Assembly: GCF_027270735.1 (NCBI RefSeq)
Contig: NZ_JAPWIJ010000003.1
Location: forward strand, 186,001-250,000
Length of the DNA: 64,000 nucleotides
Direction of reading: 5' to 3'
From: Rhodococcus ruber
GTDB lineage: Bacteria; Actinomycetota; Actinomycetes; Mycobacteriales; Mycobacteriaceae
Part shown: positions 1 through 64,000 of the stretch, in pieces
How the letters are laid out: each line of letters starts with the position of its first letter
Position numbering within the stretch: the first letter of the stretch is position 1
Notes under the pieces: model-generated
Seen by the model: the letters and a program-made list of their open reading frames with translations, nothing else
Told to the model about the DNA's origin: nothing
Database searches by the model: none
Position numbers and translations under genes: made by a program

Positions 1-4
1 CGAC

Positions 5-48
5 GTGAATGGACCACTGCACCGCCGAGACGGCAGTGGTCCATTCAC
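5..48 (-). terminator. Strong hairpin terminator after ftsK
   Basis: A perfect 16-bp inverted repeat (5-20 with 33-48) surrounds a 12-base loop, starting 25 bases past the ftsK stop codon. There is no long T tract, as is common for actinobacterial terminators. It could serve both strands, because the neighbour beyond the window edge is unseen. Confidence 0.8.
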
Positions 49-73
49 ACGGATCGGGAGCGGTGCGGACTCG

Positions 74-2764
74 TCAGAATTCGTCCGATGCCGGCTGCTC
101 GTCCGGATCGCCACCCTTGATCGACCACAGCAGACCGTCGAGCTCATCCGGTTTGACCAGTACTTCGCGAGCCTTCGATCCCTCGCTCGGCCCCACCACT
201 CCGCGGTTCTCCATCAGGTCCATCAGGCGTCCCGCTTTGGCGAAGCCGACGCGTAGCTTGCGCTGCAGCATCGAGGTCGAACCGAACTGGCTGGTCACGA
301 CGAGTTCGACCGCCTGCAACAGCACGTCGAGGTCGTCGCCGATATCGGGGTCGACATCCTTCTTGTCCGAGACCTTCGCGGCGGTGACGGTGTCGTTGTA
401 CTCCGGCTCGGCCTGGTTCTTGGCGAAGTCGACGACCGCTGCGATTTCCTCGTCGGTGATGAACGCACCCTGCAGACGTGTCGGCTTGCCCGCACCCATC
501 GGCAGGAACAGTGCGTCGCCCATACCGATCAGCTTCTCGGCACCCGGTTGATCCAGGATGACCCGGGAGTCCGTCAACGACGATGTCGCGAAGGCAAGAC
601 GCGACGGGACGTTGGTCTTGATCAGGCCGGTCACGACGTCGACCGAGGGTCGCTGAGTGGCGAGCACCAGGTGGATACCGGCGGCGCGGGCCTTCTGCGT
701 GATCCGCACGATCGCTTCCTCGACGTCGCGCGGGGCGGTCATCATCAGGTCGGCGAGCTCGTCGACGATCGCGAGAATGTACGGGTAGGGCCGGTAGACG
801 CGTTCGCTACCCAGCGGTGCGGTGATCTCGCCCGAGCGGACCTTCTTGTTGAAGTCGTCGATGTGCCGGACCTTGTTGATCTGCATGTCCTGGTAGCGCT
901 GCTCCATCTCCTCGACCAGCCAGGCCAGCGCCGCGGCAGCTTTCTTGGGCTGCGTGATGATCGGGGTGATGAGGTGCGGAATGCCCTCGTACGGTGTCAG
1001 CTCGACCATCTTGGGGTCGATCAGAATCATCCGAACCTCGTCCGGCGTCGCCCGCGCGAGCAACGACACCAGCATCGAGTTCACGAAGCTCGACTTACCG
1101 GAACCGGTGGATCCGGCCACCAGCAAGTGAGGCATCTTCGCGAGGTTGGCACTGACGAAGTCGCCCTCGATGTCCTTGCCGAGGCCGATCACCAGTGGAT
1201 GGTGATCCTTACGCGTCGACGGCGCGGTCAGCACATCGGCCAGTCGCACCATCTCACGGTCCGAGTTCGGTACCTCGATACCGACCGCGGACTTGCCGGG
1301 GATCGGTGCGAGCAGACGTACGTTGTCGGTCGCGACCGCGTACGCGATGTTGCGTGCGAGCGCGGTGATCTTCTCGACCTTGACACCGGGACCCAGTTCG
1401 ACCTCGTAGCGCGTGACCGTCGGGCCGCGGGTGAATCCGGTGACCGCGGCGTCGATCTTGAACTGCTCGAGCACCTCCGAGATGGCCTCGATCATGGCGT
1501 CGTTGGCCTGGCTCCGCGTCTTGGGCGGGTCACCGTCGATGAGCAGCGACAACGACGGGAGCGTGTAGTCCCCATCGACGACGCGATCGACGACGATCTT
1601 GTCGTCCTCGGCCGCCTGCTTCGGTTCGGCCGCCTTGACGATGGGCTTGGGCTTCGGCCGCGGGGGCGCGACCGGCTCAGGCGCGGGTGCGGGCGCAGCG
1701 GCAGCGGCGGCAGGCGCGATGACCTCGGTGGCGGCCTCCGGGGCCGGGGTCCTACGGGCACGCGGCGGCTTTGCGACCGGGATGTACTCCTCGGTCGGAT
1801 AGTTGTCGTAGGGGTCTGCGCCACCGTGAACCGGATAGCCGTCGGCATCGAAATTGGAGTCGTAGTCGCCGTAGCCTTCGTCTCCAAATTCGGAACCGAA
1901 GTCGGCTGGGTCGTAGTCCTCGTATTCGTCGCCTCGACTGTCGGTGCCGAACAGCGCACGCATACGGTCCGGTACGTCGCGCACGGTGGTACCGGTGAGC
2001 AACAGCACTCCGAACAGGCCGGCAAGCAGAAGGAGAGGCACTGCCAACCAGACGGTGAGGCCGTCGGCGATCGGTCCGCCAGCCACGTAGCCCACGAACC
2101 CCGCACCCTCGGACCTGCCGGCAGCGTCGGTCGGAGAGCCGGCGGCCATGTGCCACAGGCCGAGGATCGGGAGGCCGAGAAGGATCGAGCCCAGCACCAG
2201 TCGAGGGCGCACCTCGGGGCGGGGTTCGGACCGCATCAGAACGACCGCGATGCCGATACCGAGAACGGGTGCCACATATCCGGCCTCACCGATGACGGCG
2301 CGGATACCCACCTCGATCCATTCACCGACGGGCCCCCCTGCACTGAACCAAACGCTCGCAGCAACGACGACGCTGACGGCGATCAGCCCGAGAGCGATTC
2401 CGTCCCGGCGGTGTCCGTGCTCGATGTCGGCGGCCTTACCGACCGTCCTGGTCGTGGCACCGACACCTCGTGCCGCCATCGACCATGTGGACGCGATACC
2501 GCGGCCGATCGCATCGAGCGCACCGCGTGACTTCTTCTTGGCGGGTGGTCGCCGCGACGCTGTTCCTCTCGCAGGTCCCTTGCCGCGAGACGACGCGCTG
2601 GCCCGAGTGGTCGCCGGGTTGCGCGGCGCGGTGGGCTTCTTCGGCGTCGTGACGGTTCGTGCGGTGCGGCCGGTACCGGACTTACGAGCGGTGCCGGACG
2701 CGCGCGAAGACCCGGATCCGCTGGATCCGGCCCTGGCGGTGGAGGTGCTGGTCTTTCCTGCCAT
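74..2764 (-). CDS. ftsK: DNA translocase FtsK/SpoIIIE
   Basis: Septum-anchored ATPase that pumps chromosomal DNA and helps resolve chromosomes at division. The 896-residue protein starts with a basic Ser/Thr/Ala/Lys-rich region (1-110). Four likely membrane segments follow at about 121-141, 158-178, 189-209 and 232-257, then an acidic and Pro/Ala-rich linker (about 275-385). The motor has Walker A GSTGSGKS at 551-558 and Walker [11 protein letters not shown] near 663-672. The C-terminal winged-helix gamma domain (about 830-880), which reads KOPS-type DNA sites in the family, is present, so the protein looks complete. The ATG lies six bases after a TAGCCT -10 element without a Shine-Dalgarno, suggesting a leaderless message. 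Confidence 0.96.
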
Positions 2765-2770
2765 GCACCC

Positions 2771-2776
2771 AGGCTA
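2771..2776 (-). promoter_or_regulatory. Putative -10 element of ftsK (leaderless)
   Basis: TAGCCT on the minus strand lies six bases before the ftsK ATG and fits TANNNT. No Shine-Dalgarno is visible, and no clear -35 box was found. Confidence 0.5.
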
Positions 2777-2834
2777 GTCGCAACAGCCCCGTCGAAACCA
2801 TCCGCAACACCAGTAACAGCGGACAACATGTGCG

Positions 2835-3458
2835 TCAGAAGCTCAGATCGAGCGCCTTCACGGCAGCGACGTCGCCCGCCGAACCCTCGAACTCGACCTC
2901 GAGCTGGTCTCGGCCGAACGCGTAGAGAAGGAGTTCGGACGGCTCCCCCACCACCGTCACACCCGCACCGGAGCCACCCTTGAACGTGGCTGCACGGCCG
3001 TCCGGGGTACGAACGTGCACCGGAACCGGTGCGGAGCGGTGGCCGGCGCGCCCGATGAATCGAACCTGCGGCCACAGCCGCTTCTCCACCGCAACCGGTA
3101 GAACTCGTCGCGTCCAACTCCCGGTCGCACGGCGCAGATCCTCGTGGTGGACGAACATCTCGCCGAGGTTGATCAGCGGGTCCAGGAGAGCGAACGGCGA
3201 CCACATCGGCGGTCCTGTGCGAACGTCCTCGACCACGGCTGCGAACGGTCGATTCGCGACGGACCGTTGAACCCGCTCGGTGTATCCGGCGAGCGGCGGT
3301 AGGAGGATGCCCGGCGACGCATCGAGCCGTCGCTCGCGGACGACGAGGTGCGCGGCCAGATCGGCGGCAGTCCATTCACCGCACAGCGTCGGCGCATCGG
3401 GACCGACGTCGAGAAGGGTCCGAACAAGTTGGGAACGTTCATCCTGGGCAAGGCTCAC
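2835..3458 (-). CDS. TIGR03085-family metal-binding protein (DinB/maleylpyruvate isomerase-like)
   Basis: A protein of 207 residues with the N-terminal helical domain of the mycothiol-dependent maleylpyruvate isomerase/DinB superfamily. The recognisable segments are TLCGEWTAADLAAHLV near the start and MFVHHEDLRRA in the middle, whose histidines and acidic residues would bind metal. The substrate is unknown. The GTG at 3458 was chosen because a GGAGA ribosome site precedes it; the open frame continues upstream but would run into the divergent permease gene. It lies upstream of ftsK on the same strand with a 70-base gap. The two genes start divergently about 80 bases apart. Confidence 0.8.
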   Translation of the reverse strand: MSLAQDERSQLVRTLLDVGPDAPTLCGEWTAADLAAHLVVRERRLDASPGILLPPLAGYTERVQRSVANRPFAAVVEDVRTGPPMWSPFALLDPLINLGEMFVHHEDLRRATGSWTRRVLPVAVEKRLWPQVRFIGRAGHRSAPVPVHVRTPDGRAATFKGGSGAGVTVVGEPSELLLYAFGRDQLEVEFEGSAGDVAAVKALDLSF

Positions 3459-3524
3459 GCTCTCCAGGCTACGGCCAGACGGAACCAGCGGCATCCTGCC
3501 GCGGGATCCCATCCTTTGTCTGGG

Positions 3525-3530
3525 TAACCT
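3525..3530 (+). promoter_or_regulatory. Putative -10 element of the TSUP permease (leaderless)
   Basis: TAACCT lies seven bases before the GTG at 3538 and fits TANNNT. No Shine-Dalgarno is present, which suits a transcript starting at the initiation codon. Confidence 0.5.
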
Positions 3531-3537
3531 CCCAACA

Positions 3538-4317
3538 GTGCCGGTATCGGAAATTGTCGTCATCTTGCTCGCCGGCCTCGGTGCCGGTGCCATCAACGCC
3601 GTCGTCGGCTCCGGAACGTTGATCACGTTTCCGACGCTTGTCGCGTTCGGATATCCCCCGGTGGTCGCCACGATGTCCAACGCAATCGGACTGGTGGCGG
3701 GAAGCGTCTCGGGCACGTGGGGGTATCGCCGAGAACTACGCGGACAGTGGCATCGACTGCGGTGGCAGTTGCCCGCATCCTTCGTCGGAGCGCTGGGTGG
3801 AGCATGGCTGCTGCTGCACCTACCGGAAAAAGTATTCGCCTCGGTGGTTCCGGTATTGCTCATCGGTGCTTTGATTCTCGTTGTCGCACAACCGAAAATC
3901 CAAGCCTGGGCCAAACGGCGGTCGGAAGCGGCGGGCAAGGCGGCGAACCAGATCGGTCGAGGCCGAATGGCGCTGGTCACCATCGGCACTCTGCTGGTCG
4001 GCATCTACGGCGGCTACTTCACTGCGGCACAGGGAATACTGCTCATCGGTGTGATGGGAGCCCTGTTACCCGAGACGATGCAACGGATGAATGCAGCCAA
4101 GAACTTGCTGTCGCTCGTGGTGAATGTCGTTGCAGCAGTAGCTTTCACGATCTTTCGATTCGACGACATCAGTTGGCAGGCCGCCGGTCTGATCGCCGTC
4201 GGATCCCTGATCGGTGGCACCGTCGGAGCCCGGTACGGCCGCCGGCTGTCGCCGGCGGCCCTACGCGGTGCCATCGTCGTCCTCGGCCTCATCGGCCTCT
4301 GGCGACTGCTCGTCTGA
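3538..4317 (+). CDS. TSUP (TauE/SafE) family membrane permease
   Basis: A 259-residue polytopic membrane protein of the sulfite exporter TauE/SafE superfamily, which moves sulfur-containing organic or inorganic anions. Two related halves are visible: GLGAGAINAVVGSGTLITFP near the N-terminus, and GGYFTAAQGILLIGVMGAL followed by MNAAKNLLSLVVN in the second half. Seven to eight hydrophobic segments are expected. The start is the GTG right after the TAACCT element; upstream in-frame codons overlap the divergent gene and read as low-complexity sequence. It converges on rnj with three bases between stop codons. The substrate cannot be told from sequence. Confidence 0.87.
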   Translation: MPVSEIVVILLAGLGAGAINAVVGSGTLITFPTLVAFGYPPVVATMSNAIGLVAGSVSGTWGYRRELRGQWHRLRWQLPASFVGALGGAWLLLHLPEKVFASVVPVLLIGALILVVAQPKIQAWAKRRSEAAGKAANQIGRGRMALVTIGTLLVGIYGGYFTAAQGILLIGVMGALLPETMQRMNAAKNLLSLVVNVVAAVAFTIFRFDDISWQAAGLIAVGSLIGGTVGARYGRRLSPAALRGAIVVLGLIGLWRLLV

Positions 4318-4320
4318 ACT

Positions 4321-7100
<2,780 letters not shown>

Positions 7101-7124
7101 CCCGGTGCTTTGCCCACTCTCGCG

Positions 7125-7158
7125 CAGCGGGACTCCCCGCTGACACCCGGCCGGGTGT
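7125..7158 (-). terminator. Tandem hairpins between thyX and dapA
   Basis: Two inverted repeats lie downstream of the thyX stop: an exact 16-bp palindrome at 7143-7158 (ACACCCGG/CCGGGTGT) and a 7-bp stem at 7125-7131/7136-7142 with a 4-base loop. They are placed to end thyX transcription before the dapA promoter. The gapless palindrome could instead be a protein site. Confidence 0.5.
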
Positions 7159-7189
7159 ACCCGGTTCCGACCCGATCCGAACCTTGCCG

Positions 7190-7969
7190 CTACACCTCGG
7201 TCACGAACGGGCTGCGGGCCACTTCCGTACCGTCCGGCAACGTCGAGATCTCGAAGTCACCGAACACGTCCGGAGCCACAGACACGAGCTTACGCAGACA
7301 TTCGACGGCGACGCGGCGAATTTCGACGTCCGCATGCTCCGAGGCACGCATCGACACGAAATGACGCCATGCGCGGTAGTTCCCGCTCACCACCACGCGT
7401 GTCTCGGTCGCGTTCGGCAGTACCGATCTCGCTGCCTGCCGCGCCTGCTTGCCGCGCAACGCGGCATTGGTGACCGACTCCAACTTGCCCTCGAGGGCAC
7501 CGAGCAGCTCGGTGTACGCCGCGCGACTGGCCTCCGTCGCGGACGCGAACAATGCTTCGAGCTCGGGGTCCCCCTCGATCGCAGGCGGCAGAACGACATT
7601 GGCGTCGTGCTCGGGAACGAAACGCTGCGAGAGCTGAGAGTAGGAGAAATGCCGGTGGCGAATCAGCTCGTGCGTGCACGACCGGGAGATACCGGTGATG
7701 TAGAAGCTCACACTCGCGTGCTCGAGCACCGAGAGGTGCCCGACGTCGAGCAGATGGCGCAGGTACGACGCATTGGTGGCAGTCCGGGGATTGGGTTTGG
7801 ACCAACTCTGGTAGCACGCACGCCCGGCGAACTCGACCAAAGCCTGTCCGCCGTCGGCGTCGGTGTCCCACGGGATGTCGGCCGGCGGTACGAATTCGGT
7901 CCGAGCAACGAGTTGCACTTTCAGCGCGACCGTTCGGGGCACCGCTCTACGTTCGATTTCTGATGACAC
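7190..7969 (-). CDS. thyX: Flavin-dependent thymidylate synthase
   Basis: Makes dTMP from dUMP using methylenetetrahydrofolate, FAD and NADPH. The signature [13 protein letters not shown] is at 104-116, and [10 protein letters not shown] and the C-terminal NYRAWRHF segment match actinobacterial ThyX. At 259 residues it is slightly longer than the M. tuberculosis protein (250). The GTG start follows TAGTGT by six bases, again a leaderless arrangement. It is divergent from a small regulator-like gene, and a TGACGTCA site lies upstream of its promoter. The gene order thyX-dapA-rnj is conserved in mycobacteria. Confidence 0.96.
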
Positions 7970-7975
7970 CGCACA

Positions 7976-7981
7976 ACACTA
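7976..7981 (-). promoter_or_regulatory. Putative -10 element of thyX (leaderless)
   Basis: TAGTGT on the minus strand, six bases before the thyX GTG. The TGACGTCA copy at 8010-8017 would sit just upstream of the matching -35 region. Confidence 0.5.
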
Positions 7982-8009
7982 AGTGTGGACCACCGCATTC
8001 GGCGACGCG

Positions 8010-8083
8010 TGACGTCATCATGGCTCGGACGACGCCACAGCAACGCCTTGACTGACGTCATTAATGACGTCACACTGGCGTCA
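8010..8083. promoter_or_regulatory. TGACGTCA operator cluster in the thyX/RHH-like gene intergenic region
   Basis: Three exact copies of the palindrome TGACGTCA (8010-8017, 8053-8060, 8065-8072) and a one-mismatch copy TGGCGTCA (8076-8083) lie in 74 bases. The middle pair forms a perfect 20-bp palindrome, TGACGTCATTAATGACGTCA (8053-8072). It sits in the spacer between a TTGACT -35 (8048-8053) and a weak CACACT -10 (8071-8076), 17 bp apart, and the last copy touches the ATG. That layout fits a repressor operator, most simply for the product of the gene it precedes. Confidence 0.7.
8048..8076 (+). promoter_or_regulatory. Putative promoter of the RHH-like gene
   Basis: TTGACT (8048-8053), a 17-bp spacer and CACACT (8071-8076, matching only the A and T of TANNNT) place the transcription start close to the ATG at 8083. 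No Shine-Dalgarno is present, so translation may be leaderless. Confidence 0.45.
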
Positions 8084-8556
8084 TGGAACTGGACAGGTAC
8101 ACCGAGTCACTACGCACCGATCTTCTTGCGGCTGCGGCCCTGGGAGACGAGCACACCCGGCAGACGGCAGAGGCCCTCGGAAAGACCGCGGAGGCCTCGG
8201 CCAGATTGATGTTGCTGACCGCGCTGTCGGATTTCGCGGCCGAGGTGTCGAACGAATTGGACGGTCACACCGTCACTGTCCGCCTCGACGGCCCCACGGC
8301 GCACGCCGATGTACGACGCGACATCCCGATTGTGGACACGGGCGTGACCGACGCACCCGAAGCCGAGGACTACCCGACGATGGACGACGTCTCCGGCGAA
8401 GTCCGACGAGTGACGCTCCGGCTGGTCGAACAGATCAAGGAACGTGCCGAGGATGCCGCCAACAACAGCGGTGTATCTCTCAATTCGTGGTTGTCACAAG
8501 CGGTTCAGGGCGCTCTGCGTGATCAGATGCGTAAGGATCGCGGCTGGAACAATTAG
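8083..8556 (+). CDS. Small protein with C-terminal ribbon-helix-helix-like segment (HicB/antitoxin-like), probable autoregulator
   Basis: A 157-residue protein. The N-terminal 65 residues are helical and Ala-rich, with a short acidic stretch around 85-105. Residues about 110-145 read RRVTLRLVEQIKERAEDA followed by NNSGVSLNSWLSQAVQGAL, the strand-helix-helix pattern of Arc/HicB-type DNA-binding domains. I cannot assign a target beyond its own promoter. The promoter carries TGACGTCA repeats phased 11-12 bp apart, suited to cooperative RHH dimers. No toxin-like partner adjoins it: thyX is divergent and zwf converges five bases away. It could be an orphan antitoxin or a stand-alone regulator. Confidence 0.7.
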   Translation: MELDRYTESLRTDLLAAAALGDEHTRQTAEALGKTAEASARLMLLTALSDFAAEVSNELDGHTVTVRLDGPTAHADVRRDIPIVDTGVTDAPEAEDYPTMDDVSGEVRRVTLRLVEQIKERAEDAANNSGVSLNSWLSQAVQGALRDQMRKDRGWNN

Positions 8557-8561
8557 GGGCG

Positions 8562-10016
8562 CTACTTCTTCTCGCGCCACTCCCGCTCGAACGGGAGCCT
8601 CCAGGCGTGTGGCGCGATGAGTTGATGAATTGCGTTGGGACCCCAGGATCCCGGTGAGTACAGGCGCACCGGAGGCGGATCTGCCAGCAACGGCTCCGAT
8701 ACCTGCCACAGCCGTTCGATGCCCTCGGCAGTGGTGAAGAGCGTGTGGTCGCCGTACATGGCGTCGAGAATCAACCGCTCATAGGCCTCGAGTACGTCGC
8801 CTGCGCGTTCGGTTTCGTGAATGGCGAACTGCATGCTGAGTTTGTCCAGGCGCATCCCGGGCCCGGGCCGCTTGCCGTAGAACGACAACGAGACCTTGGA
8901 TGCGTCGGCCAGGTCGAAGGTCAGATGATCCGGGCCTTGAGCGCCGACCCCGGAACCGGCAGGGAACATGCTCTTCGGTGGCTCTCGGAACGCTATCGAG
9001 ATGATGCGTTGGCCTTCGGCGAGACGTTTCCCGCTACGGAGGTAGAACGGCACACCGGCCCAGCGCCAGTTGTCGATTTCGCATTTGAGAGCCACGAAGG
9101 TGTCGGTGTCGGAATCGGGCGCCACTCCTTCCTCCGATCGATATCCCGTGTACTGCCCTCGCACAACGTTTTTCGGTTCCAGCGGCACCATGGACCGGAA
9201 AACCTTGTTCTTCTCTTCACTGATCGCGCGGGGCTCGAGTGCCGTCGGCGGTTCCATCGCCATGAAGGCCAGCACCTGGAACAGATGAGTGACCACCATG
9301 TCCTTGTACGCGCCGGTGGACTCGTAGAACCCTGCGCGACCGTCGAGGGCGAGCTTCTCCGGTATGTCGATCTGCACGTGATCGATGAAGTTGCGGTTCC
9401 AGATCGGCTCGAACAAGCCGTTGGCGAAACGAAACGCCAGGATGTTCTGCGCCGGTTCCTTCCCGAGAAAATGATCGATCCGGAAGATCTGGTCCTCGTC
9501 GAACGTTTCGTGCACCCGTGCATTCAAGGCGATCGCGCTCTCGCGGTCGGTGCCGAACGGCTTCTCCATGATGATCCGGGAACGCTTCACCAGATCGGCC
9601 GATGCGAGCGTATCCACCACTGCAAGTGCAGCTCTCGGCGGAACGGAGAGGTAGTGCAGTCGTTTGGCGCTTCCTCCGAGTTCGATCTCGGCCTCGGCCA
9701 CGGCCTCCCCCAGCGCCGCCGGTCCTGCCTTCTGCGACACGTAGGTCAGTCGCGAGGCGAAACGACTCCATTGCTCTTCTCCGACTTTGCGACTCGAGTA
9801 GGTGTTGATCGATTCGCGAGCGAGAGCACGGAATTCGTCGGTCGACATCTCTTCGAGCGATGTGCCGACGACGCGGATGTTCGGCGCGAGATCGGACAGT
9901 GCCAGGTGCATCATTCCGGACAGGAGTTTTCGTTTGGCCAGGTCTCCTGTCGCCCCGAACAGCACGACGACCTGGGGTGGAAGTTCGGAGGCGGTATCTG
10001 TGCGGCGCGAAGTCAC
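8562..10016 (-). CDS. zwf: Glucose-6-phosphate 1-dehydrogenase
   Basis: First step of the oxidative pentose phosphate pathway, making NADPH. The 484-residue protein has the nucleotide-binding loop [10 protein letters not shown] at 21-30, [11 protein letters not shown] from 151, and the catalytic site RIDHFLGKE at 179-187, so it is intact. The neighbours expected of the main actinobacterial pentose cluster (tkt, tal, opcA, pgl) are missing. It therefore resembles the stand-alone zwf paralogue, like zwf1 of M. tuberculosis. The GTG at 10016 was chosen by homology; no good Shine-Dalgarno precedes it, and another in-frame GTG at 10052 is possible. It follows the glycosylase gene by 47 bases. Confidence 0.9.
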
Positions 10017-10063
10017 AGTGGAAATAGTGGCACCGATTCCACCGGCGTGCACTTCGGCAGAAT

Positions 10064-11272
10064 TCAGCGCAACGCTGCCACGAGGTCGCCGCGCTCCCCC
10101 ACCACCACACGTTCGAGTTCGAGCCAGTCGGCCATCTCCCGGAGAACGTCCCGCAGTCGTGGAGCAATGTCGCGGGCGTCGCGGTCCCCCTCGACGTAGG
10201 CCGCGATGACATGCAGTTCGGATTGCGCCCGCACGGCCTTGAGATCGACACGTGCCACCAAGTGGCCGTCGAGCAAGAAGGGAAAGACGTAGTAACCGTG
10301 AATCCGCTTGTGCTGCGGGGTGTAGATCTCGATGCGGTAATGGAACCCGAAGATTCGCTCCACCCGCGGCCGGAAGAAAATCATCGGATCGAACGGGCAC
10401 AGCAGGGCGGCCGCGGTTGCGGTTCGCGGTGTTCTGGCATCTCGATGGACGTAGGCCGGCGCATTCCATCCTCGGACCGACACCTGCTCGAGAACACCGT
10501 CCTCGACCAGGTCGGCGATCGCGGCCTTGGACTGCTTCTGGGAGAGCCGATAGTAATCGCGCAGGTCCGGCTCGGTACCGATTCCCAGTGCGCGAGAGGA
10601 CTTTTCGATCAGCGCCCGCACCGCATCGGATTCTTCGACACGCCTGTGCAGCACGGGTTCGGGAAGCACCCGTTCGCTGAGTTCGTACTGCCGAACGAAC
10701 CCGGACCGCGCCGGCACGCTCACCACGCCGGCAGCGAAGAGTTGCTCGCAGACGACCTTGACGTCGCTTCGATCCCACCAGGGACCTTTGCGCCCGGGTT
10801 TGTCGACGTCCAGATGCTTCTCGATCTCACCCGCACTGGCCGCGCCGTGCTCTCCGATCACGGCGAGAACATCGTCCACCAATGTCGGTTGACGGTCGAG
10901 AATGCGGGCCGCTCCACCCCATCGACCGTGTCGATACAACTCCATGCGCCAGCGCATCAGCGGCCAGTCCTCCACCGGCAGCAACGCTGCCTCGTGCGCC
11001 CAGTACTCGACCAACCGCCTGGGGCGTCGAGTGGTGTCGGTCCACGCGGCGTCGTCGACGACTTTCCTGTCGTAGGCACCGACACGGCTGAACACCGGCG
11101 CGTAGTGTGCGCGCACCACCACCGACACCGAGTCGATCTGCAACAACCCAGTGGTGTCGATCGCGGCGTGCACCGCCGCTCGGCCGGCCGGGGCGCTCCT
11201 TGTACGACGCGAAGCCAGACCTTGTGCGGCCAAAGCAGTGCGTCGCGCCATGGCAGCACTCATGTCTCGCAT
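10064..11272 (-). CDS. YcaQ/AlkZ-type winged-helix DNA glycosylase
   Basis: A 402-residue member of the HTH_42 family, whose studied members (E. coli YcaQ, Streptomyces AlkZ) remove alkylated or cross-linked bases. The catalytic Gln-X-Asp motif is visible as [10 protein letters not shown] around residues 43-52. Tandem winged-helix regions follow, and the core ends in [28 protein letters not shown]. The role would be repair of bulky adducts or interstrand cross-links. The ATG at 11272 has a GGTGG-like site; a second ATG nine bases downstream is also plausible. It precedes zwf on the same strand. Confidence 0.88.
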
Positions 11273-11307
11273 CGGACCACCCTGTCACGCCCCACCGACA
11301 CGGCGGT

Positions 11308-11424
11308 TCAGGTGCTGAAGAGATTCTTTGCTTTGAGGATCAGCTCGTACAGTCCGTAGGCGAACGGCACGGACACCCACAGCCATGCGATCACCATTGT
11401 TCCCTGCATTCGCGCCGTGGTCAT
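11308..11424 (-). CDS. Small membrane subunit of MFS transporter (38 residues)
   Basis: A tiny gene that follows the MFS carrier directly: its ATG overlaps the carrier's TGA stop in an ATGA, so the two are translationally coupled. The protein has one hydrophobic stretch (about 10-30, GTMVIAWLWVSVPFAYGLYE) and a short basic end. Small single-span proteins of this kind are known partners of OFA-type MFS carriers and are labelled MFS transporter small subunit in genome annotation. Its function is untested as far as I know. It is short enough to be missed by automatic gene calling. Confidence 0.8.
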   Translation of the reverse strand: MTTARMQGTMVIAWLWVSVPFAYGLYELILKAKNLFST

Positions 11425-12791
11425 GCCTTCGCTCCTGTCGAGGTCGTGGAATCGGCGGGCTGGGCCGAATCGGATTCGTGGAATTTCGACGCCACCGGTT
11501 TGATGGCTTCGTTCGCCAGGAACCCGACGACCAACAATCCGATCATCACGTAGAAGGCCGGGAGGTATCGGCCGGTGGTTCCCGGTTCTCCGGCGTCGGC
11601 GATGGCGTTGACGATCAACGGCCCCAGAACACCTGCAACCGACCATGCGGTGAGCAGTCGTCCGTGAATTGCGCCCACCTGGTAGGTGCCGAAGAGGTCC
11701 TTGAGATAGGCCGGAACGGTTGCGAATCCCGCGCCGTAGAACGACAGGATCAACAGTGCCGACACCATGAAGAGGATCTTGTTCGTGTTGGTGAACAGTG
11801 CGATGTACAGGTAGAGCAACGCGCCGACGCCCAGGTACATCCGGTAGATGTTCTTGCGGCCCACCGCATCGGAGACCGACGACCAGACGAACCGTCCGAT
11901 CATGTTCGTCAACGAGAGGAAGGCAACGAAACCGGCGGCCGCAGCAGCCAGAGACTCCGGCGAGGTGGCGTCGGGGAAGAAGTCCTGATAGATACCCGAG
12001 CCTCGCTCGAGAATTCCGATGCCGGCAGTGACGTTGAAACACAACACCACCCACAACAGCCAGAACTGAGGGGTCTTGACGGCGTTCGCGGCCGACACGT
12101 TGTGCGTGGAAATCATCGCCGACGACGCCGGCGGGGTCCATCCGGCAGGCTTCCATCCTTCGGCCGGCACTCTGATCAACGCGACACCCAGTGCCATGAA
12201 CACCGCGTAACCGACGCCGAGCGTCAGGAACGTCTTGGCGATCGAACCATCGGTGAAGCCGCCGAAGTTCACCATCAGTTGGCTGGTGAGCGGTGACGCG
12301 ATCAGGGCACCGCCGCCGAAGCCCATGATGGCGATACCGGTGGCCATTCCCGGCCGGTCCGGGAACCACTTCATCAGCGTCGACACGGGCGAGATGTATC
12401 CGATTCCGAGGCCGATACCGCCGACGAACCCGTACCCGAAGATCACCAGCCAGAACTGGCCGAGGGCCATGCCGAGTGCGGAAATGAGCAGTCCGGATAC
12501 GAAGAAGACCAGAGAGACGGCCATCGCCCAACGCGGACCGTTCTTCTCCACTCTGGTCCCGAAGATCGCGGCCGACAGGCCGAGCATCACGATGGCGAGC
12601 TGAAACGGTATGGCGGTGACTGTTCCGCTGAGTCCCAGCGCATCGGGCTGTGAGATGGCGTTCTTGAATACGCTCCATGCGTACGCAGACCCGATCGCGA
12701 GGTGGATCGACAGTGCTGCCGGCGGTATCAACCAGCGACTCCACTCGGGCGTAGCAACGATTCTGGAGCGGTCGAGAATGGGGAGGGTCAT
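11421..12791 (-). CDS. OFA-family MFS transporter (oxalate/formate antiporter type)
   Basis: A 456-residue carrier with twelve expected membrane spans. The N-terminal part carries LAIGSAYAWSVFKNAI, and GFGGGALIASPLTSQL marks the middle of the first half; both are typical of the OFA family, which carries small organic acids such as oxalate, formate or pyruvate. The ATG at 12791 was chosen because an AAGGGA ribosome site lies seven bases upstream. It is coupled to the 38-residue small subunit. The substrate cannot be deduced from sequence. Confidence 0.88.
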   Translation of the reverse strand: MTLPILDRSRIVATPEWSRWLIPPAALSIHLAIGSAYAWSVFKNAISQPDALGLSGTVTAIPFQLAIVMLGLSAAIFGTRVEKNGPRWAMAVSLVFFVSGLLISALGMALGQFWLVIFGYGFVGGIGLGIGYISPVSTLMKWFPDRPGMATGIAIMGFGGGALIASPLTSQLMVNFGGFTDGSIAKTFLTLGVGYAVFMALGVALIRVPAEGWKPAGWTPPASSAMISTHNVSAANAVKTPQFWLLWVVLCFNVTAGIGILERGSGIYQDFFPDATSPESLAAAAAGFVAFLSLTNMIGRFVWSSVSDAVGRKNIYRMYLGVGALLYLYIALFTNTNKILFMVSALLILSFYGAGFATVPAYLKDLFGTYQVGAIHGRLLTAWSVAGVLGPLIVNAIADAGEPGTTGRYLPAFYVMIGLLVVGFLANEAIKPVASKFHESDSAQPADSTTSTGAKA

Positions 12792-12931
12792 CGAAATCCC
12801 TTGGTATCGAGAGCGGTACAAACATCAACTATCTCCTGCAGTCAAACACGAGCACCGCCCGGCCTGCTCACAATCGGACATAGTTTCTTCACCGAACTCA
12901 CTACATCGAGCCGGGTATCCTCGGGGCCGCG

Positions 12932-12937
12932 TAATCT
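12932..12937 (+). promoter_or_regulatory. Putative -10 element (leaderless) of the 150-residue protein gene
   Basis: TAATCT lies seven bases before the GTG at 12945. An AGGGA stretch also lies between them, so either a leaderless or a very short leader is possible. Confidence 0.5.
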
Positions 12938-12944
12938 AGGGACA

Positions 12945-13397
12945 GTGGATATCGAACGATGGCGGAGTAGATTGCCGGTGAAGCGAGCCTCGGACGGCGA
13001 GGTGATCGGGTGGACTGTCGCACACAACTCGAGTGGGTCGACTCCGCACGACGAACACGACGAGGGCTACCTGGTCGATGCCGTCAATCCGGTGGGAATC
13101 ACTGTTGCGCAGGGTGTGTCGTTGGAGGACGCGATTGCCGCCCTGGAAGAACGCGGACTGGCATCACTGTCGTTGCCGCACTGGACGAAAGCCCCGCTGC
13201 CTCTGCAGATCGAGACCGATCTCCTCACCCCGCAAGACGATTGGCAGTGGCGTCGGGTATTGATGACGCAACTCGACGACAACCGAGTGTGGATCAGACC
13301 CGCGTACCCGAGTTGGCCGGAACGACTTCTCGAAATTCCGTTGTCGATCCCGGCCGACGACGTTCTGCGACCCCACTCCCCCGCCGATTCCGACTGA
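12945..13397 (+). CDS. Conserved hypothetical protein, 150 residues
   Basis: I do not recognise a family. The protein is soluble, acidic and Trp-rich, starting MDIERWRSRLPVKRAS. The middle reads GITVAQGVSLEDAIAALEERGLASLSL, which looks like an alpha/beta fold, and the end is Pro-rich. The GTG at 12945 was chosen from the -10 element just upstream; the open frame continues upstream into non-coding sequence. It converges on the hydrolase gene with one base between stop codons and is divergent from the MFS gene. Confidence 0.65.
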   Translation: MDIERWRSRLPVKRASDGEVIGWTVAHNSSGSTPHDEHDEGYLVDAVNPVGITVAQGVSLEDAIAALEERGLASLSLPHWTKAPLPLQIETDLLTPQDDWQWRRVLMTQLDDNRVWIRPAYPSWPERLLEIPLSIPADDVLRPHSPADSD

Positions 13398-13398
13398 G

Positions 13399-14301
13399 TC
13401 AACAGCTTTCGAGAACAGACCTCAGCGAATCGGCCAGCTGCGTCAACCCGGGTTCCTCCACGGGCAGATGACCGCACCCGTCGAGCATCACGGTCTCGGT
13501 TTCTGCCCGGATGCGTTGCAGGAATCGGATACTGACCTGCGGCGGCGTCCATCGGTCCTCGGCGGGATGGGTCAGCAAGACCGATGGGCCGTCGTACTCT
13601 TCGGGCCGGGTGTGCGCGTAACCGAAGAAGTCGGCGAGAAAGCCGACGGGAACCCGCACCCCTCCACCCTTGGGGTCGCCAGCGCACAGGTTCGACAGTT
13701 CGGAGTTCAGACTCATGTTCGCCATGTCGGCCATCCACCGGACGGGAACACGAACCCGACCCGCCACCGATGACACCGCCCGCAGCAGCTGGGGTGCGGG
13801 TCCGCCCAGGATGGCGAAGCGGGCGGCAGCCCGACGAGCATGCACATCGGCAGGGTCGAGCAGGCACGTGGCGATCACCCTGTCCACCAACGCCGTTCGG
13901 TGCGCAACCTCGTAGGCGAGCATGCCGCCCATGCTTGCACCGAGCAGAATCAACGGGCGGTTGTCGATCGACTTCTCCGCGACGACGAGGTCGCACAGAA
14001 GATCGAGCCAGTCTCCGTAACGCACTGCCGATGGATCAGGGACGACGGTGTCTCCGTACAAGGGCAGGTCGGGACAGATCACCTCGAATCCCTCACGGGC
14101 CGCAATCGCGGCGTACGGCCACAACAGGCCCGAGTAGCCGCCCGCTCCGTGCAGAGCCAACACTCGGACCTTCGATTCGGGCCTGACCGCGCGCGCCACG
14201 TGAACAGTCGTGTCGCGCCACGTCCAGTATGTCGACTCGGGACTGCCGAACTCCGTCCGATACTGCTCTGGCAGAAAACGGAGGTATCGGTCGAAATCCA
14301 T
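13399..14301 (-). CDS. Alpha/beta hydrolase
   Basis: A 300-residue serine hydrolase. The oxyanion segment HGAGG lies at 51-55, the nucleophile elbow GASMGG at 121-126 (Ser123), the acid is probably the Asp of HPAEDRW, and the histidine is in DGCGHLPVEE. The complete triad suggests an active esterase or lipase-like enzyme, but the substrate is unknown. It is the last of a minus-strand set after dapB, the small membrane protein and the flavodoxin-like gene, 17 bases past the latter. Confidence 0.85.
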   Translation of the reverse strand: MDFDRYLRFLPEQYRTEFGSPESTYWTWRDTTVHVARAVRPESKVRVLALHGAGGYSGLLWPYAAIAAREGFEVICPDLPLYGDTVVPDPSAVRYGDWLDLLCDLVVAEKSIDNRPLILLGASMGGMLAYEVAHRTALVDRVIATCLLDPADVHARRAAARFAILGGPAPQLLRAVSSVAGRVRVPVRWMADMANMSLNSELSNLCAGDPKGGGVRVPVGFLADFFGYAHTRPEEYDGPSVLLTHPAEDRWTPPQVSIRFLQRIRAETETVMLDGCGHLPVEEPGLTQLADSLRSVLESC

Positions 14302-14318
14302 GGCCGAAACACTATCCG

Positions 14319-14771
14319 TCAGTCGGACAGTCCGGCCGAGACCGTGCCGCCCAGTTCGTAGCAGCGTTCGCGAGCTGCCTTGCCTCCGTCGGCGAGGTGC
14401 AGGGTGCCGAACACCTTCTCCAATCCCCAGCCCGACGCGATGGTCTCGACCCCGCGTGCGGCACCCACCGTATCGTTGTTGCCGTGAATCCATGCGCCAT
14501 AGGGCTTTCCGGCGACGGCGTCCAGGCACGGGTAGTAGACGGTGTCGAAGAAGTGCTTGAGCGCCCCGCTCATGTATCCGAAATTGGCAGGCGTGCCGAA
14601 GAGGAAACCGTCGGCATCGAGCACATCCGGGACTGTCGCGCCGAGAGCAGGCACACTGCGCACGTCCACACCGGTGATCTCGGGATCACGTGCGCCGGCG
14701 AGAACGGCCTCGAGCAACTCACGTGTGAGCGGGCTCGGAGTGTGGTGAACGACCAGCAGAGTGCGCGTCAT
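14319..14771 (-). CDS. Flavodoxin-like NAD(P)H-dependent oxidoreductase
   Basis: A 150-residue flavodoxin fold. The N-terminal strand and loop TLLVVHHTPSPLTREL would bind the FMN phosphate, and FGTPANFGYMSGALKHFFD contacts the isoalloxazine ring, as in WrbA-like reductases. It begins six bases after the stop of the membrane protein gene and is probably cotranscribed with it. The electron acceptor is unknown. Confidence 0.85.
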   Translation of the reverse strand: MTRTLLVVHHTPSPLTRELLEAVLAGARDPEITGVDVRSVPALGATVPDVLDADGFLFGTPANFGYMSGALKHFFDTVYYPCLDAVAGKPYGAWIHGNNDTVGAARGVETIASGWGLEKVFGTLHLADGGKAARERCYELGGTVSAGLSD

Positions 14772-14777
14772 CGACCG

Positions 14778-15236
14778 TCAGCTCTCGGCTCGTTCCAGCT
14801 CCACCGCGCGTTTCATGGTCTCGCGAGCTCGCCCGCGATCACCCGCATAGTCGTATGCCCGCGCAAGCCGGTACGAGCTTCGCCAGTTGTCCGGATCCTC
14901 TTCCCACTCGGCCTTGATCTGCTGGAACAGCTCGTCGGCGGCGTCGCGTTCGATTCGTCCCGACGGCATCCGCGGGAGGTCGTCGACGTCGAGTTCGAGG
15001 CCCTCCTCCCGCATGCGTGACGCCAGCCGCTGATGGTCGAAACCCGCTTTGAGCGTCGCCCACACGATCCACAATCCGACGATCGGCAGGAGGATGACCC
15101 CGATCCCCAGAGCGATACTGGCCACCCCGCCGTTCTGAATCAGAGTTACCCCGCGCTGGCCGAGCAGGAAGAAGTAGAAGCCGAGGATCAGCACCATCAC
15201 CGCGATGATGGCGACGACTTTGGTCGCTTTGTTCAC
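14778..15236 (-). CDS. Membrane protein with C-terminal TPR-like helix pair (Rv2772c-like)
   Basis: A 152-residue protein with two membrane spans (about 6-26 and 40-60). A charged cytoplasmic tail ends in WRSSYRLARAYDYAGDRGRARETMKRAVELE, which resembles one tetratricopeptide unit. The order dapB then this protein matches Rv2773c-Rv2772c of M. tuberculosis. Its function is unknown. The start is a GTG 11 bases after the dapB stop. Confidence 0.8.
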   Translation of the reverse strand: MNKATKVVAIIAVMVLILGFYFFLLGQRGVTLIQNGGVASIALGIGVILLPIVGLWIVWATLKAGFDHQRLASRMREEGLELDVDDLPRMPSGRIERDAADELFQQIKAEWEEDPDNWRSSYRLARAYDYAGDRGRARETMKRAVELERAES

Positions 15237-15247
15237 AGTCGATCAGC

Positions 15248-16087
<840 letters not shown>

Positions 16088-16088
16088 C

Positions 16089-16094
16089 TACGGT
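16089..16094 (+). promoter_or_regulatory. Putative -10 element of the orphan ABC ATPase gene (leaderless)
   Basis: TACGGT lies six bases before the GTG at 16101, with no Shine-Dalgarno between them. Confidence 0.45.
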
Positions 16095-16100
16095 CGTTCG

Positions 16101-16889
16101 GTGACGTCCACTGTTCTGTTCGCCGACCGAGTCGATCTGGTCCGCGGGGGCCGATACCTGCTCAGCGACGCCACGATGAGGGTCGACGAGGGCGAGCACT
16201 GGGTGTTGCTCGGTGCCAACGGTGCCGGTAAGAGCACCCTGCTCAGCTTGCTGGGAGCCATCGTCCATCCCACCCACGGTGCCGTACACGTTCTGGGGCA
16301 TCGCCTCGGCCGGGTGGACATGCGGGAATTGCGCACGCACATCGGCCACGTCGATCCACGGCTGAGGATCGACGCTCCGCTGACGTTGTTCCAGGTGGTA
16401 CTGACCGGGCTGACCAACACTCCCGACCTGATCCCGAGATGGTCGGCCACCGAGAACGAGATCGCCCGCGCTCACCGGCTGATCGAGTCCCTCGGCGTCG
16501 CCCATCGCACCGAGGCGTCATGGCACACGCTCTCGCAGGGAGAACGCGGCCGAGCGCTCATCGCGCGCGCCCTGCTCCCCGACCCCGCGGTGTTGCTGCT
16601 CGACGAGCCCGCCACCGGACTCGATCTCGCTGCCCGCGAACAACTCCTGAGTGCGCTCGACTCACTGCGGTCCGAGCACCCGAACCTGGCGAGCATCCTG
16701 GTGACGCACCACCTCGAGGAAATTCCGGTCTCGACCACGCACGCGCTCTTGGTCCGTAACGGAAAAGTACTGGCGCAAGGGTCTGTCGACACTGTGCTGA
16801 CCACCGAGAACATCAGTGTCTGTTTCGATCATCCCATCGAGATCTCGAAGCAACGTGGCCGTTGGGTGGCCACGGCCTCGCAGAGCTGA
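16101..16889 (+). CDS. ABC transporter ATP-binding protein (no adjacent permease)
   Basis: A 262-residue single nucleotide-binding domain. Walker A is GANGAGKST, the signature is LSQGERGRALIARAL, Walker B is VLLLDEPATGLD, and the switch histidine is in LVTHHLEEIP. The sequence recalls the ModF/YlmA type. No permease or binding protein lies beside it: dapB is divergent and the alcohol dehydrogenase converges three bases away. It may serve a distant transporter or act in a non-transport role. Confidence 0.88.
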   Translation: MTSTVLFADRVDLVRGGRYLLSDATMRVDEGEHWVLLGANGAGKSTLLSLLGAIVHPTHGAVHVLGHRLGRVDMRELRTHIGHVDPRLRIDAPLTLFQVVLTGLTNTPDLIPRWSATENEIARAHRLIESLGVAHRTEASWHTLSQGERGRALIARALLPDPAVLLLDEPATGLDLAAREQLLSALDSLRSEHPNLASILVTHHLEEIPVSTTHALLVRNGKVLAQGSVDTVLTTENISVCFDHPIEISKQRGRWVATASQS

Positions 16890-16892
16890 TGC

Positions 16893-17999
16893 TCAGTCGA
16901 AGACGATGACCTGACGGATCGCGTTACCGTCGGCCAATTCGTCCATGCCGCGGTTGATCTCGTCCAACGTGATACGCGAGGAGATCAGCTTCTCGACGGG
17001 AAGCCGACCCTCGCGCCACATCTGGGCGTACGTGGGGATGTCGCGTGCCGGCACGGCGGATCCCAGGTAGCTGCCGATGATCGTGCGCGCTTCCGCCACC
17101 AGACCCAAAGGCGAGATGGACGAGCGGGCGTCGGGTGCGGGAAGTCCGACGGTGATGGTCTTTCCCCCGGGAGCGGTTGCCGCGACTGCAGTCTCGAACG
17201 CGCGGGCATTGCCTGCGGCCTCGATCACGATGTCGGCCTTGATGCCCTTCTCTGCAAGCTCCGCGGGTGAGTAGACCTGTGTCGCACCGAGATCGGTCGC
17301 GGTGGACAGTTTGTCCGGGACGCCGTCGACACCGATCACCTCACCGGCACCGACCGATACTGCCGTCAGTACCGCCGCCATGCCTACTCCGCCGAGGCCG
17401 ACCACCATCACCGACTGCCCGGGCTTCGGAGTTCCGGCGTTGAGCACCGCCCCGCCGCCGGTCAGTACCGCACAACCGAGGACGGCCGCGATATCGGCTG
17501 GGATGTCGTCGTCCACCGGCACCACCGACTTCCGGCTGACCACAGCGTGTGTCGCAAATCCGGAGACTCCGAGGTGATGCTTGATCTCGGCACCGTCGCG
17601 GTGCAATTTTATGCCTCCGCCGAGCAACGTGCCGGCATTGTTCGACGCGCTTCCCACGACGCAGGGCATCTGGCCGTCGGTTGCACACCCGGCGCAGTCA
17701 CCGCAGCGCGGCAGGAACGTCATCACCACACGGGTCCCGACTGCTATGTCGTCGACGCCAACGCCCACTTCCTCGACGCGGCCCGCGGCCTCGTGGCCGA
17801 GCAGCATCGGGACCGGACGAACTCGATTGCCGTCGACCACCGACAGGTCCGAGTGACACAGCCCCGCGGCTTCGATTCTGATCAGCAGTTCGCCGTCGCC
17901 CGGTGACCCGAGCTCGAGGTCGGAGACGGTAATGGGATGAGAGTCCGCGAAGGGACGAGATCGGCCGATTTCTTCGAGTACTGCGCCGCGAATCTTCAT
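16893..17999 (-). CDS. Zinc-dependent alcohol dehydrogenase (MDR family)
   Basis: A 368-residue medium-chain dehydrogenase. Catalytic zinc ligands are suggested by AAGLCHSD and GHEAAGRVEEVG. The structural zinc cysteines are in the block starting RCGDCAGC, and the NAD(P) loop is VVGLGGVGM. It resembles AdhC/class III-like alcohol dehydrogenases. Substrate is not clear. It lies downstream of the glucosidase operon but is separated from it by a terminator, so it probably has its own promoter. Confidence 0.9.
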   Translation of the reverse strand: MKIRGAVLEEIGRSRPFADSHPITVSDLELGSPGDGELLIRIEAAGLCHSDLSVVDGNRVRPVPMLLGHEAAGRVEEVGVGVDDIAVGTRVVMTFLPRCGDCAGCATDGQMPCVVGSASNNAGTLLGGGIKLHRDGAEIKHHLGVSGFATHAVVSRKSVVPVDDDIPADIAAVLGCAVLTGGGAVLNAGTPKPGQSVMVVGLGGVGMAAVLTAVSVGAGEVIGVDGVPDKLSTATDLGATQVYSPAELAEKGIKADIVIEAAGNARAFETAVAATAPGGKTITVGLPAPDARSSISPLGLVAEARTIIGSYLGSAVPARDIPTYAQMWREGRLPVEKLISSRITLDEINRGMDELADGNAIRQVIVFD

Positions 18000-18022
18000 C
18001 CCGCCAGACTATGCGGCTGCGC

Positions 18023-18072
18023 CGCAGTGGTGTGAAAAAGTGCCGTGGAGGGCACTCGATCGCACCACTGCG
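18023..18072 (-). terminator. Nested hairpin terminator after the glucosidase gene
   Basis: Read on the minus strand, a 10-bp outer stem (18063-18072 with 18023-18032) encloses an inner 6-bp stem (18051-18056 with 18039-18044) followed by a run of five T. The inner hairpin plus T run is a classical intrinsic terminator, ten bases past the glucosidase stop. Confidence 0.8.
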
Positions 18073-18081
18073 CGTAGCGCA

Positions 18082-20760
18082 CTACAGCGGCAGACGTGGC
18101 CTGAGCAGGTGCGCAACCAGCGCAGTCCACCCCGTTTGGTGGGTGGCACCGAGACCCTCGCCGGTGTCCCCGTCGAAGTACTCGTTGAAGCTGGGATGCT
18201 CGCTCCACAGTGGGTCGAGGCTGGATTCGATGCGGTTGCCGTCGGCCGGCCTCTTGCCGTCCACCGGTCGGAACAGTCCGGCGAGACCGTTGTCGATCAA
18301 ATCCGCAGCGTCGGTGAGGGTGCGGTGGTTGCCCGAGCCGGTGGGGATCTCGATGGTGAACGAGTCGCCGTAGTACCGACCGTAGGCGCGCAGCTTGTCG
18401 GCCAGCAGCACGTTGACGGGGAACCACACCGGACCCCGCCAATTGGAATTGCCGCCGAACATTCCGGTGCGCGACTCCCCCGGTTCGTACTCGATCGACA
18501 GGCTTCGGCCGTCGACGTCGAAGGTGACCGGTTCGCGATACGAGGCCGAGAGCGATCGAATTCCGAACTGAGACAGAAACTCCTCGGAATCGAACATGCG
18601 CGCGAGTATTCGCTTCAGCCGCTCGGGCTGGACGAGCGTGAGCAACATTCGCACCTCGCCACCCTCACGCCGCGCCAGCAGCGGACTGACCATCTCGGGT
18701 CGCCGACGCTGGATCCACCGGAGGCGGGCGGTGAGATCGGGGCATTCTTCCTCGACCCACGGCGGGATTTCGGTGGCACCGAGGATGGGCAGTAGACCCA
18801 CCATGGACCGGACGCGCATCGGCACCGCGTCGCCCTCGGGTTGGACGAGGACGTCGTAGAAGAACCCGTCCTCTTCGTGCCACAACGAAATATGCTGTGA
18901 GCCGAACGAATTGACCGCTTTAGCGATCGAGAGGAAGTGCGAGAAGAACTTGGTTGCGACGTCGTCCCAGGCGCTGTCGTGCCGAGCCAGCTCCAAGGCG
19001 ATCTTGAACATCTGCTGGCAGTAGAACGCCATCCAACTCGTTGCATCGGACTGTTCGAGGCGAAACCCCGGGGGCAGCGGTGCGGATCGGTTGAACAATC
19101 CGATGTTGTCCATCCCGAGGAATCCGCCCTCGAAGATGTTGGACCCCTCGGAGTCCTTGCGGTTGACCCACCACGCGAAATTGAGCAGCAGCTTGGTGAA
19201 CACTCGAACCAGGAATTCTCGGTCGCGGTAACCGTCGATGCGGTAGACGTGCCACGCAGCCCACGCATGCACGGGTGGATTGACATCGCCGAACTCCCAT
19301 TCGTACGCCGGGAGTTGGCCGTTGGGGTGCATGGCCCATTCTCGGCACATCAGAACCAACTGTTCCTTGGCGAAATCGGCGTCCACGTGCGCCAGCGGAA
19401 TCGCATGAAAGGCCAGGTCCCAGGCCGCAAACCAGGGGTACTCCCACTCGTCGGGCATCGAAATCACATCGGCCAACGCGAGGTGCCGCCAGTGCGCATT
19501 ACGACCGCCCGGGTCCTGCCTCGATTCCGGGGCCGGTGCCCCCACCTTGTCGCCTTCGATCCACTCTTCGACGTCGTACCGGTAGAGCTGCTTCGTCCAC
19601 AACAGTCCGGCGTAGGCGCGCCGTGCCACGTGCCGATCGGTGTCGGTGAGCTCCGCACCGATCACTGCGCCGTAGAACTCGTCCGCCTCCACCTGACGAT
19701 CGACGTTGACCGCGTCGAATCCGGTCCCGAACGTCTGCTCGTCCGGCCGGTTGGGCGACAGGCGCAGTTTCACCGATTCCGTTGCGCCGGGGGCGATGTC
19801 GTCGAACCGATACCAGAAAGCAGCCTTCGTTCCGGTCTGCTCGGGGTTGACGGCATCGACGTCGCCGTCGACGACCCGCCGCCCGATTGCATCCTTGGGA
19901 TAGGCCGAGACGTTCTCCTGCCCCCACAGCGCTTCGGCGTTGGTTTCGTTGTCGCAGAACAGAACTGCAGGCGCGCCCTCGGCACTGAGGTAGTAACGCC
20001 CCAGAAATCCATGGTCGACGGCGATGGCCTCGAGACCACCGGCCAGCAGGTCGGGTCGAGTCAACTGAGCCAACGAACCACCGCGGTCGTCGCGTCCCCA
20101 CGACCACGTGTTGCGCAACCACAGGTGCGGCAGCAGATCGACCGACGCCGACTCGGGACCGTTGTTGGTGATGGAAATGGTAATGCAGATGTCGTCGGGT
20201 GAGGCCTTCGCGTACGTGACCTGCACGTCGAAGAACCTGTTCTCGTCGAGGATGCCGGTGTCGGCCAGCTCGTACTCGCGGTCGTCCCGACCGCGACGTG
20301 AATTCTCCTCTCGCAGCACGGCATACGGATACTCCGCATGCGGATAGCGGTAGAGCCACTGCATCCAACTGTGCGTCGGTGTTCCGTCGACCGCCCAGAA
20401 GTACTCCTTGACGTCCTCGCCGTGATTGCCCTCCTCGTTGGCCAGACCGAACAGCCGTTCCTTGAGAATCGGGTCTTTGCGATTCCACAGCGCGAACGAA
20501 AAATTGAGGAACCCGAAGCGATCACAGATTCCGCCGATGCCGTCCTCACCCCAGCGGTAGGCCCGCTTGTGCGCCTGATCGAACGGGAACGACGCCCAGG
20601 CGTTTCCGTCCTCCGAGTAGTCCTCGCGCACCGTGCCCCACTGGCGTCCTGCCAGGTACGGCCCCCACTGACGCCACGGGCCGCTGACGCCGGGTGATTC
20701 CGCCAACCGAGAGTGCTCGACGGTGGACGGGGTGGGAACGCTCACGGGATTGGTGGTCAC
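18082..20760 (-). CDS. GH63-type glucosidase (MGH1-like)
   Basis: An 892-residue protein of the large bacterial GH63/MGH1-like glucosidase type, with an (alpha/alpha)6 catalytic barrel. Recognisable segments are YLAGRQWGTVREDYS and FLNFSFALWNRKDPILKERL near the N-terminus, and SNWRGPVWFPVNVLL then GATHQTGWTALVA at the C-terminus. Relatives act on small glucosides such as glucosylglycerate, or resemble eukaryotic processing glucosidase I. The substrate here is unknown. It lacks a signal peptide, so it is probably cytoplasmic. It starts 24 bases after the DUF294 gene, so the two are likely cotranscribed. Confidence 0.85.
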   Translation of the reverse strand: MTTNPVSVPTPSTVEHSRLAESPGVSGPWRQWGPYLAGRQWGTVREDYSEDGNAWASFPFDQAHKRAYRWGEDGIGGICDRFGFLNFSFALWNRKDPILKERLFGLANEEGNHGEDVKEYFWAVDGTPTHSWMQWLYRYPHAEYPYAVLREENSRRGRDDREYELADTGILDENRFFDVQVTYAKASPDDICITISITNNGPESASVDLLPHLWLRNTWSWGRDDRGGSLAQLTRPDLLAGGLEAIAVDHGFLGRYYLSAEGAPAVLFCDNETNAEALWGQENVSAYPKDAIGRRVVDGDVDAVNPEQTGTKAAFWYRFDDIAPGATESVKLRLSPNRPDEQTFGTGFDAVNVDRQVEADEFYGAVIGAELTDTDRHVARRAYAGLLWTKQLYRYDVEEWIEGDKVGAPAPESRQDPGGRNAHWRHLALADVISMPDEWEYPWFAAWDLAFHAIPLAHVDADFAKEQLVLMCREWAMHPNGQLPAYEWEFGDVNPPVHAWAAWHVYRIDGYRDREFLVRVFTKLLLNFAWWVNRKDSEGSNIFEGGFLGMDNIGLFNRSAPLPPGFRLEQSDATSWMAFYCQQMFKIALELARHDSAWDDVATKFFSHFLSIAKAVNSFGSQHISLWHEEDGFFYDVLVQPEGDAVPMRVRSMVGLLPILGATEIPPWVEEECPDLTARLRWIQRRRPEMVSPLLARREGGEVRMLLTLVQPERLKRILARMFDSEEFLSQFGIRSLSASYREPVTFDVDGRSLSIEYEPGESRTGMFGGNSNWRGPVWFPVNVLLADKLRAYGRYYGDSFTIEIPTGSGNHRTLTDAADLIDNGLAGLFRPVDGKRPADGNRIESSLDPLWSEHPSFNEYFDGDTGEGLGATHQTGWTALVAHLLRPRLPL

Positions 20761-20784
20761 GGCACACAGTCTGGTCGTTGGCGG

Positions 20785-22707
20785 TCAGCGATGCACGCCG
20801 ACATTGGCAGCCAGGTACCCGACCCGGCGTTGCACCGCGGCGATCTCTCGCACTCCGTCGGTGAGCAGACTGCGCTCCAGGGGTGACAGATCGGCCATGA
20901 CCAGCACATCACCGGGCCGGTGGCCGGCGGTGATCTGATCGATCTGATGCGCCAGCCGCAAGCGTTGAAGCAGGGCGAACACTTCGGTGAGTGCCGAAAC
21001 ATCATCGTCGGAGAGCATCCCGTTGCCCGACGCGGCCGCGAGTCGTGCCGGGGTCGAGGCGGCGGCCATGCCGACCGAGAGCCCACCCCAGCGAGCGAGG
21101 TTGACGATGGGGGTCAAAGCGTGAGCTTTGAGGTCGAACGTGCCGCCGCGCCGAGCCAGTACGTCTCGCAGCGAGCGCAGCCGGGCCCGGCCCGCCAACG
21201 CGTCACGCAGTTGCAACCGCAATGCGTCCGGGTGCTCGACCAGGAGTCGGCGATAGGCCTCGGGAACGGTGTTCAGCTCCCTCGGGCCCCACACCACTCT
21301 TCCGTCGATCATCAGTGAGGACATGATCAGGCCGGAGTCTTCTGCCGGATTGCCACGGTCACCGAAGGGGTTGCTGAGCCAGTGAGCTGCGGCCCTTTCC
21401 CACTGCCCGGCCGAGCGTGCGAATCGGGGCGAACTCGCGACCGCGCCGTTGGTGTCCGACGGCAGTCCGGCACCGTCCAGGCTCACGTGCACGCGGGCGG
21501 CCAAGTCCATCAGCGCCTCGTCGCGGGTTCGCGGCACCGCGTTCGATGTCCCTCGCGTGCCGGGGTCCGCGGTGGTGTCGGACCAGGTCAATGCACTGTC
21601 GACGTCCGAGGACGGCATGGCTTCCCGACGCGCCACACTGCCGAGGGTGATCCAGGCGAACCGGTCGCGCGGCACTTCCGGCCGCGCCGACCACTCGATC
21701 TCGACGGCACGGCGGACGAGGCTGTCGACCACGACGGACAGGATCGCGCTGACCGCCATGGCGTCGGTGCCGCCTCGGAACAGATCCACCACCAAGCGCG
21801 GGACGAGCTTTCCTGCGTCGGCGAGTTCGGCGGAGGTCGCTGCGGACGTCACTGCCCGGCGGACCACGAAGCTGCGACGGGTGGACGCAGCATGCAGATC
21901 GGAATCCTCGACGACACCGAGAACCTCGCCCCGATCGGACAGCACGGGCATGTGCCGCAGCCCCAGCTCGAGCATGTCCATCAGGACGGTGCCGGCAAGT
22001 CGGTCCGCCGTGACGGTCTCGGCGGGCGACGTCATCACCTTCTCGATGGGAGTATCGACGCCGATCCCGGCGGCCACCACGCGAACTCGGAGGTCTCGGT
22101 CGGTGAAGATGCCGTGGCGCGACCCTCGCAGCGGAATAAGGACATACGAGCTGCCCTGCTCGGTCATGTGCCGGACGGCATCTCGAACAGTGGTACCGGC
22201 GGAGGTGAACACCGCAGGCGCAGAGACCAATTCACCGACGGTCCGGCCGGCGCTGCCCTCCACCGGTCCCCCACGGTATGCAGAAGAGGAGTTGACGGCA
22301 TCGGCCAGGAACGCCAGACCGGTGGGCGTTGCGAACAACGGCCGAACCAGCGCACCGGGCAACTGCAGAACGACACTCGGTTCGGTAGCGCGCGCACAGA
22401 ATTCGACGGTGCCACCGGAGAGCAGCGCCGAGAATCCGAATACCCCACCGGGACCTATCGTGTCGATGGGAACGTCGGTGCGCGAGGTGTCGTCCGGGTG
22501 CGTGATCACCACACGCCCGGTACGCACCACCCACACGGTGTCGGCATCGGCCGAGGCATCCATCGGTGAACGGTCCACAACCCATGCACCACTGCCGTAC
22601 TCGCGTTCGACGGCTGCTGCGGCCATCTCGGCCAGCACAGCCGGCGGCGCGCCCTGGAACGGTGGGTGCGCACCGAGGAACTCGGTAAGCGCCGGTCTAT
22701 CCGCCAC
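20785..22707 (-). CDS. cNMP-binding/CBS/DUF294 nucleotidyltransferase-like signalling protein
   Basis: A 640-residue protein with an N-terminal cyclic-nucleotide-binding-like domain (about 10-135, including GPGGVFGFSALLSGG). Two CBS domains follow (about 150-285, with GIFTDRDLRVRVV and MPVLSDRGEVLGVVEDSD). Then comes a nucleotidyltransferase core with GSVARREAMPSSDVD at 356-370 and a DUF294 C-terminal helical domain. GlnD-like and DUF294 proteins of this layout are thought to sense small molecules; no reaction is established here. Its GTG overlaps the end of the GMC oxidoreductase gene by 11 bases, so it is translationally tied to that operon. Confidence 0.88.
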   Translation of the reverse strand: MADRPALTEFLGAHPPFQGAPPAVLAEMAAAAVEREYGSGAWVVDRSPMDASADADTVWVVRTGRVVITHPDDTSRTDVPIDTIGPGGVFGFSALLSGGTVEFCARATEPSVVLQLPGALVRPLFATPTGLAFLADAVNSSSAYRGGPVEGSAGRTVGELVSAPAVFTSAGTTVRDAVRHMTEQGSSYVLIPLRGSRHGIFTDRDLRVRVVAAGIGVDTPIEKVMTSPAETVTADRLAGTVLMDMLELGLRHMPVLSDRGEVLGVVEDSDLHAASTRRSFVVRRAVTSAATSAELADAGKLVPRLVVDLFRGGTDAMAVSAILSVVVDSLVRRAVEIEWSARPEVPRDRFAWITLGSVARREAMPSSDVDSALTWSDTTADPGTRGTSNAVPRTRDEALMDLAARVHVSLDGAGLPSDTNGAVASSPRFARSAGQWERAAAHWLSNPFGDRGNPAEDSGLIMSSLMIDGRVVWGPRELNTVPEAYRRLLVEHPDALRLQLRDALAGRARLRSLRDVLARRGGTFDLKAHALTPIVNLARWGGLSVGMAAASTPARLAAASGNGMLSDDDVSALTEVFALLQRLRLAHQIDQITAGHRPGDVLVMADLSPLERSLLTDGVREIAAVQRRVGYLAANVGVHR

Positions 22708-24244
22708 GAATCAGGTCGGCGCATTTCTCCGCCATGGTCATCACCGTGATGTTGGGATTGACGTACGGCAGCTTCGGCATCGCCGACGCGTCGACGACGC
22801 GAAGACGTGAGATTCCCTTGACGCGCAACTCGGGATCCAGCACGGCCATCGTGTCGTCCACCGATCCCATCCGGGCAGTTCCGGCCGGGTGATAGACCGT
22901 GTTGTGCGTCTTGTGCACGTAGTCGAGCAGGTCGTCGTCGGTGACGGCCTCGGGCCCCGGGGCGAGTTCGCGTTCGATCCACCCGGCCATCGGTCCGTCG
23001 GCTGCGATGCGACGAGCCAGCTTCAGACCGGCAAGCATCACCGCGTCGTCGTGGCCGTCCGGGTCGGTGAAATAGCGCGGATCCACCTTGGCGCGGTCAC
23101 GAAAGTCCCTGCTGCGCAATCGAACAGTGCCGCGCGAGCGCCCCTGGGTCACGTTGGGCGTAAGACAGAAGCCGTTGTCGGTGGTCGGATAGCCCCAGCG
23201 GAGGGTGTTCATGTCGAACGGCACACTGCCGTAATGCATCATGACGTCGGGATAGTTCAGCGACGAGTCGGTCTGCGCGAACACGCCGATTTCCCACCAC
23301 TGCGAGGAAGTGGTGACCATCGGCTTGCTCGCCTCCCAGAACACCAGTCCTTCGACGTGGTCGTCGAGGTTCTCGCCCACTCCGGGTGAATCGACCCGAA
23401 CGGTGATTCCCATCTCCTGCAGCTGAGCCGCCGGTCCGATTCCCGAGAGCATCAACAACTTCGGAGTGTCGATGGCACCGGCAGTGACGATCACTTCCCG
23501 ACGCGCCGAGACGGTGTCGTAGCCGGTCAGGTCGGGACGTTGGTACCGCACACCCGTCGCGGTCAGTGACTCGTCGATCAGAATCTCGCTGATCCAGCAG
23601 TCGGTGCGCACCTCGAGGTTGGGCCGCGATCCGATGATCGGGTGCAGGTACGCATGCGAGGTCGACATACGCGAGCCGTCCTCACCCGCATTGATCTGAA
23701 ACCAACCCGCACCGTTGAGTACAGGCGTTCCGCGGTTGAATGCGACTGTGGGAAGACCTACCCCGGCGGCCGATTCGAGCACTGCCGCACCGCACGGATC
23801 GTTCGGCGGCACATCGCGGATTCGCACGGGGCCGTCGTGTCCACGGCCGGTGTCGTTGTTCTCCACGCGCGCGACGAACGGCAGGATGTCCGACGCGCCC
23901 CAGCCCGTCGCGCCGGCCGCGGCCCAATCGTCGAGAGTTTCGGCGGGCGGATGAAAAGCGATGCAGGAGTTGTGCGAGGAGCAACCGCCGAGCACTTTTG
24001 CGCGCGCATGCCGCATGAAGCTGTTGCCACGTTCCTGCGGCTCGACGGGGTAGTCCCAGTCGTATCCGGAGTCGAGCAGATGCATCCACTCGACGAGTTC
24101 CAGGATTGCCTTGTCGCCGACGTCGGTTGGCCCTGCCTCGACGAGGCAGACGCTGACAGAAGGATCCTCGCTCAGCCGCGCGGCCAGGACGCACCCCGCC
24201 GTGCCACCTCCCGCGACGACGTAATCGAACTGGGTGTCTGTCAC
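22697..24244 (-). CDS. GMC-family oxidoreductase (choline dehydrogenase-like)
   Basis: A 515-residue flavoprotein. The FAD loop is VVAGGGTAGCVLAARL (9-24), and GGCSSHNSCIAF marks the second GMC motif. The active-site His and Asn lie in YHPAGTARMG and YVNPNITVMTMAEK. It most resembles choline/alcohol dehydrogenases. With the neighbouring aldehyde dehydrogenase and APC permease it fits choline uptake and oxidation to betaine, although other amino- or polyalcohols are possible. The GTG start has a strong GAAGGAG site. It is 12 bases downstream of the permease gene. Confidence 0.87.
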   Translation of the reverse strand: MTDTQFDYVVAGGGTAGCVLAARLSEDPSVSVCLVEAGPTDVGDKAILELVEWMHLLDSGYDWDYPVEPQERGNSFMRHARAKVLGGCSSHNSCIAFHPPAETLDDWAAAGATGWGASDILPFVARVENNDTGRGHDGPVRIRDVPPNDPCGAAVLESAAGVGLPTVAFNRGTPVLNGAGWFQINAGEDGSRMSTSHAYLHPIIGSRPNLEVRTDCWISEILIDESLTATGVRYQRPDLTGYDTVSARREVIVTAGAIDTPKLLMLSGIGPAAQLQEMGITVRVDSPGVGENLDDHVEGLVFWEASKPMVTTSSQWWEIGVFAQTDSSLNYPDVMMHYGSVPFDMNTLRWGYPTTDNGFCLTPNVTQGRSRGTVRLRSRDFRDRAKVDPRYFTDPDGHDDAVMLAGLKLARRIAADGPMAGWIERELAPGPEAVTDDDLLDYVHKTHNTVYHPAGTARMGSVDDTMAVLDPELRVKGISRLRVVDASAMPKLPYVNPNITVMTMAEKCADLIRGG

Positions 24245-24256
24245 TGCACGCTCCTT

Positions 24257-25768
24257 CTAGTTGCCCGTGGAGGCATGTGATTTCAGAGTGCCGATGTGCT
24301 TGCGCCCCTTGACTGCGTACCACAGCAGGCCTACGCCCAGGATGCCGCCGATGTACACGAACGCACCGAACGTGTTGTACCAGGGGGTGCCGTACACGGC
24401 CTCGCGCGGCCAGGCGAGGTTGATCGCCATCCCTGCGCCCCACACCACTGCCGCAATGTTGACCGGCAGGCCGAACCTACCCATCGTGAAGTAACCACCG
24501 GGCTTCAGATCCTCCGGCGGCCACTCGCCTTTGATGCGCTTGACCAACAGTGGTCCGGTGACCATCAGATACGCGAGGTAGATCATGATGATCGCGATCG
24601 AGGTGAGGACCGTGAAGATCTGCGGCTGACCGATGTTGACGACGAGAATGACGATGGCCAGCACGCCGATCGTCACCGCGGGCACCACCGGGGTCTGGGT
24701 CTTCGGATTCACCTTGGCCAGGCTCTCGCCGAAGGGCAACGCGTTGTCTCGCGCCATGGCGAACGTGAGCCGGATCGCCGCGGTGTGCACTGCCAGTGAG
24801 CAGACGAACACAGCGATGACGATGCAGATGAGGAAGACGGTGCCCAGCGGGCCCCACATCACCGATTCGACGATGGACTGCAGGCTGCCGTCGGGGCTGC
24901 CGAGGGCAGGATCGTTCAGGTCCGGCGCGGCCATGACGGCGAACACCAGGATGGCTCCACCGATGACGAACGAGGCGAGGATGGCGCGAAAGATCGCTTT
25001 GGGAGCGGTGCGCCGGGGTTCGACGGTTTCTTCACCGAGCGAGCTCGCGGTGTCGAATCCGTACATGACGTAGCCCGACGCCAGCGACGCGACCAGGAAG
25101 GCACCGAGGTAGCCGCCGCTCTCGCCGGCTCCGTAGCCGTTGGCGGAGAAGAACACCTCGGGCCCCCGAGTGATGTTGGCCGCGAGCAAGATCGCGATGA
25201 GAACGGCCGCAATGAGTTCGATGAACACACCCGCACTGTTGATCATCGCCATCAGTCGAACGCCCAGCGCGTTGATCGTGGTGGTGATGGCGATCAGAAT
25301 CGCACCGAGCAGCACTGCATTGGCCGCGAAATCTCGGGCACCACTGCCGTCACCGATGATCTGAAATCCGCTCCAGATGCGTGGCAAATTCAGCTGCAGA
25401 GCGAGGGCGACAGCGGCCAGCGTCACGATCGATGCCGTGAGCATCAGCCAACCCGCCGACCACCCGACGATTCTGCGGCCCAACAGCTTCGCCCAGTTGT
25501 ATACCGATCCAGCCACCGGATACTTGGCGGCGAGTTCCATGAAGCACAGTGCCACGCAGAGCTGACCTACGAAGACCGCAGGCCACGACCACAGGTACGC
25601 CGGCCCGGCGGTCCCGAAACCGAAGTAGAACAGCTGGAACGTGCCGGTGAGAATCGAGATGTAACTGACGCCTGCGGCGAAGCTGGCGAATTTGCCGAGA
25701 CTGCGGTCCAGCGATTCCTTGTACCCGAAATCGTCCATCCCGCTCGAATTGTCGTTCAGTAATGCCAT
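24257..25768 (-). CDS. APC-family permease (amino acid/choline-type)
   Basis: A 503-residue carrier with about twelve membrane spans. The N-terminus reads FASFAAGVSYISILTGTFQL, and GFDTASSLGEETVEPRRTAPKAI is the conserved APC loop after the sixth span. Neighbours suggest it imports the substrate of the flanking alcohol and aldehyde dehydrogenases, probably choline or a related amine. The ATG at 25768 is preferred because GGAAAGG lies eight bases upstream; the ATG at 25786 has no such site. It starts 24 bases after the aldehyde dehydrogenase stop. Confidence 0.88.
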   Translation of the reverse strand: MALLNDNSSGMDDFGYKESLDRSLGKFASFAAGVSYISILTGTFQLFYFGFGTAGPAYLWSWPAVFVGQLCVALCFMELAAKYPVAGSVYNWAKLLGRRIVGWSAGWLMLTASIVTLAAVALALQLNLPRIWSGFQIIGDGSGARDFAANAVLLGAILIAITTTINALGVRLMAMINSAGVFIELIAAVLIAILLAANITRGPEVFFSANGYGAGESGGYLGAFLVASLASGYVMYGFDTASSLGEETVEPRRTAPKAIFRAILASFVIGGAILVFAVMAAPDLNDPALGSPDGSLQSIVESVMWGPLGTVFLICIVIAVFVCSLAVHTAAIRLTFAMARDNALPFGESLAKVNPKTQTPVVPAVTIGVLAIVILVVNIGQPQIFTVLTSIAIIMIYLAYLMVTGPLLVKRIKGEWPPEDLKPGGYFTMGRFGLPVNIAAVVWGAGMAINLAWPREAVYGTPWYNTFGAFVYIGGILGVGLLWYAVKGRKHIGTLKSHASTGN

Positions 25769-25792
25769 GTCTGTGGCCTTTCCCATCGTGCT

Positions 25793-27319
25793 CTATCGGG
25801 TACCGAACCACCCCGCCGCTGTAGGTGAGGTGTTGTGCCAAATATGCTTCGCTTCTTGATATTCGGACATACCGGACGGACCGAGTTCGCGGCCGTTCCC
25901 GGACTGCTTGAAGCCGCCCCATTCCGCGGCCGCCGTGTAGACACCGAAGTCGTTGAGCCACACCGTTCCATGGCGAAGCCCACGCACCATTCTTTCGCCT
26001 CGCGCGGCGTCGGACGTCCGAACTCCCGCAGCGAGACCGTAATTCGTATCGTTGCCCAGCAGCAGCGCTTCGGCCTCGGTGTCGAAGCGCTCCACAGTGA
26101 GTATGGGCCCGAACGTCTCCTCCTGCACGATATTCATGGACCGATTGCAATGATCGAAAATCGTGGGAAGGAAATAGCTCCCGTTCTCCAGGGCAGGATC
26201 GTCCGGTTTCGTTCCGCCGACCACCAACGTCGCACCCTCTTCGATGCCACCCGCGACGAAGCCCTCGATCTTCTCGCGCTGCGCCTGCGACACCAGCGGT
26301 CCGGTCTCGCTGGCCGGGTCCGTACCCGGCCCCATCACGATGGTCTTCGCGCGCTCTGCCACCGCGGCCACGAACCGGTCGGCCACCGATTCCTCGATGA
26401 TCAGTCGGGTACCGGCCGAACACACCTGGCCGGAATGCAGAAACACTCCGGTCAGTACGTTGTCGACCGAATCGGCGAACGACTGCTCGTCGGCCACCGC
26501 GTCGGCGAACACGATGTGCGGATTCTTGCCGCCGAGTTCGACGGCGACCTTGGTGACGTTCTCGGCCGCGGCGGCCAGGATGTGCCTGCCCGTCGCCAGT
26601 CCACCGGTGAAGGAAATGAAATCGACGTCACGGTTCCTGGTGAGCGCATCTCCGAGGACCGCGCCGCTCCCCTGCAGCAGATTGACCACACCCGCAGGTA
26701 CACCTGCTTCCTCGACCAGCTTGGTGAATGCGATGGTGCTCAGCGGGGTCACTTCACTCGGCTTCAGCACCATCGTGCAACCGGCCGCAAGGGCCGGGGC
26801 GATCTTCCACGAGATCTGCAGCAGCGGGTAGTTCCACGGCGCGATCATGACGCACACACCGATCGGCTCGTGTACTACTCGGCTGAGAATCTCGGGCCGG
26901 TCGACATCGATCAGTCGATCTTCCTGCACCACAGCGAGATCGGCATAGAAGCGGAACACCGACGTGACGTCGTCGATATCGATCTCACTCTCGCCGAACG
27001 TCTTTCCGGTGTCGAGGGTCTCGATATGCGCCAACTTCGCCTTGTCCCGTTGGAGCAAGTCTGCGATGCGATTGAGCAGATCACTGCGCTCACCCACCGT
27101 CACCGAGCGCCACGGCCCATCGTCGAAAGCGGACCGCGCCGCTGCCACCGCGCGCAACGCGTCGTCGGGCGTGGCCTCGTCCACGACGGCCACCGTGCTG
27201 CCGTTGGACGGATCGACGATGTCACGGGTCCCACCGTCACCGGACCCCTGCCACTGCCCGTCGACGAACAGCGACGGCCGCAGTGAGGTCGGGTCGAATC
27301 CTGCATCGGAGTCGGTCAC
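25793..27319 (-). CDS. Aldehyde dehydrogenase (betaine-aldehyde dehydrogenase type)
   Basis: A 508-residue NAD(P)-dependent enzyme. It shows the cofactor segment MIAPWNYPLLQ, the general-base Glu in VAVELGGKNP, the catalytic Cys in HSGQVCSAGTRL, and EETFGPIL. Overall it resembles BetB-like dehydrogenases that oxidise betaine aldehyde to glycine betaine. It is the first gene of a run continuing with the APC permease, GMC oxidoreductase, DUF294 protein and glucosidase. The GTG has an AAGG site eight bases upstream. Confidence 0.88.
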   Translation of the reverse strand: MTDSDAGFDPTSLRPSLFVDGQWQGSGDGGTRDIVDPSNGSTVAVVDEATPDDALRAVAAARSAFDDGPWRSVTVGERSDLLNRIADLLQRDKAKLAHIETLDTGKTFGESEIDIDDVTSVFRFYADLAVVQEDRLIDVDRPEILSRVVHEPIGVCVMIAPWNYPLLQISWKIAPALAAGCTMVLKPSEVTPLSTIAFTKLVEEAGVPAGVVNLLQGSGAVLGDALTRNRDVDFISFTGGLATGRHILAAAAENVTKVAVELGGKNPHIVFADAVADEQSFADSVDNVLTGVFLHSGQVCSAGTRLIIEESVADRFVAAVAERAKTIVMGPGTDPASETGPLVSQAQREKIEGFVAGGIEEGATLVVGGTKPDDPALENGSYFLPTIFDHCNRSMNIVQEETFGPILTVERFDTEAEALLLGNDTNYGLAAGVRTSDAARGERMVRGLRHGTVWLNDFGVYTAAAEWGGFKQSGNGRELGPSGMSEYQEAKHIWHNTSPTAAGWFGTR

Positions 27320-27371
27320 TGAAACACCTTACTTCCGTGTGGGGGCCTGTTGGTGTGTCTACGGTATGCCC

Positions 27372-27902
27372 TCAGCGGCCGGTGACTCCATCGATCTGTT
27401 CGCGGATGATGTCCGCGTGCCCGTTGTGCCGAGCATATTCACCGATCATGTGCACGTAGACCATCCTCAGTGACATCGGTCCGCCGCGAAAGTCGACCGG
27501 ATCCTCGAACGAGTATCGGGCAGCGACCACGTCCGAGGCCTCGCACTCGGCAGCGAATCGCGCGAAGTCCGACTCGGCACCCGATGGCACCGCTCCCAGG
27601 AAGTCGGAGTCCTTACCCATCGCGGCGTCGTACATCGGGTCGAACGACATCGACGCCAGTCGCTCTCGAAACCAGATGCGTTCGACCTTCGCGAGGTGAC
27701 GGACGAGTCCGAGGAGCGAGACCGTCGAGTGCGAGAAAGGACGGCGCGCAAGCTGTTCGGCGTCGGCACCGGCGCAGATGTTCAGCAACGTAGCTCGATG
27801 CCAGCGCAGCACTCCCTCGAGCATCGGTCTGTCGTCACCGACGAGCGGACCGTCGACGGGATCGGGTGTGGGCGCTGTCCATGTCTTTCGCCGTTCGGTC
27901 AT
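27372..27902 (-). CDS. DinB/DUF664-family protein
   Basis: A 176-residue four-helix protein of the DinB superfamily (DUF664 branch). The N-terminal helix reads MLEGVLRWHRATLLNICAGA. Conserved metal-type residues appear in GLVRHLAKVERIW and YVHMIGEYARHNGHADIIRE, the latter with the HNGH signature. Such actinobacterial proteins are linked to mycothiol-dependent chemistry, but the role is unknown. Start at ATG 27902; further in-frame codons upstream overlap the divergent 84-residue gene's promoter. Confidence 0.82.
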   Translation of the reverse strand: MTERRKTWTAPTPDPVDGPLVGDDRPMLEGVLRWHRATLLNICAGADAEQLARRPFSHSTVSLLGLVRHLAKVERIWFRERLASMSFDPMYDAAMGKDSDFLGAVPSGAESDFARFAAECEASDVVAARYSFEDPVDFRGGPMSLRMVYVHMIGEYARHNGHADIIREQIDGVTGR

Positions 27903-27960
27903 GCACCGATTGTCGAGCATGCAACTGCACTGTGCAGCGCAGCGCATTACGGTGGAGTTC

Positions 27961-28215
27961 ATGACTATCGAAGATGTGGGCGGCAGGCGAACGGTGACGG
28001 CGGACGAGCTTCTTCTGTTGGTGGGTGATCATCTCCTCATCGAGGAGGGTGTCGCGACCGGATTCATCGAAAGCGCTGGACAGGTTGCCGAGAACGTGGC
28101 GGTGACGGTGACCGACGGCGTCGACGGAACCACCACGACCGAGCGTGTTTTTCTTCCCGACTCCGAGGTGACCATCGAACCGGCCGATCGCGGGCGCGCC
28201 CCCGTCACCCTGTGA
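27961..28215 (+). CDS. Small conserved hypothetical protein, 84 residues
   Basis: Unrecognised family. The protein is acidic and starts MTIEDVGGRRTVTADELLLLV. It appears mostly beta after an initial helix, with repeated VTVTD and VTIEP strands. A GGTGGAG ribosome site lies just upstream of the ATG. It is divergent from the DinB-like gene by 58 bases. Confidence 0.6.
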   Translation: MTIEDVGGRRTVTADELLLLVGDHLLIEEGVATGFIESAGQVAENVAVTVTDGVDGTTTTERVFLPDSEVTIEPADRGRAPVTL

Positions 28216-28249
28216 CGACCGGATACGGCCTGCTCAGAAGTACATCGGT

Positions 28250-28290
28250 GTAACTTCAGAAACTTGGATCACACCAGTCACATTGGTACC
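28250..28290 (+). promoter_or_regulatory. Five 9-bp-phased GTAAC-like repeats, candidate MtrA binding array
   Basis: Five 5-mers recur with exactly four bases between them: GTAAC (28250), GAAAC (28259), ATCAC (28268), GTCAC (28277) and GTACC (28286). The response regulator MtrA of mycolic-acid actinobacteria is known to bind direct 9-bp repeats of the GTCACAgcg/GTAAC type upstream of cell-wall genes. The array ends ten bases before a TAGGGT -10 of a secreted protein, an activator-like position. Confidence 0.55.
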
Positions 28291-28299
28291 GAACTGAGC

Positions 28300-28305
28300 T
28301 AGGGT
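28300..28305 (+). promoter_or_regulatory. Putative -10 element of the YdcF-like gene
   Basis: TAGGGT fits TANNNT and lies just downstream of the repeat array. Transcription would then begin near 28312, leaving a leader that contains the GGAGGG ribosome site at 28328-28333. This argues for the GTG at 28343 over the earlier one at 28304. Confidence 0.5.
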
Positions 28306-28342
28306 GGCGGAAACCCGTCACCTCATCGGAGGGCTACCGACA

Positions 28343-29266
28343 GTGCGATCCGGCCGAGCACAACCGACGATTCGCGTTGCCGTGGTCACCTGTGCGGCTG
28401 CACTTGCCCTCTGTACGGGCATGGGCGCGGCGATGGCCCAGCCCGACCCGTCGACCCAGGTCACGACGGTCGCAGACGCATCACGGTCCGCCGACGCGCA
28501 GCAGTACAACGATGCACAGAATGCTTTGGTCAAGGGCCGATACGATGCCGGCTTCGCCGCATTGGATGCCGTTGCGGCCGCGGCACCGAACGATGCCAAT
28601 GTGGCAGCGCTGCAGACGTTCTATGCCAACGCAACCGATGATGCCGCCGCGCGTGCGCAGCACTCGGCCCGCCTACGGGCCCTGTCCCCTGCACTCGCCG
28701 ACGCCGTCGATCGAGCCATCGCCGTCATCGACGACGCCGCGACCCGGACGATCGACTTCGGGCCGACGACCGACGGACCGCGTACCGCGATCGTGGTGCT
28801 CGGTCTCGGCCTGAACAGCGACGGCAGTATGGCCCCGGAGTTGGTCGAGCGGCTCCGCTCCGCCGTCGCGGTGGCAGAGCGTTCCCCCGAGTCGCCCATC
28901 ATCGTCACCGGTGGAAATCCGCAGAGCAGCATCACCGAGGCCGAAGCGATGCAGAAGTGGCTGATCGACAACGACATCGCGGACGACCGCATTCATACCG
29001 AGGCGACCGCGAATTCGACGGTACAGAACGCGCAGCGCGCCACCTCGCTGGCCGCAGACATAGGTGCTGAGAATCTGGTGCTCGCAACAACTCCCAGTCA
29101 TCTTCGGCGAGCGATCTCCGATTTCGAGATCGCCGGTGCCGACGTGATCGGTGCTGCGATATCCACCCTCGACGATCTACCGGATCTGCCTGCCCTCGCT
29201 CCGACGGCACGGTTGGGCATGACCGTCGATGCAACCAAGATCCTCGGGATACCGCGCACCTACTGA
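28343..29266 (+). CDS. Secreted YdcF/ElyC-like DUF218 protein
   Basis: A 307-residue protein with a signal peptide (about 1-33, IRVAVVTCAAALALCTGMGAA, ending AMAQ). A helical region follows (about 40-140), then a DUF218 domain (about 150-275) with TAIVVLGLGLNSDG, IIVTGGNPQSSITEAEAM and ATTPSHLRRAI. Family members (SanA, ElyC, YdcF) are tied to envelope integrity and peptidoglycan precursor handling. The GTG at 28343 has a GGAGGG site nine bases upstream. The 9-bp repeat array at its promoter suggests MtrA control. Its end overlaps the convergent tetR gene by seven bases. Confidence 0.83.
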   Translation: MRSGRAQPTIRVAVVTCAAALALCTGMGAAMAQPDPSTQVTTVADASRSADAQQYNDAQNALVKGRYDAGFAALDAVAAAAPNDANVAALQTFYANATDDAAARAQHSARLRALSPALADAVDRAIAVIDDAATRTIDFGPTTDGPRTAIVVLGLGLNSDGSMAPELVERLRSAVAVAERSPESPIIVTGGNPQSSITEAEAMQKWLIDNDIADDRIHTEATANSTVQNAQRATSLAADIGAENLVLATTPSHLRRAISDFEIAGADVIGAAISTLDDLPDLPALAPTARLGMTVDATKILGIPRTY

Positions 29267-29853
29267 CGCGTCCACCCTCGTAGCACCGACTCCGTCCCGG
29301 CGTCGAACATTTCACGACGAATCTCGTCGTCGGGGTTCATGGGCATCGCCAACTCCAGCGACACCGACCCGTGCACGATCGCCCAGAACGAATGGCTGAT
29401 CAAGTCGACCGATGCGCCGCCCATGGTGCCGGCCTCGACGGCGCGCGCTACCGCGGCCCGAAGCGGGTCCATCGCTGCGGCGGCGAGTTGTGCTTCTCCG
29501 GATACATCGACCGAACCCAGTACGCCGCCGAACATCACCGCGTACAGATGCGGGTTGTGCAGAGCCCAGTGCCGGTAGGAAACGCCCAGTTCGCGGAGAT
29601 CGACCTCGGGGTCGCCGGTGACGGGAACGCTGCGCTGCGCGTCACCGAAACTCGAGAACGATGCAGCGAACAGGGCCACCAGCAACTCGGCGCGACCACC
29701 GAACAGCGAATAGATGGCCGTGGTCGAGGTGCCCTCCGCGGCCGCCAGCTTACGAAGAGACAGCGAGTCGACTCCGTGTTGGGCAACGCTTTCCGCCGCG
29801 GCCTCGAGTAGCCGGGTGCGCAGTTCGGCATCATGAATTCTCGGTCTCGCCAC
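29260..29853 (-). CDS. TetR-family regulator
   Basis: A 197-residue protein. The helix-turn-helix (about 8-52) includes LRKLAAAEGTSTTAIYSLFGG, followed by an all-helical ligand domain. The GTG at 29853 was chosen because TAAGTT lies six bases upstream; a TTG two codons earlier is also open. It is divergent from the DUF4188 gene with 77 bases between starts and is the likely regulator of that gene. Ligand unknown. Confidence 0.87.
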   Translation of the reverse strand: MARPRIHDAELRTRLLEAAAESVAQHGVDSLSLRKLAAAEGTSTTAIYSLFGGRAELLVALFAASFSSFGDAQRSVPVTGDPEVDLRELGVSYRHWALHNPHLYAVMFGGVLGSVDVSGEAQLAAAAMDPLRAAVARAVEAGTMGGASVDLISHSFWAIVHGSVSLELAMPMNPDDEIRREMFDAGTESVLRGWTRQ

Positions 29854-29859
29854 TTGCAA

Positions 29860-29890
29860 AACTTACCACAACGGTGTTTTATAACAGTGT
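29860..29890. promoter_or_regulatory. tetR / DUF4188 divergent promoter region
   Basis: TAAGTT (minus, complement of 29860-29865) lies six bases before the tetR GTG. On the plus strand TATAAC (29880-29885) is a possible -10 for the DUF4188 gene. A direct repeat AACGGTGT/AACAGTGT (29870-29877, 29883-29890) may be a regulator site, but I see no clear palindrome. Confidence 0.4.
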
Positions 29891-29930
29891 CACAGTCAGT
29901 TCACCTGCACCGAACAGACGGGAACACGTC

Positions 29931-30410
29931 ATGCACCCCATCATCGACGGCCGCCGCACGGTCGACGCCGACCGCGACACCGTCACGGTCTTCCTCATCG
30001 GAATGCGCATCAACAATCCCCTTGCCGTTCGCTCCTGGCTTCCCGCGGCGCGTGCGATGCCGCGGATGCTCAGCCATCTGGAGCAGGATCCCGCCTCCGG
30101 ACTGCTCGGCTACCACTCCTGGTTGGGCCGCACCACCATGCTGGTCAGCTACTGGCGCAACGCGGAAGACCTGACGCGATTCGCCTCCGATCCCGACGCA
30201 CCACATGCACCCGCCTGGCGCGCCTTCAACCGATCGGTCGCCGCGACCGGGCACGTCGGCGTGTGGCACGAAACCTACACGGCGACAGCACAGAACAGTG
30301 AAGCGATCTACGTCAACATGCCGTCGTTCGGCCTCGCTGGAGCCATCGGTGGAATCCCGATCGGCACCGGCTCACACACCTGGAAGCAGCGAATGAAGTC
30401 TGCGAAGTAG
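29931..30410 (+). CDS. DUF4188 family protein (monooxygenase-like)
   Basis: A 159-residue protein of the DUF4188 family, related to ferredoxin-like heme/monooxygenase folds. Recognisable parts are TVTVFLIGMRINNP, GYHSWLGRTTMLVSYWRNAEDL and VGVWHETY. The function of the family is not established. It is divergent from a TetR gene and probably controlled by it. It converges on nuoN with 11 bases between them. Confidence 0.82.
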   Translation: MHPIIDGRRTVDADRDTVTVFLIGMRINNPLAVRSWLPAARAMPRMLSHLEQDPASGLLGYHSWLGRTTMLVSYWRNAEDLTRFASDPDAPHAPAWRAFNRSVAATGHVGVWHETYTATAQNSEAIYVNMPSFGLAGAIGGIPIGTGSHTWKQRMKSAK

Positions 30411-30421
30411 GCCCGTACGAG

Positions 30422-31990
30422 CTAGAGGAAGTTCCCAGCTCGCGTGGCGATATCGAGAACGGGCTGAGGAAAGACTCCCAGTGCCACGGTGACGACCACC
30501 GAGACCCCGATCGCGCATGACACCGATGTGGTAGGCCGCACCATGGTGACGGTCCGGTCCGTGGGATCGGTGAAGAACATCAGCACTATCACTCTCACGT
30601 AGAAGAACGCCGCGATCGCGCTGCACACCACACCGACCACGACCAGAACTGCTCCCCCGGCACCCGAGGCCGCGCTGAACACCGCGAACTTGCCGATGAA
30701 GCCGCTGGTGAGCGGGATACCGGCGAACGAGAGCAGGAACAATCCGAACACTGCGGCAACAAGCGGTGAGCGTCGACCGACACCGGCCCACCGCTCCAGG
30801 TCGCCCACCTCACCACGTTCGTCTCGGGCCAGACCGATGACGGCGAATCCACCCAACGTGCTGAAGGCGTAAGCAAGCAGATAGAACATCGTGGCCGATG
30901 CACCCGAATCACCCACACCCACATCACCTGAATTACCCAGCGCGGTCACTCCGGTGAGGATGAACCCGGTGTGGGCCACGGACGAGTAGGCCAGCATGCG
31001 TTTGACGTCGGTCTGCGTCACCGCGACAACCGAACCGAGCACCATCGTCGCGATGGCGACCACCCACAGCATCGGCCGCCAACTCGACTCGAGACCGGGC
31101 AGTGCCATTCCGAAGATTCGCACAATCGCACCGAACGCCGCGACCTTGGTCACCGTGGCCATCAGTGCGGTCACCGGAGTGGGGGCACCCTGGTAGACAT
31201 CTGGAATCCACGAATGAAAGGGCACCGCACCGACTTTGAACAACAAACCCACAGCCAGCAGTGCGGTTCCGATCAGCGCGAGCGATCTTCCCTGACCGTC
31301 TGCGGCGATGGCGTCGGCAATGCCGCCCAGTCCGACGGTACCGGCATAGCCGTACAGGAACGCGACTCCGAACAGGAAGAACGCGGACGAGAATGCGCCG
31401 AGGAGAAAGTATTTCAGCGCCGCTTCCTGGGAGAGCAGCCGCCGTCGCCGGGCCAGACCACACAGGAGATACAGCGGCAGAGACAGTACCTCCAGCGCGA
31501 CGAACATCGTCAGCAGATCGGTGGACGCCGGAAACAACAGCATGCCGCCGATCGCGAACATCGCCAGTGGAAAGACCTCCGTCTGGGCAACGCCTGCGTC
31601 GATGGCCTCCTTCTCCGCGACGCTGCCCGGAGTGGTCGAGGCCTGCGGAGTGAAGGAATCGATGCGGCGCTCGGTTCCGGCCCCGGTGACGGCGACTGTG
31701 CGCTCCGCCAGCAAAGCTACGGCCGGGATTGCCACCAGCACAATGGTTCCCTGCAGAAACAGCGTCGGGCCGTCGATGGCCACGGCACCGTTCATCGCAT
31801 ACGCCTCGGTGCCCGCCAGCCCGAGAACGGCCGCGAGAGCCGCCACCAAACCGGCCAGCGCAAGGCCGAGATGGACCCCACGACGTGCCCGCATCGGCAC
31901 GAACGCTTCGACGAGGACTCCGAGAACCGCGACACCGAAGACGATCAACATGGGCGACAGCAGTCCGTACTGCACCTCGGGAGTGGTCAT
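30422..31990 (-). CDS. nuoN: NADH-quinone oxidoreductase subunit N
   Basis: A 522-residue antiporter-like membrane subunit of complex I, with about fourteen spans, in the proton-pumping arm. VGAVPFHSWIPDVYQGAPTP and DVKRMLAYSSVAHTGF are the conserved lysine-bearing loops. It is the last gene of the nuo operon, and its ATG overlaps the nuoM stop as ATGA. Confidence 0.96.
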   Translation of the reverse strand: MTTPEVQYGLLSPMLIVFGVAVLGVLVEAFVPMRARRGVHLGLALAGLVAALAAVLGLAGTEAYAMNGAVAIDGPTLFLQGTIVLVAIPAVALLAERTVAVTGAGTERRIDSFTPQASTTPGSVAEKEAIDAGVAQTEVFPLAMFAIGGMLLFPASTDLLTMFVALEVLSLPLYLLCGLARRRRLLSQEAALKYFLLGAFSSAFFLFGVAFLYGYAGTVGLGGIADAIAADGQGRSLALIGTALLAVGLLFKVGAVPFHSWIPDVYQGAPTPVTALMATVTKVAAFGAIVRIFGMALPGLESSWRPMLWVVAIATMVLGSVVAVTQTDVKRMLAYSSVAHTGFILTGVTALGNSGDVGVGDSGASATMFYLLAYAFSTLGGFAVIGLARDERGEVGDLERWAGVGRRSPLVAAVFGLFLLSFAGIPLTSGFIGKFAVFSAASGAGGAVLVVVGVVCSAIAAFFYVRVIVLMFFTDPTDRTVTMVRPTTSVSCAIGVSVVVTVALGVFPQPVLDIATRAGNFL

Positions 31991-33525
31991 CGTTGACCTC
32001 CTGCACTGTCGACGATCGTGGATTGCACTGCCGGAGTGATGACATCGAGTGCCGGTTTCGGGTACACCCCGAACACGATCAGCAACGCGAGCAACGGGAC
32101 CACCACCAACGCCTCACGGGGAACGAGATCTGAGATCTTCTCGCTGCCCTCTCGGACCGGCCCCGTCATCACCCGCTGATAGAGCCAGAGAATGTAGATC
32201 GCCGACAGCACGAGCGCACCGGTGGCCACGATCGCGGCGACACCGTATCGACCGAATGTGCCGATCAACACCAGGAATTCACTGATGAACGGGGCAAGAC
32301 CGGGTAGGGAGAGCGTGGCCAGACCAGAGATCAGAAACGTTCCGGCGAGCACCGGCGCGACCTTCTGGACGCCGCCGTAGTCGGCGATCATCCGCGAACC
32401 ACGACGGGACACGAGAAAGCCTGCGATCAAGAACAATGCGGCGGTGGAGATTCCATGGTTGACCATGTACAGCGTCGCACCGGCCTGACTCTGACCGGTC
32501 ATCGCGAAGATGCCCAGGATGATGAACCCGAAGTGCGAAATCGAGGTGTAGGCAATGAGTCTCATCATGTCGGTCTGACCGATCGCCAGTATCGCGCCGT
32601 ACACGATGCCGATCACCGCGAGCGTGATTATCCACGGGGCGAACGTCTGCGACGACTCGGGGAAGAGCTCGAGACAGAAGCGCAACATCGCGAAGGTGCC
32701 GACCTTGTCCACCACCGACATCATCAGCACCGCCGTTGCGGGGGTGGACTGCACTGCGGCGTCGGGTAACCACGTGTGGAACGGCCACAGGGGCGCCTTG
32801 ATCGCGAACGCAAGCATGAAACCGAGGAACAACGCGTTCAGCACTACCGGATCCACGCCGAGCCCGCCCGATGCCGCCGCATCCGCGATCGTGCGCAGAT
32901 CGAACGTACCGCCGTCGAACGGGCCGCCCGCCCTGGCCGTGACGACGTACAACCCGATGACGGCAGCCAGCATCACCAGGCCACCGAACAGGTTGTAGAG
33001 CAGGAACTTCACCGCCGCGCGCGTGCGCTCGGTACCGCCGAAACCACCGATGAGGAAGTACATCGGAATCAGCATCGCCTCGAAGAAGATGTAGAACAGC
33101 AGTACGTCCAAGGCGAGGAACGAGACGATCACCATGGACTCGACCACCAGGATCAACGCCATGTAGGTGTGCGAGACCCGGCGCGATCCGTAGTTCGCCA
33201 CGCGGCTGCCGTCGTTCCAGCCCGCAACGAGGAGCAGTGGTGTCAGGACGGTGGTGAGCAACACCAGCACGAGACCGATTCCGTCGAGTCCGAGCGTGTA
33301 GCGCGCACCGAATGCCGCTATCCAGGAATGGTCTTCGAGGAATTGGTATCGATCGCCACCGGAGTCGAACGCGACCGCGAGTACCACCGACACCGCGAGT
33401 GTGCCGGTGGCGAAACCCACGGCGACACCACGCGCGATCGTCGGACGATCCGCCGGCACCAGGGCGACGACGATCGCGCCGAGTACCGGCAGAACCCACA
33501 GGACGGTCAACCAGGGGATCGTCAC
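31987..33525 (-). CDS. nuoM: NADH-quinone oxidoreductase subunit M
   Basis: A 512-residue antiporter-like subunit of the complex I membrane arm. It shows [18 protein letters not shown] and [16 protein letters not shown], typical of NuoM. The GTG at 33525 overlaps the nuoL stop as GTGA; the same frame stays open far upstream inside nuoL, but that stretch has no similarity. Confidence 0.95.
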
Positions 33526-35393
33526 AGGACCACCACCATCAGCACGACGAGAACGGCCCCGGCGAACATCGCCAACGCATAGGACCGTACGAAACCGGTC
33601 TGGAGCCCCCTGGATCGACTCGACACTCCGCCGATCGATCTCCCCACCCCATCCACGACCGCGTCGATACCAGCTGCATCGGCGTATACCATTGTGCTCG
33701 TGAGCTTTTGACCGGGTCGCATGAATGCTGCCTCGTTGAAGGCGTCGCCGTACAGATCGGCGCGTGCGGCTCTGGTCAGCACCGATACGTCCTCGGGTGG
33801 GGTCGGGGGAACGTCTCGGGCGATGTACTTCCGATAGGCGACGCCTGCGCCCACGAGTACCACTGCCAGAACTGCGACCGTGACGACCCAGGCAGGAATC
33901 GCGTGCTCCTCGTGCGCCGATCCCACCACCGGTTCCAGCCAGCTCTCGAGGCGTCCACCCACCGCGAGGAAGGCTCCCGATGCCACCGAGCCGACGGCCA
34001 ACAGAATCGTGGGAGCCGTCATCGTCGCCGACGCCTCGTGCGGATGTGCTTGCGCTGCCCACCGTTTCGGGCCGAAGAACGTCATCAGCATCACTCGAGT
34101 CATGTAGAAGGCCGTCAGACCTGCACCGAGCAACGTCACGCAGCCGAGCACCACACCTGCGGCTCCCCCCGCCGCGAACGCGACCTCGATGATCGGATCC
34201 TTGGCGAAGAAGCCGGAGAAGGGCGGTACTCCGATGATGGCGAGGTAGCCGAGACCGAACGTGACGAACGTGATCGGCATCGCGGCGCGGAGCCCGCCGA
34301 ACCGTCGCATGTCGGTCTCGTCGTTCATCGCGTGCATCACCGAGCCGGCACCCAGGAACAATCCTGCCTTGAAGAACCCGTGCGAGAGCAACAGCACGAT
34401 GGCGAAGGCATAGCCGGACGGGCCGAGTCCGGCCGCGAGCACCATGTACCCGATCTGACTCATCGTCGAAGCCGCGAGCGCCTTCTTGATGTCGTCCTTC
34501 GCACAACCGATCACGGCACCGAACAGCAACGTCACCGCGCCGACCGTGACGGTCGCCGCACGGGCGGCCGGCGACGCCTCGAACACCGGTCCGGAGCGGA
34601 CGATGAGATACACCCCGGCGGTGACCATCGTCGCCGCATGAATCAGTGCGGAGACCGGAGTCGGGCCCTCCATCGCGTCGCCGAGCCACGACTGCAGCGG
34701 CACCTGCGCCGACTTTCCGCAGGCCGCCAGCAGCAACATCAGCGCCATCGCGGTGGCCACCGATTCACCGGCATCCCCGATTCCGGCGAACACCACGTCG
34801 TACTGCACCGATCCGAAGTTCACGAACATGATCATCAGGGCGATGGCCAGGCCGATATCGCCGACGCGGTTGACCACGAACGCTTTTCGAGCTGCCGAGG
34901 CTGCCGACGGCTTGTGCTGCCAGAATCCGATGAGCAGGTACGACGCGAGGCCTACACCCTCCCACCCCAGATACAGGCCGAGAAAATTGTCGGACAGCAC
35001 CAGCAGCAGCATGGCGGCAAGAAACAGGTTGAGGTACGCGAAGAAGCGCCGACGCTCCGCGTCGTGGCTCATGTATCCGATCGAGTACACGTGAATGAGC
35101 GACCCGACTCCGGTGATCAACAAGACGAAGCAGATCGACAACTGGTCGGCGCGGAGTCCGAAGTCGACCTGCAATTCGTCGACGGGAACCCAGCGGAACA
35201 GAGTCTCGGTGATCGCTCGGTTCGACTCGTCACGCCCGAGCATCGAGGCGAACACCAGCGCTGCAACCACGAACGACGACACCGCTGCTGCCGTCGCAGC
35301 CAAGTGCCCCCACGGGTTGCAGCGCCGGCCACCGAGCAGCAGGACGGCCGCACCGAACGCCGGCAGAGCCGGAAGAAGCCACAGGATCGACAT
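33522..35393 (-). CDS. nuoL: NADH-quinone oxidoreductase subunit L
   Basis: A 623-residue subunit at the distal end of the complex I membrane arm, carrying the long lateral helix in its C-terminal part. [20 protein letters not shown] and [19 protein letters not shown] mark the proton channel region. The ATG has a GGGGGAG ribosome site, and the gene starts 16 bases after the nuoK stop. Confidence 0.96.
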
Positions 35394-35409
35394 CGTTTCT
35401 GCTCCCCCG

Positions 35410-35709
35410 TCAGTTCTTCATCAGTGAGTTCTCGTCCATCGAGATCGAGCGACGAGAACGGAAGATGGCCATGATGATCGCCAGGCCCACCACCACCTCG
35501 GCAGCTGCGACCACCATGGTGAAGAACGCGAACAACTGGCCGTCGAGATTGCCGTGCATACGGGAGAACGTGACGAACGCGAGATTGACTGCGTTGAGCA
35601 TCAATTCGATGCACATGAACACGATGATGGCGTTACGCCTGACGATGACTCCCGCCGCGCCGATCGTGAACAGCAGAACCGACAGATAGAGGTAGTTCTC
35701 GGGATTCAT
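35410..35709 (-). CDS. nuoK: NADH-quinone oxidoreductase subunit K
   Basis: A 99-residue subunit with three membrane spans. The buried glutamates needed for proton movement are in [12 protein letters not shown] and [11 protein letters not shown]. Its ATG overlaps the nuoJ stop as ATGA. Confidence 0.96.
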
Positions 35710-36473
35710 CGCTCGTCACCCCCGTCCACCTTGTACTGGCTCCGACGATCGGCGAACAGTGCATTGACGGACGACTCCGACTCGCTTCCGTCCGGCAGCA
35801 GAGCGCGTCGATCGACGCCGTTGTGACGGGCGAACACACCGGGGCTCGGCAGCGGTGTCACCCTCGAGCCGTCGCGGAATCGGTCCCGCGACATCTCTCG
35901 CTGCCCCTTCACCGGCCCCAGGGCCTCCCGGTGCGCCAGGATCATCGCCCCGATGGTGGCGGTGATCAACAGCGCTCCGGTCAGCTCGAACGCCCATACG
36001 TACTCGACGAAGATCAGCTCGGCCAGGCCTTCGACATTTCCGGTGGAGTTGGCCGCGTCGAGCCCGACGAAATCGAGCCGGCCGGCGCGGGCCGAGTCGC
36101 GCAGCAGAACCCCGATGATCAACAGCGCGAAACCGATTCCGATGACGACGGCCGCGATACGGTGCCCTCGCAGTGTCTCGGTCAAGGACTCCGAGGAGTC
36201 GACCCCGACGAGCATCAGGACGAACAGAAACAGCATCATGACCGCGCCGGTGTAGACGACGATCTGCACGACACCGAGGAACAGCGCCCCCTGCGCCATG
36301 TAGAAGGTCGCGAGGACCACCATGGTGGCGGCGAGAAACAGTGCAGAGTAGACAGCTTTCGTGCTCATCACCACACCGAGAGCACCGAGGACCGCGACAA
36401 CACCGAGGGTCCAGAATTGCACCGCCTCACCGGTGGAGGTTGCCTCGAGGGCGAGCTGCACCGTCGCAGTCAT
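35706..36473 (-). CDS. nuoJ: NADH-quinone oxidoreductase subunit J
   Basis: A 255-residue membrane subunit with five spans in the first 170 residues, including [20 protein letters not shown] and [21 protein letters not shown] charged cytoplasmic tail of about 75 residues follows, as in other actinobacterial NuoJ. The ATG overlaps the nuoI stop. Confidence 0.95.
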
Positions 36474-37015
36474 CGAACCGGACCGCGATCGGTTTCGGCC
36501 TCGCTCTCGGCACCGGTGACGGTGCCGCGGTAGTAGTCCTCCGCCGAACGCCCCGGCGCCATCGCGTGCGGTGGCGCCACCATGTCCGGCTCCAGCGGTG
36601 CCAGCAGTGAATCCTTCTCGTAGATCATGTCGGCTCGGTTGTCACCGGCGAGTTCGTATTCGTTGGTCATCGTCAGAGCCCTTGTAGGACAGGCCTCCAC
36701 ACACAATCCGCAGCCGATGCATCGAAGATAGTTGATCTGATAGACCCCGCCGTATCGCTCGCCCGGCGAGAATCGCTCGGTCTCGGTGTTGTCGGCTCCT
36801 TCGACGTAGATCGCGTCGGCCGGACAGGCCCACGCGCAGAGCTCGCAGCCGATGCACTTCTCGAGGCCGTCGGCGTATCGGTTGAGCTGATGCCGACCGT
36901 GGTAGCGAACCTCGGTCGGTTTCTTCTCCTCCGGATACAGCTCCGTCTCGGGTTTCTTGAACATCGTGGCGAAGGTGACACCGAATCCGGCGATGGGACC
37001 GAGGAATTCAGGCAT
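36470..37015 (-). CDS. nuoI: NADH-quinone oxidoreductase subunit I
   Basis: A 181-residue peripheral-arm protein with two [4Fe-4S] motifs, [12 protein letters not shown] and [12 protein letters not shown] (clusters N6a and N6b). The ATG at 37015 was chosen by family length and a GGAGAA ribosome site; it lies eight bases inside the end of nuoH. The tail beyond the second cluster is charged. Confidence 0.95.
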
Positions 37016-38318
37016 CGGCGTTCTCCTTCTGTGACCGGGCCGGGTGTGACCGCGCTCCGGCGTGCCGGCTCGCAATCGTCGCGCCCTGCTTGGGGATGGG
37101 AGGAATCGGGAATCCGCCTGCGGTGGCATCGAATTCTTCGGTGGGCGGCGGAGGCGGAACGTTCCGGATACGTGCGCGCTTTCGCAGCATGAGCAGCAGA
37201 GAACCCAGAACGGCGACCGCGAAGACCATCGACGCGATGAACGTGACCAGAGGCATGTCGTACCTACCGGCCCCGAGTACCCGCACCGTCGCGATCACCA
37301 TCACCCAGATCAGAGCGACGGGAATCAGGATCTTCCAGCCGAAATTCATGAACTGGTCGTAACGCAACCTCGGCAACGTCGACCGCAACCAGATGAAGAC
37401 GAACAGGAACACCCACACCTTGACGACGAACCACAGCACCGGCCACCACCCGGAATTGGCACCGCTCCACAGACTCAACGGAATCGGAGCCCGCCAGCCA
37501 CCCAGGAACAACGTGGTCGCGAGCGCCGACACCGTGACCATGTTGATGTACTCGGCAAGCATGAACATCGCGAAACGCAAGGAGGAATATTCGGTGTGGA
37601 ACCCGCCCACCAATTCCCCTTCGGCCTCGGGCAAGTCGAAGGGAGCGCGGTTGGTTTCACCGACCATGGCCGTCACGTACACCAGGAACGACGGCAGGAG
37701 CAACAGCACGTACCAGGTGTTCTGTTGCGCAGCAACAATTCCGGAGGTCGACATGGTCCCCGCGTACAGGAATACCGCAGCGAACGACAGGCCCATCGCA
37801 ACCTCGTAGGAAATGACCTGCGCCGTCGAGCGCAGTGCGCCCAGCAACGGATACGTCGAATTCGACGCCCAGCCGGCCAGGACGATTCCGTACACACCCA
37901 CCGAGGTGACCGCGAGGATGTACAGAACCCCCACCGGCAGGTCGGTCATCTGCAGCGGAGTCGTGGTGCCGAACACCGACACCTCGGGCCCGAACGGAAT
38001 CACCGCAAAGGCCATGAATGCAGGGACCACCGAAATGATCGGAGCCAGAATGTAAATCGGCTTGTCGACACCGGTCGGAGTGATTCCCTCTTTCAGCGCA
38101 AGCTTGATTCCGTCCATCAGCGACTGCAACAGTCCCCACGGACCGACCCGATTGGGCCCGACGCGCATCTGCATCCACGCCATGATCTTGCGTTCGGCAT
38201 AGATCGCAACGAGCGGTGTGAGAACCAGGAATACGAAGACCGCCAAGGCCTTGCCGATCACCAACCACCACGGGTCGGTCCCGAACATCGACAGATCGGT
38301 CGGCGCGGAGACGATCAC
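37008..38318 (-). CDS. nuoH: NADH-quinone oxidoreductase subunit H
   Basis: A 436-residue membrane subunit forming the quinone entry site. [20 protein letters not shown] and [20 protein letters not shown] are diagnostic. A C-terminal extension of about 70 residues past the last span is Pro- and Ala-rich, as seen in actinobacteria. The GTG overlaps the nuoG stop as GTGA. Confidence 0.96.
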
Positions 38319-40798
38319 GATGCCTCACTTTCGCGTGGCTCCACCGTCTGTACAGGCTCCGCCCTGCGAAGCCTGACCACTGCACCCGACTCTGCGCCGA
38401 GTGAGCGGTACACCGAGGAACCGGGCGAGTTCATCGGTACCCACACCACGTTGTCGGGTAGATCGGTTACTTTCAGCGGCAGCGTGATCGAGCCACCGTC
38501 CGTCTCGACGCTCACCCAATCACCGGCCCCTGCCCGGATCGTCGACGCCGTCGCCGCGGACAGTCGGACCGTAGGCGGGCGACCGGTCTTCGCGAGATCG
38601 TCCTCACCGTCCTGCATCCGTCCCGAATCGATGAGCATCCGCCACGTCGCCAGAATCGCCTCCCCGGGCTCGAGCGACGGCGTTTCCGCGCGCGGACTCA
38701 CTCGGGCCACGGCGATCCGCGATCCGTTCCAGCTACCCAAACGGGCCAGCTCCCTGCGCGCTGCAGCCGCGTCGGGCAGCGACAGCTCGACCCCCATCTG
38801 CTCGGCGATGGCATCGAGAACGCGTTGATCGGGCAGTACCGCGCCTGCCCCGAGTGCAGTGTCGAATGCGCGTGGTCTTCCCTCCCAGTCAACGAAGGTT
38901 CCCTGTTTGTCGACTACCGGTGCCACCGGGAACACCACGTCGGCGCGCTCGGTGACCGCGCTGTGTCGAAGTTCGAGACTGACCACGAACGCCGATCGAT
39001 CCACCGCGTCGAGCGCGGCGCGCGGATCGGGTAGATCGTCCGGGTCGATTCCAGCTGTGATCAGAACGCGATCGGGACCGGCGTCCGCCAGTATCGCGCC
39101 GGTATCGCGACCCACGTCAGCGGGAAGTTCGGCCACTCCCCACACGGCTGCCACCTCGGCGCGCGCCGACGCATCGACCACAGGCCGCCCGCCCGGCAGC
39201 ACATTCGGCAGTGTGCCGGCGTCGAGCGCGCCGCGTTCTCCTGCGCGCCGCGAAATCCACGCCAACTTTGCTCCGGTGTCGTCGGCCAACTTCGACGCTG
39301 CGGACAGTCCGCCGGAGACAGTGCCGAGCCGCTCACCGACGAGAACGATCGATCCGGGCTCGCGGAGGAGTTGGGCAATGGATTCGGTGCCTCGATCGCC
39401 GACGTGCAAGGCGTCGAGCCAGTGTGGCTCGTCGCCTGGAACCGATTGCAGCAGAACACCATCGAGTTTGCGCAGACCTCGACTGGCCCAGGGCGCGATC
39501 GAAGCCACCACCAGGCCCCGAGTACGGTGCGCCTTACGCAGTCTCAGGAACACCAGTGGCGATTCTTCCTCGGGCTCGAAGCCGACCAACACCACCACGG
39601 GGGCATCCTCGAGGTCGGTATAGGTGACTCCCAATCCGGTCCCTGCGATACGACCGGCCAGAAAGTCCGCTTCCTCTGCGCTGTGACCACGGTTTCGGAA
39701 ATCGATATCGTTGGTGTGCAGTACCGTTCGAGCGAATTTGGCGTAGGCGTACGAGTCTTCGAGGGTCGATCTTCCGCCCACGAGTACCGCCGCGCGACCG
39801 ATTGACGCGGCCAATCCGGTTGCTGCGGCCGCCAGTGCAGCCGACCACGACGTCTCGATCAATGCACCCGACTCGTCTCGGATCATCGGTGCGGTGATGC
39901 GGTCCGGCTCGGTGGCGTAATGGAACGCCCAGCGGCCCTTGTCGCAGTTCCATTCCTCGTTGACCTGCGGATCGTCGCCGGCCAGACGTCGAAGAACCTT
40001 GCCACGTCGGTGATCGGTACGTTGAGCGCAGCCGCCTGCACAGTGCTCGCACACACTCGGCGACGAGGTCAGGTCGTAGGGTCGGGCCCGGAACCGATAC
40101 TCGGTGTTCGTCAGTGCCCCCACCGGGCAGATCTGGACCGTATTTCCCGAGAAGTAGGAGTCGAACGGTTCGTTACCGAAGATGCCGACCTGTTGTACCG
40201 CACCTCGTTCGAGCAACTCGATGGACGGGTCTCCGGCAACCTGAGCTGCGAAGCGAGTGCACCGAGCGCACAGGACACAGCGTTCCCGATCGAGCAGAAC
40301 CTCGGCCGACAACGGAATCGGCTTGGGATAGGTACGTTTGGTCTCGGTGAACCTGGACTCGGTGCGGCCCGCAGCCATTGCCTGGTTCTGCAGTGGACAT
40401 TCGCCGCCCTTGTCGCACACCGGGCAATCGAGGGGGTGGTTGATGAGCAACAACTCCATGACCCCGCGCTGTGCCTTGTCCGCGACCTCCGACGTCACCT
40501 GAGTACGCACCACCATGCCGTCGGCCACCGTCGTCGTACAGGACGCCAACGGCTTGCGTTGCCCCTCGACGTCGACCAGACACTGCCGGCAGGCCCCCAC
40601 CGGATCGAGCAGCGGATGATCGCAGAAACGCGGAATCTGCACTCCCATCAACTCGGCAGCGCGAATCACCAATGTGCCCTTGGGAACAGTGACCTCGTGG
40701 TCGTCGATGGTCAATGTCACCATCTCGACCGGCGTGACCGACTGATCGGGGCTAGCAGGAGTGGAGCCTGCGGAACGACCGGGTGTCGGTGCCGTCAT
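38315..40798 (-). CDS. nuoG: NADH-quinone oxidoreductase subunit G
   Basis: An 827-residue iron-sulfur subunit. N1b cysteines are in [16 protein letters not shown], the His/Cys ligands of N5 are in [14 protein letters not shown], and N4 is in CVLCARC with CPVGAL. The extra N7-type motif CEHCAGGC with a further Cys in [10 protein letters not shown] is kept. A molybdopterin-oxidoreductase-like domain fills the rest. The ATG at 40798 overlaps the nuoF stop. Confidence 0.96.
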
Positions 40799-42096
40799 GA
40801 CGTCAGCTCCTCTGCCATCAGGGTCGATCGGTGCGGGTCGAACGGGCATCCCTGCTCGGTGACGTGACGGATGTATTCGTCGCGGAAGTACTTCAGTGAG
40901 GAGACGATGGGACTGGCGGCACCGTCTCCCAACGCGCAGAAGGACTTTCCGGCGATGCCGTCCGCGATGTCGAGCAGAGTGGTCAGGTCACCCTCGGTAC
41001 CGGTACCACCGTCGAGGCGCCTGAGGATCTGCACCAGCCAGTAGGTCCCCTCGCGGCACGGTGTGCATTTGCCGCAGGATTCGTGTGCGTAGAACTCGGT
41101 CCACCGCAACACCGCTCGCACCACACATGTCGTGTCGTCGAAGATCTGCAGTGCTTTGGTCCCCAGCATCGATCCGGCGGCACCGACGCCTTCGTAGTCG
41201 AGTGGGACATCGAGATGGTCGCCGGTGAACATCGGTGTCGAGGATCCTCCCGGCGTCCAGAACTTCAGTTCGTGTCCCGGTCTGATCCCGCCCGCGTAGC
41301 CGAGCAACTCCCGCAGCGTGATTCCCAACGGTGCCTCGTACTGGCCCGGACGGCAGACGTGGCCCGACATCGAATACAGCGTGAATCCGGGTGACTTCTC
41401 GCTGCCCATGGACCGGAACCACTCGATTCCCTTGCGCAGGATCACTGGAACGCTGGCAATGGATTCGACGTTGTTCACCACGGTCGGGCGCGCGTACAGT
41501 CCCGCCACTGCGGGGAACGGGGGCCGCAGCCGAGGTTGCCCCCGCCGACCCTCCAACGAATCGAGCAGGGCTGTCTCTTCGCCGCAGATGTACGCACCGG
41601 CCCCGGCGTGGATCACCAACTCGAGGTCGAAGCTCGATCCGAGAACGTCCTTCCCCAAATAACCCGCCGCGTAGGCCTCCGCGACCGCGGCCTGCAGCCT
41701 GCGTAGCACCGGCACCACTTCACCTCGGACGTACACGAAGGCGTGCGAAGCGCGAATTGCGTACGCGGCGATGATTATTCCCTCGACGAGCGTATGCGGA
41801 CTCGCCATCAGCAGCGGCATGTCCTTGCAGGTACCCGGCTCGGACTCGTCGGCATTGACCACCAGATAGTGCTCTTTGCCGTCGTTCTGGGGTATGAAGC
41901 TCCACTTCGTTCCGGTAGGAAAGCCCGCACCACCCCTGCCTCGTAGGCCGGATTCCTTGACGAAGGCGATGAGGTCGTCGGGGTCCATCGCGAGGGCCTT
42001 CTCGAGCCCCGCGTAGCCGTCGTGACTTCGGTAGGTGTCGAGAGTCCACGAGTCCTGCTCGTCCCAGAACTCGCTCAAGACCGGCGTCAGGGCCAT
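40795..42096 (-). CDS. nuoF: NADH-quinone oxidoreductase subunit F
   Basis: A 433-residue NADH- and FMN-binding subunit. The NADH/FMN loops are [16 protein letters not shown] and [19 protein letters not shown], and the N3 cluster ligands are in [11 protein letters not shown]. The ATG at 42096 follows the nuoE stop by one base and has a GGGGGAG site; the open frame extends further upstream within nuoE without similarity. Confidence 0.96.
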
Positions 42097-42097
42097 G

Positions 42098-42994
42098 TCA
42101 CTCCCCCTTCGTCGATGGATCGGTCTCGGTGGTGTTCGGCTGTGGTGGCACGGTGGCCGAGGGCGCAGGCGCAGGCTTGTCTCGCACCGTCTCCGCAACT
42201 GCTTCGGCTCCGACATCGGGATGTCCGTCGTCCGGTCGCGATACGGCCTCGGGAGCAGACATGGCGTGCTCTCGCGCGTAGAGCAGACCGGTGAGAGTGG
42301 CTTCGCCTGCGCCACCGGATGATTCGACCGCCTCGGGGCGGTCATCGGGAAATCCGGCGAGAATTCGTTCGGTCTCACGAAACGTGCACAGTGGCGCTCC
42401 ACGCGTCGGGGTGACCTGGGCACCGGATCGAAGTGCATCGACCAGATCCCGCGCAGACGACGGGGTGCTGTTGTCGAAGAACTCCCAATTGACCATCATC
42501 ACCGGTGCGTAGTCGCACGCGGCGTTGCATTCGATGTGTTCGAGAGTGATGGTGCCGTCGGCGGTCGTCTCGCCATGGTCGATGTCGAGGTGGTCGCGCA
42601 GGGTGTCCATGATGGCGTCGCCGCCCATGACGGCGCACAGGGTATTGGTGCACACGCCGACGCGGTACGTCCCCGTGGGCTCGCGGCGGTACATCGAATA
42701 GAACGTCGCGACGGCTGTGACCTCCGCACCGGTGAGTTCGAGCACGTCGGAACAGAATTCGATTCCTGCAGGGGTGAGGTAGCCGTCTTCGGATTGCACG
42801 AGGTGCAACAACGGCAGCAGTGCCGATCTGGCCTGCGGATAGCGCGCGACGACGATGGCGGCGTCGGTGTGCAGCCGGGCGAGTACCTCGGGGGTATACG
42901 ACGTTCGTGCACCGGGCGCGGCCAGTTGCACCGCCTCGTCCGGGCGGGCTCCGAGTTGAATCAGAACCGGCTCCGAGTGCGGCTGCGCGGTCAT
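42098..42994 (-). CDS. nuoE: NADH-quinone oxidoreductase subunit E
   Basis: A 298-residue thioredoxin-like [2Fe-2S] subunit. N1a ligands are in VCTNTLC and ECNAAC. The core ends near residue 205, and roughly 90 further residues form a low-complexity acidic, Pro/Ala-rich tail, longer than usual for NuoE. The ATG overlaps the nuoD stop. Confidence 0.95.
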
Positions 42995-44289
42995 CGGTCC
43001 ACCCCACCCATCACCGGGTCGATACTGGCGACCGCGGCGATGACGTCGGAGATCATGCCGCCCTCGCACATCGCGGCCACTGCCTGCAGATTGGCGAAGG
43101 ACGGATCTCTGAAATGCACTCGGTACGGCCGTGATCCGCCGTCGCTGACGATGTGGACGCCCAGCTCACCTCGTGGTGACTCCACCGAAGACAGCACCTG
43201 CCCCGCCGGGACTCGCATCCCCTCGGTCACCAGTTTGAAGTGGTGGATCAGTGATTCCATCGAGGTGTTCATGATGGTGCGCACGTGATTCTGCGAGTTG
43301 CCGAGGCCATCGGGTCCCGACACCAGATCGGCAGGCCACGCGATCTTCTTGTCGTCGATGACGACGGGCCCTGGACGGAGTCGATCGAGGGTCTGTTCGA
43401 CGATCTTCAGCGACTCCTTCATCTCTTCGACCCGGATCAGATAGCGCCCGTAACAGTCACTTCCGGTGTCGGTCACCACGTCGAACTCGTAGCTGTCGTA
43501 TCCACAGTAGGGATCGGACCGGCGCAGATCGTAGGGCAGTCCGGTCGATCGAAGCACCGGACCGGTGACGCCGAGAGCCATACATCCGGTGAGGTCCAGG
43601 TAGCCGACGTTCTCGGTTCTGGCCTTCCAGATCGGGTTGTCGTTGAGCATGAGTTCGAGATCGCGAAGGCGTCCGGGAAGTACCCGGAGAAGCTCGCGCA
43701 CCTTGTCGATCGCATCGTCCGGGAGATCCTGAGACAGTCCTCCAGGACGGATGTAGGCGTGATTCATCCGGAGCCCGGTGATGGCCTCGAAGACGTCGAG
43801 GATCAGTTCTCGCTCACGGAAACCGAACAGCATCGCTGTCACCGCTCCCAATTCCATTCCGCCCGTTGCCAATGCAACCAAGTGGGACGAAATTCGATTG
43901 AGCTCCATCAGCATCACCCGGATCACCGTCGCGCGCTCTGGAATGTCGTCGGTGATGTCGAGCAGCTTCTCCACGCCGAGGCAGTACGCCGTTTCGTTGA
44001 AGAACGGCGACAAGTAATCCATGCGGGTGACGAACGTGACGCCCTGGGTCCAGTTTCTATATTCGAGGTTCTTCTCGATTCCGGTATGCAGGTATCCGAT
44101 CCCGCATCGAGCCTCGGTGACGGTCTCGCCCTCGATTTCGAGAATCAACCGCAGTACCCCGTGGGTGGACGGGTGTTGCGGACCCATGTTCACCACGATC
44201 CGTTCGGTGCCGGACCCGCGCGCCAGTTCGACGACGTCGTCCCAGTCCTGGCCCGATACCGCGTAGATGGTTTCGTCTGTTGCGCTCAT
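42991..44289 (-). CDS. nuoD: NADH-quinone oxidoreductase subunit D
   Basis: A 432-residue 49-kDa-type subunit lining the quinone cavity. [17 protein letters not shown] and [11 protein letters not shown] are diagnostic, and the C-terminus ends [12 protein letters not shown]. The start at 44289 shares one base with the nuoC stop (TGATG). Confidence 0.96.
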
Positions 44290-44945
44290 CAGTTGTACGA
44301 CCTGCGCTCGTTCGGGGGCGCGACCCGAGCGCCCTTGTACTCGATGGGAATTCCGCCCAGCGGATAGTCCTTGCGTTGCGGGTGACCGACCCAGTCGTCG
44401 GGCATCTCGATACGCGTCAGTGCAGGGTGACCGTCGAACACGATGCCGAAGAAGTCGTAGACCTCGCGTTCGTGCCAGTCGTTGGTGGGATACACCCCGC
44501 AGAGCGAGGGCGTGTGCGGATCTGCATCGGGGACGGCGACTTCCAGTCGCAGGCGACGTCCGTGTGTGATGGAGACGAGGTGATAGACCACATGCAATTC
44601 GCGGCCGACCTGATCCGGGTAATGCACACCCGATGCGCCCGTACACAACTCGAATCGGAGCTCCTCGTCGTCACGCAGCGCGCGGGCCACCGCGCAGACG
44701 TGTTCTCTAGTGAGATGCGCGGTCAACTCGCCCCGATGTAACACCACGCGTTCGACGGCGTCCTCGTACGACACCGCGCCGGATTCGAGAACTGCGGCCA
44801 GCCGGTCGACCACAGCATCGAAGTAGCCGCCGTAGGGCCGCACGGCGGTGTCGATCGCGGCCACCGGAGGCTGCAGTCGGCCGTAACCGGATGTGTCACC
44901 GGTGCCCTGGACACCGAACATCCCGCGGGGTCCGTGCGCGGTCAT
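44289..44945 (-). CDS. nuoC: NADH-quinone oxidoreductase subunit C
   Basis: A 218-residue 30-kDa-type subunit. It shows [20 protein letters not shown] and the C-terminal [15 protein letters not shown]. It is a separate gene rather than a NuoCD fusion. The ATG at 44945 overlaps the nuoB stop. Confidence 0.95.
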
Positions 44946-45496
44946 CGCAGCAGGCCTTTGAGATCGATCGTCGGGGTGGACGACAGCGCCGCGGCTTCGG
45001 CTGCCGCGCGCACCTGCTCGCGATTCACGCCGAGCGGCATTTCCTGAATCTTCTTGTGCAGCTCCAGGATTGCGTTGAGCAACATCTCCGGCCGCGGCGG
45101 GCAACCCGGCAGATAGATGTCGACGGGAACGATGTGGTCGACGCCTTGGACCACCGCGTAATTGTTGAACATTCCGCCCGAGGACGCGCAGACCCCCATG
45201 GCCAGGACCCATTTGGGTTCGGCCATCTGGTCGTACACCTGCCGCAGTACCGGACCCATCTTCTGGCTGACGCGCCCCGCCACGATCATCAGATCCGCTT
45301 GGCGCGGAGACGCGCGAAACGCTTCCATACCGAATCGGGCGAGATCGAACCGACCGGACGTAGTGGCCATCATTTCGATCGCGCAGCACGCGAGACCGAA
45401 TGTGGCCGGCCACAGCGAACCCTTACGGGCGTATCCGGCCAACCCTTCGACGGTGGTCAGCAGAAATCCACTGGGTAGCTTCTCTTCGAGTCCCAT
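44942..45496 (-). CDS. nuoB: NADH-quinone oxidoreductase subunit B
   Basis: A 184-residue subunit holding the N2 cluster that reduces quinone. The tandem cysteines LACCAIEMM, then MGVCASSGG and GCPPRPE supply the four ligands. It starts 55 bases after nuoA, the largest gap inside the operon. Confidence 0.97.
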
Positions 45497-45551
45497 CGAT
45501 CACGCTCTTTCGCTTTCGCAGAATTGAGAACAAGCACCGTTCTTCGTCGAA

Positions 45552-45911
45552 TCAGTCCCAACCGAGTCCGCCTCGCCGCCACTCGTAGACGTAGGCGACC
45601 GACACGTTGACGACGAACAGCGCCATGGCGACGAGCCCGAATGCTCCCAACACGTCGAGGTGGACCGCCCACGGATAGAGGAAGACGATCTCGATGTCGA
45701 AGATGATGAACAGCATCGCGGTCAGGTAGAACTTCACCGGAAATCGTTGGCCCGTAGGCGCATGCATCGTCGGCTCGATACCGCATTCGTAGGCGTCGAA
45801 TTTGGCGCGGTTGTATCGCGCGGGCCCCACCATGGTGCCGACCATCACCGAGAACACCGCGAACGCGATCGCAATGACACCGAGAACGAGAATCGGAACG
45901 TAGGCGTTCAT
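45552..45911 (-). CDS. nuoA: NADH-quinone oxidoreductase subunit A
   Basis: A 119-residue subunit with three membrane spans. YECGIEPTMHAP and FLYPWAVHLDVLG are diagnostic. It is the first gene of nuoA-N. The ATG at 45911 has a GGGAG site 11 bases upstream. A CRP/GlxR-like palindrome lies about 65-80 bases upstream of the start. Confidence 0.96.
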   Translation of the reverse strand: MNAYVPILVLGVIAIAFAVFSVMVGTMVGPARYNRAKFDAYECGIEPTMHAPTGQRFPVKFYLTAMLFIIFDIEIVFLYPWAVHLDVLGAFGLVAMALFVVNVSVAYVYEWRRGGLGWD

Positions 45912-45975
45912 TCGGGCATCCGCTCCCTCGATCGACGTCCGCGCCGACGCGAGGTAAATGCGACGACCGTACCAA

Positions 45976-45991
45976 TGTGACCTGAACCACA
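45976..45991. promoter_or_regulatory. CRP/GlxR-like site upstream of nuoA
   Basis: TGTGACCTGAACCACA matches the TGTGA-N6-TCACA consensus with one mismatch. It lies 65-80 bases before the nuoA ATG, within the expected promoter region. Confidence 0.55.
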
Positions 45992-46089
45992 CAGTATGGG
46001 TTCGGTGCGGATCTCGCGGGATTTCGAGCAGTCCAGTTTCGTAAACCGTTGACGCGCATGGGTCACCCGCCCTCGGACCCCCTCTTCGA

Positions 46090-46105
46090 TGTGATCCATA
46101 TCACT
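46090..46105. promoter_or_regulatory. CRP/GlxR-like site between nuoA and the aquaporin gene
   Basis: TGTGATCCATATCACT matches TGTGA-N6-TCACA with one mismatch at the last base. It lies 96-111 bases before the aquaporin ATG and could act on either divergent unit. The rest of the 289-base nuoA-aquaporin gap shows no other clear element. Confidence 0.6.
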
Positions 46106-46200
46106 CCACCGCCACATGCGGTCCATGCAACGGATGACGACCAATCTCCGAACATTTCCGGCCGCCCGACCCGGGCTGCCGACATCACGAAGGAGACACG

Positions 46201-46914
46201 ATGAAGTCGATTTCCATCTCCGCGCTCGCCGCTGAGGGACTCGGCACTGCCCTGCTGGTCATTTTCGGTGTCGGCACTGCCGTCATCGCCGGAGACACCG
46301 TCGGGACCCCTGGCATCGCACTGGCGTTCGGGCTCACCTTGCTCGCCCTCGTCTACGCGATCGGCCCGATCTCCGGCTGCCACATCAACCCGGCCGTGAC
46401 GATCGGAGCCTTGATAGCTCGCGCCATCACCCCGATCAAGGCTGTGTTCTACATCGCCGCCCAGGCCGTCGGTGCAGTGATCGGCGCGCTGATCGTGCTG
46501 TTGGTCGCGTCCGGCCGTCCCGGATACGACATGTCGTCGGACGGTCTGGGCACCAATGGATTCGGCACCTCCTCGCCCGGAGAATACGGGCTGGCGTCGG
46601 TAGCGGTGTTCGAGACGATCGCGACCGGCCTACTCGTCCTCGTCGTACTGGCCACCACGGCCCCCACCGTTCACCCCGTCGTGGCGGCCGGCATCCCGAT
46701 CGGCCTGACCCTGACCGTGGTCCACCTGCTCGGCATCGGAATCGATTCGACCTCGGTCAACCCTGCTCGGTCCTTCGGCCCAGCCCTCGTCGCCGGCGGT
46801 CCTGCCCTGTCACAACTGTGGGTGTTCGTGGTGTTTCCCGTGCTCGGAGCGGTCATAGCCGGCTCGATCCACCGGTTCGTGCTGACGGTGCCCGCATCGG
46901 AAAAGACGGTCTGA
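46201..46914 (+). CDS. aqpZ: Aquaporin (AqpZ-like MIP channel)
   Basis: A 237-residue six-span water channel. Both NPA boxes are present, at 63-65 (HINPAV) and 187-189 (SVNPARSFG). Selectivity-filter residues read as Phe43, His175 and Arg190, the water-specific set rather than the glycerol set. The loop between spans 3 and 4 is Gly/Ser-rich. A GAAGGAGA ribosome site precedes the ATG. It is divergent from nuoA with CRP-like sites between, and converges on the receiver-like gene with one base between stops. Confidence 0.92.
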   Translation: MKSISISALAAEGLGTALLVIFGVGTAVIAGDTVGTPGIALAFGLTLLALVYAIGPISGCHINPAVTIGALIARAITPIKAVFYIAAQAVGAVIGALIVLLVASGRPGYDMSSDGLGTNGFGTSSPGEYGLASVAVFETIATGLLVLVVLATTAPTVHPVVAAGIPIGLTLTVVHLLGIGIDSTSVNPARSFGPALVAGGPALSQLWVFVVFPVLGAVIAGSIHRFVLTVPASEKTV

Positions 46915-46915
46915 C

Positions 46916-47356
46916 CTAGAGCGATCGAGAGACCGGGGCACCGACGCGTACCGAGTGCTGCCTCAGCAGATCGACCACTGCCCGTCCCAGCCGAATCGGA
47001 TCGAGCGGATGGGGAACAGCAGCCTCGGCGCGTGACCAGTCTGCCAACCATCTGTCGTCGGGGCGTCCGATGAGAACCAGCACCGGCGGGCACGGGTCGA
47101 TCTCGTCCTTGAGCTGCTTCGCCAGGCCGAGGCCCCCGACGGGCGAGGACTCGCCGTCGAGGATGGCCAAGTCGACTCCGCCCGCATCCAAGTGCTCGAT
47201 GACGACGGCCGCCGTAGCGACGTCCACGTAGTCGATCTCGCCGAGCGCCGGATCCGGTCGAGTTCCCACTGCAGATGTCACCTGAGCGCGAGTCTCGGCG
47301 TTGCTGCTGTAGACGAGCACCCGCACACGAGCTGGTCGATCAGTGGCGTCGGACAC
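46916..47356 (-). CDS. Receiver-domain-like response regulator (Rv3143-like)
   Basis: A 146-residue stand-alone receiver-type domain. VRVLVYSSNAETRAQV begins the fold. The phosphoacceptor position is likely the Asp in VDLAILDGESSPVGG, and VLVLIGRPDDRWLADWSRAE follows. No output domain is present. M. tuberculosis Rv3143, a single-domain regulator, also lies next to nuo (nuoA is Rv3145), so the linkage is conserved. The usual acidic pair near the N-terminus is replaced by Ser-Asn, so phosphorylation may be atypical. The GTG lies seven bases after TAGCAT. Confidence 0.78.
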   Translation of the reverse strand: MSDATDRPARVRVLVYSSNAETRAQVTSAVGTRPDPALGEIDYVDVATAAVVIEHLDAGGVDLAILDGESSPVGGLGLAKQLKDEIDPCPPVLVLIGRPDDRWLADWSRAEAAVPHPLDPIRLGRAVVDLLRQHSVRVGAPVSRSL

Positions 47357-47363
47357 ACCGGCG

Positions 47364-47369
47364 ATGCTA
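47364..47369 (-). promoter_or_regulatory. Putative -10 element of the receiver-like gene (leaderless)
   Basis: TAGCAT on the minus strand lies seven bases before the GTG at 47356, with no Shine-Dalgarno. Confidence 0.45.
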
Positions 47370-47436
47370 CCGCGCGGCCGACGAGGAGGGGCCGAAACAG
47401 CCAGGGCGGAAGTGCATTCGACGTTCACAGTGTCGA

Positions 47437-48087
47437 TCAGGATGCGATGGTGACGACTACCGCGGCGGGATTTTCCGTGGTGGTCACCGTGAACTCGGGT
47501 CGATCGGTACCCACACCGATGAACGATTGCGAGATTCCGCCGGGATCGGCCAGAAAGTCGACCGAGACCACGGCGGAACCTGCATCGTTGCGAATTCGCT
47601 CTGGCCCGGCGTAGGCCTCGACGCTGTCATCGGATCCCGTCGACGTACCCGACAGGTCGACCTGCAGTACGGATTTTCCGGGCACCGCCACAGGCTCACT
47701 CGTGGCATACCGCACCGCCTCGTCGACATAACGAACCGTGTACGACACCGGACCGTTGCCTGCCATTCGATATTCGACGGCCGAGGACCCCACGAACAGG
47801 ACATCGGTGACACCGACCGGCAACATTCCCGGATATCGAGCACCTTCGAGACTCGGAGGAAGCTCGTCGACGTAGGGAATCACGGCCGTCGGAGCTGCGG
47901 TGGGACCCGGAACAGCGAACGGATCTCCGACCACCAGAGAACCCGTGACCGTGGTGTAGTTCGTGCTCGCCGAGACCTCGTCCAACCGAGGTGTCACGTC
48001 ACCACCGGAGCAGCTCGCGAGCAGGACGACCAGTAGTGACCCGGCCGCCAAGGACGCGGCCGGCTCGCTGCGGTGACCTTCGTGCAT
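47437..48087 (-). CDS. Lipoprotein with AMIN-like domain
   Basis: A 216-residue protein with a lipoprotein signal: a hydrophobic stretch LAAGSLLVVLLASC with the lipobox Leu-Ala-Ser-Cys near residues 24-27. The mature part contains SAVEYRMAGNGPVSYTVRYV and SVLQVDLSGTS, resembling the AMIN-like domain of actinobacterial secreted proteins. It is probably anchored at the outer face of the membrane. Role unknown. The ATG at 48087 lies six bases after TACGGT. It precedes the receiver-like gene by 80 bases. Confidence 0.78.
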   Translation of the reverse strand: MHEGHRSEPAASLAAGSLLVVLLASCSGGDVTPRLDEVSASTNYTTVTGSLVVGDPFAVPGPTAAPTAVIPYVDELPPSLEGARYPGMLPVGVTDVLFVGSSAVEYRMAGNGPVSYTVRYVDEAVRYATSEPVAVPGKSVLQVDLSGTSTGSDDSVEAYAGPERIRNDAGSAVVSVDFLADPGGISQSFIGVGTDRPEFTVTTTENPAAVVVTIAS

Positions 48088-48093
48088 CGCCGT

Positions 48094-48099
48094 ACCGTA
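48094..48099 (-). promoter_or_regulatory. Putative -10 element of the lipoprotein gene (leaderless)
   Basis: TACGGT on the minus strand lies six bases before the lipoprotein ATG, with no Shine-Dalgarno. Confidence 0.45.
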
Positions 48100-48173
48100 C
48101 CGAAGAAACCGTTCGGTTCGGTAGTGGTGCTTCGACGCGATTCGGTCACGATTGCGCCGACGGTCGATCCTGC

Positions 48174-48179
48174 TAGCGT
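48174..48179 (+). promoter_or_regulatory. Putative -10 element of the 91-residue protein gene (leaderless)
   Basis: TAGCGT lies six bases before the ATG at 48186. A GGAG lies too close to the start to be a good ribosome site. Confidence 0.45.
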
Positions 48180-48185
48180 CGGAGC

Positions 48186-48461
48186 ATGGAGCCGAAAAGT
48201 TATTCGTCCGGTGAGCGTGTATTCGGTCCACCCAACGGAACGTTCGACGCAGATTGGGCTGCGACAGCGCTGCGGTCCAACCGCCCCGAACTGGATCATC
48301 CCACCTCGGTTCGGCTCGTCGAGCAGGCCTGGGAGCTCCTTCGGACACAGGGCCTTCGCGGCGAGGGTCTCACCCGGGCTCTCGACCTGGAGCCCGAACT
48401 GGCCGCCGCAGTCTCTGCGGTCGCCACCGAGACCGCAGAGCTCTACCTCGACCCCAGGTAG
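48186..48461 (+). CDS. Small conserved hypothetical protein, 91 residues
   Basis: Unrecognised. It starts MEPKSYSSGERVFGPPNGTF. The second half is helical (SVRLVEQAWELLRTQGLRGEG and ELAAAVSAVATETAELYL), so it may be a small helical binding protein. It is divergent from the lipoprotein gene and converges on the FHA-ABC gene with eight bases between. Confidence 0.62.
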   Translation: MEPKSYSSGERVFGPPNGTFDADWAATALRSNRPELDHPTSVRLVEQAWELLRTQGLRGEGLTRALDLEPELAAAVSAVATETAELYLDPR

Positions 48462-48469
48462 CTGCCCGG

Positions 48470-50752
48470 TCAGGTTCTGCTGAGCCGATGCCGTACAAGG
48501 GCGAACATCAGCCCGCCGAGGATCGACAGCACCAGCATGCTCAGAACCCACGGTGCCGGCTCGTGTTGCCAGAGCACGTCCTGTTGTGCGGAGGGAACGT
48601 GCGACCGAATGTCGACCGTCGATGCCCCCGCCGCGAACCCCCACCGCGCGGGCAGCAGCCACGACAGTTGATCGAGCACGATGCGTCCGGTCACCGGAAT
48701 CAAGCCACCGCACAGTACGAGTTGCGCCATCACCGTGACCACCATCATCGGCATGACCTGCTCGGCGGATTTCGCCATCGCCGACAACGCCAATCCAAGT
48801 ATCGCCGAACACGCAGTGGTGGCCGCGATCACGAGCATCAATTCGATCGCGCCACTGTGCACGAAAGAACCGGGCAACAGGGACGCGGATTCCGGAGACC
48901 CCTTACCCAGCAGCACCAGTGACACCAGGACCAGTGCCTGGATTACCGCCACCGCGCCGAACACCGCCGTCTTCGCTACCAAGTAGGCACCGGGGTCGAG
49001 GCCTGCCGCACGCTCGCGCCGAAATATTGTGCGCTCGCCCACCAGATCACGCGCCGACAGCGACAGTCCCATGAAGCAGGCACCCACGATCAGCAGCACC
49101 ATGATCTGCACCGGTTCGGTCGGCGCGTCCTGACCCGCCGCTCCGAACCCGCTGCGGCCCGGAACGACGAGCGCCAGCACACCGAGCAGCACCGGTAGGA
49201 CGGTCAAGAAGAGGAAGTAGCCCCGATCTGCGGCAATGAGACGCAACTGTCGACGGGCAACGGTATCGAGCTGTCGACGGAAGGTCGTCGCGGAGCCGGC
49301 TCGGTACGCGTTCACCGATCCGGTTCTCGGTGCGGACGGCGGCTGCGGACGGCGCGGTCGCCGTGCTCTGTACGCGTCGAACACCGAATTCGGATCTGCG
49401 GCGACCGCAGCGAACGCGTCGGCCCAGTCCGCAGTACCCAGCGCCTCTCCTACGCCGCCTGCCGGACCGCGATAGGCAGTCTTCCCGCCTGGCGCGAGAA
49501 GCAAGACCTGGTCGCACATATCGAGGTACGTCACCGAATGAGTCACGACGATCACGACGCGCCCGGCGTCGGCCAACTCTCGCATCATCGCCATGACTTG
49601 ACGATCGAGAGCAGGATCCAGGCCGGAGGTGGGTTCGTCGAGGATGAGCAGTGAAGGGCCGGTGAGCAATTCGAGCGCAACCGATGCGCGTTTTCGCTGC
49701 CCACCGGACAGGGCGTCGATCCGGGTGTCCGCATGTTCGGTCAGAGACAGCTCGGCGAGAACACCCGCGACGACAGCCGCGCGGTCCGATGCCGTGGTGT
49801 CGGGTGGCAGGCGAAGCTCGGCAGCGTAGGTGAGCGCCTGCGTCACGGTCAGCTGTCGGTGCAACACATCGTCCTGTGGAACCATGCCGATGCGTCCGCG
49901 AAGGGCCGGGTACTCCGCGTGCACGTCGTGACCGTCGAACATCACCGAGCCGGTGGTCGGTGTGGTCACACCGGAAACGACTGTGGACAGCGTCGACTTG
50001 CCTGCGCCGGACGGGCCGATCAACGCAGTCAGCGTTCCGTGTGCAGCGTCGAGGTCGACCTCGGTCAGGAGCGTCGTGTTGCTCCCCACCACCAGTCCGA
50101 CGCCGTGCACCACGAGACCGTCGTATGTCGTTTCCGCTGCCCGGGGCACGATGGCTCGGTCGACGACAAGAAAATCGACGTTCCCGATCGTGAACACCTG
50201 CCCGTCGAGCAGCTGCGTCGAAGTGACGCGGTGCCCGCCGACGTACGTACCGTTCATGCTGCCGAGGTCCTCGATACACAATCCGTCCGGCCCCGCCGAC
50301 ACCCTGGCGTGCCTGCGCGAGACGAGGACATCGGACACTACGACGTCGTTGTCGTCGGTGCGGCCGAGAGTCACGCCGGTCGCCGGAACCGCGATCGGCA
50401 CGTTGGGTCGAGCGAGAACGTACGCCGTGGAATCCAGTGGTTCGGTATTCGGGACGATGGTCAGCAGAGGGCCCGATCGCGGGTCACCGAGGCGTACGTC
50501 GACGGGGGCGAACACCGTGAGAGCATCGGCGATCGGAGACCCGTCGACGAAGGTTCCGTTGGCACTGCCGGTGTCTCGGATCGTCCACCGACCGCGCCAC
50601 ACCAGCTCGGCGTGATGTCTCGAGACGAGCGGGTCGTGCACCGGCAGCAGATGACCCTCGTCTCGGCCGATAGTCACCGGAACTGCGCCGTCGAACGTTC
50701 GGTGCACCGACCCGATGCGCACCGTCACCGACGGAATCCCCCGACTCTCCAT
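48470..50752 (-). CDS. FHA-FHA-ABC exporter fusion (Rv1747-like)
   Basis: A 760-residue protein. Two forkhead-associated domains (about 24-72 and 127-175) carry phosphothreonine-binding motifs VTIGR...SRHHAEL...GSANGT and VTLGR...SRRHARV...GSMNGT. An ABC ATPase follows with Walker A GPSGAGKST at 246-254, signature LSGGQRKRASVAL and Walker B LLILDEPTSGLDP. An ABC-2 type membrane domain with about six spans is at 520-755. In M. tuberculosis, Rv1747 is phosphorylated by PknF and exports cell-envelope material; no kinase gene is next to it here. It starts nine bases after the small membrane protein gene. Confidence 0.9.
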   Translation of the reverse strand: MESRGIPSVTVRIGSVHRTFDGAVPVTIGRDEGHLLPVHDPLVSRHHAELVWRGRWTIRDTGSANGTFVDGSPIADALTVFAPVDVRLGDPRSGPLLTIVPNTEPLDSTAYVLARPNVPIAVPATGVTLGRTDDNDVVVSDVLVSRRHARVSAGPDGLCIEDLGSMNGTYVGGHRVTSTQLLDGQVFTIGNVDFLVVDRAIVPRAAETTYDGLVVHGVGLVVGSNTTLLTEVDLDAAHGTLTALIGPSGAGKSTLSTVVSGVTTPTTGSVMFDGHDVHAEYPALRGRIGMVPQDDVLHRQLTVTQALTYAAELRLPPDTTASDRAAVVAGVLAELSLTEHADTRIDALSGGQRKRASVALELLTGPSLLILDEPTSGLDPALDRQVMAMMRELADAGRVVIVVTHSVTYLDMCDQVLLLAPGGKTAYRGPAGGVGEALGTADWADAFAAVAADPNSVFDAYRARRPRRPQPPSAPRTGSVNAYRAGSATTFRRQLDTVARRQLRLIAADRGYFLFLTVLPVLLGVLALVVPGRSGFGAAGQDAPTEPVQIMVLLIVGACFMGLSLSARDLVGERTIFRRERAAGLDPGAYLVAKTAVFGAVAVIQALVLVSLVLLGKGSPESASLLPGSFVHSGAIELMLVIAATTACSAILGLALSAMAKSAEQVMPMMVVTVMAQLVLCGGLIPVTGRIVLDQLSWLLPARWGFAAGASTVDIRSHVPSAQQDVLWQHEPAPWVLSMLVLSILGGLMFALVRHRLSRT

Positions 50753-50761
50753 GGGCGGATC

Positions 50762-51196
50762 CTAGTTCGGCCCGAAGAACTGCTCGACGACGAACCCGAC
50801 GACGAGCACCGCCGTTCCGCCGATCTCGCCGACGATCAGCGCGTACATGAACACGTGCGTTCCGGCAACCGGCTGGACGAATTGGTTCTCGGTGTCCCGG
50901 CGGACTCCGTGCACGGTGTACCCGGCGATCGCACCCACGAAGAACAGCAACACCACCGATGCGGCGGTCAGATCGACCGGAACCGGCCAGGCACTGAAGT
51001 GCGCCAGAACTGCCAGCACCAGCGCGGCGAACGAGTACATCAGCGCCGCTCGATGGGCGATGTCGACGTATCGATGCGCCGTCCGGTCCGCCGAGGTCGA
51101 CATCTGGCGATATTTCAGCACCCCCAACCCCAGAGCCCACAGCAACAGAAGACCGGCCGCGAGGACGATCACCTTCGTATCCAGCTCCAACTGCAT
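50762..51196 (-). CDS. Four-span membrane protein of unknown function
   Basis: A 144-residue protein with four hydrophobic segments (about 8-26, 48-66, 74-94 and 112-135). A basic cytoplasmic loop KYRQMSTSADRTAHRYVDI lies after the first, and VHGVRRDTENQFVQPVAG before the fourth. I do not recognise the family. It is nine bases upstream of the FHA-ABC exporter gene, so it is probably cotranscribed and may work with it. Confidence 0.7.
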   Translation of the reverse strand: MQLELDTKVIVLAAGLLLLWALGLGVLKYRQMSTSADRTAHRYVDIAHRAALMYSFAALVLAVLAHFSAWPVPVDLTAASVVLLFFVGAIAGYTVHGVRRDTENQFVQPVAGTHVFMYALIVGEIGGTAVLVVGFVVEQFFGPN

Positions 51197-51249
51197 CTTC
51201 GGCTCCCCACTCGATTACGCGCCGAAGGTAGCACCGCCGCCTGCTTTGT

Positions 51250-51255
51250 TACCGT
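51250..51255 (+). promoter_or_regulatory. Putative -10 element of the comB-like gene (leaderless)
   Basis: TACCGT lies six bases before the ATG at 51262, with no Shine-Dalgarno. Confidence 0.45.
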
Positions 51256-51261
51256 TCGGCA

Positions 51262-52119
51262 ATGCCTGTCGATCCCGGACTGTCCCAGCGCGCGCACGGA
51301 GTTCGATTCGAGTGGGGTCTCTCCGGGGCCGATGCCGTCGTCGACGGGGCGGACATCGCCGTGATCGTCGATGTCCTGTCGTTCACGACGACGCTGACGG
51401 TGGCGATGGATGCGGGTATCGACGTGATTCCGTGCCGATGGCGTGACGACCGAGCTTCGCAGCTGGCCGAAGAGTTCGACGCAGTTCTCGCCGTCGGCCG
51501 TTCGGCAGGCTCACCGGGCCGGATCAGCCTGTGCCCGGCCAGTATCCGAAATACTCCACCACCTGCCCGTCTGGTGTTGCCGTCACCCAACGGCTCCACC
51601 ATCGCGTACGAGCTCGCGAGCCGGGCCGGGTTGTGCGTGGGCGCATCGCTGAGAAATGCCGCGGCGGTCGCGAAGTGGATACGTGCCCAGAACCCGACCG
51701 CCGTGATTGCCGTCATAGCGTCCGGCGAACGGTGGCCCGACGCATCACTGCGTCCCGCAGTGGAGGACCTGTGGGGTGCGGGTGCGGTCATCGCCGAACT
51801 TCTCGATTCCGGAGCAGCCGACGCATCTGCGGAGGCGGTGGCGGCAGCAGCGGCGTGGCGGGCCGTGAAGCAGGGTGTGGCCTCCGAGCTGCTGCGATGC
51901 GCGTCCGGGCAGGAACTGAACACGATGGGGCATCCCGAAGATGTGGTGATTGCCGCCGAGACCGGCTCGAGTGGCTGCGTTCCGCTTTTGCGCGACGGAA
52001 TGTTCGTCGACGCAACTCGTCGACGCAACTCGTCGACGGACGATCGCGGGTTCGACAGAGAGCTGAAACGCCGAACCGACACGGCCGATGATGTCCGATA
52101 TTTGGATCGGGACCCCTGA
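51262..52119 (+). CDS. 2-phosphosulfolactate phosphatase family protein (ComB-like) with altered C-terminus
   Basis: A 285-residue protein of the ComB family, whose archaeal member dephosphorylates phosphosulfolactate; the substrate in actinobacteria is uncertain. VIVDVLSFTTTLTVAMDAG, LVLPSPNGSTIAY and VIASGERWPDASLRPAVEDL are the family blocks, and the fold ends near CVPLLRDGMFVDAT (about 240-252). The last 33 residues are polar and charged and follow a 13-bp tandem duplication (52005-52030) that shifts frame. Without one copy the frame would stop at 52064-52066. The extra tail is therefore probably recent. Confidence 0.8.
   Translation: MPVDPGLSQRAHGVRFEWGLSGADAVVDGADIAVIVDVLSFTTTLTVAMDAGIDVIPCRWRDDRASQLAEEFDAVLAVGRSAGSPGRISLCPASIRNTPPPARLVLPSPNGSTIAYELASRAGLCVGASLRNAAAVAKWIRAQNPTAVIAVIASGERWPDASLRPAVEDLWGAGAVIAELLDSGAADASAEAVAAAAAWRAVKQGVASELLRCASGQELNTMGHPEDVVIAAETGSSGCVPLLRDGMFVDATRRRNSSTDDRGFDRELKRRTDTADDVRYLDRDP
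52005..52038 (+). repeat. 13-bp tandem duplication in the comB-like gene
   Basis: The unit CGTCGACGCAACT occurs at 52005-52017 and 52018-52030 and is followed by a partial third copy (52031-52038). Thirteen is not a multiple of three, so copy number changes alter the reading frame of the C-terminus. Confidence 0.9.
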
Positions 52120-52133
52120 TCACGGATCATACG

Positions 52134-52880
52134 ATGGTGAGTACGGAACGAGTCGCCCCGAAGACCACCGTCGTTGTACCGACGTACAACGAGCGCGAGA
52201 ACCTCCCCAAGCTCGTCGAGTTGCTCGCCGGGTTGAAGGTGGAGGGGCTCGGCGTGCTGGTCGTCGACGACAATTCACCCGACGGTACCGGCGACATCGC
52301 CGACAAATTGGCCATCGACGGCCCCCTCGACGTCAGTGTTCTCCACCGCACCGAGAAGAACGGACTCGGCCGCGCCTACGTCGCGGGTATGACGCGAGCT
52401 CTCGACGAAGGCGCGGACATCGTGATCCAGATGGATGCCGATCTCTCGCACCCCACCGAGGTGATCCCGGCGATGATCGACAAGCTGAACACCACCGATG
52501 CGGCCGTCGTTCTCGGATCGCGTTACGTTCCCGGCGGTGCCGTTGCCGCAGATTGGCCCTGGCACCGCAAGGCGCTGTCGGCCTGGGCGAACTTCTACGT
52601 CAACACGATCCTGCGACTCGGAGTCAAGGACGCGACAGCAGGATTCAAAGCGTGGCACGCGCGTACTCTCCGCACCATCGACGTGGCGTCGGTCGAGAGC
52701 AACGGGTACGCGTTCCAGGTCGAGATGAACTATCGGACCGTCAAGCACGGACTCACTCTCGCCGAAGTGCCGATCACGTTCGAGGAGCGTAGCGAGGGCG
52801 AATCCAAGATGAGCCTGTCGGTACAGCTCGAATCGGCCCTGGTGCCCTGGAAGTTGCTGCTGGGCAAGAAGAAGATTTGA
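52134..52880 (+). CDS. Polyprenol monophosphomannose synthase (GT2)
   Basis: A 248-residue dolichol-phosphate-mannose-synthase-like glycosyltransferase that moves mannose from GDP-mannose to polyprenyl phosphate for lipoglycan (LM/LAM-type) and glycoprotein synthesis. TTVVVPTYNERENLP starts the GT-A fold, the DXD-type metal motif is QMDADLSHP (99-107), and VVLGSRYVPGG and ESNGYAFQVEM follow. It lacks the N-terminal acyltransferase domain fused in M. tuberculosis Ppm1, so the acyltransferase must be encoded elsewhere. It follows the comB-like gene by 14 bases and converges on the SDR gene. Confidence 0.9.
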   Translation: MVSTERVAPKTTVVVPTYNERENLPKLVELLAGLKVEGLGVLVVDDNSPDGTGDIADKLAIDGPLDVSVLHRTEKNGLGRAYVAGMTRALDEGADIVIQMDADLSHPTEVIPAMIDKLNTTDAAVVLGSRYVPGGAVAADWPWHRKALSAWANFYVNTILRLGVKDATAGFKAWHARTLRTIDVASVESNGYAFQVEMNYRTVKHGLTLAEVPITFEERSEGESKMSLSVQLESALVPWKLLLGKKKI

Positions 52881-52898
52881 CCGACGCACCGGCGACCA

Positions 52899-53699
52899 TC
52901 ACGGCGTGAAGCGTCGGAATCCACCTTCGGCACCGATGACCTGACCGGTGATCGAACCCGAATCGGGCGAGAGCAACATCGCCACGACGGCCGCGGCCTC
53001 CTCGGGTGAGTTCCACCGACCGCGCGGCATGTGACGTTCTACGAATTCGTTCAGATCAGCGCCGGCCCAGCCGGTATCGGTGGGACCCGGATTGATCGTG
53101 TTGACCGTGATGCCTCGCTCGATCACCGCATCGGCCAGGGTCGGGGTGATCGACGCGATGGCACCTTTGCTCACCGCGTAGGGAATTTCGGTCGGCATGG
53201 GCCCCTGGCCCTGGCCGGAGGTGAACAGCACGACGCGACCACCGTCGGGATGATCGACGTAGCGCCGCGCGAACTCCTGGACCAGAAGCAGAGATGCTCG
53301 TGCGTTCACCGCCCACGTCAGGTCCAGCGATTCTGCGGTCATGGTCGCCAGATCACCCAGTTGTGATCGGGCGTGGTTGACCACCAGAGAATCGACGCTG
53401 CCGAACGTGGATTCGGCCGCGTCGAACAGCGTTGCGGGTGCTGTCGGATCGACGAAGTCGACGTCGAGGTGGCCGAGTCTGTCCGTAGCGGTGGACAACT
53501 CGGCCAACACTTGCTTTGCTCCCGGTGTACCGACTCCCCACGGCTCGGTGACGTCGTAGCCGTCGCACGAGTGCGCGAACACGCGGGTGGTCTCGTCCTG
53601 CAACAGCCGGCGAGTGACAGCGAAGCCGATTCCCTGCCGCCGGCCTACACCGGTGACGAGGACTGTTCTGCCCCGTGCAGGCACGTCCGAGTTTCTCAT
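52899..53699 (-). CDS. Short-chain dehydrogenase/reductase
   Basis: A 266-residue SDR. The cofactor loop is VLVTGVGRRQGIGFAV, a variant of TGXXXGIG. The catalytic Ser is in LFTSGQGQ and the YxxxK pair in IPYAVSKGAI, and the C-terminus reads ITGQVIGAEGGF. The usual NNAG-type motif is replaced by VVNHAR. Substrate unknown. Its ATG overlaps the end of the acyltransferase gene as ATGA, so the two are translationally coupled. Confidence 0.88.
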   Translation of the reverse strand: MRNSDVPARGRTVLVTGVGRRQGIGFAVTRRLLQDETTRVFAHSCDGYDVTEPWGVGTPGAKQVLAELSTATDRLGHLDVDFVDPTAPATLFDAAESTFGSVDSLVVNHARSQLGDLATMTAESLDLTWAVNARASLLLVQEFARRYVDHPDGGRVVLFTSGQGQGPMPTEIPYAVSKGAIASITPTLADAVIERGITVNTINPGPTDTGWAGADLNEFVERHMPRGRWNSPEEAAAVVAMLLSPDSGSITGQVIGAEGGFRRFTP

Positions 53700-54370
53700 G
53701 CCGCGGCCTTGACGGTGGCGGCGTACACGTCGACGTATTCCTGCCCCGACAGGTTCGCCAGCGCTGCCATCACCTCATCGGTGACCGCCCGCAGAATGGC
53801 CCTACTGTTCTCTCCCCCTGCATATCTCGTGAAATACAGTGGTTCGCCGACGACCATGCGCACCTTGCCCGGACGCCACATCCTCGAACCCACCGGGTTG
53901 ACTCCGAGCGTCCCGTGCATCACCACCGGCACAACGGGCGCTCCGGTCTGAATCGCCACTCTCGCCAGCCCGGTCTTGCCCTTGTACAGCCGACCGTCGG
54001 GAGATCGCGTCCCTTCCGGATATACCGCCCATACCTTCCCTTGTCGCAGAATGCTTTTCGCGGCCTCGAGCGCCGGAGCAGAAGCGTCCGCGCCGCGGCG
54101 GTCGACGGGAACCTGACCTGTCGCGCTGTAGAACCAACGAAGCGCCGCGCCTTTGATTCCCCGGCCGGAGAAGTACTCACTCTTGGCGATGAACGTGACC
54201 CGGCGACGGACCAGGAGAACGAGAAAGAACGAGTCGACGACGGTGAGGTGGTTGCCGGCGATGATCACCGGTCCCGTCCTCGGGAGATTTTCTATCCCGA
54301 CCACCGTCGGCCGACCCAGAATTCGGAGAATCGGCCCGATCAGCACATATTTGAAGAACAGATACCACAT
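53696..54370 (-). CDS. PlsC-like 1-acyl-glycerol-3-phosphate acyltransferase
   Basis: A 224-residue membrane-associated acyltransferase. The catalytic HX4D motif is in AGNHLTVVDSFF, the substrate motif is VYPEGTRS, and a hydrophobic N-terminus MWYLFFKYVLIGPIL anchors it. It would acylate lysophosphatidate or a related lipid. The ATG at 54370 has an AGAGGA site; an earlier in-frame ATG lies close to the palindromic operator of the divergent tetR gene. It is coupled to the SDR gene. Confidence 0.88.
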   Translation of the reverse strand: MWYLFFKYVLIGPILRILGRPTVVGIENLPRTGPVIIAGNHLTVVDSFFLVLLVRRRVTFIAKSEYFSGRGIKGAALRWFYSATGQVPVDRRGADASAPALEAAKSILRQGKVWAVYPEGTRSPDGRLYKGKTGLARVAIQTGAPVVPVVMHGTLGVNPVGSRMWRPGKVRMVVGEPLYFTRYAGGENSRAILRAVTDEVMAALANLSGQEYVDVYAATVKAAA

Positions 54371-54408
54371 CGATCGATCCTCTCGGCTGGACAACGTCAC
54401 GGCCGAGA

Positions 54409-54423
54409 GTAGACAATGTCTAC
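54409..54423. promoter_or_regulatory. Palindromic TetR-type operator between the PlsC-like and tetR genes
   Basis: GTAGAC-AAT-GTCTAC is a perfect 6-bp inverted repeat with a three-base centre. It ends directly before the GTG start of the TetR gene and lies 39 bases upstream of the PlsC-like start, suited to control of both directions. Confidence 0.65.
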
Positions 54424-54996
54424 GTGCCAGACAACCTGAGGACTCGGCTGATCGACGCAGGTGTACGCCTACTCGACAGCGAAGGGCCGGAAGGGTTGAC
54501 CATCAGAGCGGTCACTCGCGAGGCCGGCGTCTCACACGGCGCTCCCAGACGGTATTTTCCGACACTGAGCGCTCTGGCCGCGGCCGTGGCCCGAGTCGGC
54601 CTTGTCGATCTCGGCACCGCGCTGAATTCTGCCGCACAACAATCGGATTCGCCTCGAGATGCACTGGATGCGATGGCACATGCGTACGTGCAGTTCGCTG
54701 TGCAGCGGCCGGCGATGTTCGCTCTCATCTTTCGGCACGACCTGCTGGAGGGCTCCGGTGAAAATCTGCGACAACAATCGCGACCCCTGTTCGAGGCGCT
54801 CACCTCGGCTCTCGGTGCCGTCGCGCCGGAGAATCCACAGTTCACAGCACTGAGACTGTGGACCTCCGTGCACGGAATAGCCGCGCTGCACTCCACCCGA
54901 GCGTTCGAGCCGATCACCGACGCCTCGGCCGTGCCGGACCTGATCCGCTGCGCAGTGCGCGACGTGATCGCCGACGCTACCGGACCAGGGATTTGA
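54424..54996 (+). CDS. TetR-family regulator with WHG C-terminal domain
   Basis: A 190-residue regulator. The helix-turn-helix lies in LTIRAVTREAGVSHGAPRRYF (about 25-45), and the C-terminal domain carries the WHG signature LWTSVHGIAAL. The start is GTG 54424, directly after the palindrome, which fits autoregulation on a near-leaderless message. It probably controls the divergent PlsC-SDR pair. Its end overlaps the convergent M16 protease gene by 20 bases. Confidence 0.88.
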   Translation: MPDNLRTRLIDAGVRLLDSEGPEGLTIRAVTREAGVSHGAPRRYFPTLSALAAAVARVGLVDLGTALNSAAQQSDSPRDALDAMAHAYVQFAVQRPAMFALIFRHDLLEGSGENLRQQSRPLFEALTSALGAVAPENPQFTALRLWTSVHGIAALHSTRAFEPITDASAVPDLIRCAVRDVIADATGPGI

Positions 54997-56263
54997 CCGA
55001 TGCCGGCAACTGACGAGCGTTCTTGTACGGACCGACCACCGCGGCACCGAACGGACGATCGAGCAACACGGCGGCAACCTCGCGCACCTCGTCGTTGCCG
55101 ACGCTGTCGATACGCGAGAGCGTGTCGGTGATATCACGGTGGTTGCCGTAGTTGAGTTCGCTGCGACCGATCCGGTTCATCCGGGAACCCGAATCTTCCA
55201 GGCCCAGAACCAGTCCGCCGCGCAACGAGCCCTTGGCGCGAGCGCACTCGGCGTCGGTGATGCCCTCGGCCGCAACCTTGGCCAACACCTCGCGAATCAC
55301 CGTAGTGACCTCGCCCAAGTTTTCGGGCTGACATCCGGCATACACCGAGAAAGCACCACTGTCGGCAAACGTGTCAACCGAGGAGTAGACCGAATAGGCC
55401 AAGCCTCGCTCTTCCCGGATCTCCTGGAACAGGCGAGAACTGAGCCCACCACCGACAGCCGAATTGAGCACCGACAACGCCCAGCGATGCCCTTCGTGTC
55501 GACCGAACGCCCGCACACCCAGGCACAGATGCGCCTGCTCGCTGTCACGGGTGGTCAGGCTCAACGTGGGAGTGTTGCGCAATCGTGCTGTGCCACCACG
55601 CCTTTCGGCCGGCCGCACACCCTTCTCCAGGTGGCCTGAGAACGCGCGGCGCACGAGCGAGACGATCTGCTTGTGATCGACGTTGCCCGCGACGGCAACG
55701 ACCATGCGCTGCGGCGTGTAGCGGCGAACGTGGAAGGAGTGCAATTGCGCACGGGTCATCGACTCGATGGATTCGACGGAACCGATGATCGGGCGTCCGA
55801 TCGGATGATCGCCGAACATCGCTTCCAGGAAGGCATCTCCCAGCAGATCCTCGGGATCGTCGTCGCGCATGGAGATCTCTTCGAGAACCACCTGACGCTC
55901 GACGTCCACATCTGCCGATCGGCACCGACCACGAAGCACCACATCGCTGACCAGATCGATGGCGAGCGCCACGTCCTCGTCGAGCACGTGCGCGTAGAAG
56001 CAGGTGCTCTCCTTCGAGGTGAACGCGTTCAGCTCTCCCCCGACACCGTCCATCACCTGGGCGATCTCGAGTGCACTACGCGTCGGCGTCGACTTGAACA
56101 GCAGATGCTCGAGGAAGTGTGCGGCTCCGGCAACACTCGGTTGCTCGTCGCGTGAGCCGACTCCGACCCACACCCCGACCGACGCCGAGCGAACGCCGGG
56201 CACGAATTCGGTGACGACCCTAAGACCGCCGGGCAGAGTCGTGCGTTGCACGCCCGTATCCAT
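54977..56263 (-). CDS. M16-family zinc metalloprotease (PepR-like)
   Basis: A 428-residue protease. The inverted zinc motif HFLEH lies at 49-53, and the third ligand is a Glu of VVLEEISMRDDDPEDLLGD (about 129). The C-terminal half has EERGLAYSVYSSVDTF, the R/Y pair that completes the M16 site. It corresponds in place and sequence to Rv2782c, next to pnp. Start ATG 56263 lies 20 bases after a strong terminator, so it may be expressed from its own promoter or by partial readthrough. Confidence 0.92.
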   Translation of the reverse strand: MDTGVQRTTLPGGLRVVTEFVPGVRSASVGVWVGVGSRDEQPSVAGAAHFLEHLLFKSTPTRSALEIAQVMDGVGGELNAFTSKESTCFYAHVLDEDVALAIDLVSDVVLRGRCRSADVDVERQVVLEEISMRDDDPEDLLGDAFLEAMFGDHPIGRPIIGSVESIESMTRAQLHSFHVRRYTPQRMVVAVAGNVDHKQIVSLVRRAFSGHLEKGVRPAERRGGTARLRNTPTLSLTTRDSEQAHLCLGVRAFGRHEGHRWALSVLNSAVGGGLSSRLFQEIREERGLAYSVYSSVDTFADSGAFSVYAGCQPENLGEVTTVIREVLAKVAAEGITDAECARAKGSLRGGLVLGLEDSGSRMNRIGRSELNYGNHRDITDTLSRIDSVGNDEVREVAAVLLDRPFGAAVVGPYKNARQLPASVKSLVR

Positions 56264-56282
56264 GCCGGTGCTCTCTGGAACG

Positions 56283-56319
56283 GCCGAACGGTACGTCCCG
56301 AGGGGACGTACCGTTCGGC
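56283..56319 (-). terminator. Perfect 17-bp hairpin after pnp
   Basis: GCCGAACGGTACGTCCC (56283-56299) pairs fully with 56303-56319 across a three-base loop. It lies 11 bases past the pnp stop and 19 bases before the M16 protease start. There is no long T run. It may terminate, or protect the pnp 3' end. Confidence 0.8.
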
Positions 56320-56330
56320 TCGGTTGCTTC

Positions 56331-58592
56331 TTACTCAGCGCTGACCTCGGCGGGTGCCTCGGGAGCGTCGGCGGGAGCAGCAGCGTTGTCGTCTTCGACG
56401 GGAACGAGGCTGATCTTGCCGCGGTTGTCGATATCGGCGATCTCGACGCGCAGCTTCGATCCGACGCTGACGACGTCCTCGACCTTGTTGATGCGCTTGC
56501 CGTTGCCGAGCTTCGAGATGTGCACCAGTCCGTCGCGGCCCGGGAGCAGCGAGACGAATGCACCGAAAGCCGTTGTCTTGACGACGGTTCCGAGGAATCG
56601 CTCGCCGACCTTGGGCAGCTGCGGGTTGGCGATGGCGTTGATCATGTCGATCGCGGCCTGTGCGGACGGGCCGTCCGCTGCACCGACGTAGACAGTGCCG
56701 TCATCTTCGATCGAGATGTTGGCACCGGTCTGCTCGGTGATGGAGTTGATCATCTTGCCCTTGGGCCCGATGACCTCGCCGATCTTGTCGACCGGCACCT
56801 TGATCGCGGTGACGCGAGGTGCGTACGGGCTCATTTCGTCCGGGGTGTCGATGGCCTCGGCCATGACCTCGAGGATCGTCGTGCGAGCATCCTTGGCCTG
56901 CGACAGCGCGCCGGCGAGCACCTTGGAGGGGATGCCGTCGAGCTTGGTGTCGAGCTGCAGCGCCGTGACGAAGTCCTTGGTTCCGGCGACCTTGAAGTCC
57001 ATATCGCCGAACGCGTCCTCGGCACCGAGGATGTCGGTGAGTGCGACGTAACGAGTCTCGCCGTCGACCTCGTCGGACACGAGGCCCATTGCGATGCCGG
57101 CGACCGGGGCACGCAGCGGCACACCGGCATTGAGCAGCGACAGGGTCGATGCGCAGACCGAGCCCATCGAGGTCGAACCGTTGGAGCTCAGCGCCTCGGA
57201 GACCTGGCGAATGGCGTACGGGAACTCTGCCTGGCTCGGCAGAACCGGCAGCAGAGCGCGCTCGGCGAGTGCGCCGTGACCGATCTCGCGACGCTTCGGC
57301 GAACCGACTCGGCCGGTCTCACCGGTGGAGTACGGCGGGAAGTTGTAATGGTGCATGTAGCGCTTGGACGTCTCGGGCCCGAGCGAGTCGACCTGCTGCG
57401 CCATCTTGACCATGTCGAGGGTGGTGACGCCCAGGATCTGGGTCTCGCCGCGCTCGAACAGGGCCGATCCGTGGGTACGCGGGATGATCGCGACCTCGGC
57501 GGACAGCGACCGGATGTCGGTGATGCCGCGACCGTCGATGCGGAAGTGATCGGTGAGGATGCGCTGGCGAACCGACTTCTTGGTCAATGCGCGGAATGCG
57601 GCACCGATCTCCTTCTCGCGGCCGGCGAAGCTGTCTCCGACCGAGGTGAGGACCTGAGCCTTGACCTCGTCGAGCTTGCTCTCGCGCTCGGCCTTACCCG
57701 CGATCGTCAGCGCCTCGTTCAGCGGAATCTTCGCGGCGTTCTCGACGGCCTCGAAGACGTCCGACTGGTACGCCGGGAAGACCGGGTAGTCGCCGGTGGG
57801 CTTGGCGGCCTTGGACGCGAGCTCCTGCTGCGCGGTGCACAGCGCTGCGATGAAGGGCTTCGACGCCTCGAGGCCCTCGGCGACGACCGCCTCGTTGGGT
57901 GCGGTAGCGCCACCCTCGATGAGCTCGATGACGTTCTCGGTGGCCTCGGCTTCGACCATCATGATGGCGACGTCTGCGTCGGCACCGGAGCCGGAGACGA
58001 TGCGGCCCGCGACGACCATGTTGAACACGGCCTTCTCGAGCTGCTCGTTGGTCGGGAAGGCGACCCACTGCTTGTCGATCAGAGCGACGCGGACGCCACC
58101 GATCGGGCCGGAGAACGGCAGGCCTGCGATCTGAGTCGATGCCGATGCCGCGTTGATCGCGACGACGTCGTACAGGTCGGCGGGGTTGAGGCTCAGGACG
58201 GTGATGACGACCTGGATCTCGTTGCGCAGTCCGTCGACGAACGTCGGACGCAGCGGCCGGTCGATGAGACGGCAGGTGAGGATGGCGTCGGTGGACGGAC
58301 GGCCCTCACGGCGGAAGAACGATCCGGGGATACGTCCCGCGGCGTACATGCGCTCTTCGACGTCGACCGTCAACGGGAAGAAGTCGAATCCCTCACGGGG
58401 GTGCTTGCCTGCGGTCGTTGCCGACAGCAGCATGGTGTCCTCGTCGAGGTACGCGGCGACTGCGCCCGCGGCCTGCTGTGCAAGGCGGCCGGTCTCGAAG
58501 CGGATGGTCCGCTTGCCGAACGTGCCGTTGTCGATGATCGCAGTGGCTTCGTAGACGCCTTCTTCGACGTCCAAGGTTGTGGTTTCCGACAT
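56331..58592 (-). CDS. pnp: Polyribonucleotide nucleotidyltransferase (PNPase)
   Basis: A 753-residue phosphorolytic 3'-exoribonuclease and degradosome component. Two RNase PH-like domains flank an all-helical region ([35 protein letters not shown]). Then come a KH domain ([16 protein letters not shown]) and an S1 domain ([20 protein letters not shown]), with an acidic Ala/Pro-rich tail. The ATG at 58592 matches the family N-terminus but has only a distant ribosome site. A perfect AGGAGG lies seven bases before an in-frame GTG at 58640, which would add 16 residues. M. tuberculosis gpsI has 752 residues. Confidence 0.95.
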
Positions 58593-58986
58593 GTGTTCTG
58601 TTCTCGTCCTCTCGTCTTTGCCGTGCCCGCGTGGACACACCACGAGCCCTCCTGGCTGTGGCGGCATACCTGTGCCGTCCATCTCCGAGACCTTGTCTCG
58701 GGACGCGGCTGCGCGGAGGCGGCCATCGATCGAAGCCCACCGGATCTCGTATCCGAAAGGCCACTACCGAAGACCGTCACCACGGCGTGACAGGCATACA
58801 CGGCGGTGTGCGGATGCCGTGCATCCGCTTTCTCGTGCTGGCGAAACTGTTCTTGCGGTACAAACACAGATAGCCAACGAGGAACAGTCTAAGCACTGCC
58901 TCGTTGGCTACTGCACTATTGCTGCGAGTCGGGTGCACACCGGCGCGTCGAACCGTGCATCGGTGACAACCTCGCGTCGATGCGAA
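58593..58986 (-). promoter_or_regulatory. pnp leader / rpsO-pnp intergenic region
   Basis: Nearly 400 bases without a convincing separate gene. It contains the hairpin after rpsO (58871-58910), a GCGGATGC/GCATCCGC stem (58810-58828), a GTCAC/GTGAC stem near 58780-58795 and a CCGAGAC/GTCTCGG stem (58685-58701), plus an AGGAGG (complement of 58648-58653). M. tuberculosis carries lppU at this place; no counterpart is seen. In E. coli, the equivalent region is where PNPase regulates its own message. Confidence 0.5.
58871..58910 (-). terminator. Hairpin after rpsO
   Basis: TAGCCAACGAGG (58871-58882) pairs perfectly with 58899-58910 over a 16-base loop. It lies 76 bases past the rpsO stop and may end rpsO transcription or mark a processing site before pnp. 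Confidence 0.7.
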
Positions 58987-59256
58987 TTATCGACGCAGAC
59001 CCAGACGCTCGATGAGCGAGCGGTAGCGGGTGACGTCGACCTTCGCGATGTACTTGAGCAGACGACGACGACGTCCGACCAGCAGCAGCAGGCCGCGGCG
59101 GGAGTGGTGGTCGTGCTTGTGCGTCTTGAGGTGCTCGGTCAAGTCGACGATGCGCTTGGTGAGCATTGCAACCTGCGCCTCGGGCGAGCCCGTGTCGGTG
59201 GGGTGCAAGCCGTACTCGCCGAGAACGGCCTTCTTCTGTTCGGTGGTCAATGCCAC
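58987..59256 (-). CDS. rpsO: 30S ribosomal protein S15
   Basis: An 89-residue primary 16S rRNA-binding protein. [15 protein letters not shown] and [20 protein letters not shown] are the conserved blocks. The GTG start has an AGGAG site eight bases upstream. It lies between ribF and pnp as in other actinobacteria. Its 123-base leader shows no clear structure beyond the ribosome site. Confidence 0.97.
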
Positions 59257-59379
59257 TGGTACTACTCCTGATCAATGACGTCCGCGTGAAAGGAAGCAAC
59301 GCGTCCCGCCGATCGAACGAGCGGGGACGAAGCCGGTACAGCCGCCACGGACCGCAGCGAGCACCGAGGAGACAGCGTA

Positions 59380-60348
59380 TCAGGCTGTGCTCGCCGCCAG
59401 AATGGAGCGGGCACGGTCGGCGTCGCGGCCCATTTCCTCCACGAGCGCTTCCATCGAGTCGAATTTCTCCATCCCGCGCAGCCGCTCGACGAAGTCGACC
59501 GCCACATGCTGCCCGTACAGGTCGGCCTCACCGTCGAGGACGAACGCCTCCACCGTCCTGGTACGACCCGAGAACGTGGGATTGGTGCCCACCGACACGG
59601 CGGCAGGATGTCGCTCCCCCGGCGTGACCGTCCCCATGATCGGACCCGGCCCGAGCACGGTGAACCATGCCGCGTAGACGCCGTCGGCGGGAATGGCCGA
59701 GTACATGGGCGGCGCGACATTGGCTGTCGGATAACCCATTTGGCGACCTCGGCCGTCTCCGTGCACAACGACACCCTCGACCCGGTGCGGTCGCCCGAGT
59801 GCGGCGGTGGCCGCGGCGACGTCACCGGCGTCCACGCACGATCTGATGTACGTCGAGGAGAACGTCACGGCATGCTCGGCGAGCAGGTTGACTCCGTCGA
59901 CTGCGAATCCGGACCGTTCGCCGATCTTGCGCAGCATGGGGACGGTGCCGAGCGCCTTCTTCCCGTAGGTGAAGTTCTCGCCTACGACCACTTCGGCAAC
60001 GTGCAGGCGTTCGATCAGGATCTCGTGCACGTATCGCTCGGGGGTGAGTTTCATCAGCTCGGGCGTGAACGGCATGACACAGAACACGTCGATTCCCAGT
60101 TCCTCGGCGAGTTCGGCTCGTCTCGTCAGGGTTGTCAATTGAGCAGGATGGCTCCCCGGCCGGACGACTTCCATCGGGTGAGGATCGAACGTCATGAGCA
60201 CGCTGGGAACGCCGCGCTTCTTCGCGGCGGCCACTGCTCGCCCGATCAGTTGCGCGTGTCCGCGATGAACGCCGTCGAAGACGCCGATCGTGAGCACGCA
60301 CCGACCCCAGTCGGCAGGTACATCGTCGAGACCTCGCCATCTCTGCAC
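59380..60348 (-). CDS. ribF: Bifunctional riboflavin kinase/FAD synthetase
   Basis: Makes FMN and FAD from riboflavin. The 322-residue protein has the adenylyltransferase domain first (LTIGVFDGVHRGHAQLIGRA; later TFSSTYIRSCVDAGD). The riboflavin kinase domain is second (GRGRQMGYPTANVAPP; VSVGTNPTFSG). The GTG at 60348 follows TAGGCT by seven bases without a Shine-Dalgarno. It is divergent from the metal transporter operon, 103 bases apart. Confidence 0.95.
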   Translation of the reverse strand: MQRWRGLDDVPADWGRCVLTIGVFDGVHRGHAQLIGRAVAAAKKRGVPSVLMTFDPHPMEVVRPGSHPAQLTTLTRRAELAEELGIDVFCVMPFTPELMKLTPERYVHEILIERLHVAEVVVGENFTYGKKALGTVPMLRKIGERSGFAVDGVNLLAEHAVTFSSTYIRSCVDAGDVAAATAALGRPHRVEGVVVHGDGRGRQMGYPTANVAPPMYSAIPADGVYAAWFTVLGPGPIMGTVTPGERHPAAVSVGTNPTFSGRTRTVEAFVLDGEADLYGQHVAVDFVERLRGMEKFDSMEALVEEMGRDADRARSILAASTA

Positions 60349-60355
60349 ACCGCGA

Positions 60356-60361
60356 AGCCTA
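60356..60361 (-). promoter_or_regulatory. Putative -10 element of ribF (leaderless)
   Basis: TAGGCT on the minus strand lies seven bases before the ribF GTG, with no Shine-Dalgarno. Confidence 0.45.
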
Positions 60362-60415
60362 CGGCCCGACGGCCGCTCGGTCACTCTCGGCCAGGCGTGT
60401 CGCAGATGGCAGGTA

Positions 60416-60444
60416 TGGACAAAAAGGTATCCCCACGGTAAATA
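60416..60444 (+). promoter_or_regulatory. Promoter of the metal ABC transporter operon
   Basis: TGGACA (60416-60421) and TAAATA (60439-60444) are exactly 17 bp apart. The -10 box is seven bases before the GTG at 60452, so the message may start at the initiation codon. The metal box at 60447-60460 lies across the predicted transcription start. Confidence 0.6.
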
Positions 60445-60446
60445 TT

Positions 60447-60460
60447 TCGGAGTGCCTAAC
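60447..60460 (+). promoter_or_regulatory. Candidate Mn-repressor (MntR) box 1
   Basis: TCGGAGTGCCTAAC shares the pattern T(C/T)GGA(G/T)TGCCTAA with the sequence in front of the DtxR-family gene at the other end of the operon (63129-63142). It lies just downstream of the -10 box and over the start codon. Confidence 0.65.
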
Positions 60461-61414
60461 TTTTTTCTTCGCTCAAGTGGATTTCGCACCCGACGCGGCG
60501 TCGTGAGCTGGGTGGTGGCCGGCCTGCTGGTCGTGGCGTCGACCAGCTGTGCCCGCGCCGTGGGCGACGACGGGCCGGCTGCACTCGACGACGGCAGACC
60601 GCTCGTACTGACGACGTTCACCGTCCTCGCCGATATGGCCGCGAACGTCGCAGGCGAACACCTGCGAGTGGAATCGATCACAAAGCCCGGTGCCGAAATC
60701 CACGGTTACGAACCCACACCGGGAGACCTGCGCACTGCCGAGCAGGCCGAGCTGATCCTGGACAACGGGCTCGGACTCGAATCGTGGTTCGCGAAGTTCG
60801 TCGAACGCGTTCCCGCACCACACGCCGTGGTGAGTGCGGACGTCGAGCCGGTCTACATTCGCGACGATGCCTATGCAGGAAAGGCCAACCCACACGCCTG
60901 GATGTCGCCGGTCGTCGCCGAGACCTACGTGAAGAACATCGCCGATGCGTTCGTCGCACTCGACCCCGCCAACACCGACGACTACCGAGCGAATGCGGTC
61001 GCGTACATCGACCAACTCCGCGAGGTCGGTACCGAACTCGACGCCGATCTCTCCGCACTACCCGAACGTCAGCGTGCACTCGTCAGCTGTGAAGGTGCAT
61101 TCGGCTACCTGGCCCGTGACTTCGACCTGCAGGAGGCCTACCTGTGGCCGGTCAACGCCGAGCAGGAAGGAACGCCGAAGCAGGTGGTGCGCACCATCGA
61201 TTTCGTTCGCGACAACGCTGTACCCGCCGTGTTCTGCGAGTCGACCGTCTCGGACAAGGCGCAGCTGCAGGTCGCCGAGGACACCGGCGCTCGATTCGGG
61301 GGAAAGCTCTACGTCGACTCACTGAGCGACGCGTCCGGCCCCGTACCCACGTACCTGGATCTGCTGCGCTACGACGCACGGTTGATCGCCGACGCACTGG
61401 TAGGAGAACGATGA
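60452..61414 (+). CDS. Metal ABC transporter substrate-binding lipoprotein (Mn-type)
   Basis: A 320-residue TroA/PsaA-family binding protein. The metal ligands read as His in GAEIHGYEPTPGD, His in KANPHAWMSPV, Glu in VFCESTVSD and Asp in LYVDSLSDASGP. This two-His plus two-carboxylate set is typical of Mn/Fe rather than Zn binders. The signal has a basic start (RSSGFRTRR), a hydrophobic core WVVAGLLVVAS and a Cys after ASTS, an imperfect lipobox. The GTG at 60452 was preferred because later starts lose the basic region. Coupled to the ATPase gene by ATGA. Confidence 0.87.
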   Translation: MPNFFLRSSGFRTRRGVVSWVVAGLLVVASTSCARAVGDDGPAALDDGRPLVLTTFTVLADMAANVAGEHLRVESITKPGAEIHGYEPTPGDLRTAEQAELILDNGLGLESWFAKFVERVPAPHAVVSADVEPVYIRDDAYAGKANPHAWMSPVVAETYVKNIADAFVALDPANTDDYRANAVAYIDQLREVGTELDADLSALPERQRALVSCEGAFGYLARDFDLQEAYLWPVNAEQEGTPKQVVRTIDFVRDNAVPAVFCESTVSDKAQLQVAEDTGARFGGKLYVDSLSDASGPVPTYLDLLRYDARLIADALVGER

Positions 61415-62238
61415 CCCGGAAGACTGGGACCCAGCACGACAGGGCCCCGCACGAGAACCGAGCAGCGCTGACGGTCGACACCGTGAACGTCCGGTACCGC
61501 GACGTGGTGGCTCTCGTCGACGCCAGCCTGACTCTCGCGCCAGGCCGGGTGTGCGGGTTGGTCGGCATGAACGGATCGGGCAAGTCGACGCTGTTCAAGG
61601 CCGTCATGGGCGTGGTCAAGCCCAACTCCGGCTCGATCACCGTGTTCGGCGGCGACCCCGCCCAGGCCCGCAAAGCAGGCACTGTCAGCTATGTGCCCCA
61701 GGCGGAATCGGTCGACTGGACGTTCCCGATCAGTGTGCGGGATGTGGTGATGATGGGCCGATACGGAAAGCAGAATCTTCTCCGTACTCCCCGAGCGGCC
61801 GATCGGCGCGCCGTCGACGAGGCCCTCCAGCGCGTCGATCTCGCCGATCTCGCGAACCGACAGATCGGTCAGCTCTCCGGTGGCCAACGCAAGCGCGCGT
61901 TCGTGGCCCGCGCCATCGCCCAGGAGGCGTCGCTGCTCTTGCTCGACGAACCCTTCGCCGGTGTGGACAAGAAGACCGAAGCCACCATCACCCGGCTGCT
62001 CCGCGAACTCGCAGCACACGGCGCCTCGGTGCTCGTGTCCACGCACGATCTTCATGCCCTGCCGGAGCTGTGCGACGAGGCGATCCTGCTGCAGCAACGG
62101 GTGCTGATGCACGGCAGTCCGGTCGAGGTACTTCGCCCCGAGAACCTTGCACTGGCCTTCGGCATAGATCCGTCGAAGGTCGACCAACTCCATGCGGGCA
62201 CCCGGACTCGGGCCACCCGGACCACGGAAGCGAGCTGA
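61411..62238 (+). CDS. Metal ABC transporter ATP-binding protein (Mn-type)
   Basis: A 275-residue ATPase of the Zn/Mn importer family. Walker A is GMNGSGKST, the signature is LSGGQRKRAFVARAI, Walker B is LLLLDEPFAGVD, and the switch histidine is in STHDLHALPE. The ATG overlaps the stop of the binding-protein gene and has a GGAG site. Confidence 0.92.
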   Translation: MTRKTGTQHDRAPHENRAALTVDTVNVRYRDVVALVDASLTLAPGRVCGLVGMNGSGKSTLFKAVMGVVKPNSGSITVFGGDPAQARKAGTVSYVPQAESVDWTFPISVRDVVMMGRYGKQNLLRTPRAADRRAVDEALQRVDLADLANRQIGQLSGGQRKRAFVARAIAQEASLLLLDEPFAGVDKKTEATITRLLRELAAHGASVLVSTHDLHALPELCDEAILLQQRVLMHGSPVEVLRPENLALAFGIDPSKVDQLHAGTRTRATRTTEAS

Positions 62239-62241
62239 ACC

Positions 62242-63114
62242 GTGTATCTGATCGATTTTCTCGTGGACCCACTCGAATACACCTTCATGCAACGGGCGCT
62301 CCTGGTGACCGTCACCGCCTCGATCGTGTGCGCGGTACTGAGTTGTTGGCTCGTCCTCATCGGCTGGTCTCTGATGGGCGACGCGGTCTCGCACGCCGTC
62401 CTGCCCGGTGTCGCGCTGTCGTATCTGCTCGGTGCACCGTTCGCGATCGGGGCGCTACTGTTCGCCCTCATCGCGGTCGGTGCCATCGGAGTCGTTCGCA
62501 ACACCACCATCGTCAAGGAGGACGCCGCCATCGGCGTGGTCTTCACCACGTTGTTCGCGCTCGGCGTCGTCCTGATCTCGAAGTTTCCGAGCCAGATCGA
62601 CCTCAATCACATCCTGTTCGGCAATCTGCTCGGCGTCTCGCAGGCCGACATGGTGCAGGTGTTCGTCCTGGGCGGAATCGCGCTGACCGTCATGATCGTC
62701 AAGCGTCGCGACTTCACGCTCTTCGCCTTCGACCGCACCCAGGCACGCGCCGTCGGAATCAATCCCGCGGTGATCTCGGCCGTGATGCTGACGCTGCTGG
62801 CGCTGACCACCGTGGTCGCACTCCAGGCCGTCGGAGTGATCCTCGTGGTGGCGATGCTCATCACTCCCGGCGCGTCGGCGTACCTGCTCACACACAGCTT
62901 CGGCCGCATGCTGTTGCTGGCACCGCTCATCTCGGTGGGTTGCGCGCTGGTGGGAATCTACGCCAGCTTCTACCTCGACGTGTCCTCCGGAGGCAGCGTC
63001 GTGCTCACCCAAGGACTCGTCTTCGTGCTTGCCTACCTGCTGAGCCCTTCACAGGGCATCGTCGTCCGCGCCCTGCGGCAACGCCGACAGGTGCCGCTGG
63101 CTCCGGCCGGGTGA
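62242..63114 (+). CDS. Metal ABC transporter permease (Mn-type)
   Basis: A 290-residue permease of the ZnuB/MntB family with eight to nine spans. SLMGDAVSHAVLPGVALSYL is the family signature, and LLGVSQADMV and FDRTQARAVGINP follow. The GTG starts three bases after the ATPase stop. It completes the importer; only one permease gene is present. Confidence 0.92.
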   Translation: MYLIDFLVDPLEYTFMQRALLVTVTASIVCAVLSCWLVLIGWSLMGDAVSHAVLPGVALSYLLGAPFAIGALLFALIAVGAIGVVRNTTIVKEDAAIGVVFTTLFALGVVLISKFPSQIDLNHILFGNLLGVSQADMVQVFVLGGIALTVMIVKRRDFTLFAFDRTQARAVGINPAVISAVMLTLLALTTVVALQAVGVILVVAMLITPGASAYLLTHSFGRMLLLAPLISVGCALVGIYASFYLDVSSGGSVVLTQGLVFVLAYLLSPSQGIVVRALRQRRQVPLAPAG

Positions 63115-63128
63115 GATGTCTTTTTCCA

Positions 63129-63142
63129 TTGGATTGCCTAAG
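63129..63142 (+). promoter_or_regulatory. Candidate Mn-repressor (MntR) box 2
   Basis: TTGGATTGCCTAAG matches box 1 at eleven of fourteen positions. It overlaps the TAAGCT -10 element (63139-63144) of the DtxR-family gene, a position that would allow autorepression. Confidence 0.65.
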
Positions 63143-63144
63143 CT
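63139..63144 (+). promoter_or_regulatory. Putative -10 element of the mntR-like gene (leaderless)
   Basis: TAAGCT lies seven bases before the GTG at 63152. This internal promoter would let the regulator be expressed apart from the transporter genes. Confidence 0.5.
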
Positions 63145-63151
63145 CGGCGGC

Positions 63152-63868
63152 GTGGCGCAACAAAGAACCGATCCCGCACCGGCAGACGAGGGCGTCCAGC
63201 TGTCCGCGGTTGCGCAGGACTACCTCAAGGTCATCTGGACGGCCAGTGAATGGAGCGAGGACTCCGTCAGCACCAAGATGCTCTCCGAGCGTATCGGTGT
63301 CTCCGCCTCGACGGTGTCCGAGGCGATTCGCAAGCTGGCCGACCAGGGCATGGTCGACCACGCCCGCTACGGAGCCATCTCACTGACCGAGAAGGGTCGC
63401 CTCGCTGCCATCGGCATGGTGCGTCGGCACCGTCTGATCGAGACCTACCTGGTCCGCGAACTGGGCTACGGCTGGGACGAAGTACACGACGAGGCAGAGA
63501 TTCTCGAACACGCCGTCTCGGACCTGATGATGGACCGGATCGACGCCAAACTGGGCCACCCCGAACGCGATCCGCACGGAGATCCGATTCCGTCGGTGGA
63601 CGGCGCGATCGATACTCCGTCCGCGACCCGCCTGAGCGAGTACCTCGACGGACAGTCCGGCCGAGTCGCCAGAATCTCCGACTCCGATCCGGCGATGCTC
63701 CGCTACTTCGATTCGGTCGGCATCACGCTCGACCTGCCGATCACGGTGATCGAACGACGTGACTACGCCGGTACCGTTGCCATCGAACTCGCGCGGGACG
63801 ATGCCACGGATGCCATCGACCTCGGCCATCGCGCGGCCGAGGCGATATGGATGGTTCCCGTCAGCTGA
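63152..63868 (+). CDS. mntR: DtxR-family manganese-responsive repressor (MntR/SirR-like)
   Basis: A 238-residue repressor with a winged helix (about 35-80, LSERIGVSASTVSEAIRKLA), a metal-binding dimerisation domain (about 85-150) and a C-terminal SH3-like/FeoA-type domain. At the two positions that set metal choice it has Asp23 (QDYLKVI, where DtxR/IdeR have Met10) and Glu116 (VHDEAEILEH, where they have Cys102). Both are the Mn-type residues of MntR. The GTG at 63152 was chosen because an earlier ATG (63116) lies upstream of the box and -10. Place and orientation match Rv2788 (sirR) between ribF and truB. Confidence 0.9.
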   Translation: MAQQRTDPAPADEGVQLSAVAQDYLKVIWTASEWSEDSVSTKMLSERIGVSASTVSEAIRKLADQGMVDHARYGAISLTEKGRLAAIGMVRRHRLIETYLVRELGYGWDEVHDEAEILEHAVSDLMMDRIDAKLGHPERDPHGDPIPSVDGAIDTPSATRLSEYLDGQSGRVARISDSDPAMLRYFDSVGITLDLPITVIERRDYAGTVAIELARDDATDAIDLGHRAAEAIWMVPVS

Positions 63869-63881
63869 TCGCCGGGCCGGT

Positions 63882-64000
63882 TCAGTGCCCGCGCAAGGTC
63901 GCGGGCCGCACGACCATGACCGAACTGGCGCGCTTGCCCTTCTCCTGAAGCAGAGCGATGGTGTGACCGGTCGGATCGACGGCCGCGTACACCCCATCGA
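63882..64000 (-). CDS. truB: tRNA pseudouridine(55) synthase, C-terminal fragment
   Basis: Only the last 38 codons are in the window. The frame reads [20 protein letters not shown] and ends [12 protein letters not shown] before TGA, matching the C-terminal PUA-like region of actinobacterial TruB. The 5' part lies beyond the window edge. It converges on mntR with 13 bases between them, as in M. tuberculosis (Rv2788 and Rv2793c are close). Confidence 0.85.

Follow-up and report, generated by a model that had tools for sequence, protein, structure and literature searches.

We identify in the window, by which we mean the whole 64,000-nucleotide stretch of Rhodococcus ruber DNA under analysis, a small gene whose 157-residue ribbon–helix–helix (RHH) product is best read as an autorepressor acting by promoter occlusion. 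We put the probability of this reading as a whole at roughly 85%. The gene's own promoter carries repeated palindromic sites that are kept with the gene, the mark of an RHH autorepressor. Autoregulation, which the preliminary description of this DNA had proposed, is strongly supported by sequence comparison: the array follows the gene across genera and families, and paired boxes stand at both promoters of the family in the R. ruber genome.

The box array and the RHH protein

The features of the locus are listed here in window coordinates. Homologue counts refer to 102 of the 123 located loci from the order, kept for distinct first 80 residues, and box counts refer to TGRYRYCA starts relative to the ATG.

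7190..7969, minus strand: thyX, FAD-dependent thymidylate synthase (TIGR02170, E = 5e-60), divergent from the RHH gene
7976..7981, minus strand: −10-like TAGTGT of thyX, 6 bp before the GTG, predicted from sequence
8010..8017, unstranded: distal box TGACGTCA, at −73 from the RHH ATG and −48 to −41 from the thyX GTG; box at −75..−71 in 12 of 31 genus loci
8030..8037, unstranded: degenerate upstream box CGACGCCA, at −53; full box there in some congeners, e.g. L013
8048..8053, plus strand: −35 hexamer TTGACT, its first base 35 bp ahead of the start codon; T, T, and G at −35..−33 in 96, 77, and 78% of the 102 homologues
8053..8060, unstranded: predicted operator box 1, TGACGTCA, at −30; counterpart at −31..−28 in 69 of 102 homologues
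8065..8072, unstranded: predicted operator box 2, TGACGTCA, at −18; counterpart in 79 of 102
8071..8076, plus strand: −10-like CACACT; its A at −11 is shared by 96% of the 102 homologues and its T at −7 by 98%
8076..8083, unstranded: predicted operator box 3, TGGCGTCA, at −7, its last base being the A of the ATG; counterpart in 85 of 102
8083..8556, plus strand: open reading frame of the RHH (Arc/HicB-type) protein, 157 aa (Pfam HicB, 20.6 bits; AlphaFold2 model)
zwf: convergent neighbor of the RHH gene

The preliminary description had reported three exact copies and one near copy of an 8-bp palindrome within 74 bases, and we find the same: the copies at 8010, 8053, and 8065 are exact, and that at 8076 reads TGGCGTCA. 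The starts at 8053, 8065, and 8076 are spaced 12 and 11 bp apart and the final copy reaches the ATG, both as first described. A perfect 20-bp palindrome had also been placed in the 17-bp spacer of the promoter; the palindrome is present at 8053–8072, but it is longer than the spacer and does not lie wholly inside it, its first base being common to TTGACT and its last two to CACACT.

Across the whole window, one-mismatch boxes are not over-represented (42 observed versus 45.2 expected), as would suit a cluster arisen by chance within a GC-rich intergenic region. The probability of such a cluster is nonetheless negligible. In 200 simulated first-order Markov sequences of 64 kb, the densest 74 bp contained no exact box in 26 runs, one box in 173, and two boxes in a single run, and never three; for the loose form TGRYRYCA the window holds four per 74 bp against a simulated maximum of three, reached in one run. 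These simulations and the box positions kept in the 102 homologues, across families, rule the chance cluster out. The sole further exact copy in the window, at 40798 (40790–40805 reads TGCCGTCATGACGTCA), sits in the overlap of two minus-strand open reading frames that read by eye like nuoF and nuoG, which encode NADH dehydrogenase subunits; we rejected it as an operator, as it looks like a coding coincidence.

CACACT matches TATAAT at three of six positions, and a consensus promoter scan of 7900–8620 called no promoter. The conserved −35 and −10 columns sit where the hexamers belong if transcription starts at the A of the ATG, and the RHH mRNA is therefore likely to be leaderless. With that start, the three core boxes would tile a sigma-70-type promoter from the edge of the −35 hexamer to the transcript start (+1), an arrangement that suits repression by occlusion, and bound protein would block RNA polymerase. 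Each 8-bp TGRYRYCA would comprise two inverted half-sites read by the paired β-strands of one RHH dimer, and dimers on boxes 11 to 12 bp apart would be turned to almost the same side of the DNA, so that cooperative binding is expected.

The AlphaFold2 model of the 157-residue protein comprises a helix pair and β hairpin (residues 1–80), a disordered linker (86–106), and an RHH domain (≈107–154). This C-terminal β-strand–helix–helix of about 45 residues, together with the similarity to Pfam HicB, agrees with the earlier impression that the protein ends in an RHH-like segment. HicB (PF05534) is the best Pfam family, scoring 20.6 bits against a gathering score of 21 for the window protein and reaching E ≤ 0.01 in 24 of 26 family members. 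By eye, an R-x-T-L-R strand aligns with the DNA-reading strand of Arc. Foldseek returned no confident structural match for residues 1–84 modeled alone (helix–helix–hairpin), and the best hit of a PDB sequence search, a chain named KABLE2.5, had an E value of 0.24.

Conservation of the boxes with the gene

The 300-bp regions upstream of the 102 homologues contain 325 TGRYRYCA boxes, compared with 6.0 (sd 2.6) in single-base shuffles. Beyond the three core positions, lesser peaks at −50/−51, −61/−62, and −71 to −74 extend the 11-bp phase, with a gap at the −35 hexamer, and box frequency falls with distance from the RHH start. Boxes are absent from the core places in just five loci. In four of these (L110, L113, L119, and L129) the array stands farther up, 147 to 208 bp from the RHH start, and in the fifth, L121, the boxes are displaced by one base and the final box is degenerate. 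The last box of the relocated array in L110, L113, and L129, though not in L119, ends at the ATG of a 44- to 46-residue open reading frame that itself ends near or at the RHH start, which suggests that this frame is an extra first gene of the operon.

Within the genus, the RHH gene occurs in 31 of 37 genomes, our own counted. Among the 30 congeners that carry it, 19 of the 24 core-box columns hold 1.3 to 2.0 bits, compared with only 0.14 to 0.36 bit in the spacer columns at −22 to −20. Changes in the five looser columns are mostly A/G or C/T, the exception being the opening position of the −30 box (T in 21, C in 7, A in 1, and G in 1). In the six congeners without the gene, none of the thyX upstream regions (≈300 bp each) contains TGRYRYCA. 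The preliminary description had named a motif not kept with the gene as one finding that would speak against it; instead, the array follows the gene and is missing from these six. It had also proposed aligning Rhodococcus and Nocardia, and the named loci of both keep gene and motif together: among named loci from these and other genera, at least one box lies within 80 bp in 47 of 47 and at least two in 46 of 47.

A phylum-wide draw recovered the RHH family in 48 of 396 genomes. Of 28 loci from this draw, 27 of them outside the family of R. ruber, 19 have a box within 85 bp of the assigned start and nine have none, some of the latter reflecting misplaced starts; several of the 28, among them L192, L201 (the one locus from R. 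ruber's own family), and L210 to L212, are not cleanly set on a start codon. The array thus accompanies the RHH gene into distant families and beyond the order. In one of the other comparisons of array and gene, nine loci could not be placed by tblastn, of which six come from genomes that lack the gene.

Specificity was also computed across the 5.86-Mb R. ruber genome, in which a pair of TGACGTCA boxes within 30 bp occurs once. The genome-wide search for paired motifs that the preliminary description had suggested, made with TGRYRYCA-N2-5-TGRYRYCA and the motif alone, returned four places, against none for a reversed-pattern control. Two of these overlap at the window locus and one lies at the promoter of L002, so three of the four mark the promoters of two clear family members, and the motif alone therefore points to both. 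The fourth, in L184, is inside a 959-residue minus-strand open frame that looks by eye like an ABC exporter. With paired boxes at just two promoters and this one place, we rejected a generic wide regulon. L002 is the only clear paralogue in the genome (contig C21; 37% identity, E = 2.2e-17); it forms an RHH–DUF4097 operon with its own putative operator, TGACACCA-CGG-TGGTGTCA, and its close relative L048 has a DrrA-like ABC ATPase gene downstream. The operator code, TGRYRYCA at −7, −18, and ≈−30 over a likely leaderless promoter, should serve to locate family members and their targets in further genomes.

The letters of the boxes also vary with the protein. In 97 loci, we sorted the half-sites of both proximal boxes by which residue stands at the center of the R-x-[T/N/S]-x-R strand. 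Members with Thr have 61% TGAC (304 half-sites), those with Asn 52% TGGC and 6% TGAC (52 half-sites), and those with Ser a mixture of 34% TGGC and 31% TGAC (32 half-sites). This fits, but does not prove, a direct reading of the third base of the half-site by the strand residue; the 13 Asn members fall in one clade of the tree, so the T/N covariation counts as one evolutionary event.

Because the link between protein and boxes is drawn from comparison of sequences, one might suppose that the array is the site of some unrelated regulator controlling the RHH gene. We consider this highly improbable, given that paired boxes in the genome mark the two clear family promoters and one open-frame place, that the boxes are gone with the gene in six of six congeners yet recur with it in distant families and outside the order, and that the half-site letters vary by subfamily along with the residue on the DNA-reading strand.

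The Toastrack partner and the thyX neighbor

In 71 of the 102 homologues, a purpose-built profile finds a DUF4097 gene directly after the RHH gene, and all seven partner proteins tested score above the Pfam cutoff for Toastrack DUF4097. No such gene was found behind the window member or at any of the 26 further orthologous loci that the genus contributes to the 102; these 27, three relatives in the same family, and L058 make up the 31 without a partner. The RHH protein ends in a G-W/Y/F tail in all 71 loci with the partner, whereas among the 31 partner-less proteins the tail is absent in 17 and G-W/F is kept in 14 (e.g. RGWNN, SGF), an association to be read with the clustering of the partner-less cases on the tree. 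This suggests that the tail docks the Toastrack partner. The usual unit in relatives would then be an RHH–Toastrack operon, and the window member an orphan autoregulator of a thyX-tied clade that has presumably lost its partner gene and whose array reaches the thyX promoter region. The role of the Toastrack partner becomes directly testable.

The best Pfam family is HicB, a second gene stands behind the small RHH gene in these 71 loci, and the C-terminal tail accompanies that gene; the protein could therefore also be taken for a HicB-like antitoxin, the RHH–Toastrack pair forming a toxin–antitoxin module with conditional cooperativity. We think this very unlikely. The neighbors in the window are thyX and the convergent zwf, not hicA, and we rejected a HicAB module on that ground. 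The C-terminal RHH domain is similar to that of HicB. For the N-terminal half, an RNase H-like domain in HicB, the model of the window protein shows two helices and a hairpin, which look different and have no confident Foldseek match. The partner in relatives is, moreover, a Toastrack protein, and passages of a 2024 phage-shock (PSP) survey predict that Toastrack proteins build signaling complexes (PMC11237479). The same passages mention an RHH–Toastrack–ABC operon in Actinobacteria and name no operator, and a text-term search of the survey gave no occurrence of thyX or thymidylate. L002 is of this sort, and L048 has the ABC ATPase gene as well; the window member differs in having no adjoining Toastrack gene.

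The other recurrent neighbor is thyX, which is divergent from the RHH gene in all 31 fetched genus loci (L001, L005–L034). An order-wide draw found a member of the RHH family in 190 of 298 genomes. Among 162 genomes with both genes, the two are divergent within 3 kb in at least 105 (median gap 189 bp), in at least 12 of 16 families, and co-directional in at least two; these adjacency counts are lower bounds, as the family search rests on best matches, supplemented by a second search of 64 positive genomes, and may have passed over additional RHH copies in some genomes. The thyX searches include our own genome and leave out G010 (adjacent in the genus loci). A tree of 81 of the 102 rows, in which L001, L017, L019, L026, L033, and L034 stand for the orthologous rows of the genus, places the window protein in a clade of 39 rows with support of 100/99. 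Of these, 29 are divergent from thyX, two are co-directional, two have thyX elsewhere, and six have no thyX match in the genome, so that, of the 33 sampled clade loci from genomes with thyX, 31 lie next to it. The remaining 42 rows have thyX in the locus for L045 only, and none of the 28 phylum-draw loci has it. In G041, a genome 86% complete and lacking a thyX match, thyA, dfrA, and dapA lie beside an RHH–DUF4097 pair (L053, L073; G041:C202) at the place where its relatives have thyX and dapA; L053 is the only one of the 102 fetched loci with thyA.

The preliminary description had proposed that the box at 8010 ties thyX to the regulator. Widespread adjacency argues for such a tie, but the box has counterparts in just 12 of the 31 genus loci, and in 25 named Nocardia loci (L151, L154–L164, L166, L167, L169–L178, L182) gene and boxes persist although the locus contains no thyX. 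The divergent neighbor in the two of these examined (L155 and L162) is dapA. Because 8010 counterparts are so few, a regulatory tie of the RHH protein to thyX is plausible but unproven.

The same evidence bears on whether the protein might chiefly regulate thyX, and hence thymidylate supply, with autoregulation as a by-product, a possibility that we view as doubtful. Divergent adjacency in at least 105 of 162 genomes, adjacency in 31 of the 33 clade loci with a thyX in the genome, the genes found at that place in thyX-matchless G041, and the distance of the 8010 box from the thyX start favor it, yet the linkage could be plain synteny, and boxes become sparser with distance from the RHH start. 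Where the two divergent genes are separated by 140 bp or more, only two of 14 loci have a box 80 bp or less from the projected thyX start, and both are relocated RHH arrays. The Nocardia loci that contain no thyX, with dapA as neighbor in the two examined, likewise argue against it, as does G049, whose co-directional thyX has TATAGT about 47 bp before its start.

A broader scheme can be framed on top of the autorepressor reading, although we hold it to be unlikely as it stands: an RHH–Toastrack clade with its own operator code would make thymidylate synthesis respond, across the actinobacterial order, to a stress signal arising in the cytoplasm or close to the membrane. Toastrack on the RHH tail would set occupancy of the array, and hence expression of its own operon and of the divergent thyX–dapA operon, and the window species would have dropped the sensor and kept the switch. 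ThyX has attracted interest as a drug target, and the linkage exposes an old connection between it and an RHH regulator family widespread in actinobacteria. A passage on a phage ThyX appears in PMC10986025.

Relation to described RHH systems

RHH repressors that bind rows of small palindromes are already known, MetJ and Arc being examples. The preliminary statement that no system of this kind has been described was too strong, although the family's own operator was not found described: in the literature covered (titles and abstract openings, with subscription papers mostly outside its scope), we found no report of this operator or of a thyX link. As far as this literature can tell, the RHH family is uncharacterized and ordinary in type, and the operator code, the association of Toastrack with the tail, and the old linkage to thyX are new.

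The window protein shares the RHH fold with Arc of phage P22, AtaR, KacA, and TacA. It differs from them in carrying an additional N-terminal domain of 80 residues ahead of a C-terminal RHH, and in that several 8-bp palindromes are arrayed across the start codon of its gene, with no toxin gene seen beside it. Dimer sites of Arc lie about one helical turn apart, a spacing shared by the window array, and R-x-T-L-R stands at the place of Arc's DNA-reading strand.

The likeness to MetJ lies in an 8-bp palindrome with a GACGTC core, in tandem boxes, and in autoregulation, here predicted. MetJ binds met boxes, AGACGTCT, at an 8-bp pitch, whereas the window carries TGRYRYCA at 11 to 12 bp, and the outer letters are T/A rather than the A/T of MetJ. 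A strand Thr reading A at the third base, as in the contacts of MetJ, would fit the T/N covariation observed here.
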